From NCBI RefSeq assembly GCF_037975245.1, contig NC_092579.1, positions 16,516,178 to 16,580,177 on the forward strand: DNA of 64,000 bases. The letters run 5' to 3'. Below the pieces are notes generated by a model that did not search any database, was not told the DNA's origin, and was given only the letters and a program-made list of their open reading frames with translations. Positions 1-64,000 of the stretch are shown here, one piece after another (position 1 is the stretch's first letter; each line of letters opens with the position of its first letter). The translations under genes were made by a program, and so were the position numbers. The DNA comes from Apostichopus japonicus. Taxonomy: Eukaryota; Echinodermata; Holothuroidea; Aspidochirotida; Stichopodidae.

Positions 1-1475
1 ACTCGACCGAGTCGTCGGGGAACATGAAGCATTTCGGGAAGGGGCGACCGCCCCCCCCCCGGGCAAATTTTCTCAATGATATCGCTAGTAATTTAAATAG
101 ACAATAAATAGACAATGCTTAGATGCAACTTACAAGGCCTGGGAAATGTCATTTCTAGCGACCTGGGAGGCTTTTTCGGCCAAAATTTTCTTGTACGCTT
201 CGCGCCAACCCATGGTGGCGCTTCGCTTAGATAGTTTGCCTACAGGCTTCGCCCTTCCGTTGGCAAATTACTCGCTACACGCCTGTAATTCGAATTTGTA
301 AAGCAAAGAGCAGACATCACATAATATCAGTGAGCATGAAAATGCATTTTCAAAAATGAACAGCCTCAAAACTGTCTATGTGTGTAGTCAAAGGCGTAGG
401 AGCCCAATTGGATTTGGGGGCTGTAACGACTTGCCCGAAAAATATAACCAAAATTTCAACATGTCAATGTCAATATCATATAAGCAAGCATAGGTCATTA
501 CATCGCATGGTATCGTGTACCGTACGGTCCGTCAAAGTTGCGCAGTCATCCGCAGGCTGCTAATGTAAACAACGAAATGTCTTATGTAGATGGAGAAAAG
601 CATACAGGTCCAATTATGTCAAAACTCTCTTTTACAGTAGTAATGGCGAATTAGTCTGCCAAGCTTAGAACTTTATTTTAATTACCAAGGAGATCATTTT
701 TAAACTATTCATTTATTCTTAGCATATTGCACGAATTTTCAGGGGAACAAGTTTGGTTGGGGGGGGGGGGGGGGGGGTTGCAGCCCCGCCTCCTATGCCT
801 ATGTGTGTAGTGTTCGGTTTCGAAATATCTGATATCGGAAATATCTGCTATTTTTCATTTCCTTCAACCAAGTTTTATAATTGCCGTTATAAGAGGTTGT
901 AATATTTCTACACCAATAAATTAACTGTGTCTGAAGTTTCGAAAACTTCCTGACCAACATTCTTCATCATACTTCCCTCTACTCGTAGCAATTTTGACCT
1001 GTCTGTTAGGGGTTCCAGGAGGTTTTTCTATATTGGTTGTCCATAGATTGAATTTTGTGCAACATTATGTATATGTTTTGAAGTGATTTTCTTCACGAGA
1101 AATGTGAATTTTCAAATTCTGAACAAATAATAGGCTTTAAACTTTGAAAAGTGGGGCTTTCGGATATTGTGGGCCGTGACGTAGAATCACCTACAAAAGC
1201 AATGATCCACAGGACATGCAATGAGGTCGAACATGATGTGTGACTGGTGAAAATCTTCAAAAAGGTTATGGATGAAAAAAAATGGGAAATACTTGGTTTT
1301 CAGGCAAAAGTGTACATCTGGTTGGTCATTTTCAAGCCCGAGAAGTGCCATTTCCGGTGATCTATGGGGTATCAAAACCTGAAATTTTCTTGTACGCTCC
1401 GCGCCAACCGATGGTGGCGCTCCGCTTAGATAGTAATTCGCGCCCCCGGGTTACAAAATCCTGGATACGCCCCTG
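1..1475 (+). mobile_element. Composite hAT-like repeat, copy 1 (cut by window edge)
   Basis: This stretch is the same repeat as 3851-5335. Both begin with actcgaccgagtcgtcgggg and end with ctggatacgc(c/g)cctg. The end is the reverse complement of a CAGGCGCGTATCCAG-type terminus, which resembles hAT transposon ends. The left part lies outside the window. A nested 415-bp element interrupts it at 389-803. Two internal blocks, near 189-235 and 1390-1434, are near copies of each other. No transposase is visible, so it looks non-autonomous. The 110-bp satellite starts directly at its right end. Confidence 0.7.
389..803 (+). mobile_element. Nested hAT-like MITE with 8-bp target duplication
   Basis: The element starts CAAAGGCGTAGGAGCC and ends in cctatgcctatg, whose reverse complement is CATAGGCATAGG, so the ends are imperfect inverted repeats. 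It is flanked on both sides by the identical 8-mer tgtgtagt (381-388 and 804-811). An 8-bp duplication is the hAT hallmark. It holds a long G run and no open reading frame of note. Because the host repeat copy 2 carries the same insertion at the same site, this insertion predates the duplication of the host repeat. Confidence 0.7.
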
Positions 1476-2600
1476 GATACAATTGTTATGCAGGATGAAT
1501 GTTTGATTAGTAGTCAGAAATAACCACTACACATAGCCAGTATTCAATCACATTAGCTATTCACACTGTACATGATGTGGTGGGTGATACAATTGTCATG
1601 CAGGATGAATGTTTGATTAGTAGTCAGAAATAAACACTACACCGTTTATAGCCAGTATTCAATCACATTAGCTATCCACACTGTACATAATGTGGTGGGT
1701 GATACCATTGTCATGCAGGATGAATTTTTGATTAGTAATCAGAAATAACCATTACACATAGCCAGTATTCAATCACATTAGCTATTCACACTGTACATCT
1801 ATGGTGGGTGATACCATTGTCATGCAGGATGAATTTTTGATTAGTAGTCAGAAATAACCATTACACATAGCCAGTATTCAATCACATAAGCTATTCACAC
1901 TGTACATGATGTGGTGGGTGATACCATTGTCATGCAGGATGAATTTTTGATTAGTAATCAGAAATAACCATTACACATAGCCAGTATTCAATCACATTAG
2001 CTATTCACACTGTACATAATGTGTGGGTGATACAATTGTCATGCAGGATGAATTTTTGATTATTAGTCAGAAATAACCATTACACATAGCCAGTATTCAA
2101 TCACATTAGCTATTCACACTGTACATCTATGGTGGGTGATACCATTGTCATGCAGGATGAATGTTTAATTAGTAGTCAGAAATAACCATTACACATAGCC
2201 AGTATTCAATCACATTAGCTACTCACACTGTACATATAAGGTGGGTGATACCATTGTCATGCAGGATGAATTTTTAATTAGTAGTCAGAAATAACCATTA
2301 CACATAGCCAGTATTCAATCACATTAGCTATTCACACTGTACATATATGGTGGGTGATACCATTGTCATGCAGGATGAATGTTTAATTAGTAGTCAGAAA
2401 TAACCACTACACATAGCCAGTATTCAATCACATTAGCTATCCAAACTGTATATATATGGTGGGAGATACCATTGTCTTGCAGGATGAATGTTTAATTAGT
2501 AGTCAGTTTACTTCTCACAGGTATAGTGTTTAATCATAAATGAGCATCCACACTATACATATGATGGTAGATACCAATGTTATGCAGGATGAATGTTTTT
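1476..2600. repeat. 110-bp tandem satellite, about 10 copies
   Basis: The unit begins gatac(a/c)attgtcatgcagg and recurs at about 1476, 1586, 1701, 1810, 1920, 2029 and onward every 109-115 bp. The last units (2440-2600) are more diverged, as expected at an array edge. The first unit abuts the transposon terminus at 1475, so the array may have expanded from element or flank sequence. No coding potential is evident. Confidence 0.9.
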
Positions 2601-3515
2601 GTTTGTGAGTTGCGTTCCTTACAAACAATGATAGTAATTTACGTGTTCCTAAAAGGTTAAAAGTCCCTACTGATGAGACTGTTGTTTCCAGTTACTATCG
2701 TTACGTTTGATAGGTTGGTTATGAAATCAATTTCTGATGATGTAAACACAAAAGAGGATAAGAGGGGCTTTATTGCTATTTAAAAGAAATCGCTGTCGAA
2801 AAATGGGAACGCTATACGCAACGGGAACTGACACAATGGGTTGGAAGTACAATACACTTCGTACACGTGTCCTATCTCAAACTCTTAACGGTCAAGTTAC
2901 ATAAATATCGACAAGTGCCATTTAAGTCATCAACGAAAAAATGGTGGGTAGGGAGTCTCCTTTTAGTATGATTTTGTAGTAAATATTCACAAAATGATGA
3001 CGAGGTACTTTTTTGCTAAAGTTTGAACTGATTCGTAGAGATCGAACGAATGAAAAACTGTGATGAATTATTATGCAAAAGTACCAAAAACGATTGTAGA
3101 GGTAAGGTTCGTTTAGTTCTTTTTGAAAACGGAATCACTTTCAACGACCTTAACAAATTGAGAGGGTGACTGCGGATTGTAAAGTCAGCAATGACAATAA
3201 AGCGGGTTCGGTAATTACTCTTACGGTTAGATTCACGTTCGACCCGACAGCAGACAGAAACTGTGTAAACTAAACTGAAACTAAACTGAATTAAACAGGT
3301 CACGCATCCGGGGTATATGTATGCTAAGTTCTTTCATCCGCTCTTATATCCTTTCGGGGAAACATTTCATACTTTAGTTTTGATTTTATTCATGCTTGTT
3401 CCATTCAACTCTCCCGCAATAACGAGAATAATCACAAAACACCTTCCGTTTAGCCATCCAACAACATGCGAATCTATTTCCCCATGGAACAAATTAACCT
3501 AATTATGTATAAAAA
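2601..3515. other. Intergenic, nothing recognised
   Basis: This is AT-rich unique sequence. The longest open frame (minus, 3016-3303) starts at a non-ATG codon, has no domain signature and looks like chance. No RNA gene or repeat was seen. Confidence 0.6.
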
Positions 3516-5335
3516 CAGGTGCGTATCCAGGGGGGGCGTTCGGACGCGCGCCCCCCGGGTAAGGAAAAGAGGAGAGAAAAAAAAAAGAGAAGAAAAAAGG
3601 GAAAAGGAGGGGAAAAAAGAAAAGGAGGAGAGGAAGGAAGGGAAAAGAAAAAGAAAAAAGAGAGAAAAAGGAGAAAAGGAGGGAGTAGAAGATAGCCAAG
3701 ACCTCGGGAAGAGAAAGATCCCTATTATATACACAGGGTAGCCAGTGACAGATCAAGGATTACGGAGGGGGTGTGCGCCTCACCCTACCCCTTACCCCGA
3801 CAACTCCATTTTTGACGTTTCCGTTTTTCCTCTCTCACTAATGTACTTGAACTCGACCGAGTCGTCGGGGAACATAACGCATTTCGGAAAGGGGGCGACC
3901 GACCCCCCCCCCCCGAGCAAATTTTCTTTATGACATCGCTAGTAATTTCAAAATAGACAATGCTTAGATGCAACTTACAAGGCCTGGGAAGTGTCATTTC
4001 CAGCGATCTGGGAGGCATTTTCGGCCAAAATTTTTCTTGTACGCTTCGCGCCAACTCATGGTGGCGCTTCGCTTAGATAGTTTGCCTACAGGCTTCGCCC
4101 TCCCTTGGCAATTACTCGCTACACGCCTGTTCGAATTTGTAAAGCAAAGAGCAGATATAACATCATATCAATGAGCATTGAAATGCATGTTCCACGATGT
4201 ACAGCCTCAAAAACTGTCAATGTGTGTAGTCAAAGGCGTAGGAGCCAGATTGGATTTGGGGGCTGTAATGACTTGCCCGAAAAAAAAGCCAAAATATTTC
4301 GCGCGCTAAGCGCGCATTCAACATGTCGATGCCAATATCATATAGGCAAGATCGGTCATTACATTGTATGGCATCGTGTACCGCACGGTCCGTCAAAGTT
4401 GCACAGTATACCGCCGGATGCTAATTAAACAACCAAATGTCTTATGTAGATGGAGAAAAAGCATACAGATCCATTTATGTCAAAACTCTCTTTTACAGTA
4501 GTAATGTCGGCCAAGCTTAGAACATTATTTAAATTACCAAGGAGATCATTTTAAGCTATTCATTGCTATTTATTTTTCTTTCAGTAGGTGCCCCAAAAAA
4601 TGGGAAAACAATTGGGGGGGGGGGGCTGCAGCCCCCGCCTCCTACGGGACCTACGCCTATGAGTGAAGTGTTCGGTTTCGATATACCTGATATCGGAAAT
4701 ATCTGCTATTTTTCTGTTCCTTCAACCAAGTTTTGTAAAAGCCATTATAAGAGGTTTTAATATTTCTACACCAATAAATTAACTGTGTCGGAATTTTCGA
4801 AAATTTCCTCACCAACATTCTTCATCATACTTTCCTCTACTCGTTCAATTTTGACCTGTCTGTTAGGGGTTCAAGGAGGTTTTTCTATATTGGTTGTCTA
4901 TAGACTGAATTTTGTGCAATATTATGGGTATGTTTTCAAGTGATTTTATTCACGAGAAAAGTGAATTTTCAAATTCTCAACAAGTAATGGGCTTAAAACC
5001 TTCAAAAGTGGGGCTTTCGGATATTGTGGGCCGTGACGTAGAATAACCTACAAAAGCAATGATCCATCGGACATGCAATGAGGTCGAACATGATGTGTGA
5101 CTGGTGACAATCTTCAAAAAGGTTATGGATGGAAAAAACTTTTGGGAAATACTTGGTTCTCAGGCAAAAGTGTACATCTGGTTGGTCATTTTCAAGCCCG
5201 AGAAGTGCCATTTCCGGTGATCTGGGGGTATCAAAACCAGAAATTTTCTTGTACGCTCCGCGCCAACCGATGGTGGCGCTCCGCTTAGATAGTAATTCGC
5301 GCCCCCCGGGTTAGAAAATCCTGGATACGCGCCTG
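3516..5335 (+). mobile_element. Composite hAT-like element, copy 2, full length
   Basis: The left end CAGGTGCGTATCCAG (3516) and the right end ctggatacgcgcctg (ending 5335) are inverted repeats with one mismatch. This gives a 1.82-kb element. The left third (3516-3811) is a purine-rich AG tract that is also found inverted at 53557-53887. The rest matches copy 1. Both flanks read aaaaa, so the target duplication cannot be judged. There is no transposase. The long open frames on both strands in the AG tract are low-complexity artefacts. Confidence 0.75.
4231..4661 (+). mobile_element. Nested MITE in composite element copy 2
   Basis: This is the homologue of 389-803, starting CAAAGGCGTAGGAGCC after the same tgtgtagt site. 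The right side reads agtgaagt, matching the 8-bp duplication at 6 of 8 positions, so this copy is older or more mutated at that edge. It contains the G run and the ctgcagcccccgcctcctac segment near its right end. Confidence 0.65.
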
Positions 5336-6213
5336 AAAAAGGTAGAAGAATATATATTTTTTTCTTACAGAAAAAGAAACTGTACCATATCATACCTCCA
5401 GTAATACCAAGGACGTTGCATTTTTCTTATTTTTTAAAATATATTTTTTATTTGCATTGATCTCTTGTTCAGTATAACTGTGGAAACAAAATAACAAGGA
5501 TGTCATATAATAAATTCATTTTTCCAAAAAAGTAATAGCAATAATCTCTTATAGTGTGTACATGTTACAACAGTCAAAATGCTTCATGTGAAGCACATAT
5601 AATCTTCAAACTTTTTAATTCCTTTTTTTTGGGGGGGCTATTTTTTGTTAATAAGTATATAAAATCTGAATATGCAGGCGAAAGCGTAACTGATATTTAA
5701 ATGTTTGAAAACATGGTAACGTATTGTTTAACTTTCAATAAAAGATTTCATATTTCGCATAAAAATTGTGAAACTATACTTCCTCGTTTTGTCTTCATAA
5801 TAGCCAAAGCAAACGTTTTCATAATTAATTTTAAACTTTTTGACTTAAAGATATCCATATCAATGTTATTCCATACATCTGCCACCCTTCTGCATTGCCA
5901 AAAAAATTGATTCACCGACATTGCATTAATTAAGCAAGAGCGAAAAAAGGCGTAATTTTAAAGAAATTGTAATTTTAAAAGTAAATTTTCCTGTGTACAG
6001 TATCCCTTTAAGTGTAAATGGCGACATTTCCTTGTAACTGGTCGACTATGCATCTCTCTGTTAGAATATTTAGAATAATGTACAGCATGTACAAAACTGA
6101 GCCAACTCTCTCTTTTGGCTCTTTGCAATCATTTTGAGACTTTACTAATTAAATATGAACTATATGGTGTTCACATTTGTTGTAAATTCCTTTAAAAAAA
6201 GAAGGATTTAAAC
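5336..6213. other. Intergenic, AT-rich
   Basis: No gene was recognised. The sequence has T-rich runs and a short G run near 5630. The 69-codon frame at 5701-5910 has no conserved feature. Confidence 0.5.
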
Positions 6214-6591
6214 CAGGGTTGTCCAACCTATGGCCCGCGGGCCACAGTCCGGCCCGCCGCAGGGTTGCGTTCGGCCCGCCAGAGATGCTCTACGGTGCGA
6301 AATTTTAGTGAGCAGTTTTAAGCCAGATAATCAATCATTCGAACCTTCTGGGTCCAAAAAACTGCATACAGGTTAGGTTGTGTGACTCTCTCAGTGGAGG
6401 GGGGGGGGGCGGCTGGACTTTATTCATCTGTTTTATCAGGAAGGAAAATAAATCAGTGTGCTCCGCGCGCAGTGCTCACATTTTGTTGCCTTGGGCTTCG
6501 GGCGAAAAATCGAGAGTAGGATTCATGCAGCCCCCTCCTTCATCATAATCATTCAATGTGGCCCTCCTCTGCAAAAGGTTGGACAACCCTG
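6214..6591. mobile_element. 378-bp hAT-type MITE
   Basis: The ends are perfect 16-bp inverted repeats, cagggttgtccaacct at 6214 and its reverse complement ending at 6591. They are flanked by atttaaac (6206-6213) and aattaaac (6592-6599), an 8-bp target duplication with one mismatch. The CAGGG start and 8-bp duplication are established hAT traits. The inside is GC-rich near both ends (tggcccgcgg) and non-coding. Confidence 0.9.
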
Positions 6592-8340
6592 AATTAAACA
6601 AACGCAGTTTAAGTATTACACAACTGAAATATGAATTTCCAAATAAAACCAAATTTAGTTCGATACTTTCTCATGATCAAGTATAGGCATAGCTTATATC
6701 TGTACAGCAGTCATGGCTCATGAATATGCATATATTTATGAACGAATAGTGTCAAAACGCCTGTCTGGGTTACCCGTTTATTTAATTGAGACAAAAGTGT
6801 TATATTTATGTTTCTTACATTTTCGTTAATAGAGAACATTGTATTATGTGTTCATTTTGACATTATCTAACCTGGAAAAAGGTAAAACCATCTTCTAGGA
6901 GTCATGAATATGCATATTAGGCTTATTCAATGTTAAATTTGTAACATATTATAGAAACAGGATAGGTGACAAGCATAGGGTTAAGTCTTCTCACATGGTT
7001 CTAATATTTACATATCTTATAACCTATATGTGATCAAAACAGAAAGTGCTCGTAATAATCTACAATTAGATGTTATCCTAATCCTTTCTTCTATAAACAC
7101 AGAGTCGTTCGGGTTTTTTCCAGCTTGTATCTTTTCGAGATGCTGCAGCATGACGTCACCATTTTACTGAATTAAAAAAAAATAATGACTAATTGTAATC
7201 TCATCTTTATTCCGCCAAGCATCCATTATTTACAGTAATCAATTATTGTCTCCACATTTTGGCTTGCTGCGAAATGGTCAAAGTTATTCAACTTATTTTT
7301 TTTCTTGGGGCCTACATCTATAGTCATCACAAGGAAACTGAACTGTTGATGTTCTGAGCTGCGTCAGCCAAAGTGTGTCAGCCAACCACGAGTAACCCAT
7401 CGGTTTGCTTTTAAATATTATATTTATATAGATATCTTGGTTATTTTTGCTGAAACTTCTTAAAACTACTAGAAAAACAGAAAGATTGAAAAATAGGTAT
7501 GATTGTTGCCTCAGTGCTCGATTTGAAAATCTTACAGTGAAACTTAAGACTTTCCGAGACAACAATTTAGTGCTATAGTTGCTTTTCGGAGCTATGTAGT
7601 AGGTATAGTGATCTTACACACATATATCGAGGAGCTCAAACAAAATTGTGTTCAAGTTTCATCATGTCCTTGAAGTGGTTAATATCATTGTGCTTAATAT
7701 AATATACTTTCATGTGTTTGTCTGCTCTCTCTATGAATTTAGATGATTCGTGTTTCCAATCATGAGGCATGAGTTGCTACTTCACAACTAATGTTTTACA
7801 TAGCTCTACAAGTAACAGACAGCAAAAACGATCAAAACTAATAAACAACAATGAAGCACAGATCAATACGTAATATGAATATGGAGATATAAATTTTTCA
7901 GTATTTTATTCAACAACATGATTTGCGAAAAGGATAGATCAGAAGGGGTGGGTGGGGGTGTCTGAATTTTTCTTCAAGAGGAGGTATAAGACGCATGAAT
8001 TGTTCTTCAAGAGGAGGTATAAGACGCATGAATTTGATATCATTGGGTTAAACCACAAAATGACCTCATTTGTGTTTAACAAAGATAGCATTTCAACAAA
8101 TTGGTGCATGAATTACAAGAAAAGAGGTAATGTGTACATTACATTTAGCGATAAGCACCAAAGAGGACACTTCTCATGCAGGTGAGCCTGAAGGGGTGGG
8201 TGACTGCCTTGCTCCACCGAGTCTTCCGCCCATGCTCGAAGCTATAACTATTGCACACAGCAAACCCAATCGTTTTATCACGTGGTTTAGTCAGAGGGAA
8301 GTATATATGATATACCTTATTAGAACGCTTGATTTTATCG
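6592..8340. other. Intergenic, with a 33-bp direct duplication
   Basis: No gene was recognised. A 33-bp segment (ttcttcaagaggaggtataa and following) is directly repeated at about 7967-8034. The open frames here are short and carry no motif. Confidence 0.5.
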
Positions 8341-8563
8341 GTGAATCGTAGTCTGATGTTCGTGTAGTAAGACGCTTTGTCATATAGTAATGTCTTTGTG
8401 TCCCCTATGATTGAACTTTAATATGCATGGATTACAATCTACGTACTCATTCGGTGTATCGCAGTCTGATATTGGTGTAGTAAGACGCTTTGTCATATAG
8501 AAATGTCTTTGTGTCCCCTATGATTGAACTGTAATATGCATGGATTACAATCTGCGTATTCAT
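8340..8563. repeat. Tandem duplication of about 113 bp
   Basis: Two adjacent copies share gtagtaagacgctttgtcat and atgcatggattacaatct, at about 8340-8452 and 8453-8563. They lie just downstream of the LRR gene stop codon. Confidence 0.8.
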
Positions 8564-8665
8564 TATCTTCTTCATCATAATAACATCCATAATCATTTGC
8601 ATCTTTAAGTGCCAGGTCCGGAATTCGAATAATGACCGCTTGCCGGGTTGTCGTAGACGATCCGG

Positions 8666-9937
8666 TTATTTACTTGTCAGCCTTTCGTCAAAAATCTTCC
8701 AGGAATAGGTCCCTTTCAACCACCCAGAATCTCGTTGCCAACTTGGACCATCGTTTTTTCTAACAGACTGAAAGCGAAACGTATTGAAATCACCTGGAAT
8801 GTATTCGTAATCAGAAGTATTTGCCAAGTTACTAGGGCTTTCTGGTAGCGGTTGCTGACATCTTCCTGGTGTATACGAGACCCTACTTGTCACATCAATT
8901 TTCGGTTTGCCGCTATCCAACTCAATCGGCTGGATGCTGACGGGAGCTTGCTGACGTTTAGCTACCTTCCATAATACTACAGCAAAAATAAACAAAATAA
9001 ACATAAATATGGTAACCACAACGATCATCGCAATGGCCATGATGGATTGCACATTTAGATTCAAAGATGGTATAATCTTCTTGTGAGGATCAACGGTGGT
9101 CCTCTGCGAAATTAGGGATCTACTTAAAAAGGGAGTGGACCAGGCTTCTTCCTCTGTGTAGACATTTTCTGTTGTGACTGATAACGACATGCTGATTGCC
9201 TTTTGTGTGGTTCTGGCTGGATTGGCAACATACGTGGTTGGAAAACAGTTTCCCAATTCTGAGAGAGACAAAGAATGGAGTCTTCTGTTGGACAAGCCCT
9301 CTGGTGTTCGACAAACTGTTTCCTCGTCATTTGTCGAACTCCACGATACGGTGTTTTGATGGTCGAGGAACCAAGCCATAAATCCCCAAAGTGTACAGTC
9401 GCATTTCCACTTGTTTCTGCTTAAGTATATTTCTCCTTGGGAGGAAATAACGTTAGTTAGAGGAAGGAAAACGTCTTCCGGTATCGTGTTCAGTTCATTT
9501 CTTTCAAGATCAAGTACCTTTAGGTGTTGTAAACCGTTGAATGCTCCATTACCTACTCGATTCAAATAGTTATTACTCAAGTTCAAAGTCTCCAGTTTAT
9601 GATCTTCGGTAAAGGTATTATTCGGTAAAACTTGAAGCTTGTTATTCGACAAATCCAGAACCTTTAGTTCAACGAAATTTCGCAAACGAGATGGCATTGA
9701 CCTGAGGTCATTATAACTAAAATGAAGTTCGATAATGGATGTCGAAATTGAGTTCTGGATTTCTCTAAGATACAGTTTACTACAATCTACTGATCTACCG
9801 GAAGTAGAACCGTGAGTTACGTCATTACAATCACAACCGCTCGGACAAGCGGAGGCAATTCCATCGAAGTTGACGATTGAGAAGACGGCGATGCAATGGA
9901 AGATAGAAAGACTAAAACTGGGTATAAATGAAGCCAT
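8666..9937 (-). CDS. Leucine-rich-repeat type I transmembrane protein
   Basis: This single-exon gene encodes 423 aa. The ATG at 9937 is the first in frame, because the upstream in-frame codons are TTG after a TAA. Residues 1-30 form a signal peptide. An LRRNT cysteine cap follows (C31 to C52, with a CPSGCDC-like motif), then about four LxxLxLxxNxL repeats (69-160). An LRRCT cap (about 175-231, NKWKCDC..) closes the LRR domain. There is a Ser/Thr-rich stalk, one membrane helix (about 299-323, ending WKVAK) and a roughly 100-residue cytoplasmic tail with a tyrosine motif DYEYIP. N-glycosylation sequons occur in the LRRs (NNT, NLS). This layout is that of small LRR adhesion or receptor proteins (LRRC/LRRTM-like), which act at the cell surface through protein-protein binding. 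No Ig, FN3 or TIR domain is visible, so it is not a Toll receptor as drawn. The ligand is unknown and orthology is not assigned. Confidence 0.88.
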   Translation of the reverse strand: MASFIPSFSLSIFHCIAVFSIVNFDGIASACPSGCDCNDVTHGSTSGRSVDCSKLYLREIQNSISTSIIELHFSYNDLRSMPSRLRNFVELKVLDLSNNKLQVLPNNTFTEDHKLETLNLSNNYLNRVGNGAFNGLQHLKVLDLERNELNTIPEDVFLPLTNVISSQGEIYLSRNKWKCDCTLWGFMAWFLDHQNTVSWSSTNDEETVCRTPEGLSNRRLHSLSLSELGNCFPTTYVANPARTTQKAISMSLSVTTENVYTEEEAWSTPFLSRSLISQRTTVDPHKKIIPSLNLNVQSIMAIAMIVVVTIFMFILFIFAVVLWKVAKRQQAPVSIQPIELDSGKPKIDVTSRVSYTPGRCQQPLPESPSNLANTSDYEYIPGDFNTFRFQSVRKNDGPSWQRDSGWLKGTYSWKIFDERLTSK

Positions 9938-11480
9938 TGGAAACCATGAGGCGATGCGAGTCAATTATTTAACGGTTCTCCTCAGAAACAGTTGGCAAAC
10001 TGCAATAGAAGCAACGATGAAGAGATGAATTACACACGCCCATATTTTACAAACATTAATTATATTAATTAACTATATTAATTAACTACTGTTTTGCCGA
10101 TATCACTTTCGTTAATCCTATAACTGAGTCAAAGTTTAGAGCTGTTATCAATGATTTGATTTTGAGACTGGAATGATTCAAATTGCAATATTCGTCAATA
10201 CGGCCATACAATTGTTTACTGTACAGATTACAGTGTGCAAGAGTCGAAATATGAAAATTTTATTAGTAAGACAAATAGCAGCCATAAAATATAATCATAC
10301 CATCTTTATGCACAACATTTACTCAGGTATTGAGGCCTCATCATCTGTTTAGTCCAAAAGGAGTTATATTGAGATGTTTAGAATTTCTTTATATTTGAAA
10401 ATCTAAAACTAAAAGTGAAATACAAATGCAGAAAAGATTTGTGTTTTCTTGGACGACGACATATCAGTATAACTTACATTTTTCTAAGATCATCCTCAAA
10501 CATTTCATATAATGTCACAAATATGAGTCCTGGCTTCATGCAAAGAATAGTTCTGTGCAGGGTGTGACAGGGCATTAAATGAAAATACTGTCACGTGAAA
10601 ATGGAAGAAACTGGATCTTATGTAACAATGCATCGATCTTTCAAAGATGATGATAACTTCCGGAATCAGTTTTAGGAGCTAGAAAAAATGGATAACGTTA
10701 ACTACTTATTTCCGTTTTTAGCACATGATATTCATAGCTGTGAGAATGTTGAGCATGAACCAGACTTGGGTATTGAATCCATACTGGTTATTGTATTCTA
10801 TCATAAAGTAGCTTACCTGTGTTGTACTCAGTCGCGTTCTGAAATAGTCTCGGGCTCGTGTTTGTACGTCAAAGGGGATTCCACATATCCACACGGAAGG
10901 TTGGTCAAGATGATCGTACCCATACAGTCGTATTGCTTAGCCACTGCCAAACAATATCCTTAATCGGACCTAAGTGACTTGTTATTTTGCCATAGTATGA
11001 TGTGTAATGCGCAGAACTTAATGTGAGGCAGTAATTCAATTTCGTTGACGTGGGAATATTTTTAATCGTTGTTTCTAACTATAAATCAATATGCGTTACT
11101 GTTTAGATCAGTTAACTGTTATTAAGACAGTTTTGGGAATTGTTGTCAGGTTCCTTCTTTCCTCACCCATTTAATAACCTTTACTTTCGTCTGTATAATA
11201 TTGATCTGGTTTCAATTACTATTCTCAGAAAGCTTCCTTTAAATAGCACTTTCGTTTCTAACATGTTATTGTATTTCTAGCACTTTGTTTTTCCCCTCAT
11301 TAAGAAAAGCAAAGGTATAACAGATGATAGTTTCTATCAAGCGCAGTATCTCTCATGCCCTGTTGACTAAAACAAAAGAAAGAGTGCAGTATATTCCCTA
11401 CCCTGTTGACTTAAAAAAGAGGAACTTCATTTTCGTCTTGATATAGCAACAGTCTTATAAACTGGCCAAAGGGCTGTAAG
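9938..11480. other. 5' flank of the LRR gene, no second gene seen
   Basis: The sequence is AT-rich with an attaattaactatattaat repeat near 10060. The 91-codon frame at 10688-10963 starts with ATG but has no recognisable domain or compositional support. Promoter elements could not be identified with confidence. Confidence 0.45.
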
Positions 11481-11524
11481 CTTTGTCACCAACAAAGAGA
11501 TACGTAGAACAGCCTCTGTATGCA

Positions 11525-12845
11525 GACTCACTCTCCCTTCCCAGCACCTGTCTCTGTTTCCTAGTAACTCTATCTCTCTCTATGTTCCCAGCACATGTCT
11601 CTGTTTCTATCTGTTTCCTAGTAACTCTCTCTCTGTTCCCAGCACCTGTCTCTGTTTCTATCTGTTTCCTAGTAACTCTCTCTCTGTTCCCAGCACCTGT
11701 CTCTGTTTCTATCTGTTTCCTAGTAACTCTCTCTCTCTGTTCCCAGCACCTGTCTCTGTTTCTCTCTGTTTCCTAGTAACTCTCTCTCTGTTCCCAGCAC
11801 CTGTCTCTGTTTCCTAGTAACTCTCTCGCTGTTCCCAGCACCTTCCTTTGTTTTCCAGTAACTCTTTCTCTGTTCCCAGCACCTGTCTCTGTTTCTATCT
11901 GTTTACTAGTAACTCTCTCTCCTTTCCCAGCACCTGTCTCTGTTTTCCAGTAACTCTCTCTCTCTTCCCAGCACCTGTCTCTGTTTCTATCTGTTTCCTA
12001 GTAACTCTCTCTCTGTTCCCAGCACCTGTCTCTGTTTCTATCTGTTTCCTAGTAACTCTCTCTCTGTTCCCAGCACCTGTCTCTGTTTCTATCTGTTTCC
12101 TAGTAACTCTCTCTCTGTTCCCAGCACCTGTCTCTGTTTCTATCTGTTTCCTAGTAAATCTCTCTCTGTTCCCAGCACCTGTCTCTGTTTCTATCTGTTT
12201 CCTAGTAACTCTCTCTCTCTCTCTGTTCCCAGCACCTGTCTCTGTTTCTATCTGTTTCCTATAGTAACCCTCTCTGATCCCAGCATCTGTCTCTGTTTCT
12301 ATCTGTTTCCTAGTAACTCTCTGTTCCCAGCACCTGTCTCTGTTTCCTAGTAACTCTCTCTGTTTCCTAGTAACTCTCTCTCCCCACCCAGCACCTGTCT
12401 CTGTTTCCTATAGTAACTCTCTCTCTCTGATCCCAGCATCTGTCTCTGTTTCTATCTGTTTCCTAGTAACTCTCTGTTCCCAGCACCTGTCTCTGTTTCC
12501 TAGTAACTCTCTCTGTTTCCTAGTAACTCTCTCTCCCCACCCAGCACCTGTCTCTGTTTCTATCTGTTTCCTATAGTAACTCTCTCTGATCCCAGCATCT
12601 GTCTCTGTTTCTGTCTGTTTCCTAGTAACTCTCTCTCTGTTCCCAACACCTGTCTCTGTTTCTATCTGTTTCCTATAGTAACTCTCTCTGATCCCAGCAT
12701 CTGTCTCTGTTTCTATCTGTTTCCTAGTAACTCTCTCTCTGTTCCCAACACCTGTCTCTGTTTCTATCTGTTTCCTAATAACTCTCTCTCTGTTCCCAGC
12801 ACCTGTCTCTGTTTATGTCTGTTTCCTAGTAACTCTCTCTCGCTC
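11525..12845. repeat. 51-bp CT-rich minisatellite
   Basis: The core is ttcccagcacctgtctctgt followed by ttctatctgtttcctagtaa and ctctctct. The dominant period is about 51 bp, with shorter variants lacking the ttctatctg block. Because 51 is a multiple of 3, long open frames with a 17-residue repeat appear (11483-11776 and 11848-12264). They are by-products of the period and not genes. More than twenty partial or full units are present. Confidence 0.93.
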
Positions 12846-13322
12846 TTATACTCTCTCCAGCCATAATCGTTACACTATGAGTATAATGATTAAGGAGCCG
12901 TTGCCTATAATGTTATGTTTAAAGTGTTTTTATTTCTATGCGTATTATTATGAAAATCATTGATAGAAAGCAATCATTGCTTATTTTCACAATGTCAACC
13001 GAAGTGATGCTGTACCTGTTACAAATAGCGACATGTTGTCAGGTTGTGAAAATGCAAGCAAACAAACAAACAAGCAAATAAGAAAGAAAAAACTCCGAAT
13101 TCGTGTAACAGGTTATGTTACAGTACTTTGGTACTGATGTTATGGATTTATTTTTAAAATTTATAACGTACCGTTCCAAGAACTAAAGAACGGCGAGGGC
13201 AAAAAAGACTTCCACAAAAGCAGTCATCATTTATATGATTGGTGGTTTTTCACGGCCTTAATCGCATTTCCCAGTATTTTGTGTTTATTATTAAATATGA
13301 TACTATACTTTTGTTCCTACAG

Positions 13323-13420
13323 CCAGTCTTGGTCAGATGAATCCGAGGAAGGAGTCCTTTGCAGCATCACTTACATACGGGCTACCTGCACAACCTGCAC
13401 AACCAGCAAATATCAGTCAG
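13323..13420 (+). other. Candidate 5' exon of the first transporter gene
   Basis: The segment is bounded by a good acceptor (ttgttcctacag) and a donor (cagtcag followed by gtatat). It contains an ATG opening an uninterrupted short frame. A second acceptor-like tttttag near 13538 could start the next exon. That exon has an in-frame TAA directly before the transporter ATG at 13604, so this would be 5' UTR or an upstream ORF, not an N-terminal extension. Splicing evidence is needed. Confidence 0.25.
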
Positions 13421-13603
13421 GTATATCGACAGGGTCATAACTGTTTACCGTACAGTAACCGTCGTTAACTACCAGAGTTGTGACAGCATTCTGAATGATA
13501 ACTATAGATATTTTCGTCTCTGGTATATTGATTTTTAGCAATCTCCCACCATTGTACGGTCTTTGCCTTCTCAACTGAAAATCTGAAACTTCAATCATTT
13601 TAA

Positions 13604-13781
13604 ATGGAGAAGTGGATTCTTCTTGGAACGATTTTGATCAGGAAGATTTTGTTCTGTGGATCTGTAAAAGCAAATGGCGTGATCCTAGCTGACATAGTGA
13701 ACCAGTTAGATACTACCAACTCGCTGGTCGCCTGGGCCTTTTCACTACAAAATGGGATTGCTTTATTGATATGTGAGTATG

Positions 13782-13854
<73 letters not shown>

Positions 13855-13859
13855 CGTTT

Positions 13860-13945
<86 letters not shown>

Positions 13946-16900
13946 GTTCATACCCTAAAATAAGATTACATGAATTTATGGTCATCATTTCATATTAAAC
14001 GTTCAATGTGTCCACCATTAGATTCTATAATATATTATAAGGAACTTGTTGTGTCCCTGTTTTATCATTCATAATTTAATCCGTGCGTCATAAACCCAGT
14101 TTTCCTGACACGAAAAATACAGTATTCGATGAAAATGTTGACAATTTTGCGGGTAATCAGTTTTTAGATATAACAACAAGTACAACACAATACATGACTG
14201 TGACATATCTTTCTGTATTACAGTATAGTGGTTCGTCATGTGTTGATAATGTGAAGAAACTTAAAAGTACGGGTCTGTGGCAATGCAAATCGATTGATTG
14301 GAGTCACGATATTTTCTAGTGGGAAGGTACAATTAATGAATAGAACAATGGATGAATTGCGAATGCGTATTTATATATCAACTTCTCGGGCTTTCCTCTT
14401 CCGCGCTCATACTCTTTCGTACAAATTCAGAAAATTTAAGGTAATTCGTGAATGGCACTTTATTGATCTCTTTAAAGCCTTTACATAATAGCCCACTCTC
14501 ATGCATGAGCTCGATAGATCATACGGTGTATATATATAAGAGGGCATCCTTTGCAATTGTTCAGAAATTAGCTCCTAAGGCAATCGTTATACCAGTACGT
14601 TTGTGGCTAATATACCAAGACTTAAACCTACAAAATGTTGGTTGTGACGTGCCACAGGGGTATATTCTTGGACGGTCCTTTCCTACTTGGTTTTGATAAC
14701 GACATTCATCGTTCAAGTGATAATATATTAATGACTCAATATGTTGACACCAACCTGTAATGTCCTGGGACTCAGACCCTTTGTCAATTACTGTTAACTT
14801 ACTATTGAAGAAGAGTTGCATCATGCATTGATGTGGCTTCATCTCATGATATATTTGATCCAATCAAAAAGCAGTATACAAACAACAAAGTACGAAAGCA
14901 CAAAGCGGATCAGGATGTACAAAGGGAAACCAGATTCATATAGCCCGGAGGCCTGTACACCCTTACAATAAGAGACCTAGAACTAAAATAAATATATAAA
15001 TATATAATATTCACAAATAAACCATAAGAAAGATAAGAATTAAAAATGACAAATTACACATGTGATAAAGCTAAGAAATGTTCCTTAATATTGCACAAAA
15101 ATGACTGGTAAGAACCACACAAGAGCGAATTCCTGGTCTCAAGGGGAAGTTCATTCCAAATCCTAGGAAATTGGTTAACTCAATCAATTCATTTTTAAAA
15201 CATTTGTTCTTGCAAAAGCATGATTAAAAAGTAAATTATCAGTGTGGTGGGAATTTACAGTGATGTTTACAATAGCAGGACAAGAAATTTACCAAATGGG
15301 CACTTTGTAACAAAAGGAACCAATAGAAGTTCTTTATGCTAACAAACTTTCACCTTACTGCCAATAGTATCCGTTCTGTGATGTTCTCTATTCGCAACAA
15401 ATCGATCCCATCAAGTCGCAAGGGGCATAATATCTAAAACCCTGCAGATAAAATGTTATCAGGTTGTGCAGTAAATTGTTCAGGGTGCCTTTGAAAATAT
15501 ATATTGATAAGACCCCTAGTATGAACAGCCTAGTGTACCTTTCTTTTTCACAAAGTTATCTTCCCGTATCTATTTTCTGTACTGCCCAGAGAACGCCTGC
15601 GATAAAGCATTTGATTGATACTATTTGTATCGGACAGATCCTTGGGCATGTCAAATACAGTGGGCAAGCACATTCGTGGTAGGCAGAAACGGACTCTGAG
15701 GCATGTACAGTTTGCACGCAAGAAAAAGAATATTACAAACGACTTGACCAAGACTATCGAAAATACAGTTTTCGGTGACAATGTTAACAATTAAAAATTT
15801 TGTAAACATAATTTAAAAAATATTATAACTTAGCACCACATTTATTGTATATGCAGCAAAATTTCTAAAGGAGTCGGTATTCTTAACCGACTGAAAATTC
15901 GCTTATCAAAAAGAATTCCCCGTAATTTAGTTTGGTGTTTCAATCGTCTTTACGGGCACCAAGAAGGTGATTGTATCCCAGCAGCATTCCTGTAAATCGT
16001 TTGAATTCCACTCAGCGTTGTATAGCTCTTTGAGTGACCGTCTCAAGTTTGTACATACCAACGATAACCTTACAACTATTTTACAAAGCTCTTTTGTTAT
16101 CTAAGTATTCCTAACGTCTCCTCTCTTGTATCCCCTCTTCTTTTTTGTTTACTAGTCTAGCCTGGTTTCGTAAAGATGTGGATAAATAATGGGGTGAGCA
16201 AGGTGGGGTGAACGGGGTGGGGTGAGCCGGGTGGGGTGAGCCGGGTGGGGGTGAGCCGGGTGGGGTGTCCTTTGCTTTCTTTGTTTGTCAGTTCAAACTC
16301 GATCATTTTGCTCATTGGCCTGTTTTTCTTGCTCTCCGAAGATTTCTATTCCACACGTTTTCTTGTATGTATTTATTAGTATAGTCTCCTAAATCATTCA
16401 ATTATCTTTCCACTGTATGTGCTTCTGTTTGTGATTTATTAATTGTTGATGTTCTCATTATTATGTTTTAGCCAAGTTATCCCTTTTGAATTGGTTGTTT
16501 GATTGATTGAAATCAAATCTAAGAATTTCAACAACGAAAAAGACTCAATTTATGGTACATGAAAGAAACATTATATTCTCGATGGTCTATTGTTTTACAC
16601 TCCAACAGCTCCGTTGGTCATGTTTCTACTAAACTACTTCTCCGAGAGACAACTCTGCATGGTTGGTGGACTACTGGGTGGCCTGGGATACATCTACTGT
16701 GGCTTAATGATGACGTCAGTTTATCAACTATTTATAGGACTGTCAGTGTCAGGTATGTGGTACAACCATCCAAAAAAGGATGTATTTCAGAACTTGGTAT
16801 ACAAAAAGGTTTGCTGTATAGCCTGCCGTATATAGTAATTTAAAAACGCAAAATCGGTGATACATACTGTACATCAGAAGTTCTGAACAGGTACGTCACG

Positions 16901-19671
16901 TCACAGAGTTGTTACATGAAATAATAGTTTTGTTCAAGTTTTGTTGATTCCGTCGCTGGGCAAATCAATTAAGGCAGGCTATCGTTTCTGTGATTATAAA
17001 GGTTCATATTGTATTGGATTGTGTCGTGTCACACAGACCAAGCCACGTGATACATATACTAATTATATCATATCCTAACTGATGTCATTATGATACCGAT
17101 GTGATTAAAATCATGCACTAGGATGCTTTTGACTCTCGAGTTATCAATTGTTTCATCCTGTACCCAAAATGTCTCGAAAATTTAAGGAAAGCTTTTGTGT
17201 TATTTGTGACAAACCTGTCGTCTTAATACATTCTTTTCTGCCGATATCATACGAAATAGAGTGTTATTATCCAGTCCTTTTCCAGTCCTATACCTGAATT
17301 GCAGCTGAAACTCAGCACCGTAGCTTAATTAAGTCTCGAATAATTTTCTGTGCTGTTTTGGTAGTTTTCCTTCTGTAATATTATCAATTTTAACGACATG
17401 TGAGTGTTGTCCTGCAATCACTTTCTTTGAATGTTGTATTTCATGACATCATACGTGTACGTTTGTACATAATATGCAGCTGTTTACATGAATTTCAATA
17501 TGAATTTAACCAATGTTAAAATGTATATTTCAAGCATTTCACGACAGAACATACCTCGATGTGAAAGAAAGGAACTCCTGTATAAGCGTATGCGTGGAAT
17601 TCTTATAATAGCCACAGAAAAAAAAGCACGTTAGTTTGTTTTTCAAAGTTGTGTGTTATATATGAACATCACATATATCAACAACCAAATTTGCAAACTG
17701 CTAGCATTTCGTCGACAATATTTTGCAAGCAGGTCTATGAGATTTCTTTTGCTGTCTATAAGGTCAACTATATATGAGTATAGATTTACGACGTATATAA
17801 ATAGGCATATACATGTTACTTGGTTCCAACAAACAAGAAGGGGGGGAAAAACGTACTGAAGTAACATGAATTCTCATCTAACACACAGGCTTTGGATTCG
17901 GTCTAGCTATTTTGCCATCTTTTGTAAGTCTGCAGTATCACTTTCAACCTACGGAATTACCATTGATCATTTCTGCAATAGGCACATTTGATTACATAGG
18001 AGTAGCCATCTTGCCTCCAGTACTGCAGCTATTTCGTAGCGATTACGGACTGAAAAATTCATTAATTTTACTCGGTGCTCTTGCATTCAACGTAGCAACC
18101 TGCGGCGCGGCCGCGAGAAGGCCGCGCAATGTTAAACAAACTAATAACAAACAAACTAATGCAGTAAGACAACCTGATCAGGAGGAACCAGCAAGTAATA
18201 GAGATACGAAAGGCATCAGAAAACTTTTCTCGAATCTAAGAAGTTTATTTCAGCACAAGAACATAGGTATTCTGCTGATAGCTGAATTTGTCGCATTCTA
18301 TGTCTTTGCTTCTTGGGCCATCTTCTTAGTCTCTCTGGGAAAAACGCAAGGGTTGACCGATGAAGAATCTGTGTTTCTATCGACTGCCGGAGGACTTGGA
18401 GGTTTTATTGGGAAGTGCAGTGCAGCTGTACTTTTCAAGTTTAAACTGGTAAATCCTTTTACTGCAACGCTGATACCATGTTTTACTACGGCAGCTGTAT
18501 TCGTTGTCGCTACAATGTCCACGGATTTTCATATTCTCCTAGCTTTAATTTTCATCAGCGGGTTAACCCAAGGAATAAACAGTTCTTGCGTATTTTCATT
18601 GATGCCGGGTTCGGTCTGTCCATATCACTACAGGCAAATTCTTATTCTTGAATGTTTGTCATGTGGACTCGGAACTCAATTTTCGGGATACGTTTCAGGT
18701 AATGGTTTCCAATTCTTCGTTAATCAAGCCATCTCTCTCGGATGTCTTACTTTATATGTGGTTTTATAATTTTTACCATAACGTCTGTCTGTCGTCGGCT
18801 AGTGCGTCTGTCCCCTTCTGCAGTCATTCCGTCCGTCTCTCTCTTTATGTTTCTATATACGTATTTGCCTATCTGTAAACATGTCTATCAGTCTGTAACA
18901 AGGTCCTACTGACAACTGAGTGGACAGAGTGATCTGACTTAAAGGCATTGAAGACTCGCCCAAAGCAGCGTGCCGCCATCTTTAAAAAGTTAACTTTCCG
19001 TTGCTTGCAAGTTGCTTGCAAGTTTTTCCCTTGTCGCTACAAAATGCAGACAGTAATGAAAAGTGCTACCTTGTTATCTTTAGCTGTGACCTGAGATGTC
19101 CATCGCTGTATCGTTTGTACACTGTGCTGTGGGTATTGACCGCAGCCGTATGTATATCTGACTGTACACTAGTGTCTAATTACCGACTGTAGCAAGCTGA
19201 GTGTGTAATTTCTGCGATCGATGGTGGTGTCTGACACTTCTGTTACATCTCATTCGAAACTAGTTCAGATTACCGGCATTAGACGTTTCTCTTTGCGCGA
19301 GTCTTCACACCCTTTAAGGGATTGTTTGGTTTCTAAATGAGGATATATAGGTTGTCTTATATAGTAACGATTATGAGGCAGACTATATGTCGTATCTTCT
19401 TTCATAACGATTACAAGACATGTGATTACGATTCGGTAGTTGGAACTTGTTGTTAACAAACTACGTGAGAGGATTTTTCAATACGGGCTTAGGAGCCTAA
19501 TATCTTTTTTTTAAAAATCTCTCTCATGCAGGAACAATTCAAGACGTAACGGGATCTACCATCTATGTATATTTGTTCAACGCAATGCTCAACATTTTAT
19601 TAGTCCTGTTATCGATCTGGTGGGCGTGTGATCCAGAACCAAACCTGGAATGTGACAAGTCGTCGCTTTGA
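13604..19671 (+). CDS. SLC16/monocarboxylate-transporter-like protein, copy 1 (4 exons)
   Basis: The exons are 13604-13772, 16609-16752, 17889-18698 and 19532-19671 (TGA). All introns are phase 1 with GT..AG borders, giving 420 aa. The family reading rests on the helix pattern of a major-facilitator protein: about six helices, a charged loop (181-229), then about six more. Local matches to SLC16 include a glycine-rich helix ([13 protein letters not shown]) and the segment at Y121-G142, which sits where SLC16 has its YFxKRRxLAxGxAxxGxxxG signature. Here KRR reads QPT. The usual N-terminal DGGWGW motif is also absent, as the protein begins MEKWILL. The lysine K280 in the predicted eighth helix stands near the family's substrate-linked arginine. 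Members move monocarboxylates or other small organic acids, amino acids or hormones across the plasma membrane. The substrate cannot be told. Tandem partner of the gene at 23578. Confidence 0.85.
13785..13940. repeat. (TA)n microsatellite in intron 1
   Basis: About 155 bp of TA repeat are broken once by tgtatatatatacgtttcat. It starts only about 12 bp after the exon-1 donor of the first transporter gene. The corresponding place in the second gene (23747 onward) has no TA array although the sequence beyond it is conserved, so the array arose after the gene duplication or was lost from the other copy. Confidence 0.95.
16185..16268. repeat. G-rich 15-bp tandem repeat in intron 1
   Basis: The unit ggggtgagccgggtg is repeated about five times. 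Successive GGGG and GGG runs could form a G-quadruplex on the plus strand. It lies some 340 bp upstream of exon 2 of the first transporter gene. Confidence 0.8.
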
Positions 19672-20792
<1,121 letters not shown>

Positions 20793-21144
20793 TTATTCAG
20801 AAATGCAGGATACATAGCCATTTACATGGAATAATTTTACACAACAGTGTTACCTTGTTAATTCATAGTAAAACTTTATTCTGGTAGATTAGATGTCTTA
20901 AAAGAGTTTGCTGTTACAGATACTAACAAATTAAGCAATTTAGCCATAACATTCACTGAATTTTGAATAAACCATCACTTACTAACAAAAACAAAGATTT
21001 TTATCAATCAAGTTGACAAAATATAGCAAAGATTTTATATATGATTATTTTTGGTATGATTTTCCCAAAGCGAACATAAAATACCAGTATTTTTTGATAA
21101 ATAGTCATTTTGGGGCACGATGGATATATTGTACAAATTTGTTG

Positions 21145-22205
21145 TATCTTTAGGGCGTTCCAATACGCCCAACTAATATAGTGTAGCAATACACCTCTAC
21201 TTGCAATTGTTTTTATCTTTGGGGCGTACCGATACGCCCCAACCAGTTTCATGTAGCAAAACACCTCTACTATTAATTGTTCTTATCTTTGGGGCATACC
21301 AATACGCCCCTAAACAGTAGCAATATAACCCTACTAGCGATTGTTTCTATCTTTGGGGCGTACCAGTACGCCCCAACCAGTTAAGTGTAGCATTACACCT
21401 CTATGATAAATTGTATATATCTTTGGGGCGTACCAGTACGCCCAATCAGTTTAGTGTAAATAACACTCCAACCATTAGCGGGGCGTATTGGTACGCCCCT
21501 TAGAACTGTATTGCAAGCCACTAAATTTTGTAACTTCTTGGTGCTAAATGGCACTCCAACCAGTAGCGGGGCGTATTGGTACGCCCCTCAGAACTGTATT
21601 GTAAGCCACTAAATGTTGTTACTTCTTGGTGCTAAATGACACTCCAACCAGTAGCGGGGCGTATTGGTACGCCCCTTAGAACTATATTGTAAGCCACTAA
21701 ATGTTGTTACTTCTTGGGGCTAAATGACACTCCAACCATTAGCGGGGCGTATTGGTACGCCCTCAGAACTGTATTGTAAGTCACTAAATGGTGTTACTTC
21801 TTGGTGCTAAATGACACTCCAACCAGTAACGGGCGTATTGGTACGACCCTTAGAACTGTATTGCAAGCCACTTAATGGTGTTACTTCTTGGTGCTAAATG
21901 ACACTCCAACCATTAGCGGGGCGTATTGGTACGCCCCTCAGAACTGAATTGTAAGCCACTAAATGTTGTTTCTTCTTGGTGCTAAATGACACTCCAACCA
22001 GTAGCGGGGCGTATTGGTACGCCCCTCAGAGCTGTATTGTAAGCCACTTAATGGTGTTTCTTCTTGGTGTTAAATGACACTCCAACCAGTAGCGGGGCGT
22101 ATTGGTACGCCCCTCAGAGCTGTATTTTAAGCCACTTAATGGTGTTTCTTCTTGTGCTAAATGACACTCCCATGCAGTTGTGGGGTGTATTGGTTTCACT
22201 GATTC
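21145..22205. repeat. Hairpin-core satellite, GGGGCGTA..TACGCCCC
   Basis: The array has about 14 occurrences of a near-palindromic 20-mer. The left part (21145-21450) has five copies reading ggggcgtaccagtacgcccc at about 65-70-bp spacing. The right part (21475-22205) has about nine reading ggggcgtattggtacgcccc at about 87-bp spacing, with an agaactgtattgtaagccac linker. The two parts have different linkers. Each core can form an 8-bp GC-rich stem. The array is non-coding and lies between the two transporter genes. Confidence 0.92.
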
Positions 22206-22616
22206 ACTTTTTTGCAGGGACAAGTGGTATTTATCTTCCTTTTAATTCATGTAAGATAGTAACCTACTAAATTTCAGTTTATGGTCATGTATAGATAAAA
22301 TATAACATGAAATACATAAGTTGGTACAAACAAAGAATAATTTTCTCATTGTGTTATTTTTTGTCTCAAATTTATATATCTGCAGTATGATTACAATGCA
22401 TTTGCCTTTTTAACTCACATTTTGAAGGTTTATAGACAATGACAGTCATAGCGTAGATTTTTCCCTTATATATACCATATTTTTATACCCGAGTGCAAAC
22501 GTCATTAAAAGCAATATAATTTCTGGTAAATTTATCAATGTTGAACAAAAAGTTGTTTTTTCTAGGATAAAAGTCAGGATTAAAAAGTTCCTAGAAACCC
22601 TAAGTGTTTCCTAGCC

Positions 22617-23577
<961 letters not shown>

Positions 23578-26500
23578 ATGGAGAAGTGGATTCTTGTCGG
23601 AACGATTTTCATCAGGAAGCTGTTATTCAGTGGGACCGTAAAAGCAAATGGAGTAATCCTAGCTGACATAGTGAACCAGTTACATACAACCAACTCGCTG
23701 GTCGCCTGGGCCTTTTCACTACAAAATGGAATTGCTTTCTTGATATGTGAGTAATACCCTATAGACTAAAATGAAGATTACATAAATTTAAATGGTCATC
23801 ATTGCATATTAAATATGAAGTTCAATGTGTCCTCCACCATCAGATTCTGTAATATAATATAAGGAACTTGTTGTGTCCCCTTTTTATCATTTGTCATGTT
23901 TTGCTTTTCACTCACTGCTTTTCATCAACTGAAGGGGACAGATGCTCTTTCAGTCCATTAATATTCGAGAGAGGATAGCTCGTAGATGGTTGTGGCGTGG
24001 CTGAATGTAATAATCAATGATTTCATTAAGTATTGAGCTAACTCTTCAGAAATTATAATTGATACGAAAGAATCATGTCACTAAGCAGGACCAAGAACGG
24101 CAGGCTCACATCCAACGAGATTTAAATAGTTGTTACTGGATCACTGGTTCTCTAAAGAAGAGGACACATTTTGCCCCACTCGAGGGACAATGTGTAAAGC
24201 AATTTACGTGATCTAGGGTACTGGAAAGACAAGGGCCGTGTGTGTGGTATATGTTTGTGAGGGGTGTAGGGGAGGGGGTAATAATGGACGGGGAACCGCA
24301 ATGAACCCCAATATTAAATTTCTTCTCTTGATCTGATCTGTTGTGTCAGAGTGTGTTTTTATCACCATCATTCCTTGTATGCTGATATTTTTTTCCTAGT
24401 TGTAAATATCCGTGAACTAGGGATGGGCAGGCGATGAATGTGTGGTTGGGCGTGTCCCAGTCTCATTACGGGTATACTGTGTCTAAACTTGATTTGTTAC
24501 TCCTACCGTAGTATTAAAGTCAAAGTGTTCTATTCTTATTGGTTGTTATACAGTATAAGCCTACAGAAACATTGATTGCAGTGGAATCAACAAAGTTAGT
24601 GGCTTGATAGATTGCTTACTTGGTAGTTTTGTTTTGCCTGCCTGCGGTACAGCAGCACCCAGTGACGACGTTAAGTGACCGTCGCATTTCATTGTCTTTA
24701 GTAAGTAGTGATAGGGTTGCAGGGCACCCCGTCCCACCCTCACCCACCCATCCAGAGGTCGTAGATTGGAAAATTTGAGAAAATGTTTTTAGGATTTTTT
24801 TTAGAATTGTAGGAAGCATAATAGATCGTATAATTAATAGGAGGTAGTTTAGGACGTATTGTAGGAAGCATTTTGCATTTTTTTTTTAAGGAAAAGTGGT
24901 GGGGTTAAAGATGACGCTATAAAGATGACGTTGCATATAATATTTTATTATTATTTATATATAGACCTATATGCCTAGTGGTATAGAGCATATCTTAAAC
25001 TTGTTATGTTGACGATTATTTACATAATTAAGCATTGGGAGAAGTGTTTGGAATTAGCATACTATAACCCCTTTGTGTACATCATGCCGTCTATATACAG
25101 CGTTCATAAATGTCAATATTCCGACACGTACATTTTTGTTTTTGTCTTTCCTCAAACAGCTCCGTTTATCCTGTTTTTACTAAACTACTTCTCCGAGAGA
25201 AAACTCTGCATAATTGGTGGATTATTGAGTGGCCTGGGATACATCTACTGTGGCTTAATGATGACGTCAGTTTATCAACTATTTGTCGGACTGTCAGTTT
25301 CAGGTCGGTATGCCCTCATTTAGTTCTTAACATTTTCAGAATTATTAAAATGCAGGGGAAACACTTTTGCACGTTTTCCCTTTAAATCTTCTGCATTTCT
25401 TGCTATTGAAGACCGTAAAACTATATTAAGCCTGAGGATGGAGCTGCGTGAATTAACGCTGTTTTTACCCGTGCATGTGCGTTCAATGGCGTAAAATGTT
25501 ATAAGAAATTGAGGGATAGAAAACCGATCAGGGGCATTTATCAGATGAATTTTTCGTTTTGGGGATGCTACGGTGGCTCAGATTGGAGATTCGAAATAAC
25601 GACTAGTTTATGACCAAATTGATACTTTCTGTAAACTGCACAAACTCAGTGGTTCATCACAATTTTTGACTGTTCCCGTAGAAAAAGAAAAGAGAAACAG
25701 ATTATACCTGAAGACCTGACAATCTAGGCTACATGAAACGAAAAAAACAAATGATCATTTGGCTGCATGACGCCCTAATACACAGGATCCGACTGAATTA
25801 TTTAGTATACAGTGCTATGCAGCCCAAGTTGCAGAGTGAGGGGAAGAAACATTCTCCTGCCCCCACTTTTCAAAGCAGCATATTTGGCCCACCTGGTTCC
25901 ATCACCTATGCCATTTAATTTTGGATTTAGTTCAATCTGTCCCGGGTTGGACCACAGTCAAACGTAAAGTGCACAACATAAGTGATGGTACAGGTCTACT
26001 CAACAATGTGTTCTCAATGCTCCATCTACATAATTATGATTAACGTCACCCAATGCCCATGGTTGGCACAGGGGTTTGTGCCCCCCCCCCCCCACGCAGA
26101 GTGCAGACTACTAAGTGACATGACTCGTCATCGCACTCCTCCTTACATTGCCCCCCCCCCCGCACTCTTAAACTGTTAGTTTACCTCCTTAACTTTGTTG
26201 GTGTCTCCCCCCCCCCCCCCAACTCAGAATTCCTGGCTATGGGCCTGCGTCATAGCATCACTAATTATCAGTTATTATGAGTTATGCACAGTTTTTTACT
26301 TCTTTCAAATAACTAATAAAGATCAATAATAAATGTTGATCCCCTTAACGTGACGTATTCTCTCACTCATAGGTCTTGGATTCGGTCTAGCTATTTTGCC
26401 ATCTTTCGTTGCACTGCAGTATCACTTTCAACCTACGGATTTACCATTGATCATATCTACAGCAGGCACATTTGATTACATAGGAGTAGCCATCTTGCCT

Positions 26501-28836
26501 CCAACACTGCAGCTGTTTCGAAGCGAATACGGAATGAAAGATTCAATGATTTTACTCGGTGCTCTTGTGCTGAATGTAATGGCTTGCGGCGCAGCCTCGA
26601 GAAAGCCGCGAAAAAGTACCAAACAAACTATCGGAGTGGAAACACCTAACCAGGATGAACAGACGAGTGACAGAGATACAAAGGGAATCAAAAACCAGCT
26701 TTTGAATCTACCTACTTTATTTCAACATAATAACATAGGTATTCTGCTAATAGCTGAATTTGAGGCATACTATGTCTTTGCTTCTTGGGCCATCTTCTTA
26801 GTCTCTCTGGGAAGAACATTAGGGTTGACCGATGAAGAATCTGTGTTTTTATCGACTGCCGGAGGACTTGGGGGTTTTATTGGGAGATGCTTGGCAGTTG
26901 TACTTTTCAAAGTTAAACGTATTAATGCTTTCACTTCTATACTGATACCATGCATCATTACAGGAAGTGTATTCATTACCGCTGTAATGTCTACGAACTT
27001 TTATATTATTTTAGTTTTAATTTTCATCAGCGGGATAACCCAAGGATTAAACAGTTCTAGTGTATTTTCATTGATGCCGGGTATGGTATGTCCATATCAT
27101 TACAGGCAAGTGATGGTTTTTGAGTGCTTGTCATGCGGTCTAGGAATTCAATTTTCGGGATTTATTTCAGGTAAATATCACTTTCTTTAAAAAAGACATC
27201 TTCTTTTCCAAAACTCGTATACAGAACACGTACCGTATGAGTGTGCGTGCGTATGTGCGTACGTGCGTATGTGCGTGTGTACGCGTGCATGTGCGCGTGC
27301 GTGTATGTACGAATACATGCAGTGGATAACTGTATGGACGGATGGGTGTGTATTTGAGAGGATGGATAAATGGTGATGGGTAGCTGGATGGGATGGTTGG
27401 ACGGGTATGCAAGGATAAGTAAATGGATGTGTATGGGTGGATGGGAGGGTAAATGAGTGGATGGATGGGTGTGAGTGTGTGTGTGGGGGTGGGTGGGTGG
27501 AATAATGGAAAGGCGGTTGGGCGTAGAGTGAACAAATTTAAAATAAATATTTTTATACCAGAAAAAGAAAACGTTTAGTGGTTACGATGCCTAAACATAT
27601 TCATAGTATGGCAAAGCCATACATGTTAATAAACATGATCTTGTGTACACCAAAATGAAGAGGATTATCTATTAACTAATGCGGCAACATGTAAAGAAAG
27701 CTATCAGGAATCATTTATCATCGTTGACAGAGCATCAGCCATTTAAGTCACTGATAAGGATTTTACAGTATCGAATTTTTATTCCAATTACTATTTGAAA
27801 TATACTGTAGACACATAGATTGTATGAAAAAAAGGAAATTTTCTGTTACCAATTTTGAGCTTGGAAACCCCTTTAAGATGTGTTATAAGACTGCGAGCTC
27901 TACATGAAATTGGTTACATGCACTGTGAAATATTTTGACAACCTACAAGTCACTTGGTATAAATCACAAACATACTGAGATATTGTCAACAATTCTGTAA
28001 CTGGACGACAAACATTAATCTTGGAGTGACTCGAACTGGGGAACTTATGATTGGAAGGCACCAGCGTTTACCACTGAGCTAACACTCCGTAGCTAATACA
28101 GAGTTTGACATATGTTGTCCTCTTTGATCTCTACCAAGTTGAATCATAGGGCATCTATCTACGAAGTATGACATTGATTCAACTTGTGGTTGACGACATA
28201 TCTTGTTTACAAGCTATTTTTTGGACTATTTCACATTAAGCCCCAAAAACTTAAGTATATTAAGGAGGTCAACGTTGTACTTGCAAAGAGCATATACTTA
28301 ATACGTAGTTACAATCACCATACCAAGTATGAACTAAAATCGAACATACTGTACTGTTGAAGAGATATTGACATTTTAGTAAGTTTATGTTAAGCCCCGC
28401 CCACTCATCAATATGCATGAGATGGAAACCACAAACAGTATAGGGCACATCTACACATCATGGGGCATCTATCTACCAACCATGACAATTATTCAACTTG
28501 TGCTTCTTGTGATATCGTGTTTGCAAGCTGGCCGTCACATACACACACACACAAATCCACACTACATCACGACTGCAAAGGTGACTGGGCCTACGGCATC
28601 GTAACCAACAATGAATTGATGTAAAGTATTAAGAAGCGATTTTCACAACGGGTATTTGGGTTTAAAATATCCCGTTACAGTGTCTCTTTCTCTTTCTTGC
28701 AGGAATGATTCAAGACGTAACGGGATCTACCATATACGTATACTTGTTCAACGCAATGCTCAGTTTTGCGATGGTGCCGTTAGCAATCTGGTGGGCGTGT
28801 GATCCACAACCAAATTTGAAGTGCGACATGTCCTAG
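23578..28836 (+). CDS. SLC16/monocarboxylate-transporter-like protein, copy 2 (4 exons)
   Basis: The exons are 23578-23746, 25160-25303, 26373-27170 and 28703-28836 (TAG), all phase 1, giving 414 aa. Exons 1 and 2 have exactly the lengths of copy 1 (169 and 144 nt). Exon 3 is 12 nt shorter, in the charged central loop. The protein is very similar throughout, including MEKWIL at the start, [13 protein letters not shown] in the helix-4 region and an IWWACDP ending. The KRR of the SLC16 helix-5 signature is again replaced (YHFQPTDLP), and DGGWGW is missing. The predicted helix-8 position that is K280 in copy 1 is Arg (R276) here, as in canonical members. Both copies appear intact, so the pair is probably functional and diverging. 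Expected role: plasma-membrane facilitator for a small organic solute. The substrate is unknown. Confidence 0.86.
26051..26247. mobile_element. Degenerate hAT-like MITE with poly-C runs (intron 2)
   Basis: The left end caatgcccatggttggcac and the reverse complement of the right end (CAGGCCCATAGCCAGGAATT) align with one gap. Flanking sequences are similar (acgtcacc and cgtcatag) but not a clean 8-bp duplication. Three C runs of 12-16 bases lie inside. The assignment is tentative. Confidence 0.35.
27233..27490. repeat. GT/GC microsatellite and GGATG-rich simple repeat
   Basis: A gtgcgtgcgtatgtgcgtac-like run (27233-27310) is followed by degenerate atggatgggt repeats to about 27490, in intron 3 of the second transporter gene. 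The antisense open frame at 27167-27535 is a low-complexity artefact. Confidence 0.85.
28020..28105 (-). mobile_element. tRNA-derived SINE head
   Basis: The minus strand shows an A-box-like TTAGCTCAGTGGTAAACGC and, about 40 bp on, a B-box-like AGTTCGAGTCACTCC, spaced as in RNA polymerase III internal promoters. The acceptor stem does not pair cleanly, so it is a SINE fragment and not a tRNA gene. It sits in intron 3 of the second transporter gene. Confidence 0.6.
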
Positions 28837-28912
28837 GCCTACACAGCAATAGAAATGTTGCTTTATTTAGTTTGTTAATTGGTCGATATTAATATAATAT
28901 TTAAGAAGGAGA

Positions 28913-28918
28913 AATAAA
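28913..28918 (+). terminator. Probable polyadenylation signal of the second transporter gene
   Basis: AATAAA lies 77 bases after the TAG stop, a plausible short 3' UTR. There is no cDNA support. Confidence 0.5.
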
Positions 28919-29416
28919 CATGCACGTCAATTGAAATATGTTTTTTTCTTCTTCATAATAGTAGTTTGTAATAAAGCAGCTGTCTGTATCGGCATTAGGC
29001 ATATCAAAAGACTTAGCAATTTGCTTCAAACCAAAGTTCACCTTACATCGTACAATAACTTAATTTTACAACATATTTCTGATTGTAACATGCATAGGTA
29101 TTAAGTGCATATTCTTCATAAAAGTGTAGTATTTATTTTCTCAAATACAAATTACATTGATCATATCCAAGGGCGTAGGAACCGGGGGGGCTGGGGGGCG
29201 CCAGCCCCCCAGTGAAAAATGTGGAGGTGCGGAAGTATCATTCCGCCCCCCCGCTTCGCAAGTCAGAAAACCCCTTTTTCATTTCCAAATGAGAAAAAAA
29301 ATCTCATTTGGAGCACCAAATTGCATCTAAGGCCAGGTGAAAATACAAAATTAAGTTTACAAAATGGAGTGGGTGTTGAAGTGTGCTATATTTAGACCGG
29401 CAGCCCAGAGCACTTT

Positions 29417-30560
29417 GATCAAACGAACGAGGTACCAATATCTGAGTATTGGAACATTTGTGGAAAAACCCAGTATATCCAAAAGTGGACGTCTGCCGTG
29501 GTCGCTCTGCTGCATGTGGCCCATGGGGCCGGTTAAAGGGGGCCAAAAAATGCATCTGATCAAACGAACGAGGTACCACTTGAAACCAATGTCAACTTAA
29601 TGCATGAATGCCACATAGTACTGAATGGCCCATGACAGACAAATTTTCTGCTGCAAAGGGCCCGCCAGACGCCCCAAAAGGGCCCCTAAAAATGCATCTG
29701 ATCAAACGAACGAGGTACCACTTGAAACCAATGTCAACTTAATGCATGAATGCCACAAAGTAATGAATGGCCCATGCCAGACAAATTTTCTGCTGCTAAG
29801 GGCCCGCCAGACGCCCCCAAATATGGCCCAAATGCCCATTATCGTAGCATTGACCCAGATTAAATATGCAAGGTACCACTCAAAACCGGTTTGGAATGTT
29901 CGGGTTGACCTTACAGACTATGGAAATAATCATGCCAGACAAATTTTCTGCTACAAAGGGCCCGCCAGACGCCCCAAAAGGGCCCCTTAAAATGAATTTG
30001 ATCAAACGAACGAGGTACCACTTGAAACCAATGTCAACTTAATGCATGAATGCCACAAAGTACTGAATGGCCCATGCCAGACAAATTTTCTACTGCTAAG
30101 GGCCCGCCAGACGCCCCCAAATATGGCCCAAATGCCCATTATCGTAGCATTGACCCAGATTAAATATGCAAGGTACCACTCAAAACCGGTTTGGAATGTT
30201 CGGGTTGACCTTACAGACTATGGAAATAATCATGCCAGACAAATTTTCTGCTACAAAGGGCCCGCCAGACGCCCCAAAAGGGCCCCTTAAAATGAATTTG
30301 ATCAAACGAACGAGGTACCACTTGAAACCAATGTCAACTTAATGCATGAATGCCACAAAGTAATGAATGGCCCATGCCAGACAAATTTTCTACTGCTAAG
30401 GGCCCTCCAGACGCCCCCAAATATGGCCCAAATGCCCATTATCGTAGCATTGACCCAGATTAAATATGCAAGGTACTACTCAAAACCGGTTTAGAATGTT
30501 CGGGTTGATCTTACAGACTATGCAAATAATCATGCCAGACAAATTTTCTGCTACAAAGGG
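29417..30560. repeat. Left-arm tandem array of the foldback element
   Basis: Two unit types of about 150 bp alternate as X X X Y X Y X Y. X contains gaacgaggtaccacttgaaa and Y contains cagattaaatatgcaaggta. Both share the gccagacaaattttctgct core, so X and Y are themselves related. The X-Y dimer period is 300 bp. Units beyond 30560 fade to about 30870. Confidence 0.9.
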
Positions 30561-31476
30561 GCCAACAGACACACTAAAAAAAAGGGCCTCCAAATGGGCT
30601 ATGATCAATCATAGTTGGTACCACAAAAAAACCAATATCAAATGCAAAGGTACTTTCCACAGATTAAAGAACTGCCAATGCAAGACAAATTTTCTTCTGC
30701 ATAGGTCCCACCAGATAGAAAGAATAGGTTGCCCAATGCGGCCCTATATGGGCCTAATGGATTGTATATTGATGCAGAATATATGTGCCTTGTGACATGA
30801 CATTTGTAACATTCCACAGAGTAAAGAAATGCCAATGCAATACAAATTTTCTTCTGCAAAAGGCCCTCCACATGTAAAAGAAATATGCAGTTTAAATAGT
30901 TAAGATGCCACAAGAAACCAATCTATAACAATCAAGAACATCCTGAATTATTCAAATTCCTTCCCGCTACATAGGCCAATGGAATAATGAGATTAGTATA
31001 CTAGTAGGTGTATCAATTACTGAACATTTCATTGAGCAAAACAAAAATGACGCGAACTCAGTCTTTGAGGGAGATCCTGACAGTTATAATGCATTCTCAA
31101 ATCCATTCTTGTTCCTTTTATCTATTCTTTTTCCTTTTATCCAGTCAGTACTTTGTATCGTGAGCAGTGTTTAACTTGACAGTTACTTTGTTTCGCTGGA
31201 AACACTGGAGCAGATTAAAATCAGTTTATGTATTGTAAATAAGAAACCAAAAATCATTTTGTATCTTAAAACACTGTGTTTACGTTATTGTAAATCTACA
31301 AACTTTAAGTTTAAAATCTTGAGAAAGAACGCTTAAGTGTCATCTTAAGACATACATGTAGTCGAACAAAAGAGATTATGTTTTGTTTCTTAAGCTCAGA
31401 CAAAGAAACAATTATCAAACAATGGTGAAAATGCTTTATAACGTGTACTTAACGATAAAGGTTTGGGTTGAAAGTA

Positions 31477-31569
31477 ATGCTTCAATTATGTATCTTTTAA
31501 AAACCATATTGGACAGTTTCAAGTTGAAACTGTCCAATATGGTTTTTAAAAGATACATAATTGAAGCAT
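31477..31569. repeat. Perfect 93-bp palindrome at the core of the foldback element
   Basis: The two 46-nt arms are exact reverse complements around a single central g at 31523 (the middle reads cagtttcaagttgaaactg). Weaker mirrored similarity continues on both sides, for example acctttat and agtacac. Such a loop-free hairpin is usually unstable in cloning and replication, so either it is very young or the site is a recent repair junction. Confidence 0.95.
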
Positions 31570-32123
31570 AGAAATGTATATGTACCTTTATGCTAGGTAC
31601 ACTCTTTAAAGGACTTAAAATGCTAATATTGAACAAACAAATACTGATATCACCACGTATGACTCCATTCCCTGATACAAAATATAAAATGAGTAATTGG
31701 CGTATATTACTCCATCTTGGTCTTTTAGAACTTCCATCATTACACTAATTCAATTCGAATAGCTTGTAACAAGTCCAACAAATAGATGTGGCATCCATTT
31801 TTCAGAAATATGAATGCTAGATGAGGGTTTTTGTTTTCATCTATGAAGGGATCTTTTACCTTTGAAGAAAGTCATCTTGCTAGTTTAAAATGTACTAAAA
31901 TCATAATTGGCAAAGATAGTAACAAAAGATCATTATGTGATTACTCTGAACATGACACATGTTAGGTTCGAAGTATAAGAACTGAGAATTCATGTCTCTT
32001 GACAGTGATTAAACACTGGAGTGTGTGCATTGTAAAAAGACACTGCATTTGCCATTCAGACAGATCTCTAAGTTTATGAAAATTAAGTATTCCCATGAAC
32101 TTGATTCTAAAAAGACAATGGAA

Positions 32124-32350
32124 GCTCAAATCAATGTTTCTTTGTCGGAATCATCACTCCAAGATGGTTCAGTACTTGAATCATCGCCATCAAACTCGGA
32201 AGCCACGTCTGGTCGGCTACTTTGAAAATCTTCGCTCAGTTCCCCCTCTTGGAATAGATGATCTGGGAGAGCCGGTCCCTCAAACCAGTCAGGGCTGTAG
32301 CACCCATTCTTGCTCTTCCAACCGTAGTTCTGTGGATCCAAGCCAGGCAA
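32124..32350 (-). pseudogene. Open frame with acidic tail inside the foldback element
   Basis: An open minus frame follows an acceptor-like ggatccacag and reads NYGWKSKNGCYSPDWFEGPA, then an acidic Ser/Asp-rich run ending in SDDSDKETLI before TGA. The GW..G...P.W..GPA..P pattern is reminiscent of exons in repeat-associated proteins of marine invertebrates, but I could not identify the family. It is probably a captured or residual transposon exon. No ATG with good context leads it. Confidence 0.4.
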
Positions 32351-32490
32351 GACTCTTCCTCAGAGTGTTAGAATTATAATGTGGGGAACTGTAATTTTTG
32401 CCCAGACCAGTAAATCCCAAAATATTTAGAGGCTTAGGTGAAAGTGTTATCTTTACTTTGCTTAGAGCAGCGAATAGCTAAATAAGATTT

Positions 32491-33140
32491 TTGAGTGGTA
32501 TCTTGCATATTTAATCTGGGTCAATGCTACGATAATGGGCATTTTGGGCCATATTTGGGGGCGTCTGGCGGGCCCTTAGCAGTAGAAAATTTGTCTGGCA
32601 TGGGCCATTCAGTACTTTGTGGCATTCATGCATTAAGTTGACATTGGTTTCAAGTGGTACCTCGTTCGTTTGATCAAATTCATTTTTATGGGCCCTTTTG
32701 GGGCGTCTGGCGGGCCCTTTGTAGCAGAAAATTTGTCTGGCATGATTATTTCCATAGTCTGTAAGGTCAACCCGAACATTCCAAACCGGTTTTGAGTGGT
32801 ACCTTGCATATTTAATCTGGGTCAATGCTACGATAATGGGCATTTGGGCCATATTTGGGGGCGTCTGGCGGGCCCTTAGCAGCAGAAAATTTGTCTGGCA
32901 TGGGCCATTCATTACTTTGTGGCATTCATGCATTAAGTTGACATTGGTTTCAAGTGGTACCTCGTTCGTTTGATCAGATGCATTTTTAGGGGCCCTTTTG
33001 GGGCGTCTGGCGGGCCCTTTGCAGCAGAAAATTTGTCTGTCATGGGCCATTCAGTACTATGTGGCATTCATGCATTAAGTTGACATTGGTTTCAAGTGGT
33101 ACCTCGTTCGTTTGATCAGATGCATTTTTTGGCCCCCTTT
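32491..33140. repeat. Right-arm inverted array of the foldback element
   Basis: This array is the reverse complement of the left-arm units in the mirrored order (outermost X X, then Y X Y). It is one X-Y dimer shorter than the left arm and highly similar to it, for example over the mirrored gatcaaacgaacgaggtacc. Confidence 0.9.
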
Positions 33141-33247
33141 AACCGGCCCCATGGGAACACCCCCTCCCCTTAGACCCCTCCCCCAGGCCGGCCATCAGTC
33201 TTCAGCCCCCCCACTCAAAAGTACCTTCCTACGCCACTGATCATAAG

Positions 33248-34461
33248 TTCTCTCTACTTCAAAAGCTATATGTCAACTTATAAGTTACATATTCTTCAAT
33301 TGCTGATGTATCACCTTGTGAACAATTAACTTCATGACGCTGTTAATTATTCTATTGTTTATCATTTTGCTAATATACACCATTACCATTCAAGGAGCTC
33401 TACCATAATTCGTATAAGATTAAAACTCAAGTCGAGCAGAGAAGAAAAAGGCATGACATTATATATTATGTTAATATACTTTATTTCCCATCGTAGTTGT
33501 TACACTGCACGACTCTCTTCATAAATGAATATCAAGATAAAAAACAAATGTTAGACTTGTAATGTTCTACATTCTCATTTAAGCATAAAAAGGATATTCC
33601 GACGACACGATAAACATATGCCACTCTGTTTGCCGAAACACCCCCCCCCCCCCCGTCTCAATATGTTGTTCCTAACTCGAGATATGATTGATTGAATTTA
33701 AACCAATTTCAATTTATATAAAACCTTCAATTTGCTACAGGTAATTTTCTTCAAAGGCTTTACTTAGGCTATTATAATCTTCGTGTTGAAATATTTGATT
33801 AAAGGTATTCTGTATTGGCCCTAAATATGCTAGATATTCAAATATGGTCACCTTTGGTCAAAATTCTTAAACTATTTGTATGATATTACCTTCGAGGACA
33901 TTTTCCTCACTGGGACATTCATTCATCTTGTGTGTTTCTTAAAAATGTCTGAGAACAATTTAAAGGGTAAAGACGTCCAGGAGAGTACTTTTTGAAAATT
34001 TCTAACAATTTTAGCGTGCAATAATTTGGGGCCTTTACAGACTACCATTAACTGCTTATATTCCCTGTTGTTCAAATGTCATCAAACAACAACTTATTTG
34101 TACAAGTATTATTTTCCTCTTTTGGACAAAGGATTCGATGGTGACATCATTCATATATTCTACTGTTGCCAGATACATTTACAAAGTATTCCAAATTTAT
34201 GAAGTTCATATTTTTGTGATACAAACTGCTACGAGGGTGAGATTTGACCTTATGATGCAGACATGCTCTGTTCGTTTCTAAAGGTAACAACTTTAGGCAC
34301 AAGATAACCATTTTAACGTTCGAGCCGATGTTATCACTACCTCCATCGCCTGGCAGCTCTCTAAACATTTAAAAGATTTTCAAAATGGTTGCATTGCAAG
34401 ATTGGTAAGCTACAGCATGACTTCGATATAGTTGTTTCCCGGGTATGCATAACACTACTCA
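33248..34461. other. Intergenic, nothing recognised
   Basis: AT-rich sequence with a poly-C run at 33641-33654. No exon with supporting splice sites was recognised. The 73-codon minus frame at 34147-34368 has no domain. Confidence 0.45.
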
Positions 34462-34634
34462 CAGGCGCGTAGCCAGGAATTTGCCAAGGGAGGGGCGAAA
34501 CTGTAGATTCGGCATTGCAAACTATCTAAGCGTAGCGCCACCATGTGTTGGCGCGAAGCGTACAAGAAAATTTTGGCTGTAAATGCCTCCCAGATCGCCG
34601 GAAATGGCACTTCCCAGGCCTTGTTAATTGCATC
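34462..34634 (-). mobile_element. Inverted remnant of the composite hAT-like repeat
   Basis: It starts caggcgcgtagccagg. It is the reverse complement of the segment of the composite repeat around 120-240 (agcgtagcgccaccatg, gcgcgaagcgtacaagaaaa). It is truncated after about 170 bp. Confidence 0.8.
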
Positions 34635-34639
34635 TTATC

Positions 34640-35265
34640 ATTTGTGGTCCCGTTACACTCAATAAAGAAGTAATTATTTAGTTGTCATTTGAATTGGTCA
34701 AGCACGCTTTGGACCGGGCAAGACGCATTATGGTACCCTTCTACAATGTCCTTAGAGTTCATGTTAACCATCGGTTTGGTGATCCAAGACGGTGCTGCAT
34801 GGATTAGGGCCCAAAGCTTTTTCGTGGTCCCTTTTCAGTCATTAAAAAAGTAATGATTTAATGGTCATTTATGACTTAAGAGTTCATACGACCCATTGGT
34901 TGGGTGGTCCAAGGCGTGCAGGTTTTGATTAGGGCCCAAATGTTTTTATTTCAGTTCCTGTTACATTTATTTAAAAAATTGTTGATTTAGTGGTCATTTT
35001 AATTGGTCAAGCACGCTTTGGACCGGTCAAGACGCATTATGGTATCCTTCTACAATGTGTTAAGAATTCCTATGACCCATTGGTTAGGTTGTCCAAGGCG
35101 TGCTAGTCTTGATTAGGGCCTAGAGTGATTTTTTCAGGTCCCGTTACATTAATTTAGAAACTGATGAAGTAGTGGTCATTTTAGTTGGTCAAGAACTCTT
35201 CGGACCGGAAAAGATGCATTATGGTATCCTTCTAAATATTCATTAGAGTATATGACCCATAGATA
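34640..35265. repeat. Diverged tandem repeat of about 180 bp, 3-4 units
   Basis: Recurring blocks are ttggtcaagcacgctttgga, gacgcattatggtatccttc, tgacccattggttgg and gattagggccc. Units start near 34650, 34845, 34965 and 35145, the second missing its first half. Confidence 0.75.
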
Positions 35266-36840
35266 AACCTCTTACCACGACCAAATGTTGAACATCTTGT
35301 AAGAAAGCTTTCGTCATGCCAGAGGTGTTACGTCGATACCATTGTCGAATACGTAACTGAATCGGTAGCAGTTACTCATTCGCGAATGTCGAACGAGGAA
35401 TAAGTATCTAACTTCACACCGGTCACGAAGGGTTGCACGAGCAGTGCAGTTCGCTTCCTGGCAGCCGTAGGCTAACAATTCATACGTAATTGTAATTTGT
35501 AGCCTATTCTGTATGGGGAGTAACTGGCAAAGAATGTGAATGGCAGATATATTCACCAGCTCGAAGGTTGTTCTTAGTTTTGTGGAGCAAGTTAGTACTT
35601 CACATTGTTTGAGTCAGCGAGCGTGATAAATTAGGCTAGCCTATCATATGATAGGTTCGCTTAGGCCTAACGGTAGGCTAGCTCATGTAGGCACTGGCGT
35701 CTATAGCAAGTTGGAATGCTACAGTATTGGCCTAGCCTAGGCCTAGGCCTAATATGATATTCACTAGACTATTTATGTAAGTAAAATAAGTCACCTTATA
35801 TCTGCCGACAAAACACTAGACCTAGCAGGTTGGGCATAATTACTTTCTGGTTAAGGCTAGTAGCATGGTGGGCTCATAATTGATGCACTTAAGGATTTGA
35901 TCAACGATGTCTATCAAGGAAAAATCCAAATCACTCAACTGTTTGTGTTTTTCATATGTGTAGTTCCTTGGAAATGTTATGATCTCAAAATATTTAAGGT
36001 TCTGTGCTTATGCACCGTACAATTGAGCAGAATTTGACCACAAAATGTCTGCCGTGTCAAGTTCTTTCATACCCCTAAATTGACACATCCGTCGATAAGC
36101 TAACTGTAGTGTAGGCCTTAGTATACATCCATTGACTTTAGATGGTGTTTGCTATGCTCTGAGCCTCTAAGCTCAGACAGGTCAGGTCCCAGAGAGAAGT
36201 GTTATCATATTGAGCTAATGTTAGTTATTTTTAGGGTGTAAGATTTCCAAATGCCCCAAAAATGTGCAAAACTGGGGGGAGGGTGTTAAAAGCTTCAAAA
36301 ATACCACACTTTGTTCAGAAAATAGCTGAAATGGATTCAAACTCATGAAATATGTAATTCTACTTGACTGCAAAAAGTTTAGGTGGCCTGCTGTATCGTT
36401 GCTAGTAATAATTGAAGATGCGTCAATTACTGGGGTGCGTCAATTATGAAGCCTTTACTATACAGTTAGACTAGGCCTAACTTAATTGACTTTAAATTCC
36501 TACCAGAGTAGCCTACCATAGCCTACTGTATGCCATCTAGCACTTAACAGTGACACATCTTCAAGAAACTAACTCGCAGCCAGAAAAATTTGCTTAGGAT
36601 GAAAGCTCTCTCTCTCTTTGCTATTTTTTCTATTTCTATCATGTCAGACAGGCAAGGTCGTCTCCTGTTAGTTCCGGACAGGAAAAGCGTCGGTTTCCTC
36701 TCCAACTTCCAAGAATAAAAACTTTAGTTTCCTCCCTGAAATTTTAGGGGAGGGAAACCAACTTTTTAGCTCTGCGGTCTAAGTGATGTTGGTGATGGTT
36801 CAAATATGGGTACAATTATAGAATACCGGGCCATTCATTA
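35266..36840. other. Intergenic, TAGGCCTA-rich
   Basis: Between about 35630 and 35770 the palindromic word taggcctag and close variants recur. Otherwise the sequence is AT-rich. The 80-codon minus frame at 35314-35556 has no recognisable domain. No gene was assigned. Confidence 0.4.
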
Positions 36841-36849
36841 ACACTTCCT

Positions 36850-37435
36850 AGCATCCACATGCGCGGTGTGTCTGTATACATGTCCATACACGTATGACGC
36901 CCTCTAAAATTCCAACCATCACATATTTCATTTTGACTCTGCATCCGCACATCCACCCGAAAGTACTAGGAAAGGACTTAAGATAATTTTCGAAAAGTCT
37001 CCCCACGTATTTAATTTTGACTCCGCATCCGCGCATCCACTCCGGGAGTACTAGGAAAGTTTCCCTATATACCATCACGTATTTCAAATACTGAAAGTCC
37101 TGCATGTTATACCATCACGTATTTCATTTTGACTCCGCACCATCACATATATATATCAAATACTGAAAGTCCCGCATGTACGAAGATATTCCACATCAAT
37201 AGTCTGTCGTTCTTAAGAGCCATCCATACATGTGCGACGCCCTCTAAAATTCCACCACAGAAGTACTAGTAAAGGACTTTTAGTAAAGGAAATTTTTGAC
37301 CCTGCATCCAAGCATCCGCGCATGCACACAAAAGGAAAGAACTTGGACTTGACATTTTTTACTCACATACGTACTGGGATGAGACTGAGCATCCGCGCAT
37401 CCGGATGCTCAGATAGAATCATCGAGTGGCCCTGT
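36850..37435. repeat. Degenerate direct repeats with tttgactccgcatccgcgca
   Basis: Blocks such as accatcacgtatttcatttt, gactccgcatccgcgcatcc and gtactaggaaag recur three to four times at irregular 90-140-bp spacing. They include a partly inverted form near 37390 (catccgcgcatccggatgct). There is no coding signal. Confidence 0.6.
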
Positions 37436-38830
37436 ATTCTATAATTACTCCCAAATATGGAGAAAACTCTCCATGCAAGCTGATGATATTAATACCTAGC
37501 GTAGGCAACTAAATTGATATACATGTTTTGATTTGATAAACTAGCATAATTTTGACCTGAAGCTAGGCTTAACAGTACTATTGGTCCAACTCTCGGCATA
37601 TCTTTATCAGATCATAGACTTCTTTTGATGCCTAAGACATGATTTTATGGTCGGCAGAACTGTTCACTGAAACTTTGATTATTATTAAACCGAAATTAAA
37701 CTCGCTAAGTCGACCTCTCATTGTTAAGTAATTGTCCTTAATTTGGTTTTTAATTTGAATACATTGATTGAAAGTTGTGAGGAACACAACTCATGGTAAA
37801 CACATATTAAGAGTATTGAGAGATAAGTACAATATATAGTATCTCTGTCCTTGTTGAATAGAATATTATCACACAGGTGCTAGAAGTCATGGAAGCACAT
37901 TAGGGTTTACCATGAATATACCAATATGTTGTTGGTACTTGTGTAAGGCTGAAAAGCCAGTTTTCATCTTTGCTAAGTGTACACTCAAAATTGTTTGGCT
38001 GATGAAATGTTCTCAAAATTGTGTTGAATTCATTCCTTACTATTGGCTTGACCATTATAGTGAACAATGTACTGTACATCAAAGGAAGTTTTGGCATTTT
38101 ATGAAATACTCCAAAGGTTTGATAGCAATGTCTGGTAAGGTTCATTAATGAGTCATATTGCAAGTATTAAAAATAAACAGGCACTTAGTAACAAAAAGAG
38201 GTACAGTTTATTCATGTTTGTAAACATTCATCGGAAAGGTATCTGCATGCGCAAACTGGAAGATGATCTTATGTAAAACTACTAAAAAAAAAACTACTAA
38301 AATTTATTTCACACCATACAGTAGGTATATATATATATACATATTGCTTTTATATTTGTCTTTACAGCATTGCATTGGCCACACTGATTCACAAGAAGAC
38401 TCCATGAACTGTGACTGTAACATTCTGCTGGAGGTCTGAGACATTGAAGATTCTGTAATGCTTTCGTTTGGGTATGCACAATTTACTATAGTAACACATA
38501 AATATTTAAGCTCTGGTATTCGTTTCGTTTCTTTCTGCCATTAAACAACAATGATATACATTTGTTCATACATAGTTACATCAATGAGGCAGCAGTCAGG
38601 GTTGTTTAGGTAGTCAGGGGGAGGGAGGGGAGGAAGGGAGGGAGTGTATAAAAAATGAGTCTAGTTGCAATGTCTACAGTATCTGCTTTCCAATATATGA
38701 CATCTTCTTATCTTTTACAATACTGTCTCAGGTGAAAGAAGAAGATGAAGTAAATGGAAGGAAAATTGTGAGTCTTGGATGTCTGTAATGAAGCTGGATC
38801 AGGTTTAGAACAAGTGGTTGAAAGATCATA

Positions 38831-38965
38831 AACTCCACCAAATACGAGATCCTTCAAGCCTGTCCTCTACAGAGAGATCTGGAAGTGCTATCTGGAGGTG
38901 ATTTAACAGAAATTGGAGAAAAATTAAGATTCAAGGTAAACATCAGTGTGAGCCAGAATCATTAA
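38831..38965 (+). pseudogene. ABCC-type transporter NBD1 exon fragment, copy 1
   Basis: A frame reading STKYEILQACPLQRDLEVLS then GGDLTEIGEK matches the stretch between Walker A and the ABC signature in ABCC/MRP nucleotide-binding domain 1. In that family EIGEK is followed directly by G.NLSGGQ. Here it runs into LRFK and a stop, so the signature and the catalytic walls are gone. One codon is missing relative to copy 2. With minisatellites all around, this is a dead fragment. No partner exons were found. Confidence 0.6.
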
Positions 38966-39004
38966 CATCAGTCTTCTCCTCTGAAAAGTTGATTGTTGTC
39001 AAGA

Positions 39005-40050
39005 TCACTGCTAAATGTACGAGACACGGTGCCTTAGCCTGTTGGAACCAGTCGGTATTTGGTGTTGTCTGTTTTTTGCTAAATGTACAAGACACAGTGC
39101 CTTCGCCTGTTGGAACCAGTCGGTAATTGGTGTGGTCTGTTTTTTGTGCTAAATGTTCGAGACACTGTGCCTTAGCCTGTTGGAACCAGTCGGTATTTGG
39201 TGTGGTCAGTTTTTGTGCTAAATGTACAAGACACGGTGCATTAGCCTGTTGGAACCAGTCGGTATTTGGTGTGTTCTTGTTTTTGTGTTAAATGTACGAG
39301 ACACGGTGCCTTGAGCCTGTTGGAACCAGTCAGTATATGAAGCTAATTGGTGTCTTAGTTTAGTGGCATGAGATGCTAATTAATGTAGTCTGTTTTTGTG
39401 CTAAATTATTGAGACATGGTACGTTAGTTTATTGGTATTAGGTTTTAATTAGTGTCGTGTGTTTTGTGCCAAATGTAGGAGACATTGTGCCTTAGTCTGT
39501 TTGAACCAGTCGGTATTTGGTGTTGCCTGTTTTTGTGCATTAGCCTGTTGGAACCAATCGGTATTTGGTGTTCTTGTTTTTGTGTTAAATGTACGAGACA
39601 CGGTGCCTTAAGCCTGTTGGAACCAGTCGGTATTTGATTTGGTTTTTTTGTGTGCTAAAACTACTATTCTTACAGAAAGGCTGAACAAGTTCCATGATAT
39701 AGCTTGAACAGAGTTACACATTCCACTCATTCCAAGCAACCATGACAACTTCAAAATGAAGCTTATTGGTGTCTTAGTTTAGTGGCATGAGATGCTAATT
39801 AATATAGTCTGTTTTGTGCTAAATTAATGAGACATGGTGCCTTAGTTTATTGGTATTAGTTTTTAATTAGTGTTGTCTGTTTTGTGCCAAATGTAGGAGA
39901 CATTGTGCCTTAGCCTGTTTGAACCAGGTGGTATTTGGTGTTGCCTGTTTTTGTGCTAAATGTATAAGACCTCAGCCTTAGCCTGTTGGAACCAGTCGGT
40001 AATTGGAACCAGTCGGTAATTGGAACCAGTCAATAATTGGTGGTGTGTTT
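39005..40050. repeat. 70-bp minisatellite (gctaaatgtacgagacac)
   Basis: The unit runs gtgctaaatgtacgagacac, ggtgccttagcctgttggaa, ccagtcggtatttggtgtgg, then tctgttttt. It recurs every 68-75 bp from 39005 to 39660 and more loosely to 40050. Confidence 0.9.
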
Positions 40051-40218
40051 GCATTAAACGTTTTGTTTGGTAAAGATCTCAACTCCACCAAATACGAGAA
40101 GATCCTTCAAGCCTGTCCTCTACAGAGACATCTGGAAATGTTATCTGGAGGTGATTTAAAAGAAATTGGAGAAAAATTAAGTTTCAAGGGAAACATCATT
40201 GTGAGCCAGAATCATTAA
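40051..40218 (+). pseudogene. ABCC-type transporter NBD1 exon fragment, copy 2
   Basis: The open frame reads ALNVLFGKDLNSTKYEKI, then LQACPLQRHLEMLSGGD and LKEIGEK. It aligns with the NILFG..........AC.L..DLE.L..GD.TEIGEKG segment of ABCC transporters such as MRP1. The signature LSGGQ that should follow is replaced by LSFKG and a TAA. There is no acceptor upstream, and the exon is fused in frame to minisatellite sequence. About 190 bp around it is duplicated from or to 38831-39010. It is a relic, with no function expected. Confidence 0.65.
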
Positions 40219-40254
40219 CATCAGTCTTGTCCTCTCAACAGTTGATTGTTGTCA

Positions 40255-40910
40255 AGATCAGTGCTAAATGTAGGAGAGACAGTGCCTTAGCCTGTTGGAA
40301 CCAGTCGGTGTTTGGTGTGGTCTGTTTCGTGATAAATTAAAGAGACATTGTGGCTTAGTTTGGTGGAATGAGTAGCTAATTAGTGTGGTCTGTTTGTGCT
40401 TAATTGAAGAGAAGTGCTGTGATAATTTGTTGGTTATTAGTGTGGTGTGTTTGTATTAAATTTATAAGTTTTGCCTTAGTTTTCTGATATGAGTTGCTAA
40501 CTAGTGTGGTCTGTTTTTGTGCTAAATTAATGAGACCCGGTGCCTTAGTTTGTTGGAATCATTTTGTCATTAGTAATTTGGTTGTCTTAAATTGATGATT
40601 GTTGCCTTAGATTGATTGAAAGAGTTGCCAATTAGTGTGGTCTGGGTTGTGGTTAATTAAAAAGACAGTTGATTGTTGTCAAGATCAGAAAACTCAAAGA
40701 TGAGCTCATTTGATGATAACCACCAGGTAAGCTAGAAAGCTGCAATATACAGTCAAGGTTAGTCATAAGAAAGACAGGTTCCTAAAAATTTAATATATAT
40801 TTACTTATGTCTTCACCATTTAAGTTTCAATCACAGCCTAAACTTTGTTGGAATAAGTTGCTAATTAGTGTTTAATGTTTTGTGCTTAATGTACGAGACT
40901 TACTTTGAAG
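40255..40910. repeat. Diverged continuation of the 70-bp minisatellite
   Basis: Degenerate units carry gtgccttagtttgttgga and gctaattagtgtggtctgtt. They begin right behind the second ABCC fragment and continue weakly to about 40910. Confidence 0.75.
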
Positions 40911-42045
40911 AAAACTGGCTCATTTCTTTTGCATTCCTCTCCTTTCCTTAGGGTTCTGTGGACTATGTTGGTCAACAGTTAGCTTTTTGACATAGCGCCA
41001 CCCCATCATCCTTCACTCTATGACTTACCCATCATTTACCGAACGTACACGTCCTTGGATACAGCGCTACCGAGTATACTTTCGATTTATAGTGTGTCTC
41101 TTCAAAAGGAGTTCCTATTCTTTCCGTCTGCCGTCTTAGGCTGGAGACTAATTCTTTCTGGTAAGTGAAGTCTATGATCAATTTCATTGTATAGAAGCCA
41201 TTTAAAACCCGTAGGGAGGGGCTGTTTTGCCAGTATGGCAACTCCTAACCCACCTATAACAGCACCCCTAGTCGAAAACCTAACCCTCTCTGATTTTGAA
41301 ATAGACATTAATGACTGGATCCCTGTACAAAAATAGCAGAAAAAGACAACGTCCAAACTCTGTTGACATAAACCCACATCCTAACTCCAAACCAACCACC
41401 AAAAAGTCCGCTCAAACAATCATTGTATCAGGAATCTTACCAGAACTATCAAAAAACCCAATAACCCTTGCTAAACTAATCAATGAAGAAAAACCAAATG
41501 CCATGAACTCAAATATAAACGATCTTCGTAGTAACAACATCCTAATCACCCCCATGACCCTAAATCTGCAAATATCCTCCTGAAACCATGGACTCAAAAG
41601 ACTAAACTAGGCAACCCCAAACCAAGAATGCCCTAAAAAGTAAGACAAAGAAACTTCTCTGTAGTAGCCTGTGGCATAAACCCTGAAATTCAAATCAAAG
41701 ATATTGAACAAGAACTCAAAGACCAAGAATACACCCCAATACAACTAAAAGACTCATTAGTCACGCCACAAACAATCCAATTTGGAAAGTAAAAATAACG
41801 TTTGAAGAACAAGAACCTCAACAATCCCTAATCAAACAAGGTTTCTACTTAGGATACTCTAAACACAAAACAGAAGAATACCACAACCCCCCCCCCCCCC
41901 CCCAAATCACTCAATGTTTCAAATGTCAACTTTTTGGACACACCCACCATACTTGCAAGAATCAAACCAGATGTCTCAGATGTGGCGAAAACCACAGAGT
42001 TTTTTTTCACTGTCACCGAGACGACGCTCAATGAAGCTGAACAGG

Positions 42046-42510
42046 TGGTTGTAGGTTTTAATCCATTTATTTACACGCGTGGTTTTAACAAGACCACGAT
42101 GAAAACTAGAAAGTAAAGATATCAAAGCATCAATATACAAACATTGGTGAAATAAACACATGAATTGAACAAATCAATAATAACATAATAATGCATAATA
42201 TTTCTCCTTATAAATAATGCACAAAAGGAAGAAGTACAACAAATAACATTTGGTAACATGAAACAAGACATAGAGAAAGATTGGCGACAATTACATTCTT
42301 GATAATTATAACTTAACTTACAATTGTTAAAAATACGCAAGTATACATCGAATACGTAATTGTACATCGATTACATAGGTATGCAAATCTTGGAGGTGGA
42401 TATGAAAGGCAACCAGTAAATGGGCAGTATTGACCTCTGCCCGACCTCGACCAAGCGGAAAATTCCCTTTGGTCACGCTAAGTAAATAGCACACATCGGC
42501 AACAATGACA
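42046..42510 (-). mobile_element. BEL/Pao-type LTR
   Basis: On the minus strand the 465-bp segment starts TGTCATTGTTGCC and ends ACAACCA, so it has TG..CA borders. A polypurine tract AGTGGGGGGAG lies immediately before it (42511-42521). AATAAA (complement of 42066-42071) sits near its 3' end. It is the 3' LTR of the fragment at 42511-43055. The 5' LTR is absent. Confidence 0.75.
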
Positions 42511-43060
42511 CTCCCCCCACTGGAATACGTCATATTCAAGTATAATAATGCCTACAATACCTAAACCACCGCATCGATGTACATTAAATTCCATAACAGC
42601 TTTAGCAATCAAAATTGTGACGTAAAGCTTCTAAACCAAGTAAATAACTATAAAGCCTCACACACCTGACAGCTCAACAACGAAGATAAAACACATCAAC
42701 TATATATTTACATAGAAATTCAACGATAATGCTTGCAAACACGCTGAGAATGCAGATTCAAGTAAAACAATCTTAGTAATAGGACGAACCAGCTCGGTAG
42801 TCCTAGTCTTAACTCTTACCGACCTAACTAACCTACTACAGTTAACACTAACAACCAGCGCCAACGGCCAGAGGTTACGGGGAGTCATTTCATCTAAGAT
42901 TAAAACCAAGTCACCGACTGCCAGATTATCTGTGACCCCCGTCCACTTAGACCTCTTTTGCAATTCAGGTAGATATAATTTAACCACTTTCGCCAGAATT
43001 GGTTAGCTAGGTGCTGGACATGCCTCCAGCGGCGACGAAAACTGTCAACAGAGTTAGAGA
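42511..43060 (-). pseudogene. BEL/Pao integrase C-terminal fragment
   Basis: The minus frames read RRRWRHVQHLANQFWRKWL and, after a frame break, YLPELQKRSKW, then NLAVGDLVLILDEMTPRNLW. That is the end of a BEL/Pao integrase including its C-terminal VGDLVL.D beta-barrel segment, and it runs into the LTR. Everything upstream (gag, protease, reverse transcriptase, integrase core) is missing. The fragment is inside LINE ORF1, so it arrived later than the LINE. Confidence 0.8.
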
Positions 43061-43379
43061 CTGTCCCGAACAAAAAGAAAACACAAAATGTGCCAATTGG
43101 TAGGGACTCATGTGGCCCTTTACAAAGGATGCCCAAAATTTAAAAAAGCTAAAACTGAAGCTAATAACAAACAACAAGAACAAAGAACCTATGCAAATAT
43201 AACCAAATCTACCCATAAAATTGAAATAACAAATAGAATCGTCACTGAAGAAAAACTTAATATCGCAACCTTTGTAATTGAATTAGTACAATACCTTCCA
43301 AATAGCCGACATTAATATTAAATCCGACGACCTTGCGATATAAACGATTGGTATAGTGCCACTAAATATGCAAAAATGC

Positions 43380-45200
43380 CTCCTTCCCTGGTCTTGACAA
43401 CATAAATGACCTAATGCTAAAAGATTCCCCTCCGTCGGCCTCCGATATTCATTTCCCATTATTTAACGAACTCCTTAGAATCGGTTATTTCCCAACCCTG
43501 TGGAAATCCGCCAAAATGATTTTAATACAGAAACTAAGTAAAGACACACCAAAATTCAAAACTATCGACCAATTAGTCTCCTCCCAGCCTTAGGTAAGAT
43601 TTTCAAAAGAATTATAGATAGCCGCACCAGAACCCACCTAGAGCAAAATAATCACTTTGCCCGTATCAATCAGGCTAAATCCGCGCACACAAATCTACAA
43701 TAAACCAAACTTTCCGCCTTTCCGAAGAAATTTGCATCGGCTTCATAAAAAAACATGATACCACTGCCCTCTTCCTTGATGCCGAAAAGGCGTTCGACAA
43801 AACTTGGCACAACGGCATAAGAATTTAACTACTTAACTTTAATCTCCCCTCCAATTACACCAGACTTCTTTCCTCTTTCCTTAGTGAGCGCAACACAAAA
43901 AAATACTACAAAAACCAATACTCAAAACCTATTCCACTTCGTGCAGGCACCCCTAAGGGCGCTGTTCTCAGCCCCTCCCCTTCACCCTATTTGTTAATGA
44001 TTTGAACATCCCCCCTCTATCTAAATGCAACTATAGTCAGTACACTGATGACATAGCCATTTGGAGTAGCAGTAAAAATATCTATATGACGGAACTAAAT
44101 ATTAAAAAAGCAATTACACATCTCGAAAATTGGTGCTCAATGTGGAGAACAAAAATAAATCCCTCAAAATCTAACCTAGCCAATTTCTCCATAATAAACT
44201 CAAAATATCATAAACATATTTCCAAAATTAATCTTTTCAACACCTCAATCACTGCTACTCCTAACGCAACCTTCCTCGGTACCATTTTCGATAGCAAATT
44301 ATTGTTTAATCTACATTGTACCAGAACTGCAGGACGCTGCTGGTTCCAACTTCCATTCAAATCCTGTCACACAAATATAACTTCCCTCCGAAAACAATTA
44401 TCCAAATCTATAAATCCAAAGTTAAACCGATTCTCAGTTACGGGAGCATCTCCCTGCTTACCATCTCTATTCCCAATAAACAAATTTTAAACAGAATCCA
44501 CACCACAGCTTATCGACTCGCACTCAAAATCCCTACCTATATTGCTACTTTGTACGTTCTCCGTGCAGGAAACACAAAATCTACTTTCACCCGACTTGGA
44601 GAATTCAACACCAAGTTATACAAAAACAGCCTCGAGAACGACACTTTGATTGAAGACCTCCCCCTGAAATACAAAGTGGCAACAACTCACTACACAAAAA
44701 CCAAACCCTTTCTGTATTCACACTTGTTACTACTTAAAATCTCATTCCATTAAAAAAATCCTTTCCTAAATGGGTCTAGGCCCCGACTCCAAGTATACTT
44801 ATATATACAGAACAAAACAAACAACTCCAACAATGACTGATTGATTAAAACAAAGTAGCAACCACTCCCATACCAAACAATAGAAAACGCAACCACTCCC
44901 TACCCAAACAATAGAAACCACTCCGTCTCCACAATCCTCAGTACTTAGAAATTCCTCTCCTTTAGAAGTCCCTCCCTAATTGGCTCTTCGACTCCGACCT
45001 CGGGTATGATTATGGCTATCCTGTCCAATGTAAATATATAAGACTTCATTTACCAGCAATTCCCTGACTGAACATACACAACTTTTCCAAGGAAAAAAAA
45101 GGAAAAAAAATGTTTATTCTATAAAAACAAACTTATTATCCCCCGTAGGACCTCTCGCCAGGTCGACCAGGGGTTAAACTCCTTTTGATTCGATATCAAC
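43380..45200 (+). pseudogene. LINE ORF2 reverse-transcriptase remnant and 3' tail
   Basis: Broken frames contain YRPISLLPALGKIF near 43560, AEKAFDKTWHNG near 43780, GTPKGAVLSP near 43950 and YTDDIAIW at 44040-44063. These are consecutive reverse-transcriptase motifs of the Jockey/I/CR1 group, with YTDD as the catalytic box (YxDD). A thumb-like open frame follows to 44753. The endonuclease domain expected before 43380 is missing, and ORF1 joins the linker directly. Numerous stops and frameshifts are present. The tail has aacaacaacaaaaac repeats near 45200. Confidence 0.8.
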
Positions 45201-45452
45201 AACAACAAAAACAAAGCTTTTACTTGAATTAAAAAAAGAAGTACCTAATTTCATTTATTTCAATTCATTTATTTATTTTTGTTCTATCTTAACATAAGTA
45301 TGACATATGACATAGAAGGAGATAAGAAACAAAACTTGTGAAAGGAAGTGTACTAAAAAACCCTATAGAGCTTGTCGGGTAGTGTAATAACTCCCTAAAA
45401 AACTTAATGTGGAAGACATCATGAGTAGATTTTGGTTTCATTTAATCGATAG

Positions 45453-47081
45453 GTAGAGGTTGAGGAATTGGACACTCTTGCGCAAGATATCAACAGCTTG
45501 AAGTACTCTGCTCAGGCGGCCTCCATTCTAGGTATGTACTTATACTTGTATAATATAATAATAAACATAATAATCAAAATAATAATCAATTTACTGTGTT
45601 TGGAAAGAAACTTTTTGCTGCTGTGGATGAAGATTAAGGATTCTTGTTTTTCAAAAGGCAAATGCAAGATGGACTATATATGAAAGGATGAATACCAACA
45701 ATTTAAGAGAAGAAATTGGGTGGGGGGAGGAGGAATCAGACAAAGACCATCATGCTACTACCCTGTTAATTTTGTGTAGGACCCTGGTTAATTTAAAAGG
45801 AAGAAATCCCTTTAGTACCCTTGAGTTTCTGAAAGGTTTCTTCTTTGGGATAACGGTGGAGAGACATATCGATGTTCTCTTTTGGGTCTGATCGTCAGGA
45901 AAATGCAGATTAAACTGCCATGTCCATTTGGAACCTGGGAATTGAACCCAGAACCCAAATTTACATCAGAGCATAGAAAATGATTCAGAGAAATATGGCA
46001 TTTATATAAATAATCTGTTGTTTTCTTTCCCAAATTTTTCTCTTTGGTTAAACATTTGAGTAAAAAGATTCATTCGGTTGGAAGCAGCACCGCCCTTTTT
46101 CACCCTTTTTATTTGGGAGGGGGGGGGGGGGGGTTGGGGGAGACCTATTATCCAAGTTAGGGTCTGAAAATATTACAATAGGATTATTGTGGTGGACAGG
46201 ACAGACAACAGTTATTTTTGCTTGTAGCTGAATGTATGATGTCCAGGGATCACAAGGAAGTATCAAAAGCCCGATCAAAAATGCCGTATTTTTGTTCTAT
46301 CGAAATTTGTCAGAATAAAGAAATTGAAAGCCAAAATATAAAGAGTTATCTGGCCGTGCAGACTGCGATTGAACCAGTCTTTGTCATCTACAAATAATAG
46401 AAAGTTGGTATCCATTTCTGTTTGTGACAGCAACAACAAAAAATGACTGCAAATTAACAAGTTTTTGTAAACTTTCTCTATTCAGGGATTCGAATCTCCA
46501 CTCGAATATAACCCCCCTACTTATGAACTGTCACATAGCTCAAGGTGACAAACTTACGACAACGATGAGAAAAGGCCTTGTGTGGTTCCTAATTCAATGA
46601 CGTTTCTCACATTTAATTGAAATGACTTCCCCCACCCTCCGGATTATCCTCACCATAGAAAATACCCTCCACCCAAAAATACTTTAAAAAAAAAAGAGGC
46701 CATGGCTTACCGAGAACCTCTCTGCGTTCATTTTTCAGATTCCAATGAACCTTCCATCAGCAAAGGAATGGCGCAACTCGGTCTGAAGGACAATCGACCG
46801 CTGGCAGAACGGCTTGACCGGTACAACCCAACCAGCCGGACCTGGCCGCCAAGCCCAACTTCACCGCATTCCCACCGGACTTTAAGCCGTCACCGTGCAA
46901 ACCGCTCTTCTTTGACATAGCTCTGAACCATATAGAGTTACCCTCCATGGACGAGAAACTGGAAAAAAGAATAACACTCACTTTTTTAACGTGGCTTGGC
47001 AAAAAAAATGAAGAATATTCAAAATGGGAATTGGAATTTTATATATTTTGGATTTGGTGTTTGTGTGTTTATCTCGTTTAA
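45453..47081 (+). CDS. SRP68: SRP68 3' portion: last two exons, final exon frameshifted
   Basis: Exon 45453-45531 (VEVEELDTLAQ..LKYSAQAASIL, phase 1 end) joins exon 46739-47081 after a strong acceptor (gttcatttttcag). The join gives ILDSNEPSISKG..LKDNRPLAERLDRY. In another frame follow FPPDFKPSPCKPLFFD and IALNHIELPSMDEKLE. These match the C-terminus of SRP68 (KDNKPL.ER.., FPP.F.PIPCKPLFFDLALNHV..P.L.DKLE). SRP68 pairs with SRP72 in the signal recognition particle, which targets nascent secretory proteins to the ER, and this C-terminal part contacts SRP72. The frame changes at about 46815-46842, equivalent to one missing base near an accc run. Either the assembly is wrong or the copy is damaged. 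Upstream exons were not found in the window. The LINE and ABCC relics lie there. Confidence 0.8.
45905..46010 (-). mobile_element. Possible tRNA-like SINE fragment
   Basis: The minus strand has a B-box-like CTGGGTTCAATTCCCAG with a perfect 5-bp T-stem. The upstream A box is unclear. It lies in the SRP68 intron. Confidence 0.35.
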
Positions 47082-48250
47082 GTGGAAAAGAAGAAAAAAA
47101 CAGCATCTTTATTTTATGGGGCTTTAAAGTTTTAAAAATGAGTTTCGGTTGATGATTTCTTGGTCTACAAACATTGTGGTGCTCGACCGACTGAAACTTA
47201 ATGGGGATGTTAAGGTGACTGAATTTAATATTGGCAGGAGTTATGGATGGTAGTTGCAAGGACCAGTGGTGGGGGGGGGGGGGGGTTGTGAGGCGAAGGA
47301 TCAAGAAGGAGAAATGAAAGTGTTGAAAGTGAAGAGGGAGAATCTTTTAATTGAATTTTCAGTTTGCAGTAGCACAGGTTTACTGATAAGGTTATATTTA
47401 AAGAAAGTGCCAATAATGCACTATTGGGGGTGTGGTAGTCGGAGGGGGGGGATTGAGTTTGCAATGAAAGGGAGCAACCTTTCCACATTTATGTTGTTTG
47501 TGCTATGGTAGTATCGTTTCCTTTTTCAAACTGGAGGGTAAAAATGTAAAAATTAAGAGTTATCTAAAACTAATTTCAAATCAGGTTTAGTTAATAAATG
47601 AAAGTTAAAGAAAATGATATTCTTGGTATCAGAGGTGCCACGGTATTTTAAACTCAAGCAGCCATGGAAGGCCACCTCCTTTTTATTGGGAACTTGTTGT
47701 CAAGCTAACCTATGGATCCAAGCACTGTCTGGCTAAAGTAAGATGGGGTTTTTTATTTTTATCTAGGAGAAATCCATTCTTTTTCCCCTCATGTGAAAAT
47801 GGTCTTCCAAATGTTTAAAAAAAAAATGTCCAAAAAGAATGTACTGGTGTGAATTGGATAGCCACCTGGTGTGAAGTAAAAAGGCCATAGGGCTTATGCC
47901 ATATGTATATGTGACTGCTTAGCATCATTAAATAACTGCCCTCCAGGCTGATATTATAAATAATAGAAACATTATAGAAACTAACTGTCTGTTGTCACCC
48001 AACCTTCTCAATAGTAGATGCAGGTATCACTAAGAATGTTTATGAAAGATGTATTGCATGTTTTGATTAGTATTTGCATAATAATTTGATAAGGGATAAC
48101 CTGTTTCTGGACAGGTAGTTGAAGGGTATTAACATTGGTGGGAGGGATGAAGGTATATCCTGTCCATGAACTGATTTGTCATTAAAAAAAAAGAAGTTAT
48201 TTCCAGGTATCACACTCTTTTTTTTCTTTCTTCCTTTTACTTGAGTATTG
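47082..48250. other. 3' flank of SRP68
   Basis: A/T-rich sequence with G runs at 47264-47285 and 47443-47450. Open frames on both strands around 47225-47511 are compositionally biased and have no domain. No gene was assigned. Confidence 0.45.
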
Positions 48251-48254
48251 TAAA

Positions 48255-48330
48255 AGGAAAAGCAGAGGTTGAGTTTGAGCCAGGGACCTTGAGATGCAAA
48301 AGCAAAAGTCTTAACCACTAGACCATTAGG
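48255..48330 (-). mobile_element. tRNA-derived SINE head
   Basis: The minus strand reads TGGTCTAGTGGTTAAGAC (A box), then after about 35 bp GGCTCAAACTC (degenerate B box). The T-stem pairs poorly, so this is a SINE relic and not a tRNA. Confidence 0.5.
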
Positions 48331-48439
48331 TAGAACTCTGATTACAAAAGCTTTACAAATATTTAAAGATCCTGCTGTTTGGACTTAGTCTTTTTTTGTA
48401 AAACATTTTCTCCACTACTCCCTCACCCCCCGATTAGCT

Positions 48440-48690
48440 AGTCAGGGGGGGAGGGGTGGCGGCGAACTCACCTTGTCCGCGTTGAACCTTGTCAGGGGGA
48501 GGGGTGGCAGCGAACTCCACTTGTCTGCGCCTTTACCTTGTCAGGGGGGGCGGCGACCTCACCTGGTCCGCACCCTCACCCCCTCTTACCTTTGCCCCCT
48601 CTCACCTTCGGTACTCACCTTGTCCACCTGCCAGGAGGAGGGGGACCGCCCGCCTTTGGGATCCACCTTATCCACTTGTCAGAACTCCTT
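48440..48690. repeat. G/C-rich 50-bp degenerate repeat
   Basis: Units built on ccttgtcagggggaggggtg and gcggcgaactcaccttgtcc recur about four to five times. Open frames across it in all three plus frames are artefacts of the composition. Confidence 0.7.
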
Positions 48691-48890
48691 GTCAGAACTC
48701 CTTTTGCGAATACTCACCTGGGACTTGAACCGATGCAATCCAAACCAATCACTTACTGAACGATGGAATAACCAATTACACCATTTCGGTTCCCTCTGGA
48801 AAAACTTCGTTTCTTATATTTATACTTCCACTCCCTCCAAAGAACAGAAAAGTAAAAGGCTCTGTCTGGACATTAACCGCAGACATGATG

Positions 48891-50110
48891 CTCTGTCTGG
48901 GGATCGAACCGGAGACATGGAGTTTGTCTGTGTCTCTCCAGTCCAGAGCACTACCAACTGCGCCACTAGAACTGTTGAGAATTAATGCTTGTTTCTAATA
49001 TTTAAACTTCAAAGTCCAGAATGTAAGAAGGAAAAGAGAAGAAAATCAAAATGCTCTGTCTGGGGATCGAACCGGAGACATGGAGTTTGTCTGTGTCTCT
49101 CCAGTCCAGAGCACTACCAACTGCGCCACTAGAACTGTTGAGAATTAATGCTCGTTTCTAATATTTAAACTTCAAGTCCAGAATGGAAGAAGGAAAAGAA
49201 CAGAAAATCAAAATGCTCTGTCTGGGGATCGAACCGGAGACATGGAGTTTGTCTGTGTCTCTCCAGTCCAGAGCACTACCAACTGCGCCACTAGAACTGT
49301 TGAGAATTAATGCTCGTTTCTAATATTTAAACTTCAAAGTCCAGAATGGAAGAAGGAAAAGAGAAGAAAATCAAAATGCTCTGTCTGGGGATCGAACCAG
49401 AGACTTGGAGTTTGTCTGTCTCTCTGCAGTCCAGAGCACTACCAACTGCGCCACTAGAACTGTTGAGAATTAATGCTCGTTTCTAATATTTAAACTTCAA
49501 AGTCCAGAATGTAAGAAGGAAAAGAGAAGAAAATCAAAATGCTCTGTCTGGGGATCGAACCGGAGACATGGAGTTTGTCTGTGTCTCTCCAGTCCAGAGC
49601 ACTACCAACTGCGCCACTAGAACTGTTGAGAATTAATGCTCGTTTCTAATATTTAAACTTCAAAGTCCAGAATGTAAGAAGGAAAAGAGAAGAAAATCAA
49701 AATGCTCTGTCTGGGGATCGAACCGGAGACATGGAGTTTGTCTGTCTCTCTGCAGTCCAGAGCACTACCAACTGTGTCACTAGAACTGTTGAGAATTAAT
49801 GCTCGTTTCTAATATTTAAACTTCAAAGTCCAGAATGGAAGAAGGAAAAGAGAAGAAAATCAAAATGCTCTGTCTGGTGATCGAACCGGAGAAATGGAGT
49901 TTGTCTGTCTCTCTGCAGTCCAGAGCACTACCAACTGTGCCACTAGAACTGTTGAGAATTAATGCTCGTTTCTAATATTTAAACTTCAAGTCCAGAATGG
50001 AAGAAGGAAAAGAGAAGAAAATCAAAATGCTCTGTCTGGGGATCGAACCAGAGACTTGGAGTTTGTCTGTGTCTCTATGCAGTCCAGAGCACTACCAACT
50101 GTGCCACTAG
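48891..50110 (-). repeat. Tandem array of eight 163-bp units with tRNA-like cores
   Basis: The units start at about 48891, 49054, 49216, 49379, 49542, 49705, 49868 and 50030. On the minus strand each carries TGGCGCAGTTGGTAGTGC (A box), a CTGGACTGGAGAGAC region and CCGGTTCGATCCCC (B box). The rest is an attaatgctcgtttctaat linker and a purine-rich segment. The A and B boxes fit RNA polymerase III promoters well in most units. The T-stem (TCCGG against CCCAG) does not pair fully and the acceptor stem is poor, so these are tRNA-derived and not functional tRNA genes. Similarity between units is high. Confidence 0.88.
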
Positions 50111-50440
50111 AACTGTTGAGAATTGATACTCGTTTTTAAAATTTAATCTTCACAACATTAGGAGGCAAATAAATAGAAAACCAAATGCATCCTCTGGTGT
50201 TGTCTCATTTTTTTCCAGTTTAATGACAATTTCATTGCACAAAACAATAATAAATATGCAAAATTATACATCATAACAACTGCGCCACATTAACTGATAC
50301 TTGAGAAATGATAGGCTTTTCTAATATTTTAACTTCAAAATGAGGAAAAGAAATACCAAATCAATACATCCTCTGGGAGTTGAATTCTAGACAAAGAGTT
50401 TGTCTTACTTACTAAGTACATAGCACTAACCACTGTAAAT
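50111..50440 (-). repeat. Decayed edge units of the tRNA-like array
   Basis: Weak copies of the 163-bp unit (aactgcgccacatta, tttctaatattttaactt, atcctctgggagttgaattc) extend the array to about 50440, where its similarity fades. Confidence 0.6.
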
Positions 50441-50589
50441 GTTTAGAAATAATTATTATTTATTTGATTTGATTTATTTTGTTTCTTCACGTGCAAATAT
50501 CCACTCGTCTTTGAGCTACACATAAACCTCCACCGCATACAAAATAACGAATTGACGTATAATTACAATAAAACAGACTCCCCAAATAC

Positions 50590-51540
50590 AACAACCAAAA
50601 CAACGAGCTAAATTACATCGACAATTACTGTGACAGCGTTGCCCATCATATCTTCAATACTTTCAAAAGACACTGTCCCTTACAGAAAACGGAAAACGAA
50701 AATTAAATAAGAATATCCTTACACTTATGAAACTCAGACGTCGCCTACGTAGAACCTATATCATTTCCCGAGACCCAACTCTAAAAAACCCAAATTAACC
50801 AACTCAAATAGCAATAAACAGACTAATATTGGCGGATGAACAAAACCGCGTCCAAAACAAATGCGATTCAATCATTAATGATAAAAACCAGAAAAACTTT
50901 TGGAAAATTAAAAAAAAAAAGCATTAACCCCATTACACCCCAAACACAGGTAAAACAGACCAAGGCCTTAGAGATAACGTAGGTAACCTCATCACAAAAA
51001 CTCAAGACCAAATAAAGCTAATTGAATCGTACTTTAAAAGTATATTCAATATGTTCGATGGCCCCCCATACGATATCAGCGGTAAACACGATATAGACCG
51101 TACAATTATCAGTAATGAACCAGTTTTAACCTCCAACCCCTTAGGATGTCTCAACGAAAACATCCCTCTATTCAAAAAATAGATATAAAAAATTGGTATA
51201 GTGCCACTAAGAAATGCATCCTACACTGGTCATGACAATAAAAATGACCAAATGCTTAAAAACTCCCCTCCGATATTCATTAACTCTCATATTTTCCACT
51301 ATTTAACGAACTCCTTAGACTGGGTTATTTTCCAACCCCATGGAAATCCGCCAAAGAGATTTTAATACCGAAACTAAGTAAAAACTATCGACCAATTAGT
51401 CTCCTCCCAGCCTTAGGTAAGATTTTAGAAAGAGTTATAGATAACCGCACCAGAAACCACCTTGAGCAAATTAATCACCTTTCCCCTTATCAATCGGGCT
51501 AACTCCGCGCACACAAATCTACAATAAACCAAACTTTCTG
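50590..51540 (+). pseudogene. Second LINE fragment
   Basis: The part after about 51200 (ttggtatagtgccactaag, tatcgaccaattagtctcct) repeats 43350-43720 of the first LINE, including YRPISLLPALGKI. The 5' part (LRRRLRRTYIISRDPTL.., then DKNQKNFWKIKKK) is the endonuclease-to-RT linker missing from the first copy. It is truncated at both ends and has many stops. Confidence 0.75.
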
Positions 51541-53500
51541 TTTATCTTTTAGGCAGAACAAAGGTTTGAGAATCCTTTGTTCGTCCTAAGAGTTTTTCGG
51601 GTTTCTATTGTTCCTCTGAAGCTGCAAACTGACCAAAAAAGAGGCCGTTAGAGGGCGCTCGACGCATCTTGCCAATCATATGTGATTTCAAAGCAGTCAA
51701 ATCAAACCTTTCTTATTCATAAATGTTCTCCAGTTTTACGGTGTTGTTTCCTCGGAAGTTGTATGCTAAGCGATAGAAGTGTTCAATGTTTTAATCGCAA
51801 TTTTTTCTTCAAAAATGGAACGGAGGGTGATAAAATACTGCCTGATACTGCTGTTTTAAGTGGTTGTTGTATATTAATAGTTTTCAACCGCTCCGCGACA
51901 TGAGCTATGCAGATTCAGGAAACGTTGCCTTGACCATTACTTTAGCAACTAGGCAATCAAAAGAATTAAGATCTTTTAAGGCCTCAAAAATGTAGAATTT
52001 ATATTCCAAAATGAGAGAACAGTCTTCCTATGCGAAATAAAAGACATACAGATGCTCTTTGTATGAGCACATGGACATATTCTTTGATCAATTTGAGCAA
52101 GAAAAGCAGCTCTGCCACCCCTTTAACAATTAATGAGTTACATGACATTGTTTTATTTTCAATATGAAACATTTTCACAAGTTACTGCCAAACCTAGAGT
52201 CATGTAGTATAAATCACTAAAAATAATGCCAATTTTGAGACCATTTGAAATATGAAGTTCAATAAAGGTGTACGTTTTGAGTTATCCTGTTTACAAGTAC
52301 AGCATTTTGAACATCACCCACCGTTCCATTTTGAAGACAAAATTAGCATTATTTCTCAACAGTTGCTGAGACGCAGTGGTTAGTGCTACTATGTTACAAC
52401 TGTGGATAAAATATAATAAAATGAGAACTGCTGCATGTCATTTGCACAATGCTGGATCTAACTGCGCCAAAGTTCAATACAGGGGAACTGGAAATGCAGC
52501 TATTGGTCAAGACAAATTGGTGGGGACACGGCATATCATGTCCCCATTACTGAAAAAGTTGATGGGGACGCGTCCCGCTGTCCCCACCAGGATCTGCGCC
52601 CTTGGTTTGGAGGCTGTTCATCCTGGAACGCCATTTTTATGCTCACTGATATGATGTGATATCTGCTGTTTGCTTAACAAATTCGAATAATTGAAATGAG
52701 ACTGAAATAAATAACTTTGATCTGTTTATTGTGCAATTCCCCACATTCTTTTCATTTCGAAAGACGCACAGTTTCAAGTTCAGTGCACACTGAAGGTTTC
52801 GATTCTCTATCTGCCTTCAGTTTAGGTAAGATCTTGGGATTTTCATCCCTAGATATCGCTGGATATTGCTAGAAATCCATACAGTACAGTGTTCTTGGTA
52901 TTTCTTGGGCCTGATCTTGGGAAATTGCAAAATCGGGGAGTGGTCACACTCCATTTAGGTCAGTGCACGACCACTAGACGTCACTAATACACAGCCCGAT
53001 CACTAGACTTGTTATCGATAAAGTGGTGTGTTGCCGAATTTTGTCAAGGTTTTGGTACTACGGGCGAGGGTTATTAATTAAGTTTTGTAACTTATCAGGA
53101 AGCGATAAAATTGGTGGGGCGTAGGGGTTGTGGGGGGGGGGGGGTGGGATGTTTTCATGCAGATTGGAACAATCTCAAGAAGTGATAGGTGCGTCCGCCT
53201 GCCCCCCCCCCCCATGCACTGCATGATATTCACAGGAGATGTGCTCAATTCTCCAATCACATGCGGAATTTATTTCTAGATTCATTGTATGAGTTACGGT
53301 ATGAGGTTTAGGGTAACAATTAGCATTCAGGTCGGAGTATAACATTTTATCTCTGGATGGCAGTGTTGCATCGAAGGACATATGTCTAGTGCAGTTCGCA
53401 TATAGATCCTGGTCTAATACCCAAATGCGGCATATGTTCCCGACGACACGGTCAAGTTCGAGACCAGCCACAGTGGGTTTCATAACACAATTGTACAATT
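51541..53500. other. Intergenic, no gene recognised
   Basis: A 73-codon plus frame (51682-51903) and a 92-codon frame (52376-52654) lack domains. A weak A-box-like acgcagtggttagtgc at 52371-52386 may be a SINE relic. G and C runs occur at 53132-53144 and 53200-53213. Confidence 0.4.
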
Positions 53501-53502
53501 GT

Positions 53503-53503
53503 T

Positions 53504-53560
<57 letters not shown>

Positions 53561-53887
53561 TAGTGAAAGAGGAAATATAAAAACGTCAAAATGGAGTTGT
53601 CGGTGTAAGGGGTAGGGTGAGGCGCACGCCCCTTTCGAAATCATCGATCCGTCACTGGCTACCCTATGTGTATAATAGGGATCAGCCCTGTAATTATGTC
53701 ACTGTTCTTCTTTCTCTTCCCGGTTGCTTGCCGTTTTTTCTACTCCCTCCTTTTCCTCTATTTCTTCTTTTTCTTTTTCTTTTCCCTTCCTTCCTCCCCT
53801 TCTTTCCCCTCTTTTTCCCCTTTTTTCTTCTCTTTTTTTTCTTACCCGGGGGGCTCGCGCCCCTAACACCCCCTGGATACGCGCCTG
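53503..53887 (-). mobile_element. Inverted fragment of the composite hAT-like element joined to (TA)n
   Basis: 53557-53887 is the reverse complement of 3516-3850, ending in the terminus ctggatacgcgcctg. It contains the TC-rich tract that is AG-rich in copy 2. Homology stops exactly at actaatgta, where a (TA)n run (53503-53558) begins, so the rest of the element was lost at the microsatellite. The open frames here are low-complexity artefacts. Confidence 0.8.
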
Positions 53888-53904
53888 ATCAAGGTGGTCA
53901 GAAT

Positions 53905-54420
53905 TTGACCCTAAGTGACCTTTGACCTCTTCATAGAACATTCAGTTCTTGTACATTTCTGAGCATGAGGATAATCTCAGCTTTGATTTTGAAGCTATGT
54001 TGACAAGGATTTCAAGCTGTTGGCAGCTGATGACTCCAATTTACATTTGACCTTTTAACAGAACTGCTCAAAGTGTAATGCTCAGTGAGGGGGACCTACC
54101 ACCTAATTATGACATTTTACCGATGCTACAGATGTTCACTAAACTCGACTACGAGGTTTTTGTATTTTGGCTGCTGATGACCTCAATTGACCTTTGACTC
54201 CACTCAATAACTGGAGCAACCAAAGAATTCAGTGCTGTAAATTTACATCCATATTTTCCTGAAATTCATGCAAGATATGCTTGGTGAGTCATCCCGTTTA
54301 CAAGTTGGAACATCACATATACATACGTTTACCTGCATACATACACGCCTAGATTCCCTTTTGCATTTTGGCTAGGAATCAATGAAAGATTCCTGGCATA
54401 GGATACTTATAAATTCCTCT
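53905..54420 (+). repeat. gacctttgacc-type interspersed repeat with 3' hairpin
   Basis: Recurrent tgacctttgacct words end in agattccc..gctaggaatcaatg, a GATTCC/GGAATC hairpin. The same arrangement ends the repeat at 59336-59690. The 3' hairpin followed by a short AT repeat is the pattern of some LINE or SINE 3' ends. No coding frame was recognised. Confidence 0.5.
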
Positions 54421-54919
54421 CTTCTGAATTTACAGACTATTTACAGATTATCTTTTTGCATCATCACATGATCATCCTTAATGAAAAATCTTTCATAATT
54501 TCCATCTGTAAATCTGAGAAAATTTTCAACATGATACCCTTGAGAAGAGCACTTTTGAAAACATGCACGAGTGAAAAAAAAAACCTGGTATTTTTAGGTG
54601 CAGGGCAGAGATGGTCTTATGGTATTGCAGAAGTATTCAAGACTATGCATGAAATAAAGACAGATTTCCCCAGAAAAAAATTCTGCCAAACTGTTCCTTA
54701 AAATTTAGAAAAGCAGTTTTTCAAGTGTTTTAAGTACAGCTTTCATAACAGTATTCTCCAATTTATCTCTTGCTATTTCAAGGAAAAAAAACTGCATATC
54801 CTTAGTGCTTCAATATTTACACACATGGTCATACAAAAAAAGTAGAAAAGCCCACATATATGTATATATATAGTATACATATATACATATATCTTTCAAG
54901 AAGCTGCAACATCGGTGGC

Positions 54920-57900
54920 TCAAAAAGTTTGTGATCCTGAAAGTTCGAGACAGGCAGGACTATCTGGTAGCTGGATAGAATCACTTTCCGATTCTTCTTC
55001 AACTTTAGTCCTATTTCTAATCCCTTTGGAGGAAACTTCCATCAGCTTGTCTCTTTGGTTTGATGTAGCGTTCAGCACAGCGCCCAGAATAGGAACAAAC
55101 TTTTCTGTCTTCTTCTGCCTTCAGGAGGTTATTGTCTGGTAAGACTTTCCTGATCTGGTCCGAGTTGACCGTACTTGACTTGGACATGAGATGGAGGCTT
55201 TCATGTCCATAATGAGACTAGAGAAGGGATCTGAATCGGCTACAAGGGCTTGGGATTCCAATTTATTTTCTCTGTCTGATGTTTTGTCATCTGCCCAAGT
55301 CTCTTCCAAATTTAAGTCTTCTGGAGGTCTCTCGGGGAGCTGTTCCATGGTGAACACCATGGGTGGTTCTGTCAAAAAAAGAGTATGAAAGAAAATTACT
55401 AGATAGGAATACACAAGCCATGTAGACGAAAGTAGTCTGCATATATAAACTGAAGATAATGCATGATACATTTGAAGACTCAAATGAGTCGACAATAGCC
55501 AATAAATTTAAGGGCGAACACGGATTGCTTTGGGTGATAGGAGGGGGTGGGGGAGTATCACTTTCTTGGTGGGAGGGGGTCAGAGCCACAGACAGAGATG
55601 TAAGAACATTTAATGATTTCCCTAACTTATGTAATGTCAGAAATGTCAATTTTTTTCATTTATAACCCATCTACTAGTAAACTGTCTAGTATTGTTGTAT
55701 CAACTACAGTAGTTACAAAAAAAAGTTTAAAAAAAAGGAATATATTACAACATGAAGGCCAAAAGTATTTGAGCTGCAATAGATTTACAAGCAATATGAC
55801 AATGGAAAGACATGAAGGAAAACTTCACAAAAAGATGACTTTAGGAACAATCCTCAGTTAATTTGTTGTGAACCGTTGAAAAACAGTGCTATCAGGCCAG
55901 GCTGGATTTTTTATGCCACTTTTAATTTTTGAGGGAACGACCATTTAATTTGCCGTGGTTCATTGGTTTAGAGTAAAAAGACTATTTATTCTAATACTTT
56001 AACCATTTAGCTCAGTTCCTCAGATCCAACACAAAATCACAAAAAGAGTTTTACCTGTCTCAAATGACATGTTTACAGTGGTATTACAAATTTGTCAACT
56101 TTTGGACAGATGGTGTTTAATTTTCATTCAATGGGTGCAAGGGTGTTGTTGTTTTAATATCAAGTTAAAGGAACATGCTTGGTTGAGTGAGTTATTAGAA
56201 TTTATGTAAAGCAATGGGTTAACATTAACATTAAAGCCCGTACTAGAGGAGCTGATAATATCATCAAGTTAGCCTTTAAAGGAACATACCGGAGGTTTAG
56301 TATATTTTAACGGTGAATAGCTTGAAACTGGATCAGCAGTGTATGAGTGTAAAGTCTCAAATTAACCTTGTTCTGGTGGGCTACAACATTATTGTGCCTA
56401 AATTCAGCCTACATTTGTCATTTAGGTAGATACTGAGGAAGTGACGGATATGAAGTCATGCTGTCGAGGAAGGAAAGATTTCTTTTACAATTTTATTAAT
56501 TCTTATTCTCATTTCATTATCTGACAATAACACGGATGGAGAAATGTACTACATCTCAAACCTGCCCATAATCAGAAAGCCAAGCCAGAATATTAAAGTT
56601 GAGGGTGGAGTGGAGGCAATAAGTAAGCGTTTACTATTTTGAATACATGTGCTGAAAGTTTCTCCATTTTGTTTATCATTATATTGATGATGATACTAGA
56701 GTTTCTGTAAATGGATAAAAAATGCCCAATACCTTTGCACTTGTGTAGCAAGTCAGTCAATTTCATAGCAAGATTCTCTCGGGTAAATGGAGCAACAGAG
56801 GTCGGAGTGGGTTTAGTGGTACTGGATATGTGTTTTGGTGGGGTTACAGACAAAATCTAAGAGATGGGGAATCTAGGTCCCACCCCTGGCTGCATCCAAA
56901 ACAGCAAAATACTAAGTAACTGGGTGTTTATTTAAAAATAAACTACAGGTCTTTAATTGAGATGGAGAGCAACACACAATAACTGCAATGTCCCTAAATA
57001 TTCCACCAAGACCCGCCCCCCCCCCCCTCTGCCATCCTCCCGGACCAATTCTCTCCTAGTCTCTTTACGTGTAGGGTTTCCAGAAAGATCTGACCAGACC
57101 CGACGTTAATATTCTTACACCCTTTTCAAGATATTCCTCTAAATATATTTATATTTCTGGGATTATAGGAAAAACAAATTCACTGCACAGAACAAAGCCT
57201 TATTTGTCAAAACATACATGACACAATGCACTTACAATTTAAGGGAAACCCCCCCCCCTCCAAAAGAAATAATGCACAGTTGCATATGGCAAAACTAATG
57301 GCAGGTATAATATTGTTGCCAATACACTAGTAACTGCACAGCTACTTTCATGATGGGTAAAAAGAGCAATTTGCTTTGCATGAATACTTATTCAGGTCTA
57401 GGAAAAAGGGAGTAGGCTTGTAATCCTTACAATATTCACCAAATGTTCTTTACACTAAATCTGAGGACGAAGGAAATAAACTTGATGTATTCTTTAACGT
57501 TCGGAAAATTCCACTCTTCTCAACTCTATTGTACTCCATCGCCTTCGGTAAGACTGAATATTACTAAGTGATATTTCATCACGGTTAGGAATACTTCTTT
57601 CCGTGGGTGGGGTGAGGTTGGCGGGACATTAAATTTAACAACTGCACTCATTCAATACAAAAACTTGGTATAAATTCCATATACAGGTAAGTAAGGTAAC
57701 ATCTTCGCTTGCGAAATACCATAAATAGAACATTTTAACCGCATTGAAACATCCCTGATTTATGCTTGAAATTCCTGCTAAACGTGCTCGGGTTTATTTT
57801 GCAGTGAAGTAAATCTTGTACGCAAGACAGACTCATTGGTTAGTTTTTAAATTCATTCCAACTTTCTTTGCACATGACCATATCTGTGACCTGTTCGCAA

Positions 57901-60900
57901 ACAATAGTCCTACAACCCATTGTCTCCAGCATACTGCTACCAATAATTTTATACATTGCGAGCATCATAGCCATCTTGTACTCTCAACGTACCAAACCCA
58001 AATGGAAGAAACGTGAAAATGTACCTGACTCTTCCTCCTTCTGTACGGCTTTATGAGATTGAACAACCCTTTGACCTAGCATCTTGATCTCTGCTACCAG
58101 TCTCTTCACGGAATCCTCTGATTTTATTATGCTGTCCTTCAACGTCTAAGCAGAAAGATGGATTAATAATCAATCACGCAAAGATGGATTAATAATCAAT
58201 CACACAAAGATGGATTAGTAATCAATCACGCAAAGATGCATTAATAATCATCATTGCTTACAGATTTCTCTTATACACCCCACAGGGGAAATTAATTCCA
58301 CCCCACCAATATGGGGAATATTTTCACTTTCATTAAATGATGTGTTAACGTTTTCCTCATAAGGTCGGTTCATACCACTGTCTCTTATGCTATTGTCGCG
58401 TTACAGGAGCAGACATCACTTACTCTCTTCATTGGGATCTGGGTAGGGGTTGAAATTTAAGCCCCAATGAATGAGCTGGAGCTTGCGGATTAAACACCAA
58501 ATGTTTCATCACCAACAGCAGTGGGTAGTTTCACTCAGCATTCTATTAAACATGAAATGTAGTGGAAGCAATGAAACTTGAAATTTTCAACAGGTTACAT
58601 GATGTTGCATGTAAGTCGAAATTGAACCTTGCATCTAATGATATTAAACACCAACAATGTTAGGACAGCCCTTGAACAAAGCAATTAAACTTACATTTAT
58701 CTAATGAAACTATACCCAAATTGACAGTTGAATGATCCATTAATTAATAGTTTTGTCATCTCACCTTCATTCTGTCATGGATTGCTTCATTAGTCATCTT
58801 TATTCCTTGCATACCTTGAAGTTAGCCATCTTTATCAATCTTATCTTTCCTGTTGAGAAAAACAAAAACGAATGAAACTTGCCTTAATAAACTCCCTTGT
58901 TATGGGATCTTAGCATCTATTACGATTAAAACATAAGACAAGATGGCAATCCATGGCATCTCATCTCTTCTATGATGGAATGGATCTACAATGAACTTTA
59001 ACCTTGACCCTTAACAACTGCATAAGTTCTAATTTAAAATTTGGCCCATCATAATCTACATACTTTGTGGTTTAATGACTTATTCCAACATACTGACAAG
59101 CAGAAAGTGGCTACAGTTTCTGGATATTTGACCTTTCACCTATGACATTTATACCAATCACCCAAAATCACATTTAAAGTACATGGTCAGGCACCTACCC
59201 ACCAAGTTTGAACCTGATCGGACTTACAGTCTAGGAGAAGCTTCACGAGACACTCCTTTGCACAATTTAGACCAATTTTAACTCTAACTCAATTCGGCCT
59301 GTTAACTATATACAAGCCTAAACAGCTAAATCTGTCTTGTTTTAAACCTTGTCTCTTCATTCTCTACATATATTGTGGTTTATGCCTTTGTCCAACAAGT
59401 TGGCATGCAGAAAATGGCTAAAAACCAATTTTTAGACTTCTTGACCTTCGACCTCTTTGACGTCATCAATCACGCAGGCATGAGTTAACATGGTCAGGCT
59501 GCCTCAGGCACCCACCCACCAAGCTTGAACTTGACAGGACTTCGGGTATAGGAGGAGTTAGTGACATACTTAATTTTGCTCACTCACTCACAAACACCCA
59601 CACCTACACGCACCCATACATACATATACACAAACACACACGCCATCACCATCGCATAGATTCCTTCGGCCTTCGGCAAGGAATCAATAAATTGTTAAAA
59701 TATCCTACCTGTAGTGAAGGATTTGTGTAATCTCTTCAATTGGTTTTCCCAAGACTCTGTATCAGATTCCATACCACTTTCACAGTCCTCATATGGATCA
59801 ACTAGAACAGAAAAAATTATAAATGCTATGAATGATATCTGTTGCAGAATTAGGCATGAACCCAAGAGGTAATTGAATTGCCACTGGTAGTAGTTTTACT
59901 GAAGTGTAATCTTTTTTGGCAAACAGGTACTGAAAAATCCCAATGTGCTCTTCTCTAGCTATGGTGGTTAGCACAATATAGCTATCTCTAGTTGATCTTA
60001 GCATCATATGACTAATTGTTCAGCATCAATTTAAGATACAGTACGGTACTTTACTGAGTATTTGCTAGTGTGACTACAACTACGACAACTATGAGCAGAA
60101 GGAAAAGGAACAGGTCTATGCAGTCACGCTGGTGAGTATGGATGTATATGTGTATATGTAAGTGACATGCATGTGACGCCACTTGTAAACATAATAACTT
60201 GATACTTAAGGCAAACTTCAGTTGAGCTCATACTAGGTAGGTAGAATACCTTTTTGTGAGTACATGGTCCCTATTGCTTTTGGTTGAGGTCAAAGTTCAT
60301 CTGAGTTAAAAAATATTAACCTTTAATCATCGTAATTTGAGACAACTTCAATTAAATTCATGTTTGTTATGTAGATTAATCATAGTGAGTAAATGGTCCC
60401 TATTGTTTATCTCAAAGGTCAACAGATGTCAAACACTGACAACCTTGTAAACACCTTATCTTGACAAGACACACTTCAATTGAGCTCATACTTATGTATG
60501 TGTATTCTTTCGAGTGTTTATATGACCCATATTGTTTTATATGGAGGTTAACAGAGGTCAAACATAGAAACCTTGTAAACAATATATATCTTGAAGAGGT
60601 AAAATTCAATTGAGCTTATACAGTACTTGGTGGGTAGGTTACCCATAGTGAGAAGGTAGGTAGGTTTTCTTCTGTGCCAGATGGCTCATAAGGTTGGTGC
60701 TTAAACCTGGTTTCCATGATGCAAGTAAAATTAGAGTGAAACACTCCCCCAATCCGTCAATCCGTTGCTAACTAGCCCCTAGCCGAAGCTAGCGCCCATT
60801 TTAGAGATGGGTGGACTGAAGCAAATGGAGTAAAGTGTCTTGCACAAGGATTCAACGTGTTGACTATGCCACCTGTGGGACTCAGACTCACAACCTGTGT

Positions 60901-63623
60901 GTTACGAGTCAAATGCACAAGGAACTAAGCCACCATGACCCAAAGTGAGTGAATTATTTCTATTAGTTTTTTCGGCAGTCAAAGGTCATGTGCGGTCAAC
61001 AGAGGTCCAGCAATGTGTGGGACTGTGTGCGTGCCATAATGCAAAAGTGGACCTTTTCCAGATTAGACTTTGTTTGGGGACCCCTGCATATGTCCCTGGC
61101 TTAAGGATAATAATTTTCCTTACCAGGCAACAATGCTTTTTGCCAAGTTGTTGGACAAACTCTCTTTGGGGTTGACCTGGAAGAACATGCTTGGTCAAGA
61201 TCGCTACTTTCACTATCTTCATCCAGGGTACCTGCAAACCAAAATAAAAGAACCATGTACAATTTAATTAATTGTAAGTATGAAATTAATTCTTTCAACA
61301 AGAAATTGATAGGTAGATATTGATGGTTTGGCATATAAGAATTTCAGGTATCCTTTGTTCCCATATTCAAGAACATCATATTCACTACAAATATTATATT
61401 CTCATAATTAATTTACAACAGTGTGATTTCTTCTGACTAGTAGCCATAATGGTAGACTTACATGGACTGTACTGTATGTTAATCAGTCCATGTACAATAT
61501 TCAGCCCATAGCCATGTACTGTTGGACACCTCACTAAAGTATGTCATTCAACACATGTGTTAACTACCCTTTATTTTTTGCAGTGGCATAGTGAGGGGAG
61601 CAAGGGAACTTTCCCCAAGGCACAGAGTATAGGGTGGCGCCCCCTGCCCCTCGGTGCTGATAATGCTCACTATGCCACTGATCGTACTTGGAGTTTTTTC
61701 ATGCAAGACATAATCAAAATTTGCAATATATTGAAGAAATTACAGCAATTACAACAAAATGAATGTTGTACATATGACACCCAGCATGTAGCCATCCATG
61801 TGTGTGCATACTGTAGTAGGACACTTGTCACTGGTCCATCTTATTCCAGAGAGTTCATATAGTTATGGATTTACCACCAGAGAGAAGACATGTACATGAA
61901 TAAATAGGAGGTGGTATACATGTGATTTCCACTATCTTAAACAATATTTTGTGTCACCTTTACATATAAGTAACATTACCATATGAGTAACATATTTAAT
62001 GAGTAACATTAGGATATTCAAAATTTCCAATACCTCAAAATATTGAAATGTTGAAATTATACAGATCAATGAATGGTAAGTAGGACATTCAGCATACAAC
62101 CATTCATGCATGAGGGTGAGACACTTGTTACTGGTCCATATGTTGAAGACATGCTATTAGCCACTGTGCCCCTGCTTATATTGAACCCTAGTCCATCTTA
62201 TTTCAAGGAATTTATAGTTGAGGGTGCTAAACATTTGCCTAGCTCTCACTGTATCCCTACATGAATTTTGGATACATATTCCATACTACTTACCTCACAG
62301 TGTCCAATGGGCATATGAGTGGAGGGGGGGGGGGCTACTAAGTAGGATAGACCTGCATTGGAAACATGTGTAACTAGGTTACATCAAAGTTCAAACACAA
62401 GCTTTAAAATGCCTCAGAACTCAATTTTTTTTATAGGTAAATATTATAAGTACTTGCCCAATGTTAAATGAATGGTGGTTATGACATTCAGCACACAGCC
62501 AAGTACAGTAACACCAAGTTTGTCACCGGACCAGTATTGGGGTACACTTCAATCCAAACATCACAAAAGACATTTTTTGTATATATGTACGCAGTTGTCA
62601 AACTCATTATCAATCACTACATGAAATATCAAACCTTTCTTACCTTTCAAGGTTTTGTGTGTTGTTTCAGTGGATGACTACTGTCACAGGAGCTTGTTTC
62701 AGATTCTGTAACATTTTCACAACCTTCCTCATCTGGTGGAGATGAAAGATATGTACAAAAGATCACGAAGAATTTGTAGCTACAGAGTATACAGTTCATA
62801 ATTATTTAAGAATGAAACAGATCCAGCAGTATTAAAGCTAATGGGGCCTTACTTTACTACTGTAATGTAAGCTAGGCATTTTGGACTAGTCACTGACCAT
62901 AACTGTGTGTTATGGTTTATCAAAAGTGGAGGATATTTAACCGATCGTCAGCCAAATCAGCAGCATTTGTAGCAATTTGCTTCTGTACCTGTAATATATA
63001 TTGTCATATTTTCCGAGAGTATTTTTAACTCATAGAGACAGTATTTTGACTATTTATTTCTTCAATGTTGTTTACATTTTAGACTGTTGAACAGTGGCTT
63101 AATAAATTGGACAGATCATTAATTGTTTTGTTTAAGTGTATTTTCAATTAAATAAAATACTGTTTTTTTGCAAGCTTTGGGCGCTGTTATTAGACCTCCT
63201 AATCAAAGGTTTATTCTATACTAATTAGGTTATATTAATTGTTGCTGTTGGATTAACAAAATCCTTTTGTGTCAATGATTTGTGTTTCAAGAGTTTTAAG
63301 TTTTGTTCTACTTGAACCTTTTATATATTTACAAGTTTATTAAATAATTACTACATGTAATAATTTATGATTTATGGTGTTGCTTCATATTTCTTATTTG
63401 TGTCGATGGCCACCAATACTAACGAATGGGTGATCATGATCGGGTAAATAAGTAAGGTTCCTCCTTATCTGACCGACAATCGGGTAAATACCCACAACGT
63501 TTACTAAAACCTCAACAACACATTCACTGCTGTTTGCACGATTCTTACCCACTTTTACTAGTTTGTGCATTAAGTTTTTCAAGTACTTAATTGTGCGTAG
63601 CACATCTCCATCATGGACAATAT
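54920..63623 (-). CDS. Unrecognised multi-exon gene: acidic Ser/Glu-rich and coiled-coil protein (partial)
   Basis: The exons, in minus order, are 63623-63549 (tentative), 61231-61124, 59801-59709, 58849-58815, 58145-58025, 56856-56733, 55368-55175 (or to a TGA at 55123-55121) and 55114-54920 (TGA 54922-54920). Phases join as 1-1, 1-1, 1-1, 1-0, 0-1, then a misfit, then 0-1, 1-0 and 0-stop. Each exon has consensus AG and GT borders. The first two firm exons share a pattern (LDEDSESSDLDQACSS, YEDCESGMESDTESWENQ). Then come KIRLIKMANFK and a heptad-like SIIKSEDSVKRLVAEIKML segment, a Pro/Thr stretch, LAMKLTDLLHKCK, an acidic PPEDLNLEETWADDK region and a tail with VEEESESDS. No domain is recognised and the function is unknown. 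The start lies beyond the window or is undetermined. One exon is probably missing between 58025 and 56856. Confidence 0.55.
58149..58252. repeat. 31-bp tandem repeat, about 3.5 units
   Basis: The unit gcaaagatggattaataatc followed by aatcac is repeated beside the acceptor of exon 58145-58025 of the minus-strand gene. It therefore occupies the intron end that should carry branch point and pyrimidine tract. On the minus strand it still gives a usable ctttctgcttag. Confidence 0.85.
58980..59690 (+). repeat. Two tandem units of an interspersed repeat, about 355 bp each
   Basis: 58980-59335 and 59336-59690 share ctacatact/atatattgtggttta, acatggtcaggc, cacccaccaagcttgaac and aggagaag/aggaggagtt blocks. 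The second ends with a CA-rich microsatellite and agattccttcggcc..aaggaatcaat, a GATTCCTT/AAGGAATC hairpin like that at 54350-54395. Confidence 0.65.
60200..60665. repeat. Diverged tandem repeat of about 130 bp
   Basis: Blocks recur three to four times: acttcaattgagctcatac, tagtgagtaaatggtcccta, gaggtcaaacat and accttgtaaaca. They lie in an intron of the minus-strand gene. Confidence 0.7.
60715..60945 (-). mobile_element. tRNA-derived SINE with conserved-type body
   Basis: The minus strand begins GGTGGCTTAGTTCCTTG (A-box-like), has TGAGTCTGAGTCCCAC (B-box-like), then a body with TTGTGCAAGACACTTTACTC and CAGTCCACCCATCTCTAAAA. The body resembles widespread metazoan SINE core sequences. About 230 bp, intronic. 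Confidence 0.6.
61496..62560. repeat. Dispersed repeat of about 70 bp, four degenerate copies
   Basis: Copies near 61496, 61780, 62084 and 62480 share gacattcagca.a.agcca, atg..agta and gacacttgt.actggtccat in the same order. They are spaced about 300-400 bp, so a larger decayed tandem unit is possible. Confidence 0.55.
61581..61680. mobile_element. 100-bp hAT-like MITE
   Basis: Perfect 15-bp inverted ends are cagtggcatagtgag and ctcactatgccactg. No 8-bp target duplication is seen (attttttg against atcgtact). The ends resemble the foldback element terminus CAGTGGCGTAGG. Confidence 0.75.
62644..62732 (-). pseudogene. Decayed acidic exon upstream in the minus-strand gene
   Basis: The exon has a good acceptor (tctccaccag) and donor (gtaaga) and reads DEEGCENVTESETSSCDSS like the acidic exons at 61231 and 59801. 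Its frame hits a TGA before the donor, and its length (89 nt) breaks the 1-1 phase rule of its siblings. It is probably a skipped or dead duplicate exon, or an alternative terminal exon. Confidence 0.45.
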
Positions 63624-64000
63624 CTTGTGATCATATTTTAAAAATGAATTCAGTGATAAAAGACAAAAAATTTTGCCAAAACTTAACACACACAATATGG
63701 CAGGGCGGACTTCTAAGTTACCATGCTGTTACTAGGACATTTGTACCCAACTCGCCGTATCAGCCAGTGAAAAAAAACGATAGATACATTCACTAACTAC
63801 TATGGTCTAGCTTGATCGCCAGAGCTAAAATACTCTTATTCAGAAGTTTAAACTTCAAGTAATTTCAAATATTTGCGTAGTTTTTATTTGCTACTAAACA
63901 CTAATCGTTTAAGTCAAGAAACCTTTTTTTACTTAGCTAGAGCCATTATCTGTACGTTATCTACACTATTCAAGAGTAGAACAACACATTGACATAGACA
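63624..64000. other. Window edge, nothing recognised
   Basis: The sequence is AT-rich. If the minus-strand gene continues upstream it would do so here or beyond the window, but I saw no convincing exon. Confidence 0.4.

Follow-up and report, generated by a model that had tools for sequence, protein, structure and literature searches.

Abraxas is a known DNA-repair scaffold gene whose coiled coil helps to assemble a complex with BRCC36, and the C-terminal end of human Abraxas 1 is S-P-T-F. The two described proteins closest to the locus studied here are Abraxas 2 or ABRO1 (FAM175B, KIAA0157), the scaffold of BRISC, and Abraxas 1 (FAM175A, CCDC98), the scaffold of BRCA1-A. In PMC7692841, twin phosphoserines and a terminal phenylalanine of Abraxas 1 (S404, S406 and F409) bind the BRCT domain of BRCA1, and N164 of ABRO1 is named as the E-loop-activating asparagine. 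At the level of genome organization, the human subtelomeric duplicons, which are segmental duplications with gene passengers, offer a further parallel to the multi-copy blocks described here near contig ends.

We analysed a window of 64,000 nucleotides of the sea cucumber Apostichopus japonicus (the whole stretch, C19:16516178-16580177), in which all exons of the locus lie on the minus strand. Positions are those of the window, and other copies are named by contig and megabase; for example, C5:5.24 Mb stands for C5:5242000-5251999 (L031, minus strand). The preliminary description had taken the locus for a single, undescribed-looking gene, with acidic exons expanding in front of a coiled coil. 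Instead, the locus is a piece of a known gene that has been duplicated and has for the most part decayed, and the whole is very probably best explained as a decayed multi-copy Abraxas 3' fragment joined to an unrelated acidic block.

The downstream part (58849-54920) is, judged by its relatives, a partial Abraxas/FAM175 copy, with coiled-coil exons and a C-terminal tail but without the MPN exons. It begins with e4 (58765-58849, phase 2 to 0), in which the coiled coil begins (KDxIDKDG.LQGMQGIKMTNEAIHDRMK) and which was aligned to Abraxas 2, followed by the coiled-coil exon e5 (57993-58145, phase 0 to 0, open) and the Abraxas-derived exon e6 (56733-56856, phase 0 to 1, open). The last exon of the block, e7 (54920-55368), has an AG acceptor at 55368 and encodes the tail, ending L-S-G-S-Q-T-F-stop. 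Comparison of the copies indicated that e4 extends to 58765 and e5 to 57993 in the relatives. The donor of e5 was placed by phase at 57992 rather than at 58024 as previously proposed, since an end at 58025 (phase 1) clashes with e6 (phase 0).

Because e4 and e5 of the window matched only weakly on their own (Abraxas 2 as top match in the same register, E=0.082), the identification of Abraxas rests on the relatives. A six-copy profile also placed Abraxas 2 at the top (0.06). When e5, e6 and part of the window e4 were searched against PDB, the best E was 1.3 and Abraxas was absent from the matches up to E=10; e7 alone had no PDB match, the joined window exons found nothing approaching the cut-off in Pfam, and scans for Rfam families and tRNAs found none. 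At e4 and e5, the window is 90% identical to C14:0.86 Mb. Relatives without the acidic exons carry an extra exon, eA, which splices in phase (2-2) into e4. With eA, e4 and e5 joined, C14:0.86 Mb reached E=9.1e-10 against Abraxas 2 and 0.017-0.1 against Abraxas 1, while a control with the same letters reversed found no Abraxas (best E 0.034).

The most parent-like Abraxas copy, which was fetched in part, is that at C5:5.24 Mb and includes MPN exons. They were located with a query of Abraxas MPN regions: exon B reached E=1.4e-4, whereas exon A, which is collinear with it, reached only E=4.7 on its own. The borders of both are good, and their phases (2-0 and 0-2) lead into eA. The in-phase product of A and B (MPN-MPN), eA, e4 and e5, 211 residues in all, matched Abraxas 2 (E=1.3e-22), Abraxas 1 (1.5e-12), FAM175B in 5cw3_B (2e-5) and the Pfam family PF21125 MPN_2A_DUB_like (2.2e-18, 66.9 bits, where the cut-off is 27). 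Its residues 1-196 are collinear with positions 68-257 of the Abraxas 2 chain, in the order MPN, linker and coiled coil. In contrast, the window copy has only e4-e7, which are broken, and neither MPN exons nor eA were found in it. The search for an MPN exon found none in the window or 50 kb beyond, and divergent short exons could escape this query. In the motif A-I-x-N-L-G of eA, the asparagine falls opposite residue 164 of chain 6r8f_B, taken here as the N164 of PMC7692841. It is conserved in all three eA-bearing rows of the alignment; in the window copy, no exon carrying it was found.

Compared with Abraxas 2, the tail of the family ends like Abraxas 1 instead. Of the 10 copies having e7, 6 read L-S-G-S-Q-T-F or L-S-G-S-Q-A-F directly before a stop, with the same C-terminal S-x-S-x-x-F spacing as in Abraxas 1, and the end of the window e7 shows this spacing although its frame is broken upstream. 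On the other hand, the coiled coil matched Abraxas 1 less well, with a lower score than to Abraxas 2, and P in the human S-P-T-F end is replaced by Q in the family.

The window copy is clearly damaged. In the frame of the relatives, e4 has a nonsense TAA at 58824-58822. In comparison with C14:0.86 Mb, e7 has lost one base at one site and two bases at another, with the frame shifted between them, and an in-frame TGA at 55123-55121 lies in this interval. Readthrough or selenocysteine at the TGA was considered and dropped, as the codon lies between two frameshifting deletions when relatives are compared. Owing to the TAA in e4 and the frameshifts and TGA in e7, no continuous open frame runs over the spliced exons of the window, and the notion of an intact copy has to be abandoned. 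It appears that the window copy makes no working protein.

Decay was also widespread among the relatives. Among 11 judgeable copies, none had e4-e7 all present and open with AG/GT at every border. Of three further loci fetched in part, the comparison of defects took in a portion of L004, with L005 and L008 (3.1 kb each) outside it, and C14:7.59 Mb is without the Abraxas block. The window and the neighbouring C19 copy have GT as the donor of e6, whereas the 10 others in the comparison have a different dinucleotide there, including the parent-like C5:5.24 Mb, where a non-canonical donor stands at the expected place. In C14:0.86, C5:5.24 and C20:4.56 Mb, e4-e7 are open and the lack of GT at this donor is the sole defect of e4-e7. 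At least one stop occurred in 45 of the 54 places matched by the whole e7 query, the window's own among them, and none in the remaining 9; in e5, a stop was present in only 2 of 74 places. The pN/pS ratios ranged from 0.52 to 0.91 over the 11 pairs involving the window copy. Pooling gave 0.62 over the 66 pairs that 12 copies form for e4-e7, 0.11 over the 10 pairs that 5 copies form for eA, and 0.73 over the 21 pairs that 7 copies form for e2 and e3 together; as pairs have sequences in common, they are not independent. The pooled values for e4-e7 and eA indicate that some lineage was under constraint.

This constraint bears on the possibility that expression of some MPN-less copies yields short proteins resembling Abraxas and serving as decoys, which would bind BRCC36 or BRCA1-type BRCT domains with no activation of the enzyme. 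The low ratio of eA and the retention of the tail motif would agree with such a role, as would the open e4-e7 of C14:0.86 and C20:4.56 Mb, whose fetched stretches showed no MPN exon, and of the MPN-bearing C5:5.24 Mb. However, these are the three copies without GT at the e6 donor, the ratio between C14:0.86 and C20:4.56 Mb is 1.01, most whole-query e7 places contain stops, and the constraint could predate the copying and have acted on the parent. On sequence grounds we consider decoys highly improbable. It is even less probable that some MPN-less fragments are transcribed as natural decoys for BRCC36 or BRCA1-type BRCT domains, through which an amplified scaffold tail might tune break repair in this animal.

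Upstream of the Abraxas-derived exons lies the acidic block (61231-59709 plus 62732-62644). It consists of e2 (61124-61231, acidic/basic, phase 1-1, open in the window), e3 (59709-59801, acidic, phase 1-1, open) and d (62644-62732), with e1 (63549-63623) as a possible 5' exon of uncertain coding status, which is kept in the neighbouring copy and broken in the C21 copy. The acidic exons had no match in PDB or Pfam. As the preliminary description had proposed, d is a decayed sibling: it is a duplicate of e3 that contains a stop and is one base shorter than its C21 relative, which is open with phase 1-1. When d of C21 was compared with e3 of C14:7.59 Mb, 0 of 5000 protein shuffles reached the score, likewise 0 of 5000 with the window e3; at the DNA level, none of 2000 single-base shuffles reached the score against e3. 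The suggestion that e2 and e3 are duplicates of each other found no such support: the score of e2 against e3 within C14:7.59 Mb was reached by 1023 of 5000 protein and 233 of 2000 DNA shuffles, and that of the same e2 against the window e3 by 2345 of 5000 protein shuffles. Duplication of symmetric 1-1 acidic exons thus holds for one pair, d and e3, of which one copy is decayed. Among 7 fetched copies of e3, 5 were complete and open, with lengths of 93, 96, 96, 105 and 105 bases that always differ by whole codons, and 2 (C5:6.57 and C21:1.69 Mb) were broken. A putative first exon upstream of the window (extended coordinates 66398-66276) was rejected, for its likeness to a second place runs about 220 bases past its ends with frame-breaking indels.

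The two blocks meet at about 59616-59640, where there is a change in which copies share DNA. Sharing with the acidic-only copy C14:7.59 Mb stops at 59622, and sharing with the eA-e4 intron of the eA-carrying copies starts at 59639-59616. The phases also clash here, e3 ending in phase 1 and e4 of the relatives beginning in phase 2; together with the end formerly given to e5, two junctions of the gene as first drawn were out of phase, although its exons had been thought to keep phase. Between e3 and e4, 6 copies were scanned for an open exon of phase 1 to 2 whose acceptor and donor both score above 3, and none was found; exons as weak as e6 (2.6/1.1) would escape at this threshold. Lowering it to 0 yielded no candidate in the window and 1-4 in each of the other 5 copies, none common to 3 copies. 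Because the phases clash, no bridge was found and the shared DNA switches at this point, the apparent gene is a junction of two blocks. The acidic exons are a separate block that is not spliced in phase to the Abraxas block by any exon found.

Several elements of the single-gene description stood up to this comparison. The AG/GT-bordered open stretches at 63623-63549, 61231-61124, 59801-59709, 58145-58025 and 56856-56733 are all present, the exons are derived from spliced coding sequence, and there is a coiled coil. A single functional, undescribed gene would also be consistent with the location on one strand, with AG/GT at most exon borders and with the occurrence of both blocks together at 10 of 24 e3 loci, which implies that the pairing itself was copied. 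However, the unbridged phase clash and the stops in e4 and e7 argue against it, e3 occurs alone at the other 14 of these loci, and the coiled-coil part belongs to a described family. We regard it as largely refuted and as the least probable of the readings considered. Removing this false new gene illustrates that two adjoining copied exon blocks can mimic one gene.

We searched 671.58 Mb of the genome in 35 contigs and found 74 places for e5, 25 for e3 and, of 233 candidates for e7, 150 that were scored. Merging of matches within 15 kb gave 126 loci on 13 contigs, a lower bound, in which one merged cluster contains two copies. The Abraxas block was present at 112 of these, e3 at 24 and both at 10. 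By class, and again as lower bounds, 60 loci had e5 and e7, 38 e7 only, 14 e3 only, 8 all of e3, e5 and e7, 4 e5 only, 1 e3 and e7, and 1 e3 and e5. The preliminary description had named matches only to repeats as a ground for giving it up, and since both blocks are multi-copy in the genome, it is partly refuted by its own standard. It is unusual to find pieces of one DNA-repair scaffold gene at 112 loci or more in one animal genome, and automated gene prediction could mistake copies of this kind for genes and report spurious proteins as Abraxas-like or "uncharacterised coiled-coil". Among the papers listed by the one literature collection searched, none was seen to describe this family.

Over shared stretches longer than 1 kb, the fetched copies were about 81-96% identical to one another, introns included, and they are therefore duplicates at the DNA level rather than retrocopies. 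Near the ends of C11, C14, C19, C20, C21 and C4, copies of the Abraxas fragment recur every ~170-300 kb, in arrays that span C20:0.27-1.24 Mb, C19:31.2-32.4 Mb, C14:0.15-0.87 Mb, C11:0.12-0.57 Mb, C21:0.19-0.37 Mb and C4:29.28-29.50 Mb. The arrays mostly keep one orientation per end. Of the 20 e7 places in them that the whole query matched, 18 have exactly two TAA, the positions of which were compared only for C20:0.27 and C20:0.46 Mb. A further dense cluster lies in mid-contig at C12:14.84-17.33 Mb, with 12 loci spaced ~100-520 kb apart, 9 of them on the plus strand. Unlike the human subtelomeric duplicons, the family combines an array spacing of ~170-300 kb with many interior copies, and the ends here are contig ends, telomeric or not.

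A mobile element that captured pieces of genes might also have spread the blocks in place of segmental duplication. Such an element would account for the dispersal over 13 contigs; retroelement-like frames were seen by eye nearby, there is a repeat at the junction, and 14 of the other 24 e3 places match the window e3 at 97% identity. However, no common ends were found in the fetched copies, and their shared stretches stop at differing points. C20:0.27 Mb has most of the fetched 30 kb in common with C20:0.46 Mb and also, though with gaps, with C22:12.0 Mb, and the contig-end arrays, in both their spacing and their paired TAA, resemble segmental duplication. A mobile element is therefore unlikely, and we infer that the blocks spread by segmental duplication and rearrangement.

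According to the preferred explanation, two unrelated multi-copy exon blocks stand head to tail. The downstream block is the 3' part of Abraxas/FAM175, a coiled coil and then a BRCA1-BRCT-type S-x-S-x-x-F tail, which was probably cut inside the eA-e4 intron, multiplied many times as genomic DNA with its introns, and then decayed in the window copy. The upstream acidic block (e3, the decayed d and e2) was probably joined to it by a rearrangement at about 59640-59616. A tree of 12 copies, rooted on C5:5.24 Mb by choice, left the order of the fusion copies unresolved (supports of 35-65).

Upstream of the window copy, C19 carries tandem rhodopsin-type GPCR genes at extended coordinates 72669-74505, 99425-101327 and 107156-109302 (L009-L013); the first was identified by Pfam 7tm_1 (E=1.2e-32) and the others were recognised by translation. 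A second acidic and Abraxas copy is located at about 89584-98703 in the same coordinates, so that the C19 segment looks tandemly duplicated. Elsewhere in the window, Pfam identified a long open LRR frame on the minus strand (8666-9964) and, on the plus strand, two similar MFS transporter exons (17882-18769 and 26354-27190) and a reverse-transcriptase fragment (43957-44490).
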